Assembly (NCBI GenBank): GCA_031178355.1
Contig: JAPSJC010000011.1
Location: 1-47,131, forward strand
Direction of reading: 5' to 3'
From: Ureibacillus sp.
GTDB taxonomy: Bacteria > Bacillota > Bacilli > Bacillales_A > Planococcaceae
DNA: 47,131 nt
This document shows positions 1 through 47,131 of the stretch, piece after piece. How positions within the stretch are numbered: the stretch's first letter is position 1; each line of letters starts with the position of its first letter. Below the pieces are notes generated by a model. The model saw nothing but the letters and a program-made list of their open reading frames with translations, made no database searches and was not told where the DNA came from. A program made the translations under genes and the position numbers.

Positions 1-54
1 TTTGTCGCAATCCATCTTACAGTGAATACCATAGTAGAAAAAGAAGGGTACTAA
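1..54 (+). CDS. 3' end of an unidentified gene (partial)
   Basis: Frame 1 is open from the window edge to a TAA at 52-54 and encodes 17 residues ending in VEKEGY. The stop lies one base from the stop of azlD on the other strand, the tight packing expected of two convergent genes. The peptide is too short to assign to a family. It could also be chance open frame. Confidence 0.35.
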   Translation, partial: FVAIHLTVNTIVEKEGY

Positions 55-55
55 G

Positions 56-379
56 TTAAAAAAAGTACCTTAATATAGCCATCGTGAGTACACCAGCAAT
101 AACTGTTTGAGACAAACTTTTCGTTAAAATCGCAACAAGTACTGTCGGGATAAATGCTAATACATTTAACCAATCCAATGTAACTATGTTTCCCTCAGCA
201 TTAATTAGTGACTCAATGACAAGCGCGCTTAAAATACATATAGGAATATAAGTTAACCATCTAAGTACAATATCGGGTAATTGAACACTTCGAACGAGCA
301 TGAAGGGAATCACCCTTGGCAACCAAGTAACGACAGCACAGCCTAATATTATGAGAAACATCGCTAGAGTAGTTGTCAT
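56..379 (-). CDS. azlD: AzlD-family branched-chain amino acid transport protein
   Basis: This 107-residue, very hydrophobic protein has about four predicted membrane segments, the usual size and build of AzlD, the small subunit of the AzlCD exporter for branched-chain amino acids. The motif WLPRVIPF near residues 19-26 is typical of the family. The ATG overlaps the azlC stop codon by four bases (ATGA), so the two are translationally coupled. Function is known from the family; substrate specificity here is inferred. Confidence 0.88.
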   Translation of the reverse strand: MTTTLAMFLIILGCAVVTWLPRVIPFMLVRSVQLPDIVLRWLTYIPICILSALVIESLINAEGNIVTLDWLNVLAFIPTVLVAILTKSLSQTVIAGVLTMAILRYFF

Positions 380-1098
380 TTTTCAGTCAACACTCCAATC
401 GTTGCAACAATAACAGTTGAAATAAGTACTGCTAAGTGTCCAGGGAGAAAGTAAGAAAGAATGTACATACTGATTGCAACACAACCAATGAGTTTCAAGT
501 AATGAATTAACTTTGATTTTCCAACATCGACTAGGTTCAAAACGAGTAAAGCAACAAACATTGCAACTAAGGCAAAATCAAGGCCCCAATTTTCTGCATT
601 CGGAATCCACTTTCCAAGGATACCGCCAATTGTACATGATGCAATCCAAGTTAAATAAGCTGTAAGATTTAATCCATCCATCCATCTTCCGCCAAGATGA
701 TTTTCCTTTATTAACTTAGTAACAGCTACACCAAAAGTTTCATCAGTTAATAGTGTGCCAAATCCAATATTTCGTAGGGACGAATATCTTGTTAGGTGTG
801 GTGCAACTGTTAATGACATTAAAAAATGACGTAAATTCACGATGAATGTCGTAATAATAATGATTGAAACAGGGGCACCTGCTACATATAATCCACAAAA
901 GATGAATTGTGCTGATCCGGCATATACAAAAACCGATAATAAAAAAATTTCTAATATTGATATGTTAGAGGTGATGGCAATCACACCAAAAGCAAGTCCA
1001 ATACTTATGTAACCGAGTAACGTCGGGATACAATCCTTTATCCCCTGTGAGAATGAGTCAGTTGTAACTGATTGTTTCAAACCAGTTTGAGTTACCAA
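376..1098 (-). CDS. azlC: AzlC-family branched-chain amino acid exporter, large subunit
   Basis: The protein of about 240 residues has several membrane segments and the AzlC signature near the N terminus (GFKDCIPTLLGY-like stretch, GLAFGV, then YAGSAQF). AzlC and AzlD form a two-component permease that exports branched-chain amino acids and toxic analogues such as 4-azaleucine. An ATG at 1107 is in frame, but the ribosome site AAAGGAG directly abuts it; a TTG three codons later (1098) has a normal 9-base spacing and is the better start. It is the first gene of a two-gene minus-strand operon with azlD. No regulator such as AzlB is present in the window. Confidence 0.88.
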   Translation of the reverse strand: MVTQTGLKQSVTTDSFSQGIKDCIPTLLGYISIGLAFGVIAITSNISILEIFLLSVFVYAGSAQFIFCGLYVAGAPVSIIIITTFIVNLRHFLMSLTVAPHLTRYSSLRNIGFGTLLTDETFGVAVTKLIKENHLGGRWMDGLNLTAYLTWIASCTIGGILGKWIPNAENWGLDFALVAMFVALLVLNLVDVGKSKLIHYLKLIGCVAISMYILSYFLPGHLAVLISTVIVATIGVLTEK

Positions 1099-1107
1099 TT
1101 TAATCAT

Positions 1108-1530
1108 CTCCTTTTTCGGAAAAATGGGAGTTTATTTTTTAAAAAAATGTTGGAATATATTATAATCAATTATGCCAAAGATAACCTATAAAACCAATTG
1201 TCATTTTAACATGTAGGAATTGGGTAGTACATATTTATGTATTTTTATTCAAGTAAGTTTATGTCAAAAACAAGCTAGTAATTGGAACTGAAATGCCCAG
1301 TTGATTTTACATTAGTTTGTTTAATAAAATGACATTTAGGAAATTTAAAATGGTTAATATAGTATACATAGTGAAGTTGGAGTAAGCAATAGTCTGGAAA
1401 ACATATTAAAACAAAAGAATGGTTTAATCCTCTCTAATATTAAGTTGAAATTGTACTATTTATGAATCCATCATATTCATTTGAATACTAACAGTCATGA
1501 AAAACATCATTGTAGATTGAGGTGGTACTT
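1108..1530. other. Intergenic region between divergent azlC and VTT-protein genes
   Basis: This 420-base AT-rich gap has no convincing ORF. It must hold promoters for both flanking genes. A weak candidate on the plus strand is TTGATT at 1301-1306, 18 bases before TAAAAT at 1325-1330. On the minus strand a TATAAT lies near 1159-1164 without a good -35. No riboswitch or known operator was recognised. Confidence 0.4.
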
Positions 1531-2154
1531 GTGAACGAGTGGTTTACAGAAGAGAATATTCAATCATTGGCTACACATTATCGTACACTTGGACCGCTTA
1601 TTGGGATATTGCTACCATTTCTAGAAGCGTTGTTACCGTTTTTACCCCTTGTTGTCATTATTGTAGCAAATGTTAGTTCCTACGGATTATGGATTGGTTT
1701 CATCCTTTCATGGGTAGGGACTGTACTAGGTTCTTATGTTGTATTTTTAATCGTTCGGAAATTCGGAAGACACCCTAAATTAAAAAGATTTATTGAAAGA
1801 GAAAACGTTCAGAAATTAATAAAATGGGTGGATATGAGAGGTCTTAGCCCGTTATTTATTTTACTCTGTTTTCCATTTACCCCTTCCGTACTTGTAAATA
1901 TTGTTGCAGGTCTCTCACACATTAAGAAAAAGTATTATTTATTTGTCTTATTAGCTGGTAAGTTTGTGATGATTTTAAGTATAAGTGTGCTTGGTTATGA
2001 TATAGGTTCCTATTTTAGAAATCCAGTTAAATTAATTTTTGTTGCGATTGCAGTGATAATATTATGGGTGCTTAGCAAAACGGTAGAGAAACGAATAAAT
2101 AAACGTGTAGAGAAAGATTTAAAAGAAGTAACTCATCAAAACAAATCGAAATAA
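1531..2154 (+). CDS. VTT-domain (TVP38/TMEM64/DedA-like) membrane protein
   Basis: The protein of 207 residues has an amphipathic N terminus followed by several membrane helices. It carries the SNARE-associated/VTT pattern: PFLEALLPFLPL near residues 28-40, a GTVLGSYVVFLIVRKFGR segment, and FPFTPSVLVNIVAG near residue 115. Relatives (YtxB/YdjZ/DedA families) are implicated in membrane lipid transport and envelope homeostasis. The longest frame starts at a GTG at 1522, but GAGGTGG at 1519-1525 sits correctly before the GTG at 1531, so that start was chosen. The C-terminal 25 residues are highly charged and probably cytoplasmic. It is a single-gene unit with its own terminator. Confidence 0.75.
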   Translation: MNEWFTEENIQSLATHYRTLGPLIGILLPFLEALLPFLPLVVIIVANVSSYGLWIGFILSWVGTVLGSYVVFLIVRKFGRHPKLKRFIERENVQKLIKWVDMRGLSPLFILLCFPFTPSVLVNIVAGLSHIKKKYYLFVLLAGKFVMILSISVLGYDIGSYFRNPVKLIFVAIAVIILWVLSKTVEKRINKRVEKDLKEVTHQNKSK

Positions 2155-2173
2155 ATATTTGTTTCTATACATC

Positions 2174-2212
2174 AAGCGGTTTACAATTAATTGTTATGTA
2201 AATCGCTTTTTT
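2174..2212 (+). terminator. Rho-independent terminator after the VTT-protein gene
   Basis: A 12-bp stem (AAGCGGTTTACA paired with TGTAAATCGCTT, one G-U pair) with an 11-base loop is followed by a run of T. Confidence 0.85.
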
Positions 2213-2328
2213 GCATTTCTTTTCCTAAGGAATTATGCTGAATTTAAGCTAAAATAGTAAGGTATCAATATAATTGAATGTCAATGCAAGTTAAATATAT
2301 AGAATCTCAATTTTAAGGGGGAAAGGAA

Positions 2329-5300
2329 ATGTCATTAAGAGTTATTAGTGGACGAGCTGGTGCTGGGAAATCTAGTTTAATTCATAAAGAAATTATGAAG
2401 GAACTAAAGTCAAATCCGTTAGGTGCACCCATATATATTATAGTTCCTGACCAAATGTCCTTTTCTACGGAGTATGAGTTAACGAATAATTATGATATAC
2501 GAGGAATCATGCGTGCTCAAGTTATGACATTTAAACGACTTGCCTGGTATGTGTTGCAAGAAACAGGGGGAATCGCACGCGATAAAATTGACAAAATCGG
2601 TTACCGAATGTTAATACGCCGATTATTGATGGAAAACCAAGATCGTTTTTCACTCTTCCGTCAAGCTGCAGATAAACGAGGATTTACTGAAGAAGTAGAG
2701 CAACTTATAAAAGAATTTAGTCAGTACAATATACAAAGTGATACATTACATGATGTCATTCAAGATTTAGAAACGAAACAAGCTCCACATACATTAATAT
2801 CTAAATCAAAAGACTTATTAATTATTTTGCAAGAGTTAGAGAGTGAACTAGGAGATACTTATGTAGATGGGGAAGCTTATTATCCAGTGTTATTAGAGCA
2901 AATTAAAAACTCTGAAAAGTTAAAACAAGCACATATTTACATCGATGGATTTACACAATTTACTCTTCGTGAATTTGAAATTGTAAAGCAGTTACTAACA
3001 TACGCTGAACGTGTAACGGTTGTACTTCCATTAGAAGATGAACACGACAAAGATGATGAACAAGCTTTATTTTATCGTGGTGCTGTTATGTACAATAAAT
3101 TAATGGAAGAAGCGAACGATTTAAAAGTAGAAGTTGAACCACGCGAACATTTATTTGGTACCTATCGATTTAATAATCTAGATTTAAAACACGTAGAAGC
3201 TAACTTTCATGAACCTATTTGGAATTCAAGATTAGCAGAAGGAAATGTTCAAATTTTAGAAGGTGCAAACCGACGTGCAGAGGTTCATGCGATTGCCCGG
3301 GAAATATGTCGATTGGTTAAGGAAGAAAATATCCGTTATCAAGATATAGGGATTATGTATCGTCAAGCAGATATTTATGATCCACTTATCTTAACTACAT
3401 TCGCTCAATACGATATACCTGTATTTACGAACGAGAAAAAAGCGATGTTACATCATCCATTAATTGAGTTTAGCCGATCAATTTTGGAAGTAGTCACATC
3501 TAAGTGGCAATATGAACCAGTTTTTAGAAGTGTAAAAACGGATTTATTATTCCCATTAAGAAGTAATGTAAGTGAGATGCGTGAAAAAGCGGACCGTTTT
3601 GAAAACTTTGTCATTGCTCAAGGTATTTACGGATACAGATGGTTTGAAGAATCTAGATGGCTTTACAAAAAGTATCGAGGACTAGAGTTTTTAACGAATC
3701 GTCAAACAGATGAGGAAGTTGCAATCCAACAAATGATTGATGAGATGAAACAAATTATTCGCAATCCACTGGAGAAGTTACAGAATGATTTGAAAAAAGC
3801 TGAAACGGGTAGAGAGATTGCTGTTGCATTATATCAATGCATAGAAGACCTACAAGTGTATGAAAAGCTGCAAGTATTAAAGAATGCTGAACTAGAAAAT
3901 CATGAATTAGATGCAGCGAGTGAGCATGATCAAGCATGGAATAGATGGGTAAATGTACTTGATCAATTCGTCATTATGTTTGGTGATCAAAAAATGACAG
4001 TTGAAGAAGCAGCCAAAATTTTAGATGAAGGTTACGATACACTTCAATTTTCTGGTATTCCTCCTGCAGTTGATGAAGTGACAGTTGCAACCGTCGAATA
4101 TTCACGCTTTGGGAATATGAAAGTCGTATTTGTCATTGGTGTAAATGATGGCGTCTATCCAATGCGAATGGACTACGAGGGCTTAATTACTGATGCAGAG
4201 CGCGGTTGGTTTGCTGCAGTTGATAAGGAGCTTTCCCCAACTTCTAAGCATCGACTATTACAAGAGGCCTTTCTAATTTATCGTGCCTTTTCATCACCAA
4301 CTGAACGTCTTTATGTCACATATGCAAGCTCAGATGAAGAAAGTAAATCACTTTTGCCATCCCTATATATCAATCGTTTACACAAATTGTTTGAAGTAAA
4401 TGGCAACAAAACACTACCACATAAACGAATTCTAATAGATCCGATTGAAGAATTAGACCAAGGGAATGTGCTTTCTTATATCAGGCATCCTCGTACAGCT
4501 GTTGCATTTTTAATGATGCAGTTAAGACAATCTCAATATTCACAAGAATTGTCACCTGAGTGGATTGCTTTAAAACGATTTTATGAGCAAGACTTACGCT
4601 GGAAATCGACATTAGAGAACGTTATGCGACCATTAGAAAAGGAAAATAAAGCAGAAAAGCTCACTCAGGATATTACAGATGAACTATATGGTACAGACCT
4701 AAATTCAAGTGTTTCCCGTGTAGAGAAGTTTTTCGGATGTCCGTTCTCTCACTTTTCCACTTACGGATTAGGACTAGAAGAACGTGTGGAATATAAATTA
4801 GAAACCTTCGCAATAGGTGATTTATTCCACGAAGCATTAAAATGGATTTCGATTGAAACAAAACAACGGAATATTCTTTGGAATAAATTAACACGTGAAC
4901 AATGTGCTCACTTAGCTAGACAAGCGGTAGAACACATTGTGCCAGTATTCTCTCATCAAATTCTATTAAGTAGTGCACGTTATCGCTATATTCAACATAA
5001 ATTGATTCGCATTGTTGAAAGAACAATGATTGCTCTGTCCCATCAGGCAAAATCATCACACTTTAAACCAATTGCCATTGAAGCTTCCTTTGGTTCAGGT
5101 AGAGAGTCATTACCACCACTTGAAATCGACCTAAATAATGGTAGGAAAATGAAAATACGCGGACGAATAGACCGTATTGATAGTGTGGAAATCGATGATA
5201 AAGCATATTTACGTGTTGTTGACTATAAATCTTCAAGTCGCGATTTAGATTTAAACGAAGTGTATCATGGTTTATCTCTTCAATTACTGACTTATTTAAA

Positions 5301-5853
5301 TGTTGCGGTGGAGAATGCTAGCCATTGGATTAAAGGTAAAGCAGAACCAGCTGGAGTTTTGTATGTTCATGTACACAATCCACTCCTTAAAATCGAAGAA
5401 GAATTGGATGATACAACCCTGGAAATGGAACGGTTGAAAAAATTCAGAATGAAGGGTTTACTAGCAGAGGATTTAAATTCGTTAATGTTAATGGATGAAG
5501 AATTAGAGATTAGTGGGAAATCCAAAATCATACCTGTTCAAATGAAAAAGGATGGTTCAGTTTACCTAAGAAATTCTAGAGTAGTTCAACCGTTTGATAT
5601 GCAAAACCTCCAAAAATATGTACGACAAAAACACCAAGAAGCGGGTAATGGGATTATTAGTGGCGATACTTCAATTCGTCCATATAAATTAAAGAATAAA
5701 ACAGCTTGTGATTTCTGCTCGTTTAAAGCAGTATGTCAGTTTGACTCAACTGATGCTACGCAAAACTATCATCAGTTACAAGTAGAACAATCTGACAAGG
5801 TAGTTTTGAAAATTAATGAGGTGGTGAAAAAAGATGCGACCAATTCCAACTAA
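2329..5853 (+). CDS. addB: ATP-dependent helicase/deoxyribonuclease subunit B
   Basis: AddB pairs with AddA to form the helicase-nuclease that resects double-strand DNA ends and loads RecA after Chi recognition, the Gram-positive counterpart of RecBCD. The 1174 residues match the family length (about 1170). Visible features are the Walker A motif GRAGAGKS at residues 8-15, a C-terminal RecB-type nuclease domain (GDLFHEAL, GRIDRID, VVDYKSS, QLLTY), and the iron-sulfur cysteines: one in FFGCPF ahead of the nuclease and three in the C-terminal CDFCSFKAVC. Start ATG is preceded by AAGGGGGAAAGG. addA begins within its last 20 bases. A TATAAT at 2269-2274 may be the -10, without a clear -35. Confidence 0.97.
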   Translation: MSLRVISGRAGAGKSSLIHKEIMKELKSNPLGAPIYIIVPDQMSFSTEYELTNNYDIRGIMRAQVMTFKRLAWYVLQETGGIARDKIDKIGYRMLIRRLLMENQDRFSLFRQAADKRGFTEEVEQLIKEFSQYNIQSDTLHDVIQDLETKQAPHTLISKSKDLLIILQELESELGDTYVDGEAYYPVLLEQIKNSEKLKQAHIYIDGFTQFTLREFEIVKQLLTYAERVTVVLPLEDEHDKDDEQALFYRGAVMYNKLMEEANDLKVEVEPREHLFGTYRFNNLDLKHVEANFHEPIWNSRLAEGNVQILEGANRRAEVHAIAREICRLVKEENIRYQDIGIMYRQADIYDPLILTTFAQYDIPVFTNEKKAMLHHPLIEFSRSILEVVTSKWQYEPVFRSVKTDLLFPLRSNVSEMREKADRFENFVIAQGIYGYRWFEESRWLYKKYRGLEFLTNRQTDEEVAIQQMIDEMKQIIRNPLEKLQNDLKKAETGREIAVALYQCIEDLQVYEKLQVLKNAELENHELDAASEHDQAWNRWVNVLDQFVIMFGDQKMTVEEAAKILDEGYDTLQFSGIPPAVDEVTVATVEYSRFGNMKVVFVIGVNDGVYPMRMDYEGLITDAERGWFAAVDKELSPTSKHRLLQEAFLIYRAFSSPTERLYVTYASSDEESKSLLPSLYINRLHKLFEVNGNKTLPHKRILIDPIEELDQGNVLSYIRHPRTAVAFLMMQLRQSQYSQELSPEWIALKRFYEQDLRWKSTLENVMRPLEKENKAEKLTQDITDELYGTDLNSSVSRVEKFFGCPFSHFSTYGLGLEERVEYKLETFAIGDLFHEALKWISIETKQRNILWNKLTREQCAHLARQAVEHIVPVFSHQILLSSARYRYIQHKLIRIVERTMIALSHQAKSSHFKPIAIEASFGSGRESLPPLEIDLNNGRKMKIRGRIDRIDSVEIDDKAYLRVVDYKSSSRDLDLNEVYHGLSLQLLTYLNVAVENASHWIKGKAEPAGVLYVHVHNPLLKIEEELDDTTLEMERLKKFRMKGLLAEDLNSLMLMDEELEISGKSKIIPVQMKKDGSVYLRNSRVVQPFDMQNLQKYVRQKHQEAGNGIISGDTSIRPYKLKNKTACDFCSFKAVCQFDSTDATQNYHQLQVEQSDKVVLKINEVVKKDATNSN

Positions 5854-8800
5854 AGGTCCGGATGTGACATGGACAGATGAACAATGGAAAGCCATCTGGG
5901 CTACTGGTCAAGATACTTTAGTATCTGCTGCGGCTGGTTCAGGTAAAACCGCGGTATTAATCAATCGTATGATTGAAAAAGTGATTGATAAGGACAATCC
6001 CATTGATGTTGATGAACTGTTGGTCGTAACCTTTACAAACGCATCCGCTGCTGAAATGCGACATCGTATGGCGGAAGCATTGGAAAAAGAAATTGCCAAT
6101 GATCCTTATAATCAGCATTTACGACGTCAACTAAGTTTGGTAAATAAGGCTCAAATTTCAACATTACACTCATTTTGTTTATTCATTGTACGTCAATATG
6201 CTTACTTACTAGACATAGATCCAGGGTTCAGAATTGCCAATGAGGGGGAATCCTCATTATTAAAAGATGATGTGTTAGCGGAAGTGTTAGAGGAAGCATA
6301 CGGCAATGAAGACGAAGAAAAAGTAAACGCAATATACCGTTTAGTAGATAGTTTTACATCTGATCGTGATGATCAAGCGATTGAAACATTAATTGATAAA
6401 TTATATCAAACATCGCTCGTTCATCCAAAACCAAACCAATGGTTACGTTCCTTATCCGAACAGTACTTTTTAAAAGAGGATATGACAATTGATGAGCTAC
6501 CTTACATTCAACATATTAAAGATGCAATTAAATTCAGTTTACAGGAAGCATACGCTTATATAGAAGAAGTACGACAACTAGCTTTAAAACCTGATGGACC
6601 TGCGCCATATGCAGAAACAGCTGAGCTTGATTTTGTATTACTCCAGGAAGCATTCAGAAGATTAGAAAATGGAACTTGGATTGAACTGTATGAATTTTTC
6701 CACTCATTAAAGTGGGAAACGTTATCGCGTAAGAAACAAGATAGCGATCCCGAATTAAAAGAACTGGCTAAGAAAAAACGTGACCAAGCAAAAAAAGTTG
6801 TGTTAAAAATAAAAGAAGAATTTTTTACTAGAACACCAACAAGATTGTTAGATGAAATTCGTTTAATGGCACCAATGATTGAAACGTTAGTAGAACTCAC
6901 AGAAAATTATGGTCGTAAGTTTAAAGCGGCAAAACTAGAGCGCGGACTCGTAGATTTTTCCGATTTAGAACATTATGCACTAGAAATATTATCTGTTAAT
7001 GAGAACGACGTTTTACTACCTTCAGATATTGCAAAAGAATTCCAACAAAAATTTAAAGAAGTGTTAGTAGATGAATATCAAGATACAAACATGCTTCAAG
7101 AAACCATCTTACAATTAGTGAAAATAGGTAACGAAGCAAGTGGAAACTTATTCATGGTTGGAGACGTCAAACAGTCAATATACCGATTTCGTCTTGCTGA
7201 ACCAATGCTCTTCTTAAATAAATATCTAACCTTTGAAGAAGAACCAGTTGCATCAGGTTTAAAGATTGACTTGAATGCAAATTTCCGTAGTCGAAAAGAA
7301 GTATTACATGCAACAAACTTTGTTTTCGAACAAATCATGGGAACAACGGTAGGGGAAATTGACTACGATGAAAAAGCACTACTAAAACCAAGTGCGCCAT
7401 ACGATCAATTAGACACGCCTGTTGAATTGGCAGTTCTATATGAAGAGGATGATCAAGCAGATTCTGAAGAAGATAGTGATGATGAGTTTCAAACAATCGA
7501 TGCAATGACCGAAGAGGAGATTGCAAAATCACAGCAGGAAGCACGATATATTATTAGAAGAATACAAGAAATGATGGCAAGTGGCGCTACTGTATATAAT
7601 GCCAAAGAAAAGGATCCAAAAAAGAGAATTCGTCCTTTGAGATATAGTGATATTGTGATACTAATGCGTTCCATGACTTGGTCCAATGACTTAGTAGAAG
7701 AGTTTAAAGCAGCTGGTATCCCTCTATATGCAGATTCTTCTAAGGGGTATTTTGAAGCTTTAGAAGTGATGGTTATGTTGAATGTATTAACAATAGTAGA
7801 TAATCCGTATCAAGACATCCCTCTTGCATCCGTTTTACGATCACCTTTTATTGGTCTAACCGAAAATGAATTAGCACTTATTCGATTAGCAAAAAAGAAT
7901 GTACCGTTTTATGAATCAGTTAAAATGTTCGTTCAAGAAGAGCGTTCTGGTATTTCGTCAAACACAGCTGAAAAACTTCAACTCTTTTTACAGAAATTAG
8001 AGACATGGAGAGATATGGCTAGACGTGGTTCTTTATCTGATTTAATATGGAAAATTTATATCGATACAAATTATTACGAAATGGTTGGCGCTATGACGAA
8101 CGGAAAACAGCGTCAGGCAAATTTGCGAACTTTACACGACCGAGCATTAATGTACGAAAAGACATCGTTTAGAGGGTTATTTCGCTTTTTACGCTTTATC
8201 AACCGTATGAAATCTAGGGGCGATGATTTAGGTGTAGCGAAATCCATTGGAGAAAAGGATGATGTTGTACGCTTAGTAACCATACACTCATCAAAAGGTT
8301 TAGAATATCCAGTCGTTTTTGTAGCTGGACTTGGACGAGCCTTCAACCAAATGGATTTTTCTAATTCTTATTTATTTGACCAAAAATATGGCTTTGCCGT
8401 AAAAGCAATAGACCCAGATAATCGAATCATGTATACCTCACTGCCTTTTTTAGCGATGAAGGAAAAGAAAATTCTCGAGATGAAAGCTGAAGAAATGCGT
8501 ATTTTATATGTTGCGATGACTCGGGCAAAAGAGCGTTTAATTTTAGTTGGATCCGTGAAAGATTGGGAAAAAACGAGGAAAGCATGGTGTGAAGTAAGTG
8601 ATATAGAAGATTCAATGCTTCCAGAGTATAAAAGAGCACGTGCTAAAAATTATTTAGACTGGATTGGCCCAGCAATTGCTAGACATGAATGTTTTTCTTC
8701 TTATAATGAAGATTCGTACACACCTCTTCAACATCCATCTATTTGGAAAATATCGGCGATTTCGAATAATACCTTCAAAAACGCCGTTCAATTAAATGGT

Positions 8801-9559
8801 GAACAGGAAATTGAAGATACGAATAACAACAATTTGGATGAAGATATCTATAAAGAAATAGTAAAAAGATTCAATACGAAGTATCCATTCGAACATTCGA
8901 CTACTAAGAAATCAAAAACGAGTGTTACTGAAATTAAACGAATCGAAAACCTAATACGACTTGAAGAGGAAGATGATATCGAATTTGTAGAGCAAGGATC
9001 TTTTAAATCTGTTGCGAAAAGGCCGATGTTCCTTCAACAAAAAGCTCTTTCTAGTACGGAAATTGGTACCGCAGTGCATACCGTTATGCAACACGTACCG
9101 AAACAAGGATTTACTTCTATTGAAGAAATTGAAAAGTTTCTACAAAATTTAGTGGAGCGACAACTACTAACAGATGAAGAAGCTAAAGTTGTTGAGCCAG
9201 AGAAAGTATTACAGTTTTTCGAATCGCCTATTGGTAAAAGATTTACCCATTCTAAAGAAGTGTTTCGAGAACTGCCGTTCACTTTGAGTAGAACAGATCA
9301 AGATGGAGACCCACAAATTGTTCAAGGAATTATCGATTGTTTAATTCTAGATGAACATGATAAATGGGTTTTACTAGATTACAAAACAGATAAAATATTA
9401 CCTAAGTTTGAACAAGAACCTGCATTAACGAAAGAAATGTCAGACCGATATGGTGTCCAACTGCGCATCTATAGTGAAGCTGCAGAAGTGGTGTTGGGAG
9501 TACCAGTCGATGAAAAAATCATCTATCTTTATAATGCCCAAAAAGAAATTCAACTATAG
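5834..9559 (+). CDS. addA: ATP-dependent helicase/nuclease subunit A
   Basis: AddA is the UvrD-like SF1 helicase plus nuclease subunit of AddAB. The 1241 residues agree with the family. The Walker A motif AAAGSGKT lies near residues 33-40, the DExx box is VDEYQDTN, and other helicase motifs are visible (VGDVKQSIYRFR, NFRSRKEVL, IHSSKGLEYPVVFV, VAMTRAKERL). The C-terminal nuclease has GIIDCLI, LLDYKTDK and YGVQLRIYSEA. GAGGTGG at 5819 lies within addB, 8 bases before the ATG, so the pair is coupled by a 20-base overlap. In B. subtilis sbcD-sbcC follow; here they do not, and a terminator comes next. Confidence 0.97.
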   Translation: MRPIPTKGPDVTWTDEQWKAIWATGQDTLVSAAAGSGKTAVLINRMIEKVIDKDNPIDVDELLVVTFTNASAAEMRHRMAEALEKEIANDPYNQHLRRQLSLVNKAQISTLHSFCLFIVRQYAYLLDIDPGFRIANEGESSLLKDDVLAEVLEEAYGNEDEEKVNAIYRLVDSFTSDRDDQAIETLIDKLYQTSLVHPKPNQWLRSLSEQYFLKEDMTIDELPYIQHIKDAIKFSLQEAYAYIEEVRQLALKPDGPAPYAETAELDFVLLQEAFRRLENGTWIELYEFFHSLKWETLSRKKQDSDPELKELAKKKRDQAKKVVLKIKEEFFTRTPTRLLDEIRLMAPMIETLVELTENYGRKFKAAKLERGLVDFSDLEHYALEILSVNENDVLLPSDIAKEFQQKFKEVLVDEYQDTNMLQETILQLVKIGNEASGNLFMVGDVKQSIYRFRLAEPMLFLNKYLTFEEEPVASGLKIDLNANFRSRKEVLHATNFVFEQIMGTTVGEIDYDEKALLKPSAPYDQLDTPVELAVLYEEDDQADSEEDSDDEFQTIDAMTEEEIAKSQQEARYIIRRIQEMMASGATVYNAKEKDPKKRIRPLRYSDIVILMRSMTWSNDLVEEFKAAGIPLYADSSKGYFEALEVMVMLNVLTIVDNPYQDIPLASVLRSPFIGLTENELALIRLAKKNVPFYESVKMFVQEERSGISSNTAEKLQLFLQKLETWRDMARRGSLSDLIWKIYIDTNYYEMVGAMTNGKQRQANLRTLHDRALMYEKTSFRGLFRFLRFINRMKSRGDDLGVAKSIGEKDDVVRLVTIHSSKGLEYPVVFVAGLGRAFNQMDFSNSYLFDQKYGFAVKAIDPDNRIMYTSLPFLAMKEKKILEMKAEEMRILYVAMTRAKERLILVGSVKDWEKTRKAWCEVSDIEDSMLPEYKRARAKNYLDWIGPAIARHECFSSYNEDSYTPLQHPSIWKISAISNNTFKNAVQLNGEQEIEDTNNNNLDEDIYKEIVKRFNTKYPFEHSTTKKSKTSVTEIKRIENLIRLEEEDDIEFVEQGSFKSVAKRPMFLQQKALSSTEIGTAVHTVMQHVPKQGFTSIEEIEKFLQNLVERQLLTDEEAKVVEPEKVLQFFESPIGKRFTHSKEVFRELPFTLSRTDQDGDPQIVQGIIDCLILDEHDKWVLLDYKTDKILPKFEQEPALTKEMSDRYGVQLRIYSEAAEVVLGVPVDEKIIYLYNAQKEIQL

Positions 9560-9572
9560 TTGTAACACTTGT

Positions 9573-9616
9573 GAGGATGATTGACTTTACATGAAATCAT
9601 CATCCTCTCATTTTTA
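9573..9616 (+). terminator. Terminator after addA
   Basis: GAGGATGAT at 9573-9581 pairs with ATCATCCTC at 9599-9607 around a 17-base loop, followed by TCATTTTT. Confidence 0.75.
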
Positions 9617-9690
9617 AAATTCATTAATATAAAAAGGATAAATAATACGTTTTAATAAAGAAATGTAGAGTTTCAGAAAGGGGTCGAGTT

Positions 9691-10863
9691 GTGGAATTAC
9701 AACCAACGACACTAAATGAACGTGTTGACTCACTAGATATAATTAGAGGCTTTAGCTTATTGGGAATATTACTTGTGAACATTTTTGCGTTCTATTTACC
9801 ATTGCCTCATGTTGATTTACATAATTGGTTTACGGAAGCAATGGATATAATTTGGCATCAAACTTTGGAGATTTATGTACAGAGTAGTTTTTATCCTTTA
9901 TTTTCAATGTTGTTTGGCTATGGAATTGCTATGCAGTATATGAAGGCTGAACATATAGGCAATGCCTTTTATTCTTTTGCCTCTAAGCGGTTAATTATTC
10001 TATTTATTTTGGGAATGATTCATGCCTTGTTAATATGGTGGGGCGATATTTTGGCCATGTATGCATTTTGTGGATTTTTCCTATTAATGTTGATCCGTTT
10101 TAGTCCTAAAATGCTCCTTAGTTTCGGAATAGTTATTTACGGTTTCATGCATCTAATGATTATTGGTTTATATAGTATGGTTGGAATTATAAATGAAGAA
10201 GTGGAAGTACAGGCTGTAAATATCAAAATGGTAAATAACGCGATTACTTCATATGGTATTGGTAATTGGGGAGATGCCTTTACTCAAAGATTACATGATC
10301 TAACGATCCAAATGAGTCCAGCTATGTGGCTTTCATCATTATTTACGATATTACCATATATATTAATTGGGGCAGCCATTGCCAAATGGCGTTTAATCGA
10401 AAGAGCAAGAGATAAAAAGATATTCTGGATTGCAGTTGCTATTGCTGGAACGCTAGGTGGATTATTTATAAAAAGTACTCCTTATATGTTTGAACGTACT
10501 TATTTACTAGATCATTTAAAAGTATATTTCGGAGGACCGATTTTATCATTAGGATACATGGGAGCAATTGTTTCGGTTTGTCTCATACCTAATGTTTCAA
10601 AGATACTCCATCCGATAGGATTAGCTGGACGAATGTCTCTAACAATCTATCTAATGCAATCCCTAATATGTTCATTCATTTTTTATGACTTCGGATTTGG
10701 TCTTTATGGAAAAATGAATGTTAAATTGGGTGTGTTAATCGCTATCGTAATTTTTATAGTTCAGGTAATTTTTGCTCTAATTTGGTTTGCAAAATTTAAG
10801 CAAGGACCCGTTGAATCTATAGTAAAGAAAATAATATATAGAAAAAGATTGTCAGAAAAGTAG
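9691..10863 (+). CDS. DUF418-domain membrane protein (YeiB-like)
   Basis: The 390-residue protein has about ten predicted membrane helices. The N terminus matches the family start: LDIIRGFSLLGILLVNI near residues 15-31, followed by a long periplasm-facing loop, SSFYPLFSMLFGYGIAMQY, then RRL-type and GMIHALLIWWGDIL motifs. The C-terminal half is the DUF418 domain, including a conserved GRMSLTIYLMQS segment. Relatives such as YeiB and YxaH are predicted acyl-transferase-like membrane proteins, but no substrate is established. The start is a GTG behind AAAGGGG. It stands alone, with a terminator upstream and about 180 non-coding bases downstream. Confidence 0.85.
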   Translation: MELQPTTLNERVDSLDIIRGFSLLGILLVNIFAFYLPLPHVDLHNWFTEAMDIIWHQTLEIYVQSSFYPLFSMLFGYGIAMQYMKAEHIGNAFYSFASKRLIILFILGMIHALLIWWGDILAMYAFCGFFLLMLIRFSPKMLLSFGIVIYGFMHLMIIGLYSMVGIINEEVEVQAVNIKMVNNAITSYGIGNWGDAFTQRLHDLTIQMSPAMWLSSLFTILPYILIGAAIAKWRLIERARDKKIFWIAVAIAGTLGGLFIKSTPYMFERTYLLDHLKVYFGGPILSLGYMGAIVSVCLIPNVSKILHPIGLAGRMSLTIYLMQSLICSFIFYDFGFGLYGKMNVKLGVLIAIVIFIVQVIFALIWFAKFKQGPVESIVKKIIYRKRLSEK

Positions 10864-11047
10864 GCAAATTGAAAAAGATTATTGTATGATGATATCAAAT
10901 CATTCTGTTGAATGGTTCATTTAATAAATGACTTGCAGCATGAATAGTTAGAGAATGTTATTGGTATTCTTCCAAATTATTATGAGATTCATAACATTTT
11001 CCTTCTATTATACATGCGGTATCAAATGATAAGGGGCGCTTTTGATT

Positions 11048-11950
11048 ATGAAGATATTATCTTTTAAGTTGAATGATGAAGTGAAATTTGGGCCGAAAGT
11101 AAAGAAAGAAGATGCAGTATGGGACGTACTAAAAATTCAACAAGAGCTTAATGTATTACCAGCATTTCCAACAGATATCATTGCAGGAATTGCAAAAGGT
11201 TTTGATTTTGTAGAGCAAATTAGGAAACTAGTTGAAGCTGCAAAAGAATCTGGTTCAGAGGATCAATATAAGTACTCATTTTCAACAATAGAATGGTTAT
11301 CACCGGTTCCAAGAACACCCAAAAATATTATTTGTATCGGGAAAAATTATAATGATCACGCAAAAGAAATGGGGGCAGATGCAGCTCCTACAGATTTAGT
11401 TGTTTTTACAAAGGCAGCTACATCCATTGCTGCTGATGGACAAACTTTACCAGTTCACGCGGATAAAACAGACTCTTTAGATTATGAAGGGGAACTAGCA
11501 GTTATTATTGGGAAAAAAGGAAAAGCTATTCCTAAAAACCAGGCAATTGATTACATATTTGGCTATACGATTGCGAATGATGTTACTGCTCGTGACGTTC
11601 AGCAACGTCATCAACAATTTTTCTTAGGGAAATCTTTAGATGGTACATGCCCTATGGGTCCATACCTTGTAACAAAAGATGAAATTCCAAATCCACAAAA
11701 CTTAACTGTAGTGACAAAAGTGAATAGTGAAGTTCGCCAAAACGGTTCAACGAAAGATATGATGTTTACTATTGAAGAATTAATTTCAATACTTTCCCAA
11801 TACGTTACGTTAGAACCTGGGGATGTTATCCTAACAGGAACACCTGCTGGAGTAGGAAAAGGTATGAAACCACCAACATTCTTAAAGTCAGGTGATGAAG
11901 TGAAAATTTCAATCGAAGGTATTGGAACATTAGTAAATCGTTTTGAATAA
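11048..11950 (+). CDS. yisK: Fumarylacetoacetate hydrolase family protein, YisK homologue
   Basis: This 300-residue protein has the FAH fold signature: IICIGKNYNDHAKEMG near residues 96-111, VVFTKAATSI, the metal-binding DYEGELAVIIGKKG, GYTIANDVTARD, and GDVILTGTPAGVGKG. B. subtilis YisK, with closely similar motifs, acts on oxaloacetate-type substrates and associates with the cytoskeletal protein Mbl. A TTG at 11042 and this ATG are both in frame; AAGGGG at 11031-11036 lies 5 and 11 bases upstream of them, so the start is uncertain, and the ATG was chosen because YisK starts similarly. The gene directly precedes yisL, as in B. subtilis. Confidence 0.88.
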   Translation: MKILSFKLNDEVKFGPKVKKEDAVWDVLKIQQELNVLPAFPTDIIAGIAKGFDFVEQIRKLVEAAKESGSEDQYKYSFSTIEWLSPVPRTPKNIICIGKNYNDHAKEMGADAAPTDLVVFTKAATSIAADGQTLPVHADKTDSLDYEGELAVIIGKKGKAIPKNQAIDYIFGYTIANDVTARDVQQRHQQFFLGKSLDGTCPMGPYLVTKDEIPNPQNLTVVTKVNSEVRQNGSTKDMMFTIEELISILSQYVTLEPGDVILTGTPAGVGKGMKPPTFLKSGDEVKISIEGIGTLVNRFE

Positions 11951-12047
11951 GTTGAGTGAACTAGATAATTTGTAAAACTATTATATTTGAATCCCAACCT
12001 TTAGTCTGGTAGGATATGATTGACAAGATAAAAAAGGTGGGAAACGA

Positions 12048-12410
12048 ATGGGTTTTTTAACTGACTCTACACATTTACACATTGCAACATGGGTGATTGC
12101 CATCGTATTATTTTTAGTTGCTGCACTAGCGTCAAATTCAAAAGCAATTCATATGATACTAAGATTATTCTATATTTTAACCATCATTACTGGTGGAGCA
12201 TTGTTTTACACAACAATGGGCTCTGGAATGGGGATGGAATACGGAATTAAGTTTATATTAGGTATTTTAACAATTGGTATGATGGAAATGGTGTTAGTAC
12301 GTAAAACGAAAAGTAAGCCAACAACGATGTTTTGGATTTTATTTGCAATTTTCTTATTTGCAACATTATTCTATGGTTTCAAATTACCAATGGGAACGAA
12401 GTTATTCTAA
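12048..12410 (+). CDS. yisL: UPF0344 / DUF1516 membrane protein, YisL homologue
   Basis: This 120-residue protein with four predicted membrane helices matches the YisL family over its whole length: an HLHIATWV N terminus, IHMILRLFYILTIITG in helix two, LGILTIGMMEMVLVRK, and a short LPMGTKLF tail. The biochemical role is unknown. It follows yisK by about 100 bases, has its own AAAAAGGTGGG ribosome site and ends at a strong terminator, so it is probably co-transcribed with yisK. Confidence 0.88.
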   Translation: MGFLTDSTHLHIATWVIAIVLFLVAALASNSKAIHMILRLFYILTIITGGALFYTTMGSGMGMEYGIKFILGILTIGMMEMVLVRKTKSKPTTMFWILFAIFLFATLFYGFKLPMGTKLF

Positions 12411-12418
12411 TTGTACAA

Positions 12419-12457
12419 GGGTTATCTAGGATGTTAATTCCTAGATAACCCCTTTTT
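12419..12457 (+). terminator. Strong terminator after yisL
   Basis: A perfect 12-bp stem (GGGTTATCTAGG with CCTAGATAACCC) with a 9-base loop is followed by CTTTTTATT. Confidence 0.92.
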
Positions 12458-12890
12458 ATTCTATAAGGAAATAAACACTACGAGTAAATGAAGTGCTCCT
12501 AACTTAGAATGTGAGGTTCATTTAAGTTTACTTTAAAATTTTTTATCGCCAAATCTTATATGGTCAGGCAATAAGAAATACATATATAAGAATAATTTGT
12601 CACTATTTTGTCGTAAATGATTATACTAGACATCATTTTATATTGAAATAATAGCGGTAAATCTAATTTGTTTGGTAAAATGACGATGGAATGATTAACG
12701 GGTATTAGAGTGAATTACTCTTAATAACTGATAGTGAATAGACGAAAGTACACATACTTGTTTCTTTCATGATCTAATAAAGTAACACGCTTAGGGAATT
12801 TCCTAGAACTCTAGTAATTGTGTTACATATCAACACCATTCTATATATAGCTGGGATTTTCTTAGCCGCAATTGACAGGAGAGGGATTTT
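12458..12890 (+). other. Long leader region before the amylase-like gene
   Basis: These 430 AT-rich bases have no convincing ORF. Near the gene is a dyad: GTAACAC at 12782-12788 pairs with GTGTTAC at 12820-12826, enclosing a second small palindrome (AGGGAATTTCCT). No T-run follows, so it is not a typical terminator. A possible TATACT -10 lies near 12622. No known riboswitch motif was recognised. Confidence 0.4.
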
Positions 12891-14342
12891 TTGAAATTAA
12901 ATAGATGGGTTAGTACCATTACTGCAGTAGTACTTGCAATATCCATAGCAATTACACCTATTGCAAGTGCAGAGGAAGCTTATACAATAGCTGACGAGAG
13001 TATATATGATTTATTAGTTGATCGTTATTTTAACGGAACAAATTCGAATGATTTTAATTCGAATTCACAAGATCCAACAATGTTTGCTGGTGGAGATTTT
13101 GTAGGAATTGAACGACAACTGCCACAGCTTGTTAAAATGGGATTTACAATTATATCATTGGGTTCTATTTTCCCAACTGAAAAGTATGATGGGTCCCTTG
13201 TGACAAGTTATGAAGAAATTGAACCGCAATTTGGTACAAAGGAAGAATTTACATCATTAATTAATAAATTGAAAGATAACAAATTAAAAACAATGATTGA
13301 TTTCCCATTATCAAATGTAAGTGAAAATCATGAATGGGTTCAAGATCCAACAAAAGCAGAGTGGATTCTAGAGAGAACAGATGGACAAGTTCGTTGGAAT
13401 TTATCTAACGAAGAAGTGCAACAAGCTTTACTTGATGCTGTTGAACAATTTGTTACTACATATAATGTAAATGGTGTACGTTTAACAAATCTAGATACCG
13501 CACAAACAGATTTTATTAATCAAATAATTGCACAAATTAAAGAAATTGATGACACGATTTACGTTATTTCTGACGAAGAGAGTGATGCAGATTTTGATGC
13601 AACCTATTTTAACGATACAAATGAAATCTACCGTTCGATTTATAAAAATGTAGACCAAGATTCATCCAACCAATTAAAAAATCTAGAACCTTTTATCAAA
13701 GGTGAAGGTAAACCAACACAAGTGATGATTGATAGTATTAATACAGATCGATTTGTTATGGATGTTGAAGCACACCCACCTACACGTGCGAAATTAGCAT
13801 TGGCATCAACTTTATTGTTACCTGGATTACCAGTTATGCAATATGGGACAGAAATCTTAATGAACGGTCCAGTTGGTCCAGAATCACACCAACTATATAA
13901 TTTTAAAACAGAAGAAGAATTAGTTGATTTTATAAAAAATGTCCAAATATTAAGAAATAGTTCGGAAACCTTACGTCGAGGAGAATTCAAACTAATAAAA
14001 AATGAAAATGGACTACTAACTTTTATGCGTTCTTCTGAAACTGAAAAGTGGGTTGTAGTTATTAATAACTCGGGTAAAACACAACGCATTGACATTCCGA
14101 AAGCGATGATAGGAGAAGGTAAAGAGCTTCAGGCGATGTTAGAAACAGATATTGTACGTGCTACTGAAGATACGTATTCTATTGTTCTTGATCGCGAAAT
14201 TTTGGAGATTTACCAAGTTATTGATGAAAGAGGTATTAATGTACCTTACTTAATCGCCTTGGGCGTAGTATATATTATCTTTATAGCTTTCATTATTGCA
14301 ATTATGAGAAAAGCGAAAAGAAATAAAAAAGCTGAAAAATAA
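12891..14342 (+). CDS. Membrane-anchored GH13 (alpha-amylase-like) protein with degenerate active site
   Basis: The 483-residue protein has a signal peptide (residues 1-27, ending IASA), a GH13-like (beta/alpha)8 domain, a C-terminal beta domain, one membrane helix near residues 451-472, and a lysine-rich tail. The amylase-like N terminus IYDLLVDRYFNG and GGDF-GI (residues 68-73) are clear. The catalytic regions are altered: region I is IDFPLSNVS, lacking the NH; region II is GVRLTN, with Thr199 where the nucleophile Asp belongs; region IV is N284-T285-D286, lacking the His. E229 or E230 may replace the acid/base. Hydrolysis is therefore unlikely. The protein would sit outside the membrane, C-terminally anchored. 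The start is TTG behind GAGAGGG. Confidence 0.8.
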   Translation: MKLNRWVSTITAVVLAISIAITPIASAEEAYTIADESIYDLLVDRYFNGTNSNDFNSNSQDPTMFAGGDFVGIERQLPQLVKMGFTIISLGSIFPTEKYDGSLVTSYEEIEPQFGTKEEFTSLINKLKDNKLKTMIDFPLSNVSENHEWVQDPTKAEWILERTDGQVRWNLSNEEVQQALLDAVEQFVTTYNVNGVRLTNLDTAQTDFINQIIAQIKEIDDTIYVISDEESDADFDATYFNDTNEIYRSIYKNVDQDSSNQLKNLEPFIKGEGKPTQVMIDSINTDRFVMDVEAHPPTRAKLALASTLLLPGLPVMQYGTEILMNGPVGPESHQLYNFKTEEELVDFIKNVQILRNSSETLRRGEFKLIKNENGLLTFMRSSETEKWVVVINNSGKTQRIDIPKAMIGEGKELQAMLETDIVRATEDTYSIVLDREILEIYQVIDERGINVPYLIALGVVYIIFIAFIIAIMRKAKRNKKAEK

Positions 14343-14351
14343 AATATAATG

Positions 14352-14392
14352 AGAAAAGGCAAAATCTAGTAATAGACTTTGTCTTTTTTTAC
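14352..14392 (+). terminator. Terminator after the amylase-like gene
   Basis: An imperfect stem (AAAGGCAAAATCT against AGACTTTGTCTTT, one mismatch and one G-U) leads into a run of seven T. Confidence 0.75.
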
Positions 14393-14529
14393 TTTTATAT
14401 GAATATATTGCTAAAATGTTACCAGGAATATAAAGGAATAAAAAATTGCGATAATGCAGAAATCATGCTGTCTAATTAAGTGGAATTTTGTATGAATTTA
14501 GAGGATTCTAAAAATTGATGTAAAATTGA

Positions 14530-14559
14530 TTGACAATATATAAATTTGTAAAATATAAT
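14530..14559 (+). promoter_or_regulatory. Strong sigma-A promoter of the opp operon
   Basis: A perfect TTGACA at 14530-14535 is 18 bases from a perfect TATAAT at 14554-14559, within an extremely AT-rich stretch. The predicted leader to the oppD start is about 50 bases. Confidence 0.88.
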
Positions 14560-14616
14560 TTTTATAAATTTATAATATTTGTAAAATTGTAAAAATAGTT
14601 TGAGAGGAGGAGTATT

Positions 14617-15642
14617 TTGAAGACAACTGATGAGCTGTTGAGAATTAAGAATTTACACACAGGATTTCGTATTAAGGACACATACTTTGATGCAGTCGAT
14701 AATGTATCCTTAACTCTTCGCAAGAATGAAATTCTCGCAATCGTAGGTGAGTCTGGTTGTGGTAAAAGTACTTTAGCAACTTCGATAATAGGATTACTAG
14801 ATAGAAATAATACACGCATCGAGGGAGAAATCCTATATAAAGATACAAATTTAGCAAATATGACAGAGGACGAACTAAATAATATACGAGGTTTGGATAT
14901 TAGTATGATATTCCAAGATCCATTATCTGCATTAAACCCTTTAATGAGGATTGGAGACCAAATTGAAGAAAGTCTAGTTTATCATACAGAATTATCTAAA
15001 AATGAACGAAAAGAACGTGTTATTGAACTGTTACAACAAGTTGGTATTAGTAACCCAAAACGTGTAGCAAAACAATTCCCACACCAATTATCTGGAGGGA
15101 TGAGACAGAGGGTTATCATCGCAATTGCGATTTCTTGTAAACCACAAATTATTATTGCAGATGAGCCAACAACTGCATTAGACGTAACGATACAAGCACA
15201 AATCCTGGATTTATTAATTGATTTACAAAATGAAACAGGTGCTGGAATTATACTAATTACTCACGATTTAGGAGTAGTAGCAGAAGTAGCTGACCGTGTT
15301 GCAGTTATGTACGCAGGAGAAATTATTGAGGAAGCACCAGTAGATGAGCTATTTAATAATCCGAAACATCCATATACTAGATCGTTATTTAATTCTATCC
15401 CACAACTAAGTCAGGACTCTACTAGACTAAATGTGATTGAAGGGATCGTACCATCGTTAATGAACCTTCCCCGTAGTGGATGTCGTTTTTCTTCACGAAT
15501 TTCGTGGATACCTGAAGAGGCACATGAGGACAACCCTACTTTACATGAGGTTTCACCAGGTCATTTTGTAAGATGTACTTGTTGGAAACATTTTCACTTC
15601 AAGAGCGAATTAGGGGGTAACCAACATGTTCATGCAGATTGA
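14617..15642 (+). CDS. oppD: Oligopeptide/dipeptide ABC transporter ATPase, OppD/DppD type
   Basis: This 341-residue ATPase powers peptide uptake with OppF. It shows Walker A GESGCGKST near residues 45-53, the ABC signature LSGGMRQRV, Walker B IIIADEPTTALD, and the H-loop THDLGVVAEVADR. The C-terminal oligopeptide-transporter extension starts at GCRF (Cys289). In relatives this extension has a four-cysteine pattern reported to bind an iron-sulfur cluster; here positions 295 (Ile) and 302 (Ala) are not cysteine, while Cys320 and Cys322 remain. The start is a TTG behind GAGGAGG. It is the first gene of oppD-F-B-C-A and overlaps oppF by 17 bases. Confidence 0.93.
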   Translation: MKTTDELLRIKNLHTGFRIKDTYFDAVDNVSLTLRKNEILAIVGESGCGKSTLATSIIGLLDRNNTRIEGEILYKDTNLANMTEDELNNIRGLDISMIFQDPLSALNPLMRIGDQIEESLVYHTELSKNERKERVIELLQQVGISNPKRVAKQFPHQLSGGMRQRVIIAIAISCKPQIIIADEPTTALDVTIQAQILDLLIDLQNETGAGIILITHDLGVVAEVADRVAVMYAGEIIEEAPVDELFNNPKHPYTRSLFNSIPQLSQDSTRLNVIEGIVPSLMNLPRSGCRFSSRISWIPEEAHEDNPTLHEVSPGHFVRCTCWKHFHFKSELGGNQHVHAD

Positions 15643-16570
15643 TAACTTAAAAGTACATTATCCGGTACGTGGTGGTTTTTTTAATACTGTAGTAGATCAT
15701 ATTCATGCTGTTGATGGAATTTCGATGGAGTTTGATAAGGGGAATTCATACGGGCTTGTTGGTGAATCTGGTTGTGGTAAATCTACTACTGGTAAATCAA
15801 TTATTGGACTTGAAAAAATTACTTCAGGGAAAATCATCTATGAAGGCGAAGACGTAACGAACAAACGTCGTGATCGAAAATCAGCTTATAACCGAGATAT
15901 CCAAATGATTTTCCAAGACTCCCATTCTAGTATGAATCCTAGAAAAAGAGTTCAAGATATTTTAGCTGAACCGATTCGAAATTTCTTAAACTTATCGCCA
16001 CAGGAAGAACGTAAAAGAATTAATGAACTATTGGCGATTGTTGGGATGCCCGAAGATTCAAAAGTAAAATATCCTCACGAATTCTCAGGTGGACAAAAAC
16101 AAAGGTTAGGGATTGCTAGAGCAATGGCAACCAATCCTAAGTTAATCATTGCCGATGAGCCAGTTTCAGCTCTTGACTTATCTGTACAAGCACAAGTTCT
16201 AAATTTTATGAAGGATATACAAAATGAATATGGTTTAACATACTTGTTTATTTCACACGATTTAGGGGTTGTTAAACATATGTGTGATCATATTTCAATC
16301 ATGTATAAAGGACGTTTCGTTGAGACTGGTGAAACAAAAGAAATTTTTGAACAACCGAAACACATCTATACGAAACGTTTACTATCAGCAATTCCAGATG
16401 TTTCACCAAATGGAAGAGAAGAGCGTAAACGTGAAAGAATAAATGTTGAAACGCACTATCAAAAAGAACATAAACTGTCGTTTGATGAAAATGGACGGGT
16501 GTTCGATTTAGTGAAAGTTTCAAATACTCATTTTGTTGCAGAATCTCCGAAAGTGAAGGAGGTCATCTAA
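15626..16570 (+). CDS. oppF: Oligopeptide ABC transporter ATPase, OppF type
   Basis: The second ATPase of the transporter has 314 residues. Walker A is GESGCGKST near residues 48-56, followed by the OppF-typical QMIFQDSHSSMNPRKRV, the signature FSGGQKQRLGIARA, Walker B LIIADEPVSALDLSVQAQV, and the H-loop SHDLGVVKHM. The C-terminal segment is short and lacks the cysteine motif of OppD. The ATG lies inside the 3' end of oppD, preceded by TTAGGGGG, so the pair is translationally coupled. oppB follows after two bases. Confidence 0.93.
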   Translation: MFMQIDNLKVHYPVRGGFFNTVVDHIHAVDGISMEFDKGNSYGLVGESGCGKSTTGKSIIGLEKITSGKIIYEGEDVTNKRRDRKSAYNRDIQMIFQDSHSSMNPRKRVQDILAEPIRNFLNLSPQEERKRINELLAIVGMPEDSKVKYPHEFSGGQKQRLGIARAMATNPKLIIADEPVSALDLSVQAQVLNFMKDIQNEYGLTYLFISHDLGVVKHMCDHISIMYKGRFVETGETKEIFEQPKHIYTKRLLSAIPDVSPNGREERKRERINVETHYQKEHKLSFDENGRVFDLVKVSNTHFVAESPKVKEVI

Positions 16571-16571
16571 T

Positions 16572-17534
16572 ATGTGGAAAACAGTTTTAAGACGTGTGGT
16601 AATTATGATTCCGCAGTTATTTGTTTTAAGTTTACTAGTTTTTATACTTGCTAAATTTATGCCAGGTGACCCATTCACAGGATTAATAACACCTGAGACA
16701 GATCCAGCTAGAATAGAAGAACTACGTGAGAGAGCAGGCTTAAATGATCCGTGGTATATGCAATACGCACGTTGGGTTGGAAACCTGGTTCAAGGTGACC
16801 TAGGAACTAGTTATAGATTTAAACAGCCTGTTGAAGATATTATCGGAGAAAAAGGACTTAATACATTATGGCTATCATTATTAAGTGTTATTTTACTTTA
16901 CTTAATTGCGATTCCATTAGGTATGTTAGCGGGTCGTTATAATAATTCGAAGTTAGATAAAGCAATTGTACTGTATAGTTTCATTTCTTATGCTATTCCA
17001 ACATTCGTACTAGCACTCTTATTCTTATTCCTATTTGGATATACATTACATTGGTTCCCAACTATCGGAAGTGTAGATGTATCGGCTGTACCAGGATCAT
17101 TTGATTGGTATTGGAGCAAAATTTATCACTTAATTCTCCCAGCAATTACATTTGCGATACTAGGTACAACGGGTGTTATTCAATATTTACGTTCAGAAAT
17201 TATTGACGCTAAATCTTTAGATTACGTAAGAACAGCAAGAAGTAAAGGTATTCCGATGAAAAAGGTATACTCAAAACATATTTTTAGAAATTCTTTACTT
17301 CCAATAGCAGCGTTTTTAGGTTTTACAATAACTGGCTTACTTGGTGGATCAATTTTCATCGAAACAATATTTGGGTATCCGGGAATGGGTCAATTATTTA
17401 TAACTTCCATTCTTTCACGAGATTATAGTGTCATAACAGCACTTGTTATGCTATACGGCTTCTTAACACTATTAGGTAGTCTCTTATCCGATATTATTAT
17501 GAGTATTGTTGACCCACGGATAAGAATCGAATAG
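16572..17534 (+). CDS. oppB: Oligopeptide ABC transporter permease, OppB type
   Basis: The 320-residue inner-membrane permease has six predicted helices. The N-terminal OppB/DppB signature is present (RRVVIMIPQLFVLSLLVF, KFMPGDPF), along with the ATPase-docking EAA loop DYVRTARSKGIPMKKVYSKHIFRNSL near residues 215-240 and ETIFGYPGMGQLF near the end. It forms the channel with OppC. The ribosome site AAGGAGG lies in the end of oppF. The gap to oppC is 65 bases and holds a hairpin-forming repeat, the only sizeable break among the ATPase and permease genes. Confidence 0.93.
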   Translation: MWKTVLRRVVIMIPQLFVLSLLVFILAKFMPGDPFTGLITPETDPARIEELRERAGLNDPWYMQYARWVGNLVQGDLGTSYRFKQPVEDIIGEKGLNTLWLSLLSVILLYLIAIPLGMLAGRYNNSKLDKAIVLYSFISYAIPTFVLALLFLFLFGYTLHWFPTIGSVDVSAVPGSFDWYWSKIYHLILPAITFAILGTTGVIQYLRSEIIDAKSLDYVRTARSKGIPMKKVYSKHIFRNSLLPIAAFLGFTITGLLGGSIFIETIFGYPGMGQLFITSILSRDYSVITALVMLYGFLTLLGSLLSDIIMSIVDPRIRIE

Positions 17535-17538
17535 TAAC

Positions 17539-17583
17539 TCAAATGCGCTTTGGCTTATTTGAGCCCAGGTTTTATCGAGCAAG
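17539..17583 (+). repeat. Palindromic intergenic repeat, copy A (oppB-oppC gap)
   Basis: The element starts TCAAATGCGC and its first part folds as CTCAAAT/ATTTGAG (17538-17544 with 17557-17563). A relative lies in the opposite orientation at 27227-27272, in the fabH-fabF gap: by eye about 35 of 46 positions match, including 21 of the first 23. In the opp mRNA it may act as a processing or stability hairpin. Whether it is a wider repeat family is not testable here. Confidence 0.6.
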
Positions 17584-17599
17584 TTAAGGAGGGAGAATA

Positions 17600-18499
17600 T
17601 TGGTTAGTGTAACAGATGAGAAAAAAGTTGTAAGTTCTCCACCAACCGGTTTCCAAGTAGTATTTCGTGAGTTTCTTAAAGATAAACTAGCATTCTTTTC
17701 ATTGATTGCTATTGTTCTAGTAACAATTTATGTATTCTTCATGGCTTACTTTGTCATAGATAATGATGCGTTAATGCGTGTAAGTCTAAGAGATAAATAT
17801 GCTGAACCAGGAGAAAAGTTCCTACTAGGGGCTGACCAAGGTGGTCGCGATATTCTAGGGCAATTAATAATCGGTGCTAAAAACTCAATGGAAATTGCGA
17901 TATGGATCACAATTATTACCGGGATATTCGGTATAGTTGTTGGCCTAATATGTGGATATTTCGGTGGTTGGATCGATAATATCATCATGAGAATTATTGA
18001 TTTTTTCATTACAATCCCATCGTTAATGTTAATCATTGTATTTGTAACAATTATTCCAAAGTATTCACAATGGGATCTAATTTTAATTATGAGTTTATTC
18101 TTATGGCCGGGCATCGCGAGGCTAGTGCGGTCGAAGGCATTAAGTGAGAGTAGAAGAGATTATGTAAATGCATCAAAAACTCTAGGAACAAATGATTTTA
18201 TTATTATTTTTAGAGAAATTATGCCGAACTTAAGTTCAATCTTAATTGTAGAGTTGACTTTAAATTTTGCGGGTAATGTTGGGATTGAAACAGGTTTATC
18301 TTATCTAGGATTTGGTTTACCACCTTCTACACCGTCTTTAGGTACACTAGTGAGTTATGCTAGAGACCCACTAGTTTTACAACAATATTGGTGGTGTTGG
18401 GTACCGGCATCAGTGTTCATCTTGTTCATGATGTTAGCGATTAACTATGTTGGGCAAGCATTTAGACGCGCAGCAGATGCAAAACAAAGGTTAGGGTAA
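17600..18499 (+). CDS. oppC: Oligopeptide ABC transporter permease, OppC type
   Basis: The 299-residue permease has six predicted helices, the first at about residues 30-50, and the OppC/DppC pattern: FLLGADQGGRDILGQLIIGAKNS before helix two, GLICGYFGGWIDNIIMRIIDFF, the EAA loop DYVNASKTLGTNDFIIIFREIMPN, and ETGLSYLGFGLPPSTPSLGTLVS near the C terminus. It pairs with OppB. The start is a TTG with an excellent AAGGAGGGAG ribosome site. The following 121 bases to oppA contain a hairpin. Confidence 0.93.
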   Translation: MVSVTDEKKVVSSPPTGFQVVFREFLKDKLAFFSLIAIVLVTIYVFFMAYFVIDNDALMRVSLRDKYAEPGEKFLLGADQGGRDILGQLIIGAKNSMEIAIWITIITGIFGIVVGLICGYFGGWIDNIIMRIIDFFITIPSLMLIIVFVTIIPKYSQWDLILIMSLFLWPGIARLVRSKALSESRRDYVNASKTLGTNDFIIIFREIMPNLSSILIVELTLNFAGNVGIETGLSYLGFGLPPSTPSLGTLVSYARDPLVLQQYWWCWVPASVFILFMMLAINYVGQAFRRAADAKQRLG

Positions 18500-18534
18500 G
18501 AAAGTAATTAAACAAATAAGGTCTTTGGTACCAT

Positions 18535-18559
18535 CATATTTATCTGGTTGGTAAATATG
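18535..18559 (+). other. Intercistronic hairpin upstream of oppA
   Basis: CATATTTA (18535-18542) pairs perfectly with TAAATATG (18552-18559) around a 9-base loop. There is no T-run. Its position just before the binding-protein gene suggests an mRNA processing or 5'-stabilising element that would let oppA accumulate above the permeases. That role is inference. Confidence 0.5.
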
Positions 18560-18621
18560 TTTAGATATAGTTGGGAATTTTGGTACGAATCTCAACGACT
18601 ACACACAAAAGGAGGATTATA

Positions 18622-20457
18622 ATGAAAAAACAACACTGGTCATTATTAGCGTTATTATTCGCTCTTGTATTAGCATTAGCAGCTTGTAGCGGTAATACAG
18701 CAGAAGAAAAGCCGGAAGATACAGATAAACCGGAAGAGACAGATACAACGACAGACGCTCCTGAAGAAACAGATACTGCTTCTGATGCATTATTTGATTT
18801 AGCGGTAACGAACGAAGGAGAAGCAATTGACGGTGGTATCTTAAAAGTGGCAATGGTGAAAGATGAGCCATTCGCGGGTATATTCTCTTGGGAATTATAC
18901 GAAGATGCTTATGATGCAGACATCATGGGTTATGCTTCTAACTCTTTATTCGAAGTAGATGGCAACTTCATGATTACTGATGAAGGTAGTATTGCGAGTC
19001 TGGATGTCGACCAAGAAAATAACAAAGTTACTGTAAAAATTCGTGAAGGCGTAAAATGGTCTGATGGTGAACCGTTAACTATTGAAGATGTTATTCTTCC
19101 TTACTTAATCATTGGTCACCCAGATTACACTGGCGTACGTTACGATTCTCAATTCCAAAACATTATTGGTGCTGAAGAGTATAATGCAGGTACTGCAGAT
19201 ACAATCTCAGGTTTAAAACAAATCGATGATCATACTCTAGAAATTAGCTTCAAACAATTATCACCAGCTATTTTCTACGGTGGTGACGGTCTATGGACAT
19301 ATGCAGCTCCAGCTCATCAAATCGCTGACATTCCAGTTGCTGAGCTAGTTGAACATGATGCTGTTCGTAAAAATCCTGTTACTTTAGGTGCATTTAAATT
19401 TAAAAACATTGTACCTGGTGAGTCAGTTGAGTTCGAGAAAAATGAACACTACTGGAAAGGTGAGCCAAAACTTGATGGTGTAATCGTTCAAGTTGTTCCA
19501 TCAAGCTCTATTTCTGTAGCTTTAGGTTCTGGTGAATATGATTTAGCATTCGCATTCAATGCTACAAAAATGCCTGAAATCGAAAACTATGAAAATATTA
19601 GTGTACTTGGCCGTCCAGAGCTATACTACTCTTATTTAGGATTTAAAGTAGGTAAATTTGATACTGAAAATGGTATCAACGTAACTGATTTTGAAGGTTC
19701 TAAAATGGGTGACGTAAAATTACGTCAAGCTATGGGTTATGCTTTAGATATCGAAGCTGTATCTGAAATTTACTACAATGGTTTACGTGAACGTGCAAAT
19801 TCTTTAATCCCACCAGTATTTGAATCATTCTATGATGCTTCTTTAGAAGGATACGTATTTGATCCAGCTAAAGCTGAATCAATTTTAGATGAAGCTGGTT
19901 ATGTAGACGTTGATGGAGACGGTTTACGTGAAGATCCGAATGGTGAAAAATTAGAAATTAAACTTGCTGCTATGTCAGGTGATGCTACACAGGAAGATAT
20001 TATTTCTTACTACTTACAAAACTGGAAAGATGTTGGCTTAAACGTAACATTAACTACAGGTCGTTTAATCGAGTTCAACTCATTCTATGACAAAGTTCAA
20101 GCTGACGATCCAGAAATCGATATCTTCATGGGTGCATGGGGTACTGGTACTAACCCATCTCCATCTGGATTATACGGTGCTGTTGACCAATTTAACTTCA
20201 GCCGTTACACTTCTGATGAATTAGAAGCATTAGTTAAAGGTATTGATTCACCACAAGCATTCGATGCAGAATGGCGTGCAGAGCAATTTAAAGCATTCCA
20301 ACAACACATTGAAGAAGTGGCTACAACAATTCCAATGCAATTCCGTTATGAGATCTTCCCAGTTAACAAACGCGTGAAGAACTATAGCGTAGACTATTCA
20401 GAACCAACTGAATTACATGAAATTGAATTAGTTGCTGAAGAACCAATTGCAAACTAA
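18622..20457 (+). CDS. oppA: Oligopeptide ABC transporter substrate-binding lipoprotein
   Basis: This lipoprotein captures peptides outside the membrane and delivers them to OppBC. The 611-residue product has a signal peptide with lipobox LAAC (Cys22), an acidic Thr/Glu/Asp-rich linker to about residue 60, and an SBP family 5 domain (VKIREGVKWSDGEPLTIEDV, then DVKLRQAMGYALD). A longer frame starts at 18571, but AAAGGAGG at 18608-18615 fixes the ATG at 18622. Codon choice is strongly biased (TTA, GCT, GTT, TTC), unlike its neighbours, which suggests high expression. At about 610 residues it is somewhat longer than B. subtilis OppA. A bidirectional terminator follows. Confidence 0.93.
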   Translation: MKKQHWSLLALLFALVLALAACSGNTAEEKPEDTDKPEETDTTTDAPEETDTASDALFDLAVTNEGEAIDGGILKVAMVKDEPFAGIFSWELYEDAYDADIMGYASNSLFEVDGNFMITDEGSIASLDVDQENNKVTVKIREGVKWSDGEPLTIEDVILPYLIIGHPDYTGVRYDSQFQNIIGAEEYNAGTADTISGLKQIDDHTLEISFKQLSPAIFYGGDGLWTYAAPAHQIADIPVAELVEHDAVRKNPVTLGAFKFKNIVPGESVEFEKNEHYWKGEPKLDGVIVQVVPSSSISVALGSGEYDLAFAFNATKMPEIENYENISVLGRPELYYSYLGFKVGKFDTENGINVTDFEGSKMGDVKLRQAMGYALDIEAVSEIYYNGLRERANSLIPPVFESFYDASLEGYVFDPAKAESILDEAGYVDVDGDGLREDPNGEKLEIKLAAMSGDATQEDIISYYLQNWKDVGLNVTLTTGRLIEFNSFYDKVQADDPEIDIFMGAWGTGTNPSPSGLYGAVDQFNFSRYTSDELEALVKGIDSPQAFDAEWRAEQFKAFQQHIEEVATTIPMQFRYEIFPVNKRVKNYSVDYSEPTELHEIELVAEEPIAN

Positions 20458-20464
20458 TTAACAG

Positions 20465-20506
20465 AAAAAGAGTTGATCCACTCAAGTGGATCAACTCTTT
20501 TTATTT
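20465..20506. terminator. Bidirectional terminator between oppA and degV
   Basis: A perfect 14-bp inverted repeat (20469-20482 with 20485-20498) is flanked by A-rich sequence on one side and T-rich on the other, so it can end both convergent transcripts. It reaches the degV stop region. Confidence 0.92.
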
Positions 20507-21355
20507 ATATTCTTTATCTGTAAAGAATACGGCAATTGTACCTGGTCCTGCATGAGCTCCAATTACAGCACCAATCATCTCCATATCTATTGATTTTGGT
20601 TTTAGTTTCTCATTTATTAATGACCTAACTTCTTCTGCGAATTGTAAATCATCACCATGGCTTATCCCGATAGTTTTATTGGAAAAATCTCCTCCACGTT
20701 CCTCCATAATTTCAATAATACGTTGAATTGATTTTTTACGACCGCGAATTTTTTCAAGAGGAACTAATTTACCTTCTTCTACATGTAAAATAGGTTTGAT
20801 ACTTAGTAATCCACCGATAAATGCACTAGATTTCGAAATTCTCCCACCTGCAGCTAAATAATCTAGCTTTTCAACTGTGACTATATGAGTCATATGTTTT
20901 GCTAACAGCTCAATATGTGTTGTCAGCTCATCAAGTGATAAACCTTTTTCTCTTAAAGAGACAGCTTCTTTTACAAGCAAACCATAACCTAATGATGCAC
21001 ATTTAGAATCAATAATATTTAGTTTGAAATTTGGATACTGCTCTCGTAGTTGTGTTGCAATCATTACCGCAGTATTATAAGTTCCTGAAAGGTTAGAAGA
21101 GAAGGCAATATAAAGACCTTCTTCATTATTTTTTGCTAGCGGTTCAAATGCGTTTAGGAATTCCTCAGGCGACACTTGTGATGTTTTTGGTACTGCACCA
21201 TTACGCATCGCATCGTATACCTCAGTTGGGTTAATCTCAATGATATCGCGGTATTCTTTTTCATTTACTTGAACTCGTAATGTAAATAGTTCCACGTTGT
21301 TTTTTTCATAAAAATGTTGTGGTAAATCTGATGCACTGTCAGCGAAGATTCTCAT
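20501..21355 (-). CDS. degV: DegV family fatty-acid-binding protein
   Basis: This 284-residue protein matches the DegV/FakB fold: FADSASDLPQHF at the N terminus, KTSQVSPEEFLNAFEP, the ligand-site AFSSNLSGTYNTA, IDSKCASLGYG, the central LDYLAAGGRIS and LLSIKPILHVEEGKL, and GAHAGPGTIAVFF at the end. Family members bind fatty acids; FakB-type proteins present them to the kinase FakA. No fakA is in this window. The frame extends to 21403, but AAGGGGG lies just before the ATG at 21355, and the protein then begins exactly at the domain. Confidence 0.9.
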   Translation of the reverse strand: MRIFADSASDLPQHFYEKNNVELFTLRVQVNEKEYRDIIEINPTEVYDAMRNGAVPKTSQVSPEEFLNAFEPLAKNNEEGLYIAFSSNLSGTYNTAVMIATQLREQYPNFKLNIIDSKCASLGYGLLVKEAVSLREKGLSLDELTTHIELLAKHMTHIVTVEKLDYLAAGGRISKSSAFIGGLLSIKPILHVEEGKLVPLEKIRGRKKSIQRIIEIMEERGGDFSNKTIGISHGDDLQFAEEVRSLINEKLKPKSIDMEMIGAVIGAHAGPGTIAVFFTDKEYK

Positions 21356-21493
21356 AATTTTTTCCCCCTTACTAGTAAGATTTTTTTTTATCGTTTCATA
21401 CAAGTTAGTTTGTGTGTATTTCGTCGTGGTTTAAAGCAATTTTACAATGATTCATCTTAGAAGATGTATTTCTATTATTTAGCAACCGATGGA

Positions 21494-22303
21494 TTATTTC
21501 AATTTTAATCGTTCGATGAGTAGGTTGGCGATCCCATCTTCGTTATTACTTAAAGTGATTTCATTTGCGATACTTTTAAGCTGATCAATTCCGTTTGACA
21601 TAGCGACCCCAATCCCTGCGTATTCAATCATTTCCAGGTCATTATCTTCATCACCGAAGGCTATTATTCGATCTCTTGGAATCCCTAAATCTTTAGCAAC
21701 GTGAGATATTCCAACTGCTTTATTTAATCCCTTTTTAACAATTTCTATAATATGGAAAGGTGCACCCCAACGTCGATGGTCGATTAGTTCAGCATGTACA
21801 TCTTCTAAATGTTTTCTAATTGAAGGGACATTTTCTTCAGTTGCATGGATTAAAAGGCTTGTAGGATCATCCGATAAGTTTTTTCGTAAGTTCCCAATTG
21901 ATACATTTGGTTCACCCATTTTAAATATGTCCATCATAGATTGATCTTCGGTATGAATATAGACATCATCCATCACTTCTGCAATTAAGTTTTTATATTG
22001 ATATTTATCTACTGAATCAACAACGTCATGAACGACACTAATATCCATTGGAGAATGTATGGTCTGCCAAGATTTATTATTGGGATGGTGCACAAGAGCT
22101 CCATTGAAATTTACGATTGGTGTAGTTAACATCAATTCATTATAATAAACTGAACTAGCGCGAAATGGCCTACCAGTTGCAATCATGATTTGATGCCCAG
22201 CTTCTTTGGCTTTCTCTAAAGTTAGCTTCGTTTTTTCAGAAATCGTTTTGTCATCTGTTAATAAAGTACCGTCCAAATCTAAAACAATTAAATGTTGTTT
22301 CAT
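21494..22303 (-). CDS. Cof-type HAD-IIB phosphatase
   Basis: The 269-residue protein is a haloacid dehalogenase superfamily hydrolase of the Cof subfamily. Motif I is LDLDGTLLTDD at residues 7-17 (nucleophile Asp8), motif II IATGRPF, and the C-terminal metal-binding motif GDEDNDLEMIEYAG. The C2-type cap lies between motifs II and III. Substrates of such enzymes are usually sugar phosphates or flavin and pyridoxal phosphates; none can be chosen here. The ribosome site AAAGGAG is 8 bases upstream. It follows degV on the same strand, with degV about 140 bases downstream, so the two may be co-transcribed. Confidence 0.88.
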   Translation of the reverse strand: MKQHLIVLDLDGTLLTDDKTISEKTKLTLEKAKEAGHQIMIATGRPFRASSVYYNELMLTTPIVNFNGALVHHPNNKSWQTIHSPMDISVVHDVVDSVDKYQYKNLIAEVMDDVYIHTEDQSMMDIFKMGEPNVSIGNLRKNLSDDPTSLLIHATEENVPSIRKHLEDVHAELIDHRRWGAPFHIIEIVKKGLNKAVGISHVAKDLGIPRDRIIAFGDEDNDLEMIEYAGIGVAMSNGIDQLKSIANEITLSNNEDGIANLLIERLKLK

Positions 22304-22675
22304 AAAGGAAAGCTCCTTTCTTTATTTATGTGCGCATTTAAGAAATTACAATATGGGAAGAATGTCTCCAAAATATCTAATGCGCCCATATTTTGATATA
22401 ACTTGGTAGTTCCATCTGAAAAACTGTAGGATTTGTCGGAAAATATCTCCAACCGTGGTGTGGTATACTATGTTTATAAAAGTCTTTTTTCAATTTTACA
22501 CCACTTTTTGAAAAATAGAGAATAATTACTAACGGATGTTAATAATTCGTTTAACTAACTGGATCAGTTAAAGATTTGAACTGAATGAGCAATTACTGTA
22601 AATTAATTGAATAGATATATTATGCTCGTCCTGAATATAATATAACTATCAATGTAACAAGAAAGTACGCTATTT
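22304..22675 (+). other. Intergenic region between divergent HAD and sufT genes
   Basis: No convincing ORF. It contains a short dyad, AACTG-GAT-CAGTT near 22556-22570, and an inverted repeat AATATGGG/CCCATATT near 22351-22392. A stretch near 22378 (CTAATGCGCC) resembles the start of the palindromic repeat at 17539 but diverges quickly. The sufT promoter and Fur box lie just beyond. Confidence 0.4.
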
Positions 22676-22704
22676 TTGAAAATGATTATCAATTAATGTA
22701 TCAT
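22676..22704 (+). promoter_or_regulatory. Sigma-A promoter of sufT
   Basis: TTGAAA at 22676-22681 is 17 bases from TATCAT at 22699-22704. The Fur-box-like sequence overlaps the -35 and spacer, a repressing position. Confidence 0.65.
22677..22691 (+). promoter_or_regulatory. Fur box overlapping the sufT promoter
   Basis: TGAAAATGATTATCA matches the 7-1-7 Bacillus Fur consensus TGATAATNATTATCA with one mismatch. It would tie sufT expression to iron limitation. The match is seen directly; regulation is inferred. Confidence 0.7.
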
Positions 22705-22746
22705 TTTATTATAGATACAAATTTTTATTAAGGAGGGGGAAACGAA

Positions 22747-23061
22747 ATGGCAATTGATCAAGATATGAAAGAAAGCATCTTAGGTGCTTTAGAAAATGTA
22801 ATCGATCCTGAGCTTGGCATAGATATCGTTAACTTAGGTTTAGTATATGATGTGGATTTAGATGAAGAAGGTACATGTACTGTTACAATGACCTTAACAT
22901 CAATGGGCTGTCCATTAGGTCCAGTTATCGTGGATCAAGTGAATACTGCTTTAGATGAGCTACCAGAAATTAAAAAAGTAGACGTAAACATTGTATGGCA
23001 ACCATCTTGGAATAAAGATATGATGTCAAGATATGCAAAAATGGCTTTAGGTATTCGCTAA
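22747..23061 (+). CDS. sufT: MIP18/DUF59 iron-sulfur cluster assembly factor SufT (YitW homologue)
   Basis: This 104-residue single-domain DUF59 protein is nearly full-length similar to B. subtilis YitW. The motifs VIDPELGIDIVNLGLVYDV (about residues 18-36), TLTSMGCPLGPVIVDQV with the conserved reactive Cys, and VWQPSWNKDMMSRYAKMALGI are visible. SufT proteins aid maturation of iron-sulfur proteins. The ribosome site AAGGAGGGGG is strong. The gene is monocistronic, with its own promoter, Fur box and terminator, and is not next to sufCDSUB here. Confidence 0.92.
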   Translation: MAIDQDMKESILGALENVIDPELGIDIVNLGLVYDVDLDEEGTCTVTMTLTSMGCPLGPVIVDQVNTALDELPEIKKVDVNIVWQPSWNKDMMSRYAKMALGIR

Positions 23062-23073
23062 TTTATGTTCTAG

Positions 23074-23109
23074 AAAAAAGTAACATCTCCTTGAGATGTT
23101 ACTTTTTTG
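23074..23109 (+). terminator. Terminator after sufT
   Basis: A stem of AAGTAACATCTC with GAGATGTTACTT and a 3-base loop is followed by a run of T. Confidence 0.92.
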
Positions 23110-23115
23110 TATTTT

Positions 23116-23161
23116 AATAATTTTTATTGTTGCAAAATATATATCAACAGCAAAAATTATT
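23116..23161. repeat. Imperfect 17-bp inverted repeat in the sufT-clpB gap
   Basis: The arms at 23116-23132 and 23145-23161 match in 15 of 17 positions around a 12-base AT spacer. It lies just past the sufT terminator. Apart from this dyad, the clpB promoter and its operator, the 350-base gap has nothing recognisable. Confidence 0.5.
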
Positions 23162-23369
23162 GTTCGTGAGTTCAACAAAAGCGAGGGAAATTATTGGTGT
23201 ATATACTGAAACAACCAAAGGATTACTTCACTAGATAATGTATAGAACTTAATAATCCATTCAAAATTAAAAGTGCAAAAACTTATTCGTAAAACTTTAT
23301 GGAAAATATTTCATTAAAATCAGCCATAATCCATTTATTCATTTCTTCTATTGGTGTGGGAGTATTCTT

Positions 23370-23399
23370 TTGCTTTTCACTTAACATTCATTTTATAAT
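23370..23399 (+). promoter_or_regulatory. Sigma-A promoter of clpB
   Basis: TTGCTT at 23370-23375 is 18 bases from a perfect TATAAT at 23394-23399. The CtsR operator begins seven bases downstream, over the predicted transcription start. Confidence 0.75.
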
Positions 23400-23405
23400 C
23401 ATAAT

Positions 23406-23422
23406 GGTCAAGAAAGGTCAAA
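23406..23422 (+). promoter_or_regulatory. CtsR operator
   Basis: GGTCAAG-AAA-GGTCAAA matches the CtsR heptad direct repeat (RGTCAAA-NAN-RGTCAAA) with one deviation. Placed over the start of transcription, it predicts heat-inducible repression by CtsR. Confidence 0.88.
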
Positions 23423-23459
23423 GTTTAACGTATAAAAAGAAATCATGTTGAGGTGATGA

Positions 23460-25589
23460 ATGATGCAATTTCAACAACAAGATAACCGCAAACCTTTAGA
23501 ACAATTTGGACGAAACTTAATCGAAGAAGTAAAGAATGGAAAAATGGATCCAGTTATTGGACGAGATGAAGAAATTCGAAATGTCATTCGAATTTTATCG
23601 AGAAAAACTAAAAATAACCCGGTGTTGATTGGTGAACCTGGTGTAGGCAAAACAGCTATAGTTGAAGGATTAGCACAAAGGATTGTGAAAAAAGATGTAC
23701 CCGAAGGCTTAAAAGATTGTATTCTTTATGAATTAGATATGAGTGCACTAATTGCAGGTGCGAGTTATCGTGGACAATTTGAAGAGCGTCTTAAAGGTGT
23801 GTTAAAAGAAGTAAAAGAATCCGAAGGTCGTATTATCCTCTTCATTGATGAAATTCATACAATCGTTGGTGCGGGTAAAACAGATGGTGCGATGGACGCT
23901 GGAAACATGTTGAAACCTATGTTAGCTCGTGGCGAATTGCACTGTATTGGTGCTACAACATTGGATGAATACCGTATGTATATTGAAAAGGATCCTGCTT
24001 TAGAACGTCGTTTCCAACAAGTGTTAGTTCGTGAACCTTCTATCGAGGATACTGTTTCAATTTTACGTGGTTTAAAAGAGCGATTTGAATTACATCATGG
24101 AGTTCGAATACATGACCGCGCAATTATTGCAGCGAGCGAATTATCCAATCGATACATTACTGACAGATTTTTACCCGATAAAGCAATTGATTTAATCGAC
24201 GAAGCATGTGCTATGATTCGAACTGAAATTGATTCGATGCCTCAAGAATTAGATATGGTGACAAGACGTGTGATGCAATTAGAAATTGAAGAACAAGCTT
24301 TAACAAAAGAAAAAGATGAAGCTAGTAAAAAACGCCTAGATATATTAAAAGGCGAATTAAAAACTTTAAAAGAAAAACAAGAAAAAATGAAACAACAATG
24401 GGATTACGAAAAACAAGGATTACAAACTCTTCAAACGAGACGTGAACAATTGAATCGTTATCGTCGTGAATTAGAAGATGCCGAAAGTAAATATGATCTA
24501 AATAAAGCAGCAGAACTACGACATGGAAAAATTCCAGCGTTGGAAAAAGAATTATCACAATTAGAAGAAGATTTGAAAAAGGGCTCTGAAGTACGAATCT
24601 TGCGAGAAGAAGTAACAGCTGATGAGATTGCTTCAATTATTTCAAGGTGGACTGGTATTCCAGTAACAAAGTTAGTTGAAGGTGAAAGAGAAAAATTATT
24701 AAAGCTAAAAGACACACTTCATGAAAGAGTAATCGGGCAAGATATGGCCGTAAAACTTGTTACAGAGGCCGTGTGGCGTGCAAGAGCAGGTATCCAAGAC
24801 CCTAATCGACCTATTGGTTCATTTATCTTTTTAGGGCCAACAGGGGTAGGTAAAACGGAACTCGCAAAAGCGTTAGCTGCTCAACTTTTTGACTCTGAAG
24901 ATCATTTCATCCGTATTGATATGAGCGAATACATGGAAAAGCACAGTGTATCTAGATTGGTTGGTGCGCCACCTGGTTATATAGGGTACGAAGAAGGCGG
25001 TCAATTAACTGAAGCTGTGAGAAGAAATCCATATTCTGTTATTTTGTTAGATGAAATTGAAAAAGCGCACCCAGATGTTGCAAATATTCTACTACAAATT
25101 TTAGATGATGGTCGTATTACGGATAGTCAGGGTAGACTAGTAAACTTTACAAATACAGTCGTAATCATGACATCTAATATTGGTTCACAGTTTTTACTAG
25201 AAGAGGAGCCATTAAAGGATCGTGCACAAGAATTAGCTATGTCTGAACTACGATTGCATTTTAAACCAGAATTACTAAACCGAGTTGACGATATAATTAT
25301 TTTCCATGCTTTAAGTTCAGAGCATTTTACAGCGATTGTATGGAAATATGTTAAACAACTACAAACGCGTGTAGCGGAACAAGAGATAAATCTACTAGTC
25401 GATGAATCGGTTGTGGAGTGGGTTATTAATCATGGCGTTGATCCTCAATTTGGTGCAAGACCTTTAAAACGTTTTATCCAACGCAATGTTGAAACGGCAG
25501 TTGCAAAAGAATTGCTTAAAGGAGAAGCCATTCCGGGAGATACAATACAAGTGTCTGTTGTAAATAATGAACTTGTAGTAAGGAAATAA
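23460..25589 (+). CDS. clpB: ClpB-type AAA+ disaggregase lacking the N-terminal domain
   Basis: The 709-residue protein has two AAA+ modules: Walker A GEPGVGKT at 58-65 with Walker B FIDE at 128-131, and Walker A GPTGVGKT at 459-466. Between them a long coiled coil (about 270-380) matches the ClpB middle domain, much longer than that of ClpC. After MTSNIGSQF there is no IGF/VGF loop, so ClpP docking is not expected. ClpB normally has about 860 residues; the roughly 150-residue N domain is absent. This is not a mis-called start, because GAGGTG, the promoter and the CtsR operator lie directly upstream. It probably works with DnaK to dissolve aggregates. Confidence 0.88.
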
Positions 25590-25591
25590 TG

Positions 25592-25636
25592 AAAAACCAG
25601 CTTATTGCCGATATCGAACAATAAGCTGGTTTTCTA
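25592..25636 (+). terminator. Terminator after clpB
   Basis: AAAACCAGCTTATTG pairs with CAATAAGCTGGTTTT around an 11-base loop, then TCT. Confidence 0.88.
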
Positions 25637-25663
25637 TTAGTAGTAGATGAAGTTAGTTTGAAA

Positions 25664-25703
25664 AAATAAAAACTGTCCTAATCTCATAGAGAAAGGACAG
25701 TTT
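25664..25703 (-). terminator. Terminator after yjzD
   Basis: On the minus strand AAACTGTCCT and AGGACAGTTT form a 10-bp stem followed by TTTAT, just past the yjzD stop. Confidence 0.75.
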
Positions 25704-25712
25704 AAGAACCTA

Positions 25713-25904
25713 TTAATGATGATCTGCTTCCGGAGTTGGTTCGTTCGGAATAATTGCTCCTACGATTAATACAAGAACTGCGAAGATTACTGAGATAATA
25801 GCTCCTGTAACAAAATCAAAAGTAGTAGCTAATACAGAACTAACTACGTAGTTTAACATTGTAACTAATAGGAAAGACCAAATAAAAGTCATAATATATT
25901 GCAT
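25713..25904 (-). CDS. yjzD: DUF2929 small membrane protein, YjzD homologue
   Basis: This 63-residue protein has two membrane helices (about residues 5-25 and 32-53) and a short His-ending hydrophilic tail. Length and pattern match YjzD/DUF2929, which also lies divergently upstream of fabH in B. subtilis. The frame could start three codons earlier at a GTG (25913), but that GTG is part of the ribosome site GAGGTG, so the ATG at 25904 is the start. Function is unknown; B. subtilis YjzD has been linked to membrane or translation-related phenotypes only loosely. Confidence 0.8.
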   Translation of the reverse strand: MQYIMTFIWSFLLVTMLNYVVSSVLATTFDFVTGAIISVIFAVLVLIVGAIIPNEPTPEADHH

Positions 25905-26022
25905 TATTTTCACCTCTAACGAACTATATTGAAAATATTATTTGTTTTTTTATCCTAAAATATCATAACATACACTATAAAAAAATAACAATAATGAATT
26001 CAAATATTGTCAAATATTTCAG

Positions 26023-26051
26023 TTGTCCTACTATAAAATGTGAGCTATAAT
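26023..26051 (+). promoter_or_regulatory. Sigma-A promoter of fabH
   Basis: TTGTCC at 26023-26028 is 17 bases from a perfect TATAAT at 26046-26051. The last base overlaps the FapR site. Confidence 0.8.
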
Positions 26052-26067
26052 TAAGACCAAGTACTAA
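26051..26067 (+). promoter_or_regulatory. FapR operator
   Basis: TTAAGACCAAGTACTAA reads on the other strand as TTAGTACTTGGTCTTAA, a close match to the 17-bp FapR box TTAGTACCTAGTCTTAA of fatty acid synthesis genes. It covers the start of transcription, as expected for repression relieved by malonyl-CoA. Confidence 0.88.
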
Positions 26068-26108
26068 ATGCAAGTCATAAGTTAGGTTTAGTAAAGGGGG
26101 AAGTACAA

Positions 26109-27044
26109 ATGAATGCTGGTATTATTGGAATAAGTAAATATGTTCCTGAAAAGGTCGTTACTAATTTTGATTTAGAAAAAGTTTTAGATACAAATGATGA
26201 ATGGATTCGTACTCGAACAGGTATTCAAGAAAGAAGAATTGCAGAAGAGGAAGATACATCTGATTTAGCATATAAAGCAGCAGTTACTGCATTAGAAAAC
26301 GCTCAAATTTCTCCAAATCAAATTGGATTAATTTTAGTTGCAACGGTTACACCAGATCGTGGATTTCCAAGTGTAGCTTGTCAAATTCAAGAAAAACTGG
26401 ATGCAACCAATGCTGCAGCTATGGATATTTCTGCTGCATGTTCTGGTTTCATCTATGCTCTTGCAACAGCAAAACAATTTGTTGAAAGTGGAGCTTATGA
26501 TTATGTGTTAATTGTTGGGGCTGAAAAATTATCAAAAGTAACGGATTGGACAGACCGTAATACAGCCGTATTATTCGGTGATGGAGCAACTGCAGCAGTA
26601 ATTGGGAAAGTATCAGAAGGTCGTGGAATACTATCATTTGAATTAGGTGCAGACGGTACTGGTGGGAAACACTTATTGTTAAATGATGATTGTTTTATTG
26701 CCATGAATGGTCGTGAAGTGTTTAAATTTGCAGTACGCCAAATGGGTGAATCTGCATTATCAGTAATTGAAAAAGCTGGGTTAACTAAAGAAGATGTTGA
26801 CTTCTTAGTACCTCACCAAGCTAATATTCGTATTATGGAAGCTTCCAGAGAACGTTTAAATTTACCTGAGGAAAAATTATCAAAACGTATACACTTATAT
26901 GGAAATACATCATCTGCTTCAATTGGAATTGCATTAACGGATGAATTAGAAGATGGAAAAATTAAAGATGATGATATTATCGTATTAGTTGGTTTTGGCG
27001 GTGGCTTAACTTGGGGAGCAGCAGTAATCAAATGGGGTAAATAA
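26109..27044 (+). CDS. fabH: 3-oxoacyl-ACP synthase III
   Basis: FabH starts type II fatty acid synthesis by condensing acyl-CoA with malonyl-ACP. The 311 residues match the family. The catalytic triad is visible: Cys111 in DISAACSGF, His236 in VPHQAN, and Asn266 in YGNTSSAS. The C terminus is [16 protein letters not shown]. In Bacillus such enzymes prefer branched short-chain primers, which is inferred here. The ribosome site is AAAGGGGGAAG. The promoter carries a FapR operator. fabF follows after about 250 bases of structured leader. Confidence 0.96.
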
Positions 27045-27197
27045 ATTGATTTAATAGAATCAAATATAGTAACTTTATAATATGTGATATTCATTTAGAA
27101 TATTTTATAGTATTAGTAAGGTCCCAAATTAATTTGTGGTAAGATGAATGCCAAGTATGACAATTCAGTGAATGAATTAAGCTCGGGCGGGTTCCAC

Positions 27198-27244
27198 AGA
27201 TTATTAATTGAAATTGATTGAGCTTCCTTGCTCAATCATAATCT
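27198..27244 (+). other. Structured element in the fabH-fabF leader
   Basis: A two-part stem forms: AGATTAT (27198-27204) with ATAATCT (27238-27244), then GATTGAGC with GCTCAATC (27216-27237) around a 6-base loop, with an 11-base bulge on one side. No T-run follows, so it is not a simple terminator. It overlaps repeat copy B, whose own hairpin ends about 10 bases before the fabF ribosome site. Confidence 0.55.
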
Positions 27245-27272
27245 AGGTGCAAATACGCCAAGGCGCATTTGA
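27227..27272 (-). repeat. Palindromic intergenic repeat, copy B (fabH-fabF gap)
   Basis: On the minus strand it reads TCAAATGCGCCTTGG and onward, and is related to copy A at 17539-17583 over 46 bases. Its hairpin is CAAATACGCC (27250-27259) with GGCGCATTTG (27262-27271), one mismatch. Both copies end in GAGCAAG. It lies directly upstream of the fabF ribosome site. Confidence 0.6.
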
Positions 27273-27295
27273 ATAATTAGGGGGTAAACTTGATT

Positions 27296-28531
27296 ATGAA
27301 AAAAAGAGTAGTAATAACGGGAATTGGTGCCGTAACTCCTTTAGGTAATTCAGCTGAAGAGACATGGAATAATGTGAAAGCTGGAAAGTCTGGAGTTGGC
27401 CCACTAACACGTGTCGATGCAGAAAAGTTTACAGCAAAAGTTGCTGCAGAAGTTAAAGATTTTGATATTGAACAATATATAGATAAAAAAGAAGCTAGAA
27501 GAATGGACCGTTTCACTCATTATGCTCTTGCTGCATCAATTATGGCAGCCAAAGACGCTGATCTAGTCATTAATGAAGATAACGCAACTCGTGTTGGAGT
27601 ATGGATTGGTTCTGGTATCGGTGGTATGGAGACATACGAAAACCAATTTGAAACGTTCAAAGAACGTGGAGCAAGACGTGTAAGTCCTTTCTTTGTACCT
27701 ATGCTGATTCCAGATATGGCTTCAGGTCAAGTATCAATCCATTTAGGAGCTAAAGGAATTAATTCTTGTTCAGTAACTGCTTGTGCATCAGGAACCAACT
27801 CTATTGGGGATGCATTTAAAGTTATTCAACGCGGAGATGCGGATGTAATGATTACGGGTGGAGCTGAAGCACCAATCGTAAACATGGCAGTTGCAGGATT
27901 CTGTGCTAGTACTGCTTTGTCTCTAAATACTGACCCAGCATCTGCTTCAAGGCCATTTGATGCTAATCGTGATGGTTTCGTAATGGGTGAAGGCGCTGGC
28001 ATAATCATATTAGAAGAGTATGAAGCGGCAAAAGCTCGTGGAGCAAAAATTTATGCAGAAGTAATTGGTTATGGAGCAACTGGTGATGCTTACCACATTA
28101 CTGCACCAGCTCCAAATGGTGAAGGCGCAGCACGTGCAATTAAAATGGCATTAGAGGATGGTGGCATTGATCCAACACTTGTTGGATACATTAATGCACA
28201 TGGTACAAGTACTCAATATAATGACTTATATGAAACGATGGCTGTTAAATCAGTATTTGGTGAACATGCCTATAAGTTAGCAATGAGTTCAACAAAATCA
28301 ATGACAGGACACTTATTAGGTGCTGCAGGTGGTATTGAAGCAATCTTTACTGCTCTAGCTTTAAAAGAAGGCGTTCTACCTCCAACAATTAACTTAACTA
28401 ACCCAGATCCTGAATGTGACTTAGATTATGTTGCAGGAGAAGCTCGCGTTGCAAATGTTGAGTATGCAATGAGTAACTCATTAGGATTTGGTGGACATAA
28501 CGCGAGTATATTGTTGAAAAAAGTTGACTAA
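27296..28531 (+). CDS. fabF: 3-oxoacyl-ACP synthase II
   Basis: FabF elongates fatty acids by condensing acyl-ACP with malonyl-ACP. The 411-residue product has catalytic Cys163 in [10 protein letters not shown] and the two histidines in INAHGTST and [10 protein letters not shown]. The usual N terminus [16 protein letters not shown] follows at once. An in-frame TTG at 27290 is closer to AGGGGGT (27279-27285) than the ATG at 27296; the ATG gives the typical protein start, but the choice is not certain. It is downstream of fabH on the same strand and has no clear promoter of its own, so readthrough from fabH under FapR is likely. Confidence 0.95.
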
Positions 28532-28553
28532 TGATAGAATGATGATAATAATT

Positions 28554-28586
28554 AAAAGCCCTTAGCATAACGCTAAGGGCTTTTTT
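28554..28586 (+). terminator. Terminator after fabF
   Basis: GCCCTTAGC pairs with GCTAAGGGC (28558-28566 with 28572-28580), with flanking AAAA and six T. Confidence 0.93.
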
Positions 28587-28634
28587 ATATGATTTAATAA
28601 TAGATATTAAAATTTATACGAAAACTAATAAACA

Positions 28635-30115
<1,481 letters not shown>

Positions 30116-30121
30116 CTAAAG

Positions 30122-30150
30122 ATTATATAAAAAATATATAAAGAATGCAA
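30122..30150 (-). promoter_or_regulatory. Sigma-A promoter of trpS
   Basis: On the minus strand TTGCAT (30150-30145) is 17 bases from TATAAT (30127-30122), just upstream of the T-box leader. Confidence 0.8.
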
Positions 30151-30550
30151 ATTCAATTTCTTTTTCCAAGAAGAGAATGAAATAACCAAGGATTGGGCAC
30201 TCTTTAATCGTATGAAATATTAATTGAAAATAATTGTTAAAGTTAACAGAATCTTATGATTCTTCTCGATTAAATAACCTAATTGAGAATATTAATTTAA
30301 AAAATTACATGTTTTATCTGGTCAAAATTGGGGTATTACTAAAATATAGGATTATAAGTATTTAATGAAAATTGATTAGATAATAGAAATTACGTAAAAA
30401 TATCAGATATTTAGTACGTTATTTTTCGTAAGTTACTATATCCAAATGTCATTTATTATTGTATAATGGTTTCATTGTTCTAAATTAAATTTATTCTAAA
30501 CTAATAAATATTTGAGATATATGAATACGTATTGAAAGGAAGTGTAATTC
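30151..30550 (+). other. Long upstream region of spx
   Basis: These 400 very AT-rich bases have no convincing ORF. A perfect TATAAT lies at 30462-30467 without a recognisable -35, and a small dyad AGAATC-TTAT-GATTCT near 30250. In B. subtilis spx has several promoters, so a complex control region is plausible. No operator could be assigned. Confidence 0.45.
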
Positions 30551-30949
30551 ATGATCGTAACATTATTTACTTCACCAAGTTGTACATCATGTAGAAAAGC
30601 TAAAGCATGGTTAGAAGAACATGAGATCCCATATAAAGAGCGAAACATTTTTTCTGAACCATTAACTATAAGTGAAATAAAAGAAATTCTTCGAATGACT
30701 GAAGATGGAACAGATGAGATTATTTCAACACGATCAAAGATTTTCCAAAAATTAAATGTCGATGTAGAAAGTTTACCGTTACAACAATTATATGAGCTAA
30801 TTCAAGAGTATCCTGGACTATTGCGTCGTCCTATAATTATCGACGAAAAACGACTACAAGTTGGTTATAATGAAGATGAAATTCGTCGCTTCTTACCTAG
30901 AAAAGTACGTGCTTTCCAATTACTTGAAGCCCAAAAAATGGTTAATTAA
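30551..30949 (+). CDS. spx: Redox-responsive transcription regulator Spx
   Basis: Spx binds the RNA polymerase alpha subunit and switches on thiol-stress genes. The 132 residues match the family almost throughout: the redox switch CTSC (Cys11/Cys14), [59 protein letters not shown]. The Arg of the RPII segment and the ArsC-like fold are conserved. The C-terminal end (EAQKMVN) is the region recognised by SpxH/ClpXP in relatives. The adaptor gene spxH lies 5 kb downstream on the other strand. AAAGGAAG precedes the ATG. A terminator follows. Confidence 0.97.
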
Positions 30950-30968
30950 TTTTTGTAATAATCTATTC

Positions 30969-31004
30969 GGTAAAATCCATCATCATGGGTTTTATCGATT
31001 TTTT
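30969..31004 (+). terminator. Terminator after spx
   Basis: GGTAAAATCCA pairs with TGGGTTTTATC (two G-U pairs) around a 6-base loop, then GATTTTTT. Confidence 0.83.
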
Positions 31005-31369
31005 ACTATATAGGAAATTGTCGAATTTTTGCTATTTATTTCATAAGAATTTCACGTAAATATCACTTGATTTCATTAAAATAGTAATCTACAATTTCAA
31101 TATTCAAATTATTTTTAGTTGTAGATGTTTTTCCTTTTCATTTTATCTCTAAACATCATACAATAGAGTTATAGAATCTCCGCTAGATAACATTTTTTCT
31201 ACTGGAGATGACACTAAGTTTGAGTTGTCTTACTTATAAAGATTAAGACTTTAGACAGAGATGAATACAATTGGTCATTCATATGGTCTAATAATAAAAG
31301 TGAACAATTCAAACATACTAATAACGCTTTCGGGTTTTTCAACGAAGACAAGAAGGGAGTTGAAGTTTT
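31005..31369 (+). other. Upstream region of mecA
   Basis: No ORF. A weak promoter candidate is TTTTCA at 31135-31140, 18 bases from TACAAT at 31159-31164. A dyad GTCTTA/TAAGAC lies near 31226-31250, in the predicted leader. Nothing else is recognised. Confidence 0.4.
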
Positions 31370-32014
31370 ATGGACATCGAACGCGTGAATGATAATACAT
31401 TAAAATTATTTATCACTTATCGAGATATTGAAGATCGCGGTTATAGTCGTGAAGAAATTTGGTACAACCGACAAAAGGGCGAAGAATTATTCTGGGACAT
31501 GATTGGTGAAATTAATACAGAAGAATATTTTGATCTTGATGGGCCAATTTGGATACACGTAAATGCCTCTGAACAAGGATTAGAAGTCATTGTAACACGT
31601 GCTAATTTAAGTTCTGATGGAGAATCTTCAATACTTTCAGGTTTTGATGAACACCGTGATTCTCTGGAACAAAAAAATAAAGATTCACTATTTGATTCAT
31701 TAGATGAAGAAGCAGCTAACCAACAAGTAACCGATGTTCTTACTTATAAGTTTAAGGATATTGACGAAATCATTCCATTAGCAAGCCGCGGGGTTTCTTT
31801 CGGTGTACCTTCTTCATTGTATAAATTTGAAAATTATTATTACGTAACTGTTGATCTTTCTAGTGTAGAAGATAAAACAAAACGTCAAGATATTAAATTC
31901 ATTATGAATGAATATTTAACTGGTTCTAAGTTGTCTGTACATCGCCTTCAAGAATATGGAGAGCAAATTATGGAAGACAATTGTTTTGAAACAATTATTC
32001 AATATTTCGATTAG
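31370..32014 (+). CDS. mecA: Adaptor protein MecA
   Basis: MecA delivers substrates such as ComK to ClpC/ClpP and helps ClpC assemble. The 214 residues fit the family. The N-terminal substrate-binding domain begins MDIERVNDNTLKLFITYRDIEDRGYSREEIWYN-like in motif order; an acidic linker follows at about residues 85-120; the C-terminal ClpC-binding domain has TYKFKDIDEIIPLA and LYKFENYYYVTVD. The ribosome site AAGGGAG is about ten bases before the ATG. It is followed by a terminator and coiA, as in B. subtilis. Confidence 0.95.
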   Translation: MDIERVNDNTLKLFITYRDIEDRGYSREEIWYNRQKGEELFWDMIGEINTEEYFDLDGPIWIHVNASEQGLEVIVTRANLSSDGESSILSGFDEHRDSLEQKNKDSLFDSLDEEAANQQVTDVLTYKFKDIDEIIPLASRGVSFGVPSSLYKFENYYYVTVDLSSVEDKTKRQDIKFIMNEYLTGSKLSVHRLQEYGEQIMEDNCFETIIQYFD

Positions 32015-32021
32015 TTAATTT

Positions 32022-32052
32022 GCCAAAATCTAAAAAGGTTTTGGCTTTTTTC
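32022..32052 (+). terminator. Terminator after mecA
   Basis: GCCAAAATC pairs with GGTTTTGGC around TAAAAA, followed by six T. Confidence 0.9.
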
Positions 32053-32140
32053 TTTAAAAAAATAACTTTCGCTAGTTTTCAATAAAGTGATTGTCATCAA
32101 GCTAACTCTCCTAATAAAATGGATTAGAAGGAGGATATTT

Positions 32141-33268
32141 ATGCTTGTTGCCATTACAGACAAAAATGAAAAAATAGTGTTACAAACATCCATGTCCCCA
32201 GATAAGTTAAAACTACTACGAAAAGAACGTCTTTTTTTCTGTCCCCATTGCAAAACCAGAGTCCAATTAAAGATTGGCTCTTTGAAAATTCCCCATTTTG
32301 CTCATCTAACAACAAGTAACTGTGAATCAAGATTCTCAGATGGTGAAACAGAGCAACATCTTCTAGGAAAAGAACACTTATATCAATTAATTCATCAATT
32401 AGGCTATCAGGTTGAGTTAGAAAGCTTAATACCAACACTAAAACAAAGACCTGATCTACTTGTGCATACAAAAGATAATAAACAAATCGCTATTGAATAT
32501 CAGTGCAGTCCTATATCGGATAGAAATTTATCCATGAGAAATAATGGTTATCTTTCTGCAAACATTAAAACTATTTGGATTCCGAGTACACCATCTTCAA
32601 AGAAGTATGTTACAACTGGAATATGCATGCTGTCATTCAAAAAACAGCTTCAACAATTTATTATTTCTAGGTTAAATCAAAACTACTTGATGACGTATAA
32701 TCCTTATCAAAGAAAATTTATCTATTTTTCAAATTTACTCCACATAAAGGACAATCAGTTCTTGACTAAAATTCAATATTTACCTATAGTGCAGCAAAAT
32801 TTTCCTTTTTACGTACCAAATTTTTTAAAGACGGATGAATTTTCAGATTATATGAAGTCGTATCAATCAATGAAAAAAAGATATTTAAGCTATCGTTTGC
32901 ATATAAGTAAAAGTGGAGTAAATGATCTTTTTTTAAGAGGGATTTACGAATTGCGCTTATCGTTAACTAACTTACCACCATTCTTGGGAGTTCCTATAAA
33001 AGGCAATGAATATCTTGGGTTGTTTACAGTTGAATGGCAAATGGCATTATTTTATTATCTGCAATTAAATCAAATTGAAGTTCAATCATTTAATAGACAA
33101 GCAATCATTCTTTTTCTAAAATGGGCAAAATTAAGTGTCTCAAACGAATCGATTGCCGTGGTAAGTAAGTATTGTAAACTACTAAACACTTTAAATATTC
33201 ATAACGTCTACAGTTCATTTTGTAAAGAACAATTATTTGAAGAGTTATATAACCAATTTCTTGCATAA
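32141..33268 (+). CDS. coiA: Competence protein CoiA-like nuclease-domain protein
   Basis: This 375-residue protein is of the CoiA family, needed for full transformation in relatives. An N-terminal cysteine-containing part (FFCPHCKTRVQLKIGSLKIPHFAH) precedes a PD-(D/E)xK nuclease-like domain with EQHLLGKEHLY, RPDLLV (Asp) and IAIEYQCS (Glu-x-Gln). The C-terminal half is family-specific and poorly conserved. The longest frame begins at 32087, but AAGGAGG at 32129-32135 marks the ATG at 32141. Base composition is like its neighbours. It lies between mecA and pepF, as in B. subtilis. No late competence genes are in the window. Confidence 0.85.
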   Translation: MLVAITDKNEKIVLQTSMSPDKLKLLRKERLFFCPHCKTRVQLKIGSLKIPHFAHLTTSNCESRFSDGETEQHLLGKEHLYQLIHQLGYQVELESLIPTLKQRPDLLVHTKDNKQIAIEYQCSPISDRNLSMRNNGYLSANIKTIWIPSTPSSKKYVTTGICMLSFKKQLQQFIISRLNQNYLMTYNPYQRKFIYFSNLLHIKDNQFLTKIQYLPIVQQNFPFYVPNFLKTDEFSDYMKSYQSMKKRYLSYRLHISKSGVNDLFLRGIYELRLSLTNLPPFLGVPIKGNEYLGLFTVEWQMALFYYLQLNQIEVQSFNRQAIILFLKWAKLSVSNESIAVVSKYCKLLNTLNIHNVYSSFCKEQLFEELYNQFLA

Positions 33269-33328
33269 TATTCTGGAAATTGAGAAAATAATAGGGTATT
33301 TTAATTTTTAATGTAACGGAGGTTGGAA

Positions 33329-35134
33329 ATGGCGAAAAAACTATTGTCCCGTGATGAAGTTCCTGTTGAGTTAACTTGGGATTTATCCACTATTTTTGCA
33401 TCCGATGAAGAATGGGAAACCGAGTTTAAAGAAATCGAAAAGTTAATTCCTACAGCAGAACAGTATAAAGGAAAAGTAACAGAAAGCGCTAAAAGCCTTT
33501 ATGATGCATTACAATTTAGCGATTCCATTTCAGTAAGATTTGGAAAATTATATGTTTATAGTCATTTAAAACATGATCAAGATACAACAAACAGTAAATA
33601 TCAAGCATTGGATGGTCGAGTAAAATCATTGGGAGCAAAGTTAAATGCCGCTTGGTCATTTACAACTCCAGAAATTCTATCTATAGACGAAGCTACAATT
33701 GAAAGATATTTAAATGAATATGAACCATTACAATTATATGCACAAATGTTGAAAGAGTTAAACTTACAACGTCCACATGTATTAACTGCGGATAAGGAAG
33801 AATTATTAGCTCAATTCTCTGAGGTAAAAGGTGCGTCGGGTAATACGTTCAGTTCGTTAAATAATGCTGATTTACAATTCCCAGTAATCCAAAATGACAA
33901 AGGGGAAGACGTAGAACTAACGCACGGAAACTACATTTCATTCTTAGAAAGTTATAACCGTGATGTCCGCCGCGAAGCATTTAAAGCTGTGTATGATACG
34001 TATGGCAAATTCAAGAACACGTTTGCTTCTACTCTTTCTGGAAATGTAAAATCACATAACGTTAGTGCAAAAATTCGTCAGTATGATTCAGCTAGACATG
34101 CTGCGATGAGCAATAACAATATTCCAGAAAAAGTGTACGATCAACTAATCTCAACAATTCACGAGTACTTACCAGCCCTTCATCGTTATGTGGCGCTACG
34201 TAAAGAAGTACTCGGTGTTGATGAACTTCATATGTATGATTTATTTGTTCCACTTGTGAAAGAAATGAATGTTGAAATACCATATGAAGAAGCAAAAGAA
34301 ACAATGGTAAAAAGCTTTGCTCCTCTTGGGGAAGAATATCAAGCTATCGTACAAAAAGGGTTAGATAATCGCTGGGTGGATGTTCACGAAAACAAAGGGA
34401 AACGTAGTGGAGCGTATTCTTCTGGTACGTATGGAACTAACCCATATGTTCTAATGAACTGGCAAGATAATTTAAATAATTTATTTACACTAGCTCATGA
34501 GTTTGGTCATAGTTTACACAGCTACTATACAAGAGAAAATCAACCATACCCATATGCAAGCTATTCAATCTTTGTTGCAGAGGTTGCGTCGACATGTAAT
34601 GAAGAATTATTGTTTGATTATTTATTAAAAACTACTGAAGATCCTCAACTAAAGATTTATCTTTTAAATCACTGGTTAGATGGTTTCCGTGGAACAGTAT
34701 TCCGTCAAACAATGTTTGCTGAATTTGAACATATCATTCATGAGATGGATGCTCGTGGTGAAGCACTGACTGCAGAAAGATTAACTGAAATTTACTACGA
34801 TTTAAATAAACAGTACTTTGGTGATGCAATAAAAGTGGATGAGGAAATTGGTTTAGAATGGGCACGAATTCCTCATTTCTATTACAATTATTATGTATAC
34901 CAATATGCAACGGGTCAAAGTGCAGCTACTGCATTAAGTAAGCAAATTTTAGAAGAGGGGAAACCTGCTGTTGATCGTTATATAAACAATTTCTTAAAAG
35001 CGGGATGCTCGGATTTCCCAATTGAAGTACTTAAAGCAGCAGGTGTTGATATGGAATCACCTCAACCAATCGCGGAAGCTTGTAAAGTGTTTGAGGAAAG
35101 AGTAGCAGAATTAGAATCGCTATTATTGAAATAA
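33329..35134 (+). CDS. pepF: Oligoendopeptidase F (M3 metallopeptidase)
   Basis: PepF cleaves medium-sized peptides in the cytoplasm using zinc. The 601-residue product has the zinc motif HEFGH at residues 390-394 and the downstream glutamate in FVAEVASTCNEELL. The N-terminal helical domain (PVELTWDLSTIFASDEEWE) and C-terminal M3 pattern (RIPHFYYNYYVYQYATGQSAATALS) are typical. The frame can start at a TTG (33323), but GGAGGT at 33318-33323 fixes the ATG at 33329. In Bacillus excess PepF affects signalling peptides and sporulation. Neighbours coiA and roxS/spxH keep the common Bacillales order. Confidence 0.95.
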   Translation: MAKKLLSRDEVPVELTWDLSTIFASDEEWETEFKEIEKLIPTAEQYKGKVTESAKSLYDALQFSDSISVRFGKLYVYSHLKHDQDTTNSKYQALDGRVKSLGAKLNAAWSFTTPEILSIDEATIERYLNEYEPLQLYAQMLKELNLQRPHVLTADKEELLAQFSEVKGASGNTFSSLNNADLQFPVIQNDKGEDVELTHGNYISFLESYNRDVRREAFKAVYDTYGKFKNTFASTLSGNVKSHNVSAKIRQYDSARHAAMSNNNIPEKVYDQLISTIHEYLPALHRYVALRKEVLGVDELHMYDLFVPLVKEMNVEIPYEEAKETMVKSFAPLGEEYQAIVQKGLDNRWVDVHENKGKRSGAYSSGTYGTNPYVLMNWQDNLNNLFTLAHEFGHSLHSYYTRENQPYPYASYSIFVAEVASTCNEELLFDYLLKTTEDPQLKIYLLNHWLDGFRGTVFRQTMFAEFEHIIHEMDARGEALTAERLTEIYYDLNKQYFGDAIKVDEEIGLEWARIPHFYYNYYVYQYATGQSAATALSKQILEEGKPAVDRYINNFLKAGCSDFPIEVLKAAGVDMESPQPIAEACKVFEERVAELESLLLK

Positions 35135-35145
35135 ATATATCTTGA

Positions 35146-35180
35146 GAGTGTCTAATAATTCTTTTAGACACTCTTTTTTA
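35146..35180 (+). terminator. Terminator after pepF
   Basis: GAGTGTCTAA pairs with TTAGACACTC around an 8-base loop, followed by TTTTTT. Confidence 0.92.
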
Positions 35181-35306
35181 GATAGATGGATGTTCTACAT
35201 AAATTAATTGGGATTATGAAGTCTTGATGATTTTTTATTTGAAAATGTGACATAAAACGTGGTAATTTTTATAAGGATATGATGTAATCGCTTTCTATAT
35301 GGCGAT

Positions 35307-35315
35307 TTTGTGAAA
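35307..35315 (+). promoter_or_regulatory. Possible ResD (SrrA) binding site upstream of roxS
   Basis: TTTGTGAAA matches the B. subtilis ResD consensus TTTGTGAAT at 8 of 9 positions and sits about 15 bases before the proposed -35 of the small RNA. ResDE/SrrAB are known activators of RoxS/RsaE, which makes the match meaningful. Confidence 0.55.
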
Positions 35316-35329
35316 TAATTGTCGTTTTA

Positions 35330-35359
35330 TTGCGAAAGCCTATGAATCTATGATAAATT
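35330..35359 (+). promoter_or_regulatory. Proposed promoter of the RoxS/RsaE small RNA
   Basis: TTGCGA at 35330-35335 is 18 bases from TAAATT at 35354-35359. The transcript would start near 35366. Over the start lies the dyad GTGA-AATAAA-TCAC (35366-35379), which resembles a degenerate Rex site (TTGTGAANNNNTTCACAA). Promoter strength is modest, as expected for an activated gene. Confidence 0.55.
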
Positions 35360-35365
35360 AAACAC

Positions 35366-35480
35366 GTGAAATAAATCACATAACAAACATACACCCCTTT
35401 GTTTGAACGTGAACATTTCTCCCATCCCCTTTGTGTAGAGACGACATTATTATTCAGAATAATGTCGTCTCTTTTTATTT
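35366..35480 (+). ncRNA. roxS: RoxS/RsaE regulatory small RNA
   Basis: This roughly 110-base transcript has the hallmarks of RsaE (Staphylococcus) and RoxS (B. subtilis): a 5' AAATCACATAACAAACAT segment, a CCCC motif in the loop of AACAAA/TTTGTT (35382-35402), a second unpaired C-rich motif TCTCCCATCCCC at 35418-35429, and a strong terminator hairpin with TTCAG in its loop. The C-rich motifs pair with Shine-Dalgarno regions of central-metabolism mRNAs. Its position between pepF and yjbH is the same as in those genera. It controls redox and TCA-cycle genes in response to NO and NADH; this role is known from homologues. No ORF fits here. Confidence 0.88.
35438..35480 (+). terminator. Terminator of the RoxS/RsaE small RNA
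   Basis: A perfect 14-bp stem (GAGACGACATTATT with AATAATGTCGTCTC) and 6-base loop precede a long T-run. Confidence 0.95.
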
Positions 35481-35559
35481 TTTTTTGTTTTATATTTTAA
35501 TTTAGAATGCTGTATTAGTTTTTTAAATTTCTTACATATAATTAGTCCATTTCTGCAAT

Positions 35560-35598
35560 AGAAAAGGGTTGTCTTGAAATACCTTCAAGACAACCCTT
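35560..35598 (-). terminator. Terminator of the yjbI-spxH transcript
   Basis: A perfect 15-bp inverted repeat (35564-35578 with 35584-35598) is followed on the minus strand by TTTTCTA. Confidence 0.88.
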
Positions 35599-35634
35599 CA
35601 TGAATTTTATAATTTTAAGAATGTATAAATTTAT

Positions 35635-36441
35635 TTATGATTTCTTACGCCATAGGGTAACTTCATTATTCGCTATACGTTCAATTTTTTGCTGTAACAT
35701 TCGTTTCTTCAACTCACGTTCAGCTTCATTTACTGGGATGGAGTAAATGTCTGCAATGTCTTCAGTTGTTAAAGTGTAATAACGACTAAAGAGCTCATCA
35801 TATGTTGGTAATGTTTTTCTAATAAGTTCTTTATTTAATAATTCTCTTAAAATTTGTACATACACTTCATAGGAATATAATCCGGCAACTTTAAGACCCT
35901 CGTCTTCAATACACTCATTGAAAAATACAATGCTTGGCACCTCGTCAATTTCCATCTCCCTTGTTATATGCAAATCGCACTGGAAAGCACGGGCAGTTTC
36001 TTTTGAACCAAAATCAGCATTGAATTCATCAATATCTAATTTACATTCATAGGCTATCTCAATTAATGTTGAATATGAATGTACGTTTCTCGTATTTAGT
36101 AGTATATATTCTTGCAATTTTTGCATAAAACGAAATGCTGCTCGTCTTCCTTGTAACTCAGCTGCTTTAATAGCGATTGAAGGCAAAACAGGATGTGAGA
36201 TATCTATTTTAGAACCAGATATGCAAGCTTGAGCACGAATGTTGGAATTTAATGTAGAAAGATTCGTACTAATAATAAATCGCCAAGAAAAGTAATGACC
36301 ATATTCAATGTGAAGTTTACGTAGAATTGTTTGTACTTTAAATGCTTTTGTACAAAACGGGTCTAAAAAAATATATAATTCAATTGGCTTTGTAATTTGT
36401 GGAGGTGCAATAGGTTCAGATAATAATTGAATATCATTCAC
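35635..36441 (-). CDS. spxH: ClpXP adaptor SpxH (YjbH)
   Basis: SpxH is a DsbA-like adaptor that delivers Spx to ClpXP. The 268-residue protein matches YjbH: PIELYIFLDPFC at the start of the thioredoxin-like fold, YGHYFSWRFIIST, KAAELQGRRAAFRFM, and IDEVPSIVFFNE..DEGLKVAGLYSYEVY. The B. subtilis CPEC motif is reduced to CTKA here: Cys30 is kept and Ala33 replaces the second cysteine. The start is a GTG overlapping the yjbI stop (TAGTG) behind GAGGAGG, so the two are coupled. Its target Spx is encoded in the same window. Confidence 0.92.
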   Translation of the reverse strand: MNDIQLLSEPIAPPQITKPIELYIFLDPFCTKAFKVQTILRKLHIEYGHYFSWRFIISTNLSTLNSNIRAQACISGSKIDISHPVLPSIAIKAAELQGRRAAFRFMQKLQEYILLNTRNVHSYSTLIEIAYECKLDIDEFNADFGSKETARAFQCDLHITREMEIDEVPSIVFFNECIEDEGLKVAGLYSYEVYVQILRELLNKELIRKTLPTYDELFSRYYTLTTEDIADIYSIPVNEAERELKKRMLQQKIERIANNEVTLWRKKS

Positions 36442-36836
36442 TAAAATTCCTCCTCATCTTCAATTGTATTAATCATATGATGAGCAGTTAATACAAGTCG
36501 CTTGTAATAAACTTCTCTAAATTTTCCCTCTAGACCTATTTCATCCATTGCTTCACTCATACATTCTAGCCAAGCTTGTGCATGAGATGGAGTGATGCGG
36601 AAAGGTAAATGTCTTGCTTTCATCATTGGATGACCGTGTTCTTCTGTAAATAAATTTGGCCCACCTAGGTACTGGGTCTGAAATTGAATTTGTTTCCTTG
36701 CAGTTTCTGTTAAATCTTCAGGAAACAATGGACGTAACAATGGATGCTGATCGACACGTCTATAAAAAGCGTAAATGAGCTCTGCTAGTTTTTCAGGACC
36801 TAGTTCCTCATAAGGAATCGGATATTTACGATTCAT
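36441..36836 (-). CDS. yjbI: Truncated hemoglobin, group II (YjbI/trHbO)
   Basis: This 131-residue truncated hemoglobin has B10 Tyr25, the GG-containing region YLGGPNLFTEEHG, proximal His76 in ARHLPF, and G8 Trp89 in QAWLECM, all hallmarks of group II. Family members bind oxygen and are proposed to protect against NO or peroxide. It precedes and overlaps spxH, the same pairing as in B. subtilis, where YjbI has been tied to redox stress. The minus-strand leader includes TTGAAT followed 17 bases later by TAATTA, a weak promoter candidate near 36900. Confidence 0.93.
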   Translation of the reverse strand: MNRKYPIPYEELGPEKLAELIYAFYRRVDQHPLLRPLFPEDLTETARKQIQFQTQYLGGPNLFTEEHGHPMMKARHLPFRITPSHAQAWLECMSEAMDEIGLEGKFREVYYKRLVLTAHHMINTIEDEEEF

Positions 36837-37025
36837 AGGTGTAACTCCTTCTTTCTTTATGAAAAAGATATATATTTAGTAATATATATAATTATTCTAC
36901 TTCATAAGATGATTCAATTGAGTGTTATATTCATTCTAACAACCTATACTTTTTTTCTCAAATAAATAGCATGGCGAAATGTTTACATCAAAGGAAATAA
37001 CTAACTGTTACGGTAAATATGAAAC

Positions 37026-37757
37026 TTAAGCACGATAAGAGTTTACTATTTTTCGTACATAATTAACTGTTTCCTGAAAAGGTGGAACCCCTCCGTATTT
37101 TTGTACATTACCAGGGCCGGCATTATATGCGGCTAATGCAAGTTCGATGTTATGATCGAAGGTATTTAGCATTTCACTTAAATACTTTGTGCCGCCCATA
37201 ATGTTTTGCTCTGGATCAGTAGAATCAGAGACTCCTAAATATTTAGCAGTTCCCGGCATTAATTGCATAAGACCTGTTGCGCCTGCTGAACTAACAGCGC
37301 TTGGGTTAAAATTGGACTCTTGTTTAATAACGGCTACTATTAATTTTTCAGGAACACCATAGGTCTTCGATGCTTTTGAAATAATACTTTGAAACGCTGT
37401 TGCCCTTTTTATTTCTGTTTGATCTAAATCCTTAGGTAAATTTGAATTTTGATTTGATTCTTTTAATAGTATGTCGTAATAAGACGATGGTATGTACGGC
37501 TGATTTTCACCATTTAAGAGATATTGGGTAGCATAGTCTGAATTAGCATCCAAATTGGATAATAATTTTGGTGATGTATGACTTCCTAATAACTGAGCAG
37601 TCTGTTGTGAATTAGTAGATCCTTCCGCCAAAGTATTTAGCATTTGAGAAAAAACGGAGTTACCATTATTGGTCATATTATTGGTATTAGTTGAAGGTGT
37701 ACCAATTGATTGAATTGCTTGGATCTCAAGAAGCAATTTCATTGATGTTGCGTCCAA
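37026..37757 (-). CDS. Lytic transglycosylase with SLT domain (YjbJ/CwlQ-like)
   Basis: The 243-residue protein has a polar, Asn/Ser/Thr-rich N-terminal region of about 120 residues and a C-terminal SLT domain: catalytic Glu147 in [12 protein letters not shown], then [27 protein letters not shown] and [17 protein letters not shown]. It should cleave the glycan strands of peptidoglycan. B. subtilis YjbJ (CwlQ) is a homologue at the same locus. There is no clear signal peptide, so export would need another route. The start is a TTG seven bases after AAAGGATGAG, next to the yjbK stop, so the pair is an operon. The ATG at 37742 is an alternative. Confidence 0.88.
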
Positions 37758-37762
37758 TTAGC

Positions 37763-38350
37763 TCATCCTTTCTTTGACTGGAGTGCCTTCATAAAACGAG
37801 CAATTTTTTTGTCAGTATGTCTTTTCTCTATTGAATATTTTATCAAAAAATTACTGAATGTTGTTGCGCCAATAATTTCATCATTTGTTTCATATTCTAC
37901 CTCAAAATCATCACGGTTCAAATAATAGGAGTGATCTAATACAAGAATCCCTTGTTCATATGGTATTTCAACACGGTCAGTTGTAAGGGTACCAAATACT
38001 TTTAACTCTTCAATTGGTATTTGTAATTGTTTTAATTTGTCCTTAACAGATGGGGCAGGGAAGGAATTTCCTTCTAATATATTGAATGCATCCTCGCGAG
38101 TTAATGCATCAGTTGTTTCTAGATACGTATGTTCTGATGTTTTTTCTTTTAATGTACAAACTACTTTAGTTTTTGTCTCCCTAATTCTTAATCCACTAAA
38201 TAACTCTTTCAAATGCCAGTCAGGTGTATCTAAATAGTGATTCACTTGGCGTTTAATCATGTTTTGATCAATCTTAAACTCATTAAGAAGCAGTTCATAT
38301 TGCTCTTTTGTAAGTAAATTTTTAAACTCAATTTCAATTTCTTGACTCAT
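37763..38350 (-). CDS. yjbK: CYTH-domain protein, YjbK homologue
   Basis: This 195-residue protein begins with the CYTH signature EIEIEFKNLL (ExExK), which with later charged strands lines a tunnel for metal and triphosphate binding. Further family patterns are NHYLDTPDWHLKELFSGLRIRE, KVVCTLKEK and KKIARFMKAL at the end. CYTH enzymes hydrolyse triphosphates or make cyclic nucleotides; YjbK-type members are probable triphosphatases, and the substrate is unknown. It lies divergently from yjbL and upstream of the SLT gene, as in B. subtilis. Being near an alarmone synthetase makes a nucleotide-related role plausible but unproven. Confidence 0.88.
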   Translation of the reverse strand: MSQEIEIEFKNLLTKEQYELLLNEFKIDQNMIKRQVNHYLDTPDWHLKELFSGLRIRETKTKVVCTLKEKTSEHTYLETTDALTREDAFNILEGNSFPAPSVKDKLKQLQIPIEELKVFGTLTTDRVEIPYEQGILVLDHSYYLNRDDFEVEYETNDEIIGATTFSNFLIKYSIEKRHTDKKIARFMKALQSKKG

Positions 38351-38464
38351 CGGGTTCTTCCTCTCTGTAGAAATCTACACATAATTTCAATTATTCTTTT
38401 TCTCATAATAGTAAGTGCTATGTTAAAATATGAAATGAATAGTGACCATGAAGGGATGTAACAT

Positions 38465-38857
38465 ATGCGTAAAACATATAAAATTGAACATTCTCAATTT
38501 GTACATAATAATCTTCATCTTAGTTTAAACGATATTGATGAAGAAAAACAATTTCAACCTGCGGGTCAAGTACTTGCTGATTCTGATAATAAGTCTTTTA
38601 TTTATCTACTAGAGGATGGAGAACAGTATAGTTATCTAAGTTTACCAAACACTCTATGGAAAGATTTGGTGGAATTATTAAAAACAGAACAAGATCCGTA
38701 TTTACAAATTGGTAACCAAACTATTGAGTTACAAGGATTTAATGAAGAGCTTAGAGCGCTAGTATACAATATTGAAGGCAACGATAATTACGGTAATGAC
38801 TTCGTATTATTGGTTGAAGAAATATTCAAATCCATTTTAAAGACAGATATCGAATAA
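38465..38857 (+). CDS. yjbL: UPF0738 family protein, YjbL homologue
   Basis: This 130-residue soluble protein has acidic character and no membrane helix. It belongs by position and pattern to UPF0738: a start with KTYKIEHSQFVHNNLHLSLNDI-type residues, then SFIYLLEDGEQYSYLSLP and a C-terminal NIEGNDNYGNDFVLLVEEIF. The function is unknown. The ribosome site AAGGGATG lies just before the ATG. It precedes the alarmone synthetase gene by about 70 bases and is probably part of the same transcript. Confidence 0.82.
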   Translation: MRKTYKIEHSQFVHNNLHLSLNDIDEEKQFQPAGQVLADSDNKSFIYLLEDGEQYSYLSLPNTLWKDLVELLKTEQDPYLQIGNQTIELQGFNEELRALVYNIEGNDNYGNDFVLLVEEIFKSILKTDIE

Positions 38858-38926
38858 TAACTATTAGAAAAATGGTAATGAATCAGCATGCATTGAAGTA
38901 CTGACTTTATGCTGGGAGGAATTTCT

Positions 38927-39598
38927 ATGGGACAATGGGATTTGTTTTTAAGTCCATATAAACAAGCTGTTGATGAACTAAAGATAAAATTTAAAGGTAT
39001 GCGTACTCAGTTTGGGATTCAGGGGAATACTTCACCTATTGAATTTGTTACTGGTCGTGTGAAGCCTTTAGCAAGTATATATGATAAAACCCGTGAAAAG
39101 GGTATAAGGTTTGAACCGTCTCCGCAATTGGCTACTGAAATGCAGGATATTGCTGGATTACGTATTATGTGTCAATTTGTTGATGATATTTCAACCGTAA
39201 CCGATTTAATTAGACAAAGAGACGATCTAAGGGTAATTGAAGAAATTGATTATATAGCACATAAAAAGCCTAGTGGATATCGCTCATATCATATGATTGT
39301 GGAATATCCTGTTGAAACGATTCATGGTAAATTAAAAGTATTAGCTGAGATACAAATACGTACGTTGGCAATGAACTTCTGGGCCTCCATTGAACATTCT
39401 TTAAATTATAAATATAATGGGATATTCCCAGAAGAAATTAAAAATAGGTTACAGAGAGCCGCGGAGGCAGCGTTTCGACTTGATGAAGAAATGTCCTCCA
39501 TTCGAAGTGAAATTCAAGAAGCACAAGCCTATTTTAGTGAAGTAAAAGAAGCAACTAATCCAGCGATTCCTACGAAACAGGAAAAGGAGCGTGAATAA
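38927..39598 (+). CDS. relQ: Small alarmone synthetase RelQ/SAS1 (YjbM homologue)
   Basis: This GTP pyrophosphokinase makes (p)ppGpp from ATP and GTP/GDP. It is a synthetase-only protein of 223 residues without hydrolase, TGS or ACT domains. Visible motifs are [53 protein letters not shown], and [23 protein letters not shown] with the catalytic Glu. The longer frame from 38909 was not used because GGGAGGA at 38914-38920 sits before the ATG at 38927. It is followed one base later by the NAD kinase gene, as yjbM-yjbN are in B. subtilis. Confidence 0.94.
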
Positions 39599-39599
39599 T

Positions 39600-40394
39600 A
39601 TGAAATTTTCTATTCAATCACGCAGAGATTCTCAATCTAATGAATTACGGGATCTCGCAAAAGCATATTTGCAAGATTTTGGTTTAACTTTTGATGAAGA
39701 AGAGCCAGACATTGTCATATCCATTGGTGGTGATGGCACTTTACTACACGCTTTTCATAGACATGCACATCGTTTAGACAGAGTAGCATTTGTAGGTATC
39801 CATACAGGGCATTTAGGATTTTATGCTGATTGGAAACCTTCTGAACTTGAAAAGTTAGTATTATCAATAGCTAAGAAGGAATTTAATGTAGTTGAATACC
39901 CGCTCCTCGAAATAAAAGTTCATCATAATAATTCTGATACAACTACGTATTTAGCGTTAAATGAGGCAACTGTTAAGTCACCAGACATTACGCTAGTTAT
40001 GGATATTGAATTGAATGGTAATCATTTTGAACGTTTTAGAGGGGATGGTTTATGTCTATCTACACCATCGGGGAGTACCGCTTATAATAAGGCATTAGGT
40101 GGAGCTATTATTCACCCAACATTACAAGCATTCCAATTAACTGAAATGGCTTCTATTAATAACCGGGTGTTCCGTACAGTGGGTGCGTCTTTAGTGATGC
40201 CCGCTCATCATAATTGTACATTGAAGCCAGTTACTAATCAGAGACTTATGATGACAGTAGATCATATTCAACTTATTCATACCGATTTAGAATCCATTTC
40301 CTTCAATGTGGCGACTGAAAAAGTTCGGTTTGCAAGATTTAGACCTTTTCCATTTTGGGAACGAGTACATGAATCTTTCGTAGCAAACGAATAA
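39600..40394 (+). CDS. ppnK: NAD kinase
   Basis: NAD kinase phosphorylates NAD to NADP. The 264-residue product has the GGDGT motif at residues 43-47 ([13 protein letters not shown]), the NE/D motif [10 protein letters not shown], and the glycine-rich [17 protein letters not shown]. An in-frame GTG at 39591 lies almost on top of AAGGAG (39584-39589), so the ATG ten bases after it is the likely start. It corresponds to B. subtilis YjbN/PpnKA. The packing with relQ and rluD indicates one operon linking alarmone, NADP and ribosome modification genes. Confidence 0.95.
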
Positions 40395-40407
40395 AATGGA
40401 GAACATA

Positions 40408-41307
40408 ATGGATAGAAGATTTCAAATGACATTTCAAGCTTTAAAAGATGGGGAATTACTCCGCGATGCTATTGTAAAACAAGGTATTTCAAAAAGAGGC
40501 CTTACATCTATAAAGTATCGTGGAGGAGACATTCTTGTAAATGGAGAAGAAAAGACTGTCCGCTATCCTTTGCAAAAAGGGGATCAAATCACCATCATAT
40601 TTCCATTGGAACAAGTTAGTGAAGGATTAATACCGGAAAATGGGATATTGGACATTGTTTATGAAGATGAAGCTCTTCTAATCATAAATAAACCTCCATT
40701 TGTTAATACAATACCATCAAAAGAACATCCGACTGGGAGTATTGCAAATTTTGTTTGCGGGTACTTTAAGGAAAAAGGGATTCATTCAACAGTACATATT
40801 GTGACACGATTAGATCGTGATACATCTGGTTTAATGTGTATTGCTAAACATAGTCATATTCATCATTTAATGGGTGTGCAACAAAAAAGACAACAAATAA
40901 ATAAGCAATATGAAGCAATAGTACATGGACATCTAGTCGAAGAGAAATATTCCATTGTTGCACCAATAGGTCGGAAAGAAACAAGTATAATAGAACGAGA
41001 AGTGCGAAATGATGGTCAGTTTGCACATACAGATGTAAAGGTGATCCAGAGAGGCTACTATAACAATGAGCCAATTACCCATGTGAGATTAACATTGCAT
41101 ACAGGAAAAACACATCAAATTCGTGTGCATATGGCGTATTTAGGACATCCTCTTGTAGGAGATGAATTGTATGGTGGTAGTCGAGAGTTTTATGATAGAC
41201 ATGCGCTTCACTGCGTATATCTAGAAATGAATCATCCAATTACAAATAAGAGAATAACTTTTTTAAGTGAAGTACTTGAAACAATGAAAAAAATACTAAA
41301 TAATTAG
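40408..41307 (+). CDS. RluD-family pseudouridine synthase (YjbO homologue)
   Basis: The roughly 299-residue enzyme isomerises uridines in RNA, probably 23S rRNA. The N-terminal region (about 1-75) is S4-like; the catalytic domain has INKPPFVNTIPS, the active-site Asp136 in VTRLDRDTSGL, and RLTLHTGKTHQIRVHMAYLGHPLVGDELYG. ATG codons at 40396 and 40408 are in frame; GGAG at 40398-40401 favours the second. It is the last gene of the yjbL-relQ-ppnK-rluD transcript, and its stop codon lies in the left arm of the terminator. The exact target uridine cannot be told from sequence. Confidence 0.9.
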   Translation: MDRRFQMTFQALKDGELLRDAIVKQGISKRGLTSIKYRGGDILVNGEEKTVRYPLQKGDQITIIFPLEQVSEGLIPENGILDIVYEDEALLIINKPPFVNTIPSKEHPTGSIANFVCGYFKEKGIHSTVHIVTRLDRDTSGLMCIAKHSHIHHLMGVQQKRQQINKQYEAIVHGHLVEEKYSIVAPIGRKETSIIEREVRNDGQFAHTDVKVIQRGYYNNEPITHVRLTLHTGKTHQIRVHMAYLGHPLVGDELYGGSREFYDRHALHCVYLEMNHPITNKRITFLSEVLETMKKILNN

Positions 41308-41342
41308 ATGTTCGAATATTTACTTTCGAACATCTTTTTTCT
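41306..41342 (+). terminator. Terminator after the pseudouridine synthase gene
   Basis: AGATGTTCGAA (41306-41316) pairs with TTCGAACATCT (41325-41335), followed by TTTTTTCT. The left arm includes part of the stop codon. Confidence 0.93.
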
Positions 41343-41488
41343 GGAAAATAATTAATCCAAATTGTTTATTTATCCATTTACTTCTTAGGTAATTCGAGTC
41401 AAAATGGTAAGTGTTAAATATAGCCACAATTTTAATAACGTGAAAATGGTATGATTATAGTGAAATAATTTGAGAGGAGGGGACAAGT

Positions 41489-42862
41489 ATGAGAGAACAA
41501 CAAAATGATTATGAAATGGAGTTAAATGAAGACTTTCTCCGAGAACTGTTACTTAATGGCAACATTGAAGAGTTTCGTGAAAAGTATTTAACACTACATG
41601 AGTATGATCAGGCCCAATTTTATGAGAAGGTGGGACCTGATATACGACAGTTCATCTACCATTTTTTGTCCCCTCAAGAGATTGCTTTGATCTTTGAGTC
41701 TGTTGAAATTGGTGATGAAGAGTATGAAGCATATTTAAATGAAATGGAAACGTCTTACGCTGCAGAAATGCTTTCGTATATGAATACTGATGATGCCGTA
41801 GACGTGTTAAATGAACTAGATCAAGAACAACGTGATAGTTTTCTAGACATGATGGATAGTGAAACAGTCGAGGAATTTCAAGAACTTCTAGCTTATGAGG
41901 AATACACAGCCGGGGCCATCATGACCACTGAGTATGTTTCGATTTTAGAAAATTCAACTGTACGCTCTGCGATGGCAGTTTTACGTAATGAAGCACCTAA
42001 TGCAGAGACTATCTACTATGTATTCGTCGTTGATGATCTACACAGACTTACGGGGATTATTTCACTACGTGATTTAATTGTTTCGAGTGAAGATACACTA
42101 ATCCGAGAAATAATGAATGAACGAGTTGTCTATGTAAATGTCAAAGATGATCAAGAACATGTCGCACAAATTGTAAAAGATTATGATTTTTTAGCAGTAC
42201 CAGTAGTTGCTGAAAATTATGAACTTGTAGGAATTATTACAGTCGATGATATCATTGACGTTATCGATGAAGAAGCATCTGATGACTATTCAAAATTAGC
42301 CGGTATTTCTGATGTGGATGATGTAGATGTTAGCCCATTTAAGGCAGCAAAGAAAAGGTTGCCATGGCTGATTATGTTGCTATTTTTAGGTACATTAACA
42401 GCATCATTAATGTCTAGGTTTGAAGCTACATTAGATCAAGTTGCACTTCTAGCGCTGTTTATTCCCTTAATATCAGGAACTTCAGGTAATAGCGGTACAC
42501 AAGCACTAGCGGTTGCGGTGCGCGGAATTGCGACTGGTGAAATAGACGGTAAAAATAAGTTTAAATTATTAATTCGTGAGATTTGCACTGGCCTTATCAC
42601 TGGGATCGTATGTGGACTTGTAGTAGTTGGAATTATTTATATATGGCAACATGAACTTATAATTGGTTTATTAGTGGGTGCTGCAATTTGCTGTTCAATT
42701 TTAGTAGCAACTATTGCAGGGTCTTTTATTCCTTTACTTATTCATAAATTAGGTGTAGACCCAGCTGTTGCATCAGGTCCATTTATTACAACATTAAATG
42801 ATATTACAAGTATTTTGATATATTTAGGATTAGCAACAACATTTATTTCACAGATTATGTAA
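41489..42862 (+). CDS. mgtE: Magnesium transporter MgtE
   Basis: MgtE is a gated Mg2+ channel. The 457 residues match the family: an N-terminal helical Mg2+-sensing domain (to about residue 135), two CBS domains (about 135-260, with TGIISLRDLIV and VGIITVDDIIDVIDEE), a plug helix, and five C-terminal membrane helices with the conserved SGTSGNSGTQALAVAVRGIATGEI. The ribosome site GAGAGGAGGGG is strong. No M-box riboswitch is visible in the 145-base leader, unlike the B. subtilis mgtE gene. The gene stands alone between the rluD terminator and the spore cluster. Confidence 0.95.
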   Translation: MREQQNDYEMELNEDFLRELLLNGNIEEFREKYLTLHEYDQAQFYEKVGPDIRQFIYHFLSPQEIALIFESVEIGDEEYEAYLNEMETSYAAEMLSYMNTDDAVDVLNELDQEQRDSFLDMMDSETVEEFQELLAYEEYTAGAIMTTEYVSILENSTVRSAMAVLRNEAPNAETIYYVFVVDDLHRLTGIISLRDLIVSSEDTLIREIMNERVVYVNVKDDQEHVAQIVKDYDFLAVPVVAENYELVGIITVDDIIDVIDEEASDDYSKLAGISDVDDVDVSPFKAAKKRLPWLIMLLFLGTLTASLMSRFEATLDQVALLALFIPLISGTSGNSGTQALAVAVRGIATGEIDGKNKFKLLIREICTGLITGIVCGLVVVGIIYIWQHELIIGLLVGAAICCSILVATIAGSFIPLLIHKLGVDPAVASGPFITTLNDITSILIYLGLATTFISQIM

Positions 42863-42976
42863 ACATAACTGTTGTGACAAATTTGAAAAAAATTTTCATT
42901 CTATGTATTAACCTATAGGTTTAAGTCACGAATTATTTCCTTTTGCATATTTATATGAAAAAAGGGATGTGCAAAA

Positions 42977-43336
42977 TTGGAAATTCAAGAACCGAAACTT
43001 TTTATTCAAAGTCCACCATTTTACTTTGTTGATGTGAATGAAACGGCAGCAGTTCAAGAACAAACATTCTTTGAGGAAAGTACGTCAGTTTACGAAATTT
43101 CTAGAACTGAAAAAATTGATACATTACAAAATGAAGTCGTTTTTAGGCAATTAAATTATTTTTCTCAACCACTTTATCGAAACCGAAATTATATGTTTCA
43201 TTTAGAAGATGGAGAAAAAATTATCGGCAAAATTGAAGAATTAGATGGTGTCAATGTAAAGGTCAAAACACCTAATAATTTAATCATCATTGACGGTAAT
43301 AATATTAAAGCAATTACTATTACTAGAGCGTATTAA
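42977..43336 (+). CDS. Possible CotO-like spore coat protein
   Basis: The 119-residue acidic protein has a low-complexity N-terminal half and a C-terminal beta-rich segment, YMFHLEDGEKIIGKIEELDGVNVKVKTPNNLIIIDGNNIKAITI, resembling a small SH3/Sm-like fold. It lies next to a convergent CotY/CotZ gene, the neighbourhood of cotO (yjbX) in Bacillus, but it is about half the length of B. subtilis CotO and I do not recognise it with certainty. AC (in TCACG) 16 bases before CATATTTATA near 42947 is compatible with a mother-cell sigma-K-like promoter. The start is a TTG; the ribosome site is weak (AAGGGATG). Confidence 0.5.
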   Translation: MEIQEPKLFIQSPPFYFVDVNETAAVQEQTFFEESTSVYEISRTEKIDTLQNEVVFRQLNYFSQPLYRNRNYMFHLEDGEKIIGKIEELDGVNVKVKTPNNLIIIDGNNIKAITITRAY

Positions 43337-43345
43337 ATATTAAAG

Positions 43346-43384
43346 AACGGCAAATTCTATGAATGAATTTGTCGTTTTTTTATT
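43346..43384 (+). terminator. Terminator after the CotO-like gene
   Basis: AACGGCAAATTC pairs with GAATTTGTCGTT (one G-U) around a 7-base loop, followed by TTTTTTT. Confidence 0.9.
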
Positions 43385-43389
43385 GTTTA

Positions 43390-43422
43390 CAAAAAAATGG
43401 CTAACTCTATATAGAGTTAGCC
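43390..43422 (-). terminator. Terminator of the cotZ-like gene
   Basis: A perfect 24-base palindrome (43399-43422) is followed on the minus strand by ATTTTTTT. The two terminators lie back to back between convergent genes. Confidence 0.9.
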
Positions 43423-43431
43423 TCTTTATAA

Positions 43432-43983
43432 TTAGTTACAAATATTTAAGTCAACATCTGCAACACATTGAATAGCTGTGAAGTTATCTAAGTTTACTGT
43501 AACACAAGTTTCCGTTTTTCTAAATCTTCTAATATCACCGAATACTTCTGGGTTTAGATTATCATTTCCATCTTCTGCAGCGAAAATTAGTTCGTCACCA
43601 ACTTCAACATCAACTTCAACTTCTGGCGACTCTAATTCTTCGCCAACTCCAATTGGAGCAAGTGCGCGTAATGTCGCACAACAGCCAAATACATCTTCTA
43701 CACGGAAGAATGGTGTGAAGAAGAAAGATCCACCTCTTCTTGCTACAACTTTGAACGGTTTACCCAGTTCATCTAATAACATGAACACACGTGTATCGGC
43801 ATTTCTTGTACGGTGCGAAAGTCCTCCTAGTGGTTCAAGGAAGCAACTTGTTCCACAAGTATCGCAATCATGACGAACTGCCTCATTTTGAATTTTTAAG
43901 ATGGATTTCACAACTTCACAAATGCAACCACGGTTTCTATCACCATGGAATGAACTACTTTCTTGGTTTTTACCACAACCCAT
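43432..43983 (-). CDS. cotZ: Spore coat protein CotY/CotZ family
   Basis: The 183-residue cysteine-rich protein matches the CotY/CotZ/ExsY family of spore crust proteins. Motifs in order: CICEVVKSILKIQNEAV, HDCDTCGTSCFLEPLGG, FMLLDELGKPFKVVA, FFFTPFFRVEDVFGCCATLRAL, then IRRFRKTETCVTVNLDNFTAIQCV near the C terminus. These proteins self-assemble into the outermost coat/exosporium layer through disulfides. A CATATTGTA sequence about 35 bases upstream fits a sigma-K -10 element. Whether it is CotZ or CotY cannot be settled from the sequence; B. subtilis has both. Confidence 0.88.
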   Translation of the reverse strand: MGCGKNQESSSFHGDRNRGCICEVVKSILKIQNEAVRHDCDTCGTSCFLEPLGGLSHRTRNADTRVFMLLDELGKPFKVVARRGGSFFFTPFFRVEDVFGCCATLRALAPIGVGEELESPEVEVDVEVGDELIFAAEDGNDNLNPEVFGDIRRFRKTETCVTVNLDNFTAIQCVADVDLNICN

Positions 43984-44016
43984 TTAAATTCACCTCTCTT
44001 GTATTTTGCTTCAATC

Positions 44017-44025
44017 TACAATATG
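44017..44025 (-). promoter_or_regulatory. Putative sigma-K -10 element of cotZ
   Basis: On the minus strand CATATTGTA fits CATANNNTA exactly, placed before the AGAGGTG ribosome site. No clear -35 is seen. Late mother-cell expression is expected for a crust protein. Confidence 0.55.
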
Positions 44026-44204
44026 TCGAAATGATTCAGAAAACCGGGCTATCGACTATGGGCGCTAAATTTTGGCCTAAAATTTTTTGTTTACTTATAA
44101 AAACTAGGATGCAACAAAAAACTAATCATGATAGCACATTTGGTTAAATCAAGAATAGATTCCTTTAAAACAGTGAAGAATAATTAAAAAAAGGGGGTTG
44201 GAAT

Positions 44205-44612
44205 TTGAAAAAAATTACATTTTTCTTCTTCGTCCCTTTATTACTAGTAGCAGGCTGTTCAGGTAATGAGAAAACGATTGAGGTTTATGACGTTTTTGAT
44301 GATGCTGAAAACCGAGTTGAAATACGGGAAGTACTGGATAGTAATGAAGAAATATATAGTGGCACAGCAATTTTTATTAAAGAACAGTTGCTTGTGGCAG
44401 TGCAAGCTAACCCTTGGCTTGATTTTAAAAAAGAAAGTATTGAAGAAGAACTTTCAAAAGAAGTAGAAAAACGTTTTCCAGATTTAAATGTGTTAGTCTC
44501 TGCAGATTACAAGATATATTGGGAAGCCAATAAACTAGTAAATGAAGAAGACCAACAAAAAGTGAGTGATCAAGTAGAAAAATTAAAAAATTTAATTAAG
44601 GAGGAAACGTAA
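44205..44612 (+). CDS. YhcN/YlaJ-type sporulation lipoprotein
   Basis: This 135-residue protein has a signal peptide with lipobox LVAGC (Cys18) and a mature acidic domain rich in Glu and Lys with the pattern GTAIFIKEQLLVAVQANPWLDFKKESIEEELSKEVEKRFPDLNVLVSADY, typical of the YhcN/YlaJ family of spore-membrane lipoproteins. It is the first gene of an operon with spoVAC, spoVAD and spoVAE: its TAA overlaps the next ATG. The start is a TTG behind AAGGGGGTTGG. Lipoproteins of this family occur in the mobile spoVA2 operons. A CATGATA sequence at 44127-44133 could be a sigma-G -10, but its -35 is poor. Confidence 0.75.
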   Translation: MKKITFFFFVPLLLVAGCSGNEKTIEVYDVFDDAENRVEIREVLDSNEEIYSGTAIFIKEQLLVAVQANPWLDFKKESIEEELSKEVEKRFPDLNVLVSADYKIYWEANKLVNEEDQQKVSDQVEKLKNLIKEET

Positions 44613-45067
44613 TGGAGCCAAAAGAGTACCAAGATCTTGAGAAGCAGGTTACTCCTCCTATTCCATATTTAAAGAATGCTTTAAAGGCATTTTTTGTAGG
44701 CGGTATTATTTGCACAATAGGACATGCAGTTACTTATTTCTATATTATTTTTTTTGATTTTACAGAGAAAACGGTTGGGAACCCTACAGTTTCCACGATG
44801 ATATTCTTTTCCATGTTATTAACTGGCTTTGGATTATATAAAAAGCTTGGTCAATATGCAGCTGCAGGTAGCGCAGTGCCTGTTACAGGTTTTGGTAATG
44901 CGGTCATTTCAGCTGCAATAGAACATCGTACAGAAGGGGTCGTACTAGGAATTGGTGGAAACATATTCAAATTAGCAGGAACTGTTATTTTATTTGGTGT
45001 TGCATCTGCTTTTTTTGTTGCCCTTATTAAACTAATTCTTGTTTCGATAGGTGTTGTTCAATGGTAA
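44612..45067 (+). CDS. spoVAC: Stage V sporulation protein AC
   Basis: SpoVAC is a membrane channel component that carries Ca-dipicolinate into, and during germination out of, the spore core. The 151 residues have about four membrane helices and match SpoVAC: KNALKAFFVGGIICTIGHAV, FFDFTEKTVGNPTVSTMIFFSMLLTGFGLYKKLGQYAAAGSAVPVTGFGNAVISAAIEHRTEGVVLGIGGNIFKLAG in order, and a hydrophobic C terminus. The ATG overlaps the lipoprotein stop by one base and follows AAGGAGG. spoVAD starts within its last seven bases. SpoVAC has been shown to be mechanosensitive in B. subtilis. Confidence 0.95.
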   Translation: MEPKEYQDLEKQVTPPIPYLKNALKAFFVGGIICTIGHAVTYFYIIFFDFTEKTVGNPTVSTMIFFSMLLTGFGLYKKLGQYAAAGSAVPVTGFGNAVISAAIEHRTEGVVLGIGGNIFKLAGTVILFGVASAFFVALIKLILVSIGVVQW

Positions 45068-46056
45068 TCGTATTTCAATCAAAACCATCCATATTAGCTA
45101 GCAGTGCTGTAGCTGGTCCATTAGAAAAGAAAAGTGTTTTTTATTCTTATTTTGATTCTGTTGTTGAAGATGAACGATGGAATGAAAAAACGAATGAGCA
45201 AGGCCATGCAAAGATGATTCTAGAAGCAAGTAATATTGTTATGAAAAAGGCGAACATCGAAAATCTAGACGTAGATTACTTTTTAAGTGGTGACTTAGTC
45301 AATCAAATGACTCCATCAAATTTTGCAGCTAGGGAATTGGCTATTTCATTTATAGGATTATTTTCTGCTTGTGCAACTTCTGTATCGTCAGTAATTATTG
45401 CGAGTTTATTAACTGAGTTAGGAGCTTCACAATATGCTATTGCAGGTGCAGCAAGTCAGCATAACGCAATCGAACGTCAATTTCGTTACCCTAATTATTA
45501 TGGTGGCCCTAAACCAGCTACCTCACAGTGGACTGTAACAGCTGCGGGATATGCACTTGTAGGGAAACACAACCCTGAATATCCTTCAATTGTTGCAGCA
45601 ACAGTTGGTAAAGTTGTCGATTATGGAGATGTAAACCCAATGCATATGGGTGGAGCAATGGCGCCAGCAGCTTTTGATACAATCACAGCGCATCTAAAAA
45701 AGCGTAATCAAAAGTTTCAAGATTACGATTTAATTATGACTGGTGATTTAGGGAAAATCGGGTTAAAGATATTAAAAGCAATGCTCGCACAAACAGGTGT
45801 AAAGCCGGAAGAATTACAATTACTAAGGGATGCAGGAGCTGAATTCTACGGAGAAGATGAAGCCTTTTTAGCTGGGGCAAGTGGAGCGGGATGTTCAGCA
45901 TCTGTCTACTTCAGTTATATTATTCAACAATTAAAAACTGGTCGATTTAAACGTGTGTTACTGTGTGCAACAGGAGCCCTCCTTTCCCCTTTATCGTTTC
46001 AACAAGGTGAATCGATACCATGTACTGCACATGCAATTGAAATGACAATGGAGTGA
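45061..46056 (+). CDS. spoVAD: Stage V sporulation protein AD
   Basis: The 331-residue SpoVAD binds Ca-dipicolinate and has a thiolase-like fold. Motifs match: FQSKPSILASSAVAGPLEKK at the N terminus, DYFLSGDLVNQM, FGACS-like SACATSVSSVI, HNAIERQFRYPNYYGGPKPATSQWTVTAAG, MGGAMAPAAFDTI, MTGDLGKIG, and GASGAGCSASVYFSYI near the C terminus. It overlaps spoVAC by seven bases (translational coupling) with a weak ribosome site (ATAGGTG). spoVAE follows after seven bases. Confidence 0.95.
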   Translation: MVIVFQSKPSILASSAVAGPLEKKSVFYSYFDSVVEDERWNEKTNEQGHAKMILEASNIVMKKANIENLDVDYFLSGDLVNQMTPSNFAARELAISFIGLFSACATSVSSVIIASLLTELGASQYAIAGAASQHNAIERQFRYPNYYGGPKPATSQWTVTAAGYALVGKHNPEYPSIVAATVGKVVDYGDVNPMHMGGAMAPAAFDTITAHLKKRNQKFQDYDLIMTGDLGKIGLKILKAMLAQTGVKPEELQLLRDAGAEFYGEDEAFLAGASGAGCSASVYFSYIIQQLKTGRFKRVLLCATGALLSPLSFQQGESIPCTAHAIEMTME

Positions 46057-46063
46057 AGCGAAC

Positions 46064-46432
46064 ATGATTTTCATTGATTTTCTCATAGCCTTTGTAATTG
46101 GAGGTATCATTTGCTTAATTGGCCAACTAATTATGGACTATGGCAAATTAACTCCAGGTCATACTTTATCTATTTTAGTTGTTGCAGGTTCAATTTTTTC
46201 AGGTTTAGGGCTATATCAACCACTAATCGATTTAGCTGGCGCAGGTGCTACGATTCCAATTACATCATTTGGACATTCACTCACCCAAGGTGCGATAGCT
46301 GAAGCGGAAAAGCATGGTTGGGTTGGTGTTCTAACTGGAATGTTTGAAGTGACTAGCTCAGGGATAAGTGCTGCGATTGTGTTTGGATTTATTGCAGCTT
46401 TTATTTTTAAACCAAAAGGAAAAGTAAACTAG
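46064..46432 (+). CDS. spoVAE: Stage V sporulation protein AE (SpoVAEb type)
   Basis: This 122-residue membrane protein has about four helices. Typical motifs are AFVIGGIICLIGQLIMDYGKLTPGHTLSILVVAGSIFSGLGLYQPLIDLAGAGATIPITSFGHSLTQGAIAEA in order, matching the SpoVAEb half of B. subtilis SpoVAE. It completes the channel with SpoVAC and SpoVAD. The ribosome site GGAGTG lies in the spoVAD end. The operon stops here: no spoVAA, spoVAB, spoVAEa or spoVAF homologues follow. Only three of the usual proteins are present, so this could be a second, spoVA2-like operon rather than the main one. Confidence 0.93.
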   Translation: MIFIDFLIAFVIGGIICLIGQLIMDYGKLTPGHTLSILVVAGSIFSGLGLYQPLIDLAGAGATIPITSFGHSLTQGAIAEAEKHGWVGVLTGMFEVTSSGISAAIVFGFIAAFIFKPKGKVN

Positions 46433-46444
46433 ACTAATACCCCA

Positions 46445-46472
46445 ACTTTTTCGTTGTACCTAGCATAGGATA
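46445..46472 (+). promoter_or_regulatory. Putative sigma-K promoter of the YjcZ-type gene
   Basis: AC at 46445-46446 is 17 bases from CATAGGATA at 46464-46472, an exact fit to the sigma-K pattern (AC, then CATANNNTA). Confidence 0.7.
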
Positions 46473-46497
46473 CAAAGTAAAAAGGAGGGGATTTTTT

Positions 46498-46662
46498 ATG
46501 TGGAATCATCATTGTGGTTGCAATCAAGTAAGTCCTGCATATGATATGGGGAACCATCATTATTGTGGTAGTCATGGCAACAACAATAATAACTCATCTT
46601 TTGTTTTAATCGTCGTATTATTCATTTTACTAATTATTGTTGGTAGCGTTTATTGTCTCTAG
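46498..46662 (+). CDS. YjcZ/SscA-type small sporulation protein
   Basis: This 54-residue ORF runs from an ATG behind AAAGGAGGGG to TAG at 46660-46662. The N-terminal half is rich in Asn, His, Gly and Cys (starting WNHHCGCNQ), and the C-terminal half is a single membrane helix, SSFVLIVVLFILLIIVGSVYC. This is the YjcZ family layout (hydrophobic FxLIVVLFILLIIVG). Such proteins are small spore or coat-assembly proteins. A sigma-K-like promoter precedes it. It lies between spoVAE and spoVIF and is probably co-transcribed with spoVIF, 17 bases downstream. Confidence 0.85.
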   Translation: MWNHHCGCNQVSPAYDMGNHHYCGSHGNNNNNSSFVLIVVLFILLIIVGSVYCL

Positions 46663-46679
46663 TGTAAGGAGGGGAGAAC

Positions 46680-46928
46680 ATGCAAAACCCTTTTTTTAAA
46701 CAAATTGAAAATAAAACTGGCGTAGAAATGGAAGATATTTTTGCGTTAGCTAATGCAATTCAACACGCAGATTTTAAGAATGAAAAACAAGTTCGTAAAA
46801 TTGTGCAACGTGTGAGTAAATTAGCGAAAAAGCCAATTACGAGAGATCTGGAAGATAAAATTGTCCAATCAATCGTCAAAGAAGGAAACGCACTAGATTT
46901 TAGCAAAATAGAAAAAATGATGAAGTAA
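46680..46928 (+). CDS. spoVIF: Stage VI sporulation protein F
   Basis: SpoVIF controls late coat assembly with GerE in B. subtilis. The 82 residues match the family over the whole length: FFKQIENKTGVEMEDIFALANAIQHADFKNEKQVRKIVQRVSKLAKKPI and a C-terminal LEDKIVQSIVKEGNALDFSKIEKMM in order. The ribosome site AAGGAGGGG is strong. It shares the mother-cell promoter with the small YjcZ-type gene, by inference. A hairpin terminator follows. Confidence 0.93.
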   Translation: MQNPFFKQIENKTGVEMEDIFALANAIQHADFKNEKQVRKIVQRVSKLAKKPITRDLEDKIVQSIVKEGNALDFSKIEKMMK

Positions 46929-46929
46929 A

Positions 46930-46970
46930 AGAAAAAGGTAGTTGCTTAAGAGCAACTACCTATTTCTTTT
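46930..46970. terminator. Terminator between spoVIF and the GNAT gene
   Basis: A perfect 10-bp stem (46937-46946 with 46951-46960) with a TAAG loop has an A-rich left flank (GAAAAA) and a T-rich right flank (TATTTCTTTT), so it may serve both convergent genes. Confidence 0.8.
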
Positions 46971-47007
46971 ACTTCATAAAGAATCTACAAAAAAAATTTA
47001 TTTACGT

Positions 47008-47131
47008 TTATAATGATTTTTCCATTGTTCGATGGGGAATCCCTGCATCTAAAAATTCAGGAGAATTAATCTCATAATTTAGTTTTTCATAAAAGGGAAT
47101 TGCATAGGACTGAGCGTTTAACTTTAATTTA
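47008..47131 (-). CDS. GNAT family acetyltransferase, C-terminal part (partial)
   Basis: The minus strand reads 40 residues to a TAA, including LNAQSYAIPFYEKLNYE and EFLDAGIPHRTMEKSL. This is the C-terminal end of a GCN5-related N-acetyltransferase of the YjcF/ElaA type: the helix before the FYEKLNY motif, then the DAGIPH signature. The rest lies outside the window. B. subtilis yjcF occurs in the same neighbourhood. Confidence 0.82.
   Translation of the reverse strand, partial: KLKLNAQSYAIPFYEKLNYEINSPEFLDAGIPHRTMEKSL

Follow-up and report, generated by a model that had tools for sequence, protein, structure and literature searches.

The small RNA RoxS of Bacillus subtilis and its homolog RsaE of Staphylococcus aureus act in trans (PMC3861533, PMC4409812). 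ResDE is reported to activate roxS in response to NO, and a conserved 8-nt sequence around -65 was taken as the ResD site in B. subtilis (PMC4409812). A Rex site lying directly after the start of B. subtilis roxS keeps the gene repressed until NADH rises, and binding of Rex to the promoter was demonstrated by EMSA (PMC5419742). The C-rich regions of the RNA were described to block translation initiation on ppnKB and, in the form trimmed by RNase Y, on sucC (PMC4409812). The same was reported for sucD in S. aureus (PMC3861533). Moreover, induction of RoxS lowers sucC, sucD, citZ and other TCA cycle products (PMC10433868), and in B. subtilis RoxS is held in check by a sponge RNA, RosA (PMC8216469). 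The gap holding RoxS/RsaE in B. subtilis is listed as yizD-yjbH (PMC3574147), and a redox neighbourhood has already been noted for both B. subtilis and S. aureus (PMC4409812).

In our study we analysed a stretch of 47,131 nucleotides from Ureibacillus sp. (the window), which is contig 47 in a 158-contig assembly that is 76% complete; the genome comprises 2.83 Mb. An earlier note on this DNA had placed a RoxS/RsaE RNA in the gap between pepF and spxH and proposed a search with the Rfam model. This search returned a covariance match to RF01820 (RsaE/RoxS) at 35366-35471 on the plus strand, which spans the full model (1-112) with 87.7 bits and an E value of 2.8e-13 and exceeds the gathering score of 79 bits. 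Alignment and gene order agree with the match, and judged by these three lines of comparison the element is RoxS/RsaE. The predicted gene extends from 35366 to 35477 (+) and would yield an RNA of about 105-112 nt with a predicted +1 at 35366.

The hallmarks listed in the earlier note were recovered. A hairpin with the stem CAAACA/TGTTTG at 35384-35405 (+), whose arms lie at 35384-35389 and 35400-35405, carries the first C-rich run ACACCCC (35391-35397) in its loop. The second C-rich stretch, CTCCCATCCCC at 35419-35429 (+), is unpaired in the predicted fold and is the putative anti-Shine-Dalgarno seed. Both C-rich motifs and the hairpin had been claimed before, and so had a strong terminator, which was found at 35437-35472 (+) with a 15-bp stem, a 6-nt loop and a T tract. 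Three terminator-like sites lie between 34600 and 36200, compared with 0.4 expected from shuffled sequences. With the terminator as part of the folded sequence, the predicted minimum free energy is -30.1 kcal/mol (z -7.27). In the alignment of 49 loci of the family, columns 35386-35434 are conserved at 89-100%, and the seed CCCATCCCC is exact in 53 of 57 loci outside Listeriaceae and in none of 19 Listeriaceae loci. Among 23 chosen sequences out of 76 loci, the three 5' helices are paired in 97.4, 89.7 and 95.3% of cells (95.3% for CAAACA/TGTTTG). Percentage paired and covariation score were equalled in only 3 and 2 of 500 shuffles, respectively. Compensatory changes occur in a single pair of the 5' stems, a number equalled in 218 of 500 shuffles; covariation is a weak test here because the RoxS sequence is nearly invariant.

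The gene order is conserved as well. Upstream on the same strand lies pepF, encoding oligoendopeptidase F (33323-35134, TIGR00181, 698.8 bits), which is followed by a terminator-like hairpin at 35144-35175 found in the terminator scan. Downstream, a convergent spxH-like gene of the Thioredoxin_5 type occupies 35635-36441 on the minus strand (PF13743, 179.7 bits), and a hairpin at 35564-35598, T-rich on the minus strand, was taken by reading as its terminator. Profile matches confirmed spx, the spxH-like gene, a yjbI-like globin, relQ and an NAD kinase in the window, in line with the reported presence of spx, spxH, yjbI and ppnK. The further statement that redox control genes cluster here holds as far as co-location is concerned, which earlier work had pointed out in B. 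subtilis and S. aureus; for ppnK it amounts to co-location only. Searching 81 genomes with RF01820 gave matches at E <= 0.001 in 54, of which 38 exceed the gathering score; the 54 comprise all 49 genomes of the family, the present one included, and 5 of 32 genomes outside it. The best locus of each of the 54 genomes, together with L141, L147 and L152 from three further genomes, makes up a set of 57 loci. In 55 of these, pepF precedes the RNA on the same strand; the exceptions are L005, whose contig begins only 221 bases ahead of the RNA, and L046, with none in the fetched flank. Behind the RNA, 53 of the 57 loci carry spxH on the opposite strand, within flanks of about 1.5 kb at most loci (exceptions L008, L047, L059 and L147).

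Several additional matches were discarded as RoxS copies. The second matches in G001, G003 and G017 (36-37 bits) are regarded as chance, since they read as the tail of a ribosomal-protein-L7/L12-like gene together with its terminator. A second match in G055 (L034:1689-1789, 36 bits) is rich in C and T and closes in a terminator-like sequence, and the RoxS hallmarks were not seen in it; the better match of that genome reaches 58.6 bits. Besides, the window contains a T-box leader at 29889-30101 on the minus strand (127.6 bits). It precedes an open reading frame at 28840-29829 that presumably codes for a tRNA ligase (trpS, for example).

In the promoter region, the alignment of the 49 family members from -75 onwards shows conserved blocks amid a variable background: TATGGCGATTTTGTGAAA (35298-35315), TTGC (35330-35333) and TG-N-TAAA-N-T (35351-35359), followed by the RNA from 35366. 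In the background columns 35316-35329 the commonest base reaches 36-61%. The TTGC columns are conserved at 77-100% (TTG at 100%, C at 77%) and belong to a -35-like hexamer TTGCGA at 35330-35335 (+). Positions 35351, 35352, 35354, 35355 and 35359, each 100% conserved, lie in an extended -10-like element TGA-TAAATT at 35351-35359 (+). The spacer between the two measures 18 bp here, and 87% of the family relatives lack base 35336, their spacer being one base shorter. A sigma-70 scan found 4 sites compared with 8.7 expected, none of them at the roxS promoter. This fits, and does not prove, a weak promoter that depends on an activator.

The earlier note had described a ResD/SrrA-like TTTGTGAAA box upstream of the promoter. 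The box is present at 35307-35315 and conserved, but it constitutes just the second half of a larger element, TATGGCGA-T-TTTGTGAAA at 35298-35315 (+), about -68 to -51, which we read as two half-sites. Within the 49 loci the TTTGTGAAA half is conserved at 81-100% by its commonest base and the other half at 48-100%. The motif TTGTGAA occurs in the 75 bases upstream of the start in 45 of the 49 loci; the copy closest to the start lies between -57 and -59 in 42 of them and at -45 in 3. A looser tandem pattern was found in 43. This position resembles the one reported for B. subtilis roxS near -65. The conserved element is a candidate ResD/SrrA-like site.

A Rex-like dyad GTGA-N6-TCAC had also been proposed over the predicted start, and it lies there as GTGAAATAAATCAC at 35366-35379 (+). 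Of 76 loci (57 outside Listeriaceae plus 19 Listeriaceae loci), 73 carry the exact pattern; the exceptions are ATGA forms in L004 and L027 and a GTGG form in L058. All loci of the RF01820 search are counted, including L058, which a search with the dyad pattern had missed, and the other 22 were placed with the dyad pattern, so that for these the count is biased towards the dyad. Across the alignment of the 49 family members the commonest base of the dyad columns reaches 91-100%. The window holds the dyad twice, here and at 971, compared with 0.42 expected, and TTTGTGAAA once compared with 1.92 expected by chance; since these counts are not unusual, both elements rest on comparison and not on rarity. 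Genome-wide, the Rex-like pattern with at most one mismatch is not enriched (85 sites compared with 95 for a reversed control). By reading, exact matches apart from the one at L307 (below) fall in the gap that separates a GroES-like from a GroEL-like frame, within a carboxylase-like frame and close to two frames without an obvious redox role. As exact matches also fall at non-redox frames, the genome-wide motif was not taken as proof. In the same genome, L307:1501-1547 carries twin Rex-like dyads, GTGAAATTTTTCAC and GTGAAAAGTATCAC, one exact and one with a single mismatch, upstream of a pyridine-nucleotide oxidoreductase gene.

In the RNA, the two arms of the dyad also form the 5' sides of two stems, and conservation alone consequently shows no DNA site. 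It could be argued that the dyad is kept solely for these stems and that Rex is inactive here, all the more as GTGA-N6-TCAC is not rare in the window. However, L035 and L036 keep the dyad without the downstream GTGA partner, and in L035 the arms are even extended to the five-base GTGAA/TTCAC, which favours a DNA operator, although in two loci only. The binding of Rex to the B. subtilis promoter in EMSA (PMC5419742) also speaks against a role restricted to RNA folding, and we consider this explanation unlikely. Accordingly, we prefer to read 35366-35379 as a predicted Rex site at the transcription start, in a position similar to that of the B. subtilis site immediately after the start.

Both regulators have candidates in the same genome. 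A profile search detected a Rex N-terminal domain (PF06971, 80.1 bits). ResB is present, with ResA- and ResC-like frames beside it by reading, and an OmpR-type response regulator and a histidine kinase are also located next to it. A ResDE-type pair is thus encoded, the names ResD and ResE resting on gene order; among the matches listed, no NCBIfam equivalog past its cut-off names the response regulator ResD. The locus suggests that the published ResD/Rex wiring reaches the Planococcaceae family.

Regarding potential targets, we predicted the pairing of RoxS with 477 start regions of open frames of at least 120 amino acids, taken from 640 kb of the 2.83-Mb genome with starts chosen by Shine-Dalgarno strength. 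The start region of sucD reached -20.6 kcal/mol and rank 11 of 477; that of sucC was unremarkable at -15.7 kcal/mol, with 66 of the 477 at or below this value. Among 30 sucD loci out of 77 genomes with a match, the median pairing was -14.9 with RoxS (n=18) and -12.8 without (n=12), a difference that is not significant (p 0.08) and in which the rows are not independent. Given its rank and this difference, the pairing supports sucD as a target in this genome and not a co-evolution of the two RNAs. In our data sucD is the best supported target. The ppnK gene of the window was rejected, since its pairing of -10.4 kcal/mol lies at the median of -10.5. The best model for this NAD kinase is NF003424 and not NF002902, the type to which we take the known target PpnKB to belong. 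A second PF01513 match (C98, L132) reads as a diacylglycerol-kinase gene, and hence no second NAD kinase was found in the 76%-complete genome.

As a separate observation, the start region of rex (L060) carries GGGGGAT and pairs with RoxS at -18.9 kcal/mol (rank 24 of 477). Such a pairing, if true, would close a double-negative loop. Across relatives the values range from -8.3 to -19.9 (30 rex loci, drawn from the 76 genomes in which rex was matched). RoxS is unmatched in four of the genomes, and two of these four still show values of -18.5 and -19.4. A feedback of RoxS on rex is therefore unsupported across relatives and is kept as a lead only. The literature searched contained no mention of RoxS together with rex mRNA.

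Taken together, the locus very probably encodes a RoxS that is activated by ResD, repressed by Rex and turns down the TCA cycle in trans. In this genome the basis consists of family membership, gene order, the conserved footprints, the presence of Rex and a ResDE-type pair, and pairing potential. The signals, the direction of regulation and the mechanism are transferred by analogy from B. subtilis and S. aureus. According to this model, Rex bound over the start site would block transcription of roxS at low NADH, and transcription would be activated through the ResD-like site. Rising NADH, or NO, would lead to accumulation of a trans-acting RNA of about 110 nt. Its exposed C-rich runs would pair with G-rich ribosome binding sites, block translation and expose the paired mRNA to RNases. 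The net effect would be a reduced TCA cycle, with sucD as the best supported candidate among the targets. That the element is instead a cis-regulatory leader or the terminator of a neighbour, as the Rfam type Cis-reg of the overlapping rli61 model (RF01485, 50.1 bits at a threshold of 50) might imply, is very improbable, since it has its own terminator, the next gene, spxH-like, lies on the opposite strand and leaves no sense gene directly downstream, pepF owns a separate terminator-like hairpin, and the homologs of B. subtilis and S. aureus are trans-acting.

The match of rli61 to the RoxS position is marginal. When 395 genomes of one order were searched with RF01485, 38 matched and 34 passed the threshold. 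All 34 belong to one family, which we take to be Listeriaceae because of the model name and the rli61 scores; the best copy of each reaches 88-135 bits. In the 19 of these 34 genomes whose loci were examined (L164-L175, L196-L198, L201 and L204-L206), pepF invariably precedes the RNA on the same strand. The loci begin with the GTGA-N6-TCAC dyad and the CCCC hairpin. They thus resemble RoxS in the operator dyad, the CCCC hairpin, the UUUCUCC following the hairpin and the place behind pepF. All 19 loci differ from the window in carrying CUCCUUUUGAUUGCGCUG instead of CUCCCAUCCCCUUUGU; CCCATCCCC is absent from each of them, with CTCCTTTTGATTGCGCTG in its place. They also differ in that spxH was found in 0 of 19 fetched flanks and in the Rfam type, which is Cis-reg for rli61. 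The window lacks the rli61 3' half CUCCUUUUGAUUGCGCUG and was filed as RoxS, because CUCCCAUCCCCUUUGU stands where rli61 has CUCCUUUUGAUUGCGCUG.

The relation between rli61 and RoxS is best read, from the sequences compared, as orthology with a changed seed. We think it likely that rli61 is no cis-regulatory element of its own, that both descend from an ancestral pepF-linked, Rex-controlled RNA in which the operator and the first C-rich hairpin stayed fixed, and that Listeriaceae exchanged CCCAUCCCC for another 3' module. If true, the same NADH signal would have been rewired to different mRNAs, and the effect of a seed change could be studied while the input through the NADH-sensing operator is constant. 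If rli61 acts in trans, its targets may include mRNAs with start regions matching CUCCUUUUGAU. This link is the sole part of our results that a specialist might not expect. The literature searched, which included few subscription papers, contained no mention of rli61, alone or with RsaE, and the link may be in print; 'Listeria' is absent from the main text of PMC4409812 and, in the available part of PMC10433868, is mentioned only in the reference list. Partial second copies of rli61, which combine a portion of its 3' half and a terminator with unrelated 5' parts, were seen at L196:1198-1332, L197:1489-1587, L198:1439-1538 and L199:931-996, all on the minus strand, and the one in L198 retains only the TTTGATTGCGCTG end. 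In the genomes G576, G637, G436 and G607, such portions of the 3' half with a terminator stand apart from the main locus. The rli61 match in G108 (L163, 34.6 bits) and the second match in G444 (L200) were rejected as RoxS, as the hallmarks were not seen.

Compared with RoxS of B. subtilis and RsaE of S. aureus, the locus shares the covariance match, the C-rich regions, the 5' hairpin, the start-site Rex-like dyad, a candidate ResD-like element upstream and the adjoining spxH (yjbH). Differences concern the terminator, whose sequence varies among relatives, the spacer between -35 and -10, which exceeds that of 87% of the family members by one base, and the NAD kinase near roxS, which is a poor predicted target here. 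Control by ResD and by Rex as well as the redox neighbourhood had been described in earlier publications on B. subtilis and S. aureus. The roxS gene described here is thus a typical and well-conserved representative of a known redox small RNA and adds one more genome to this well-studied system.
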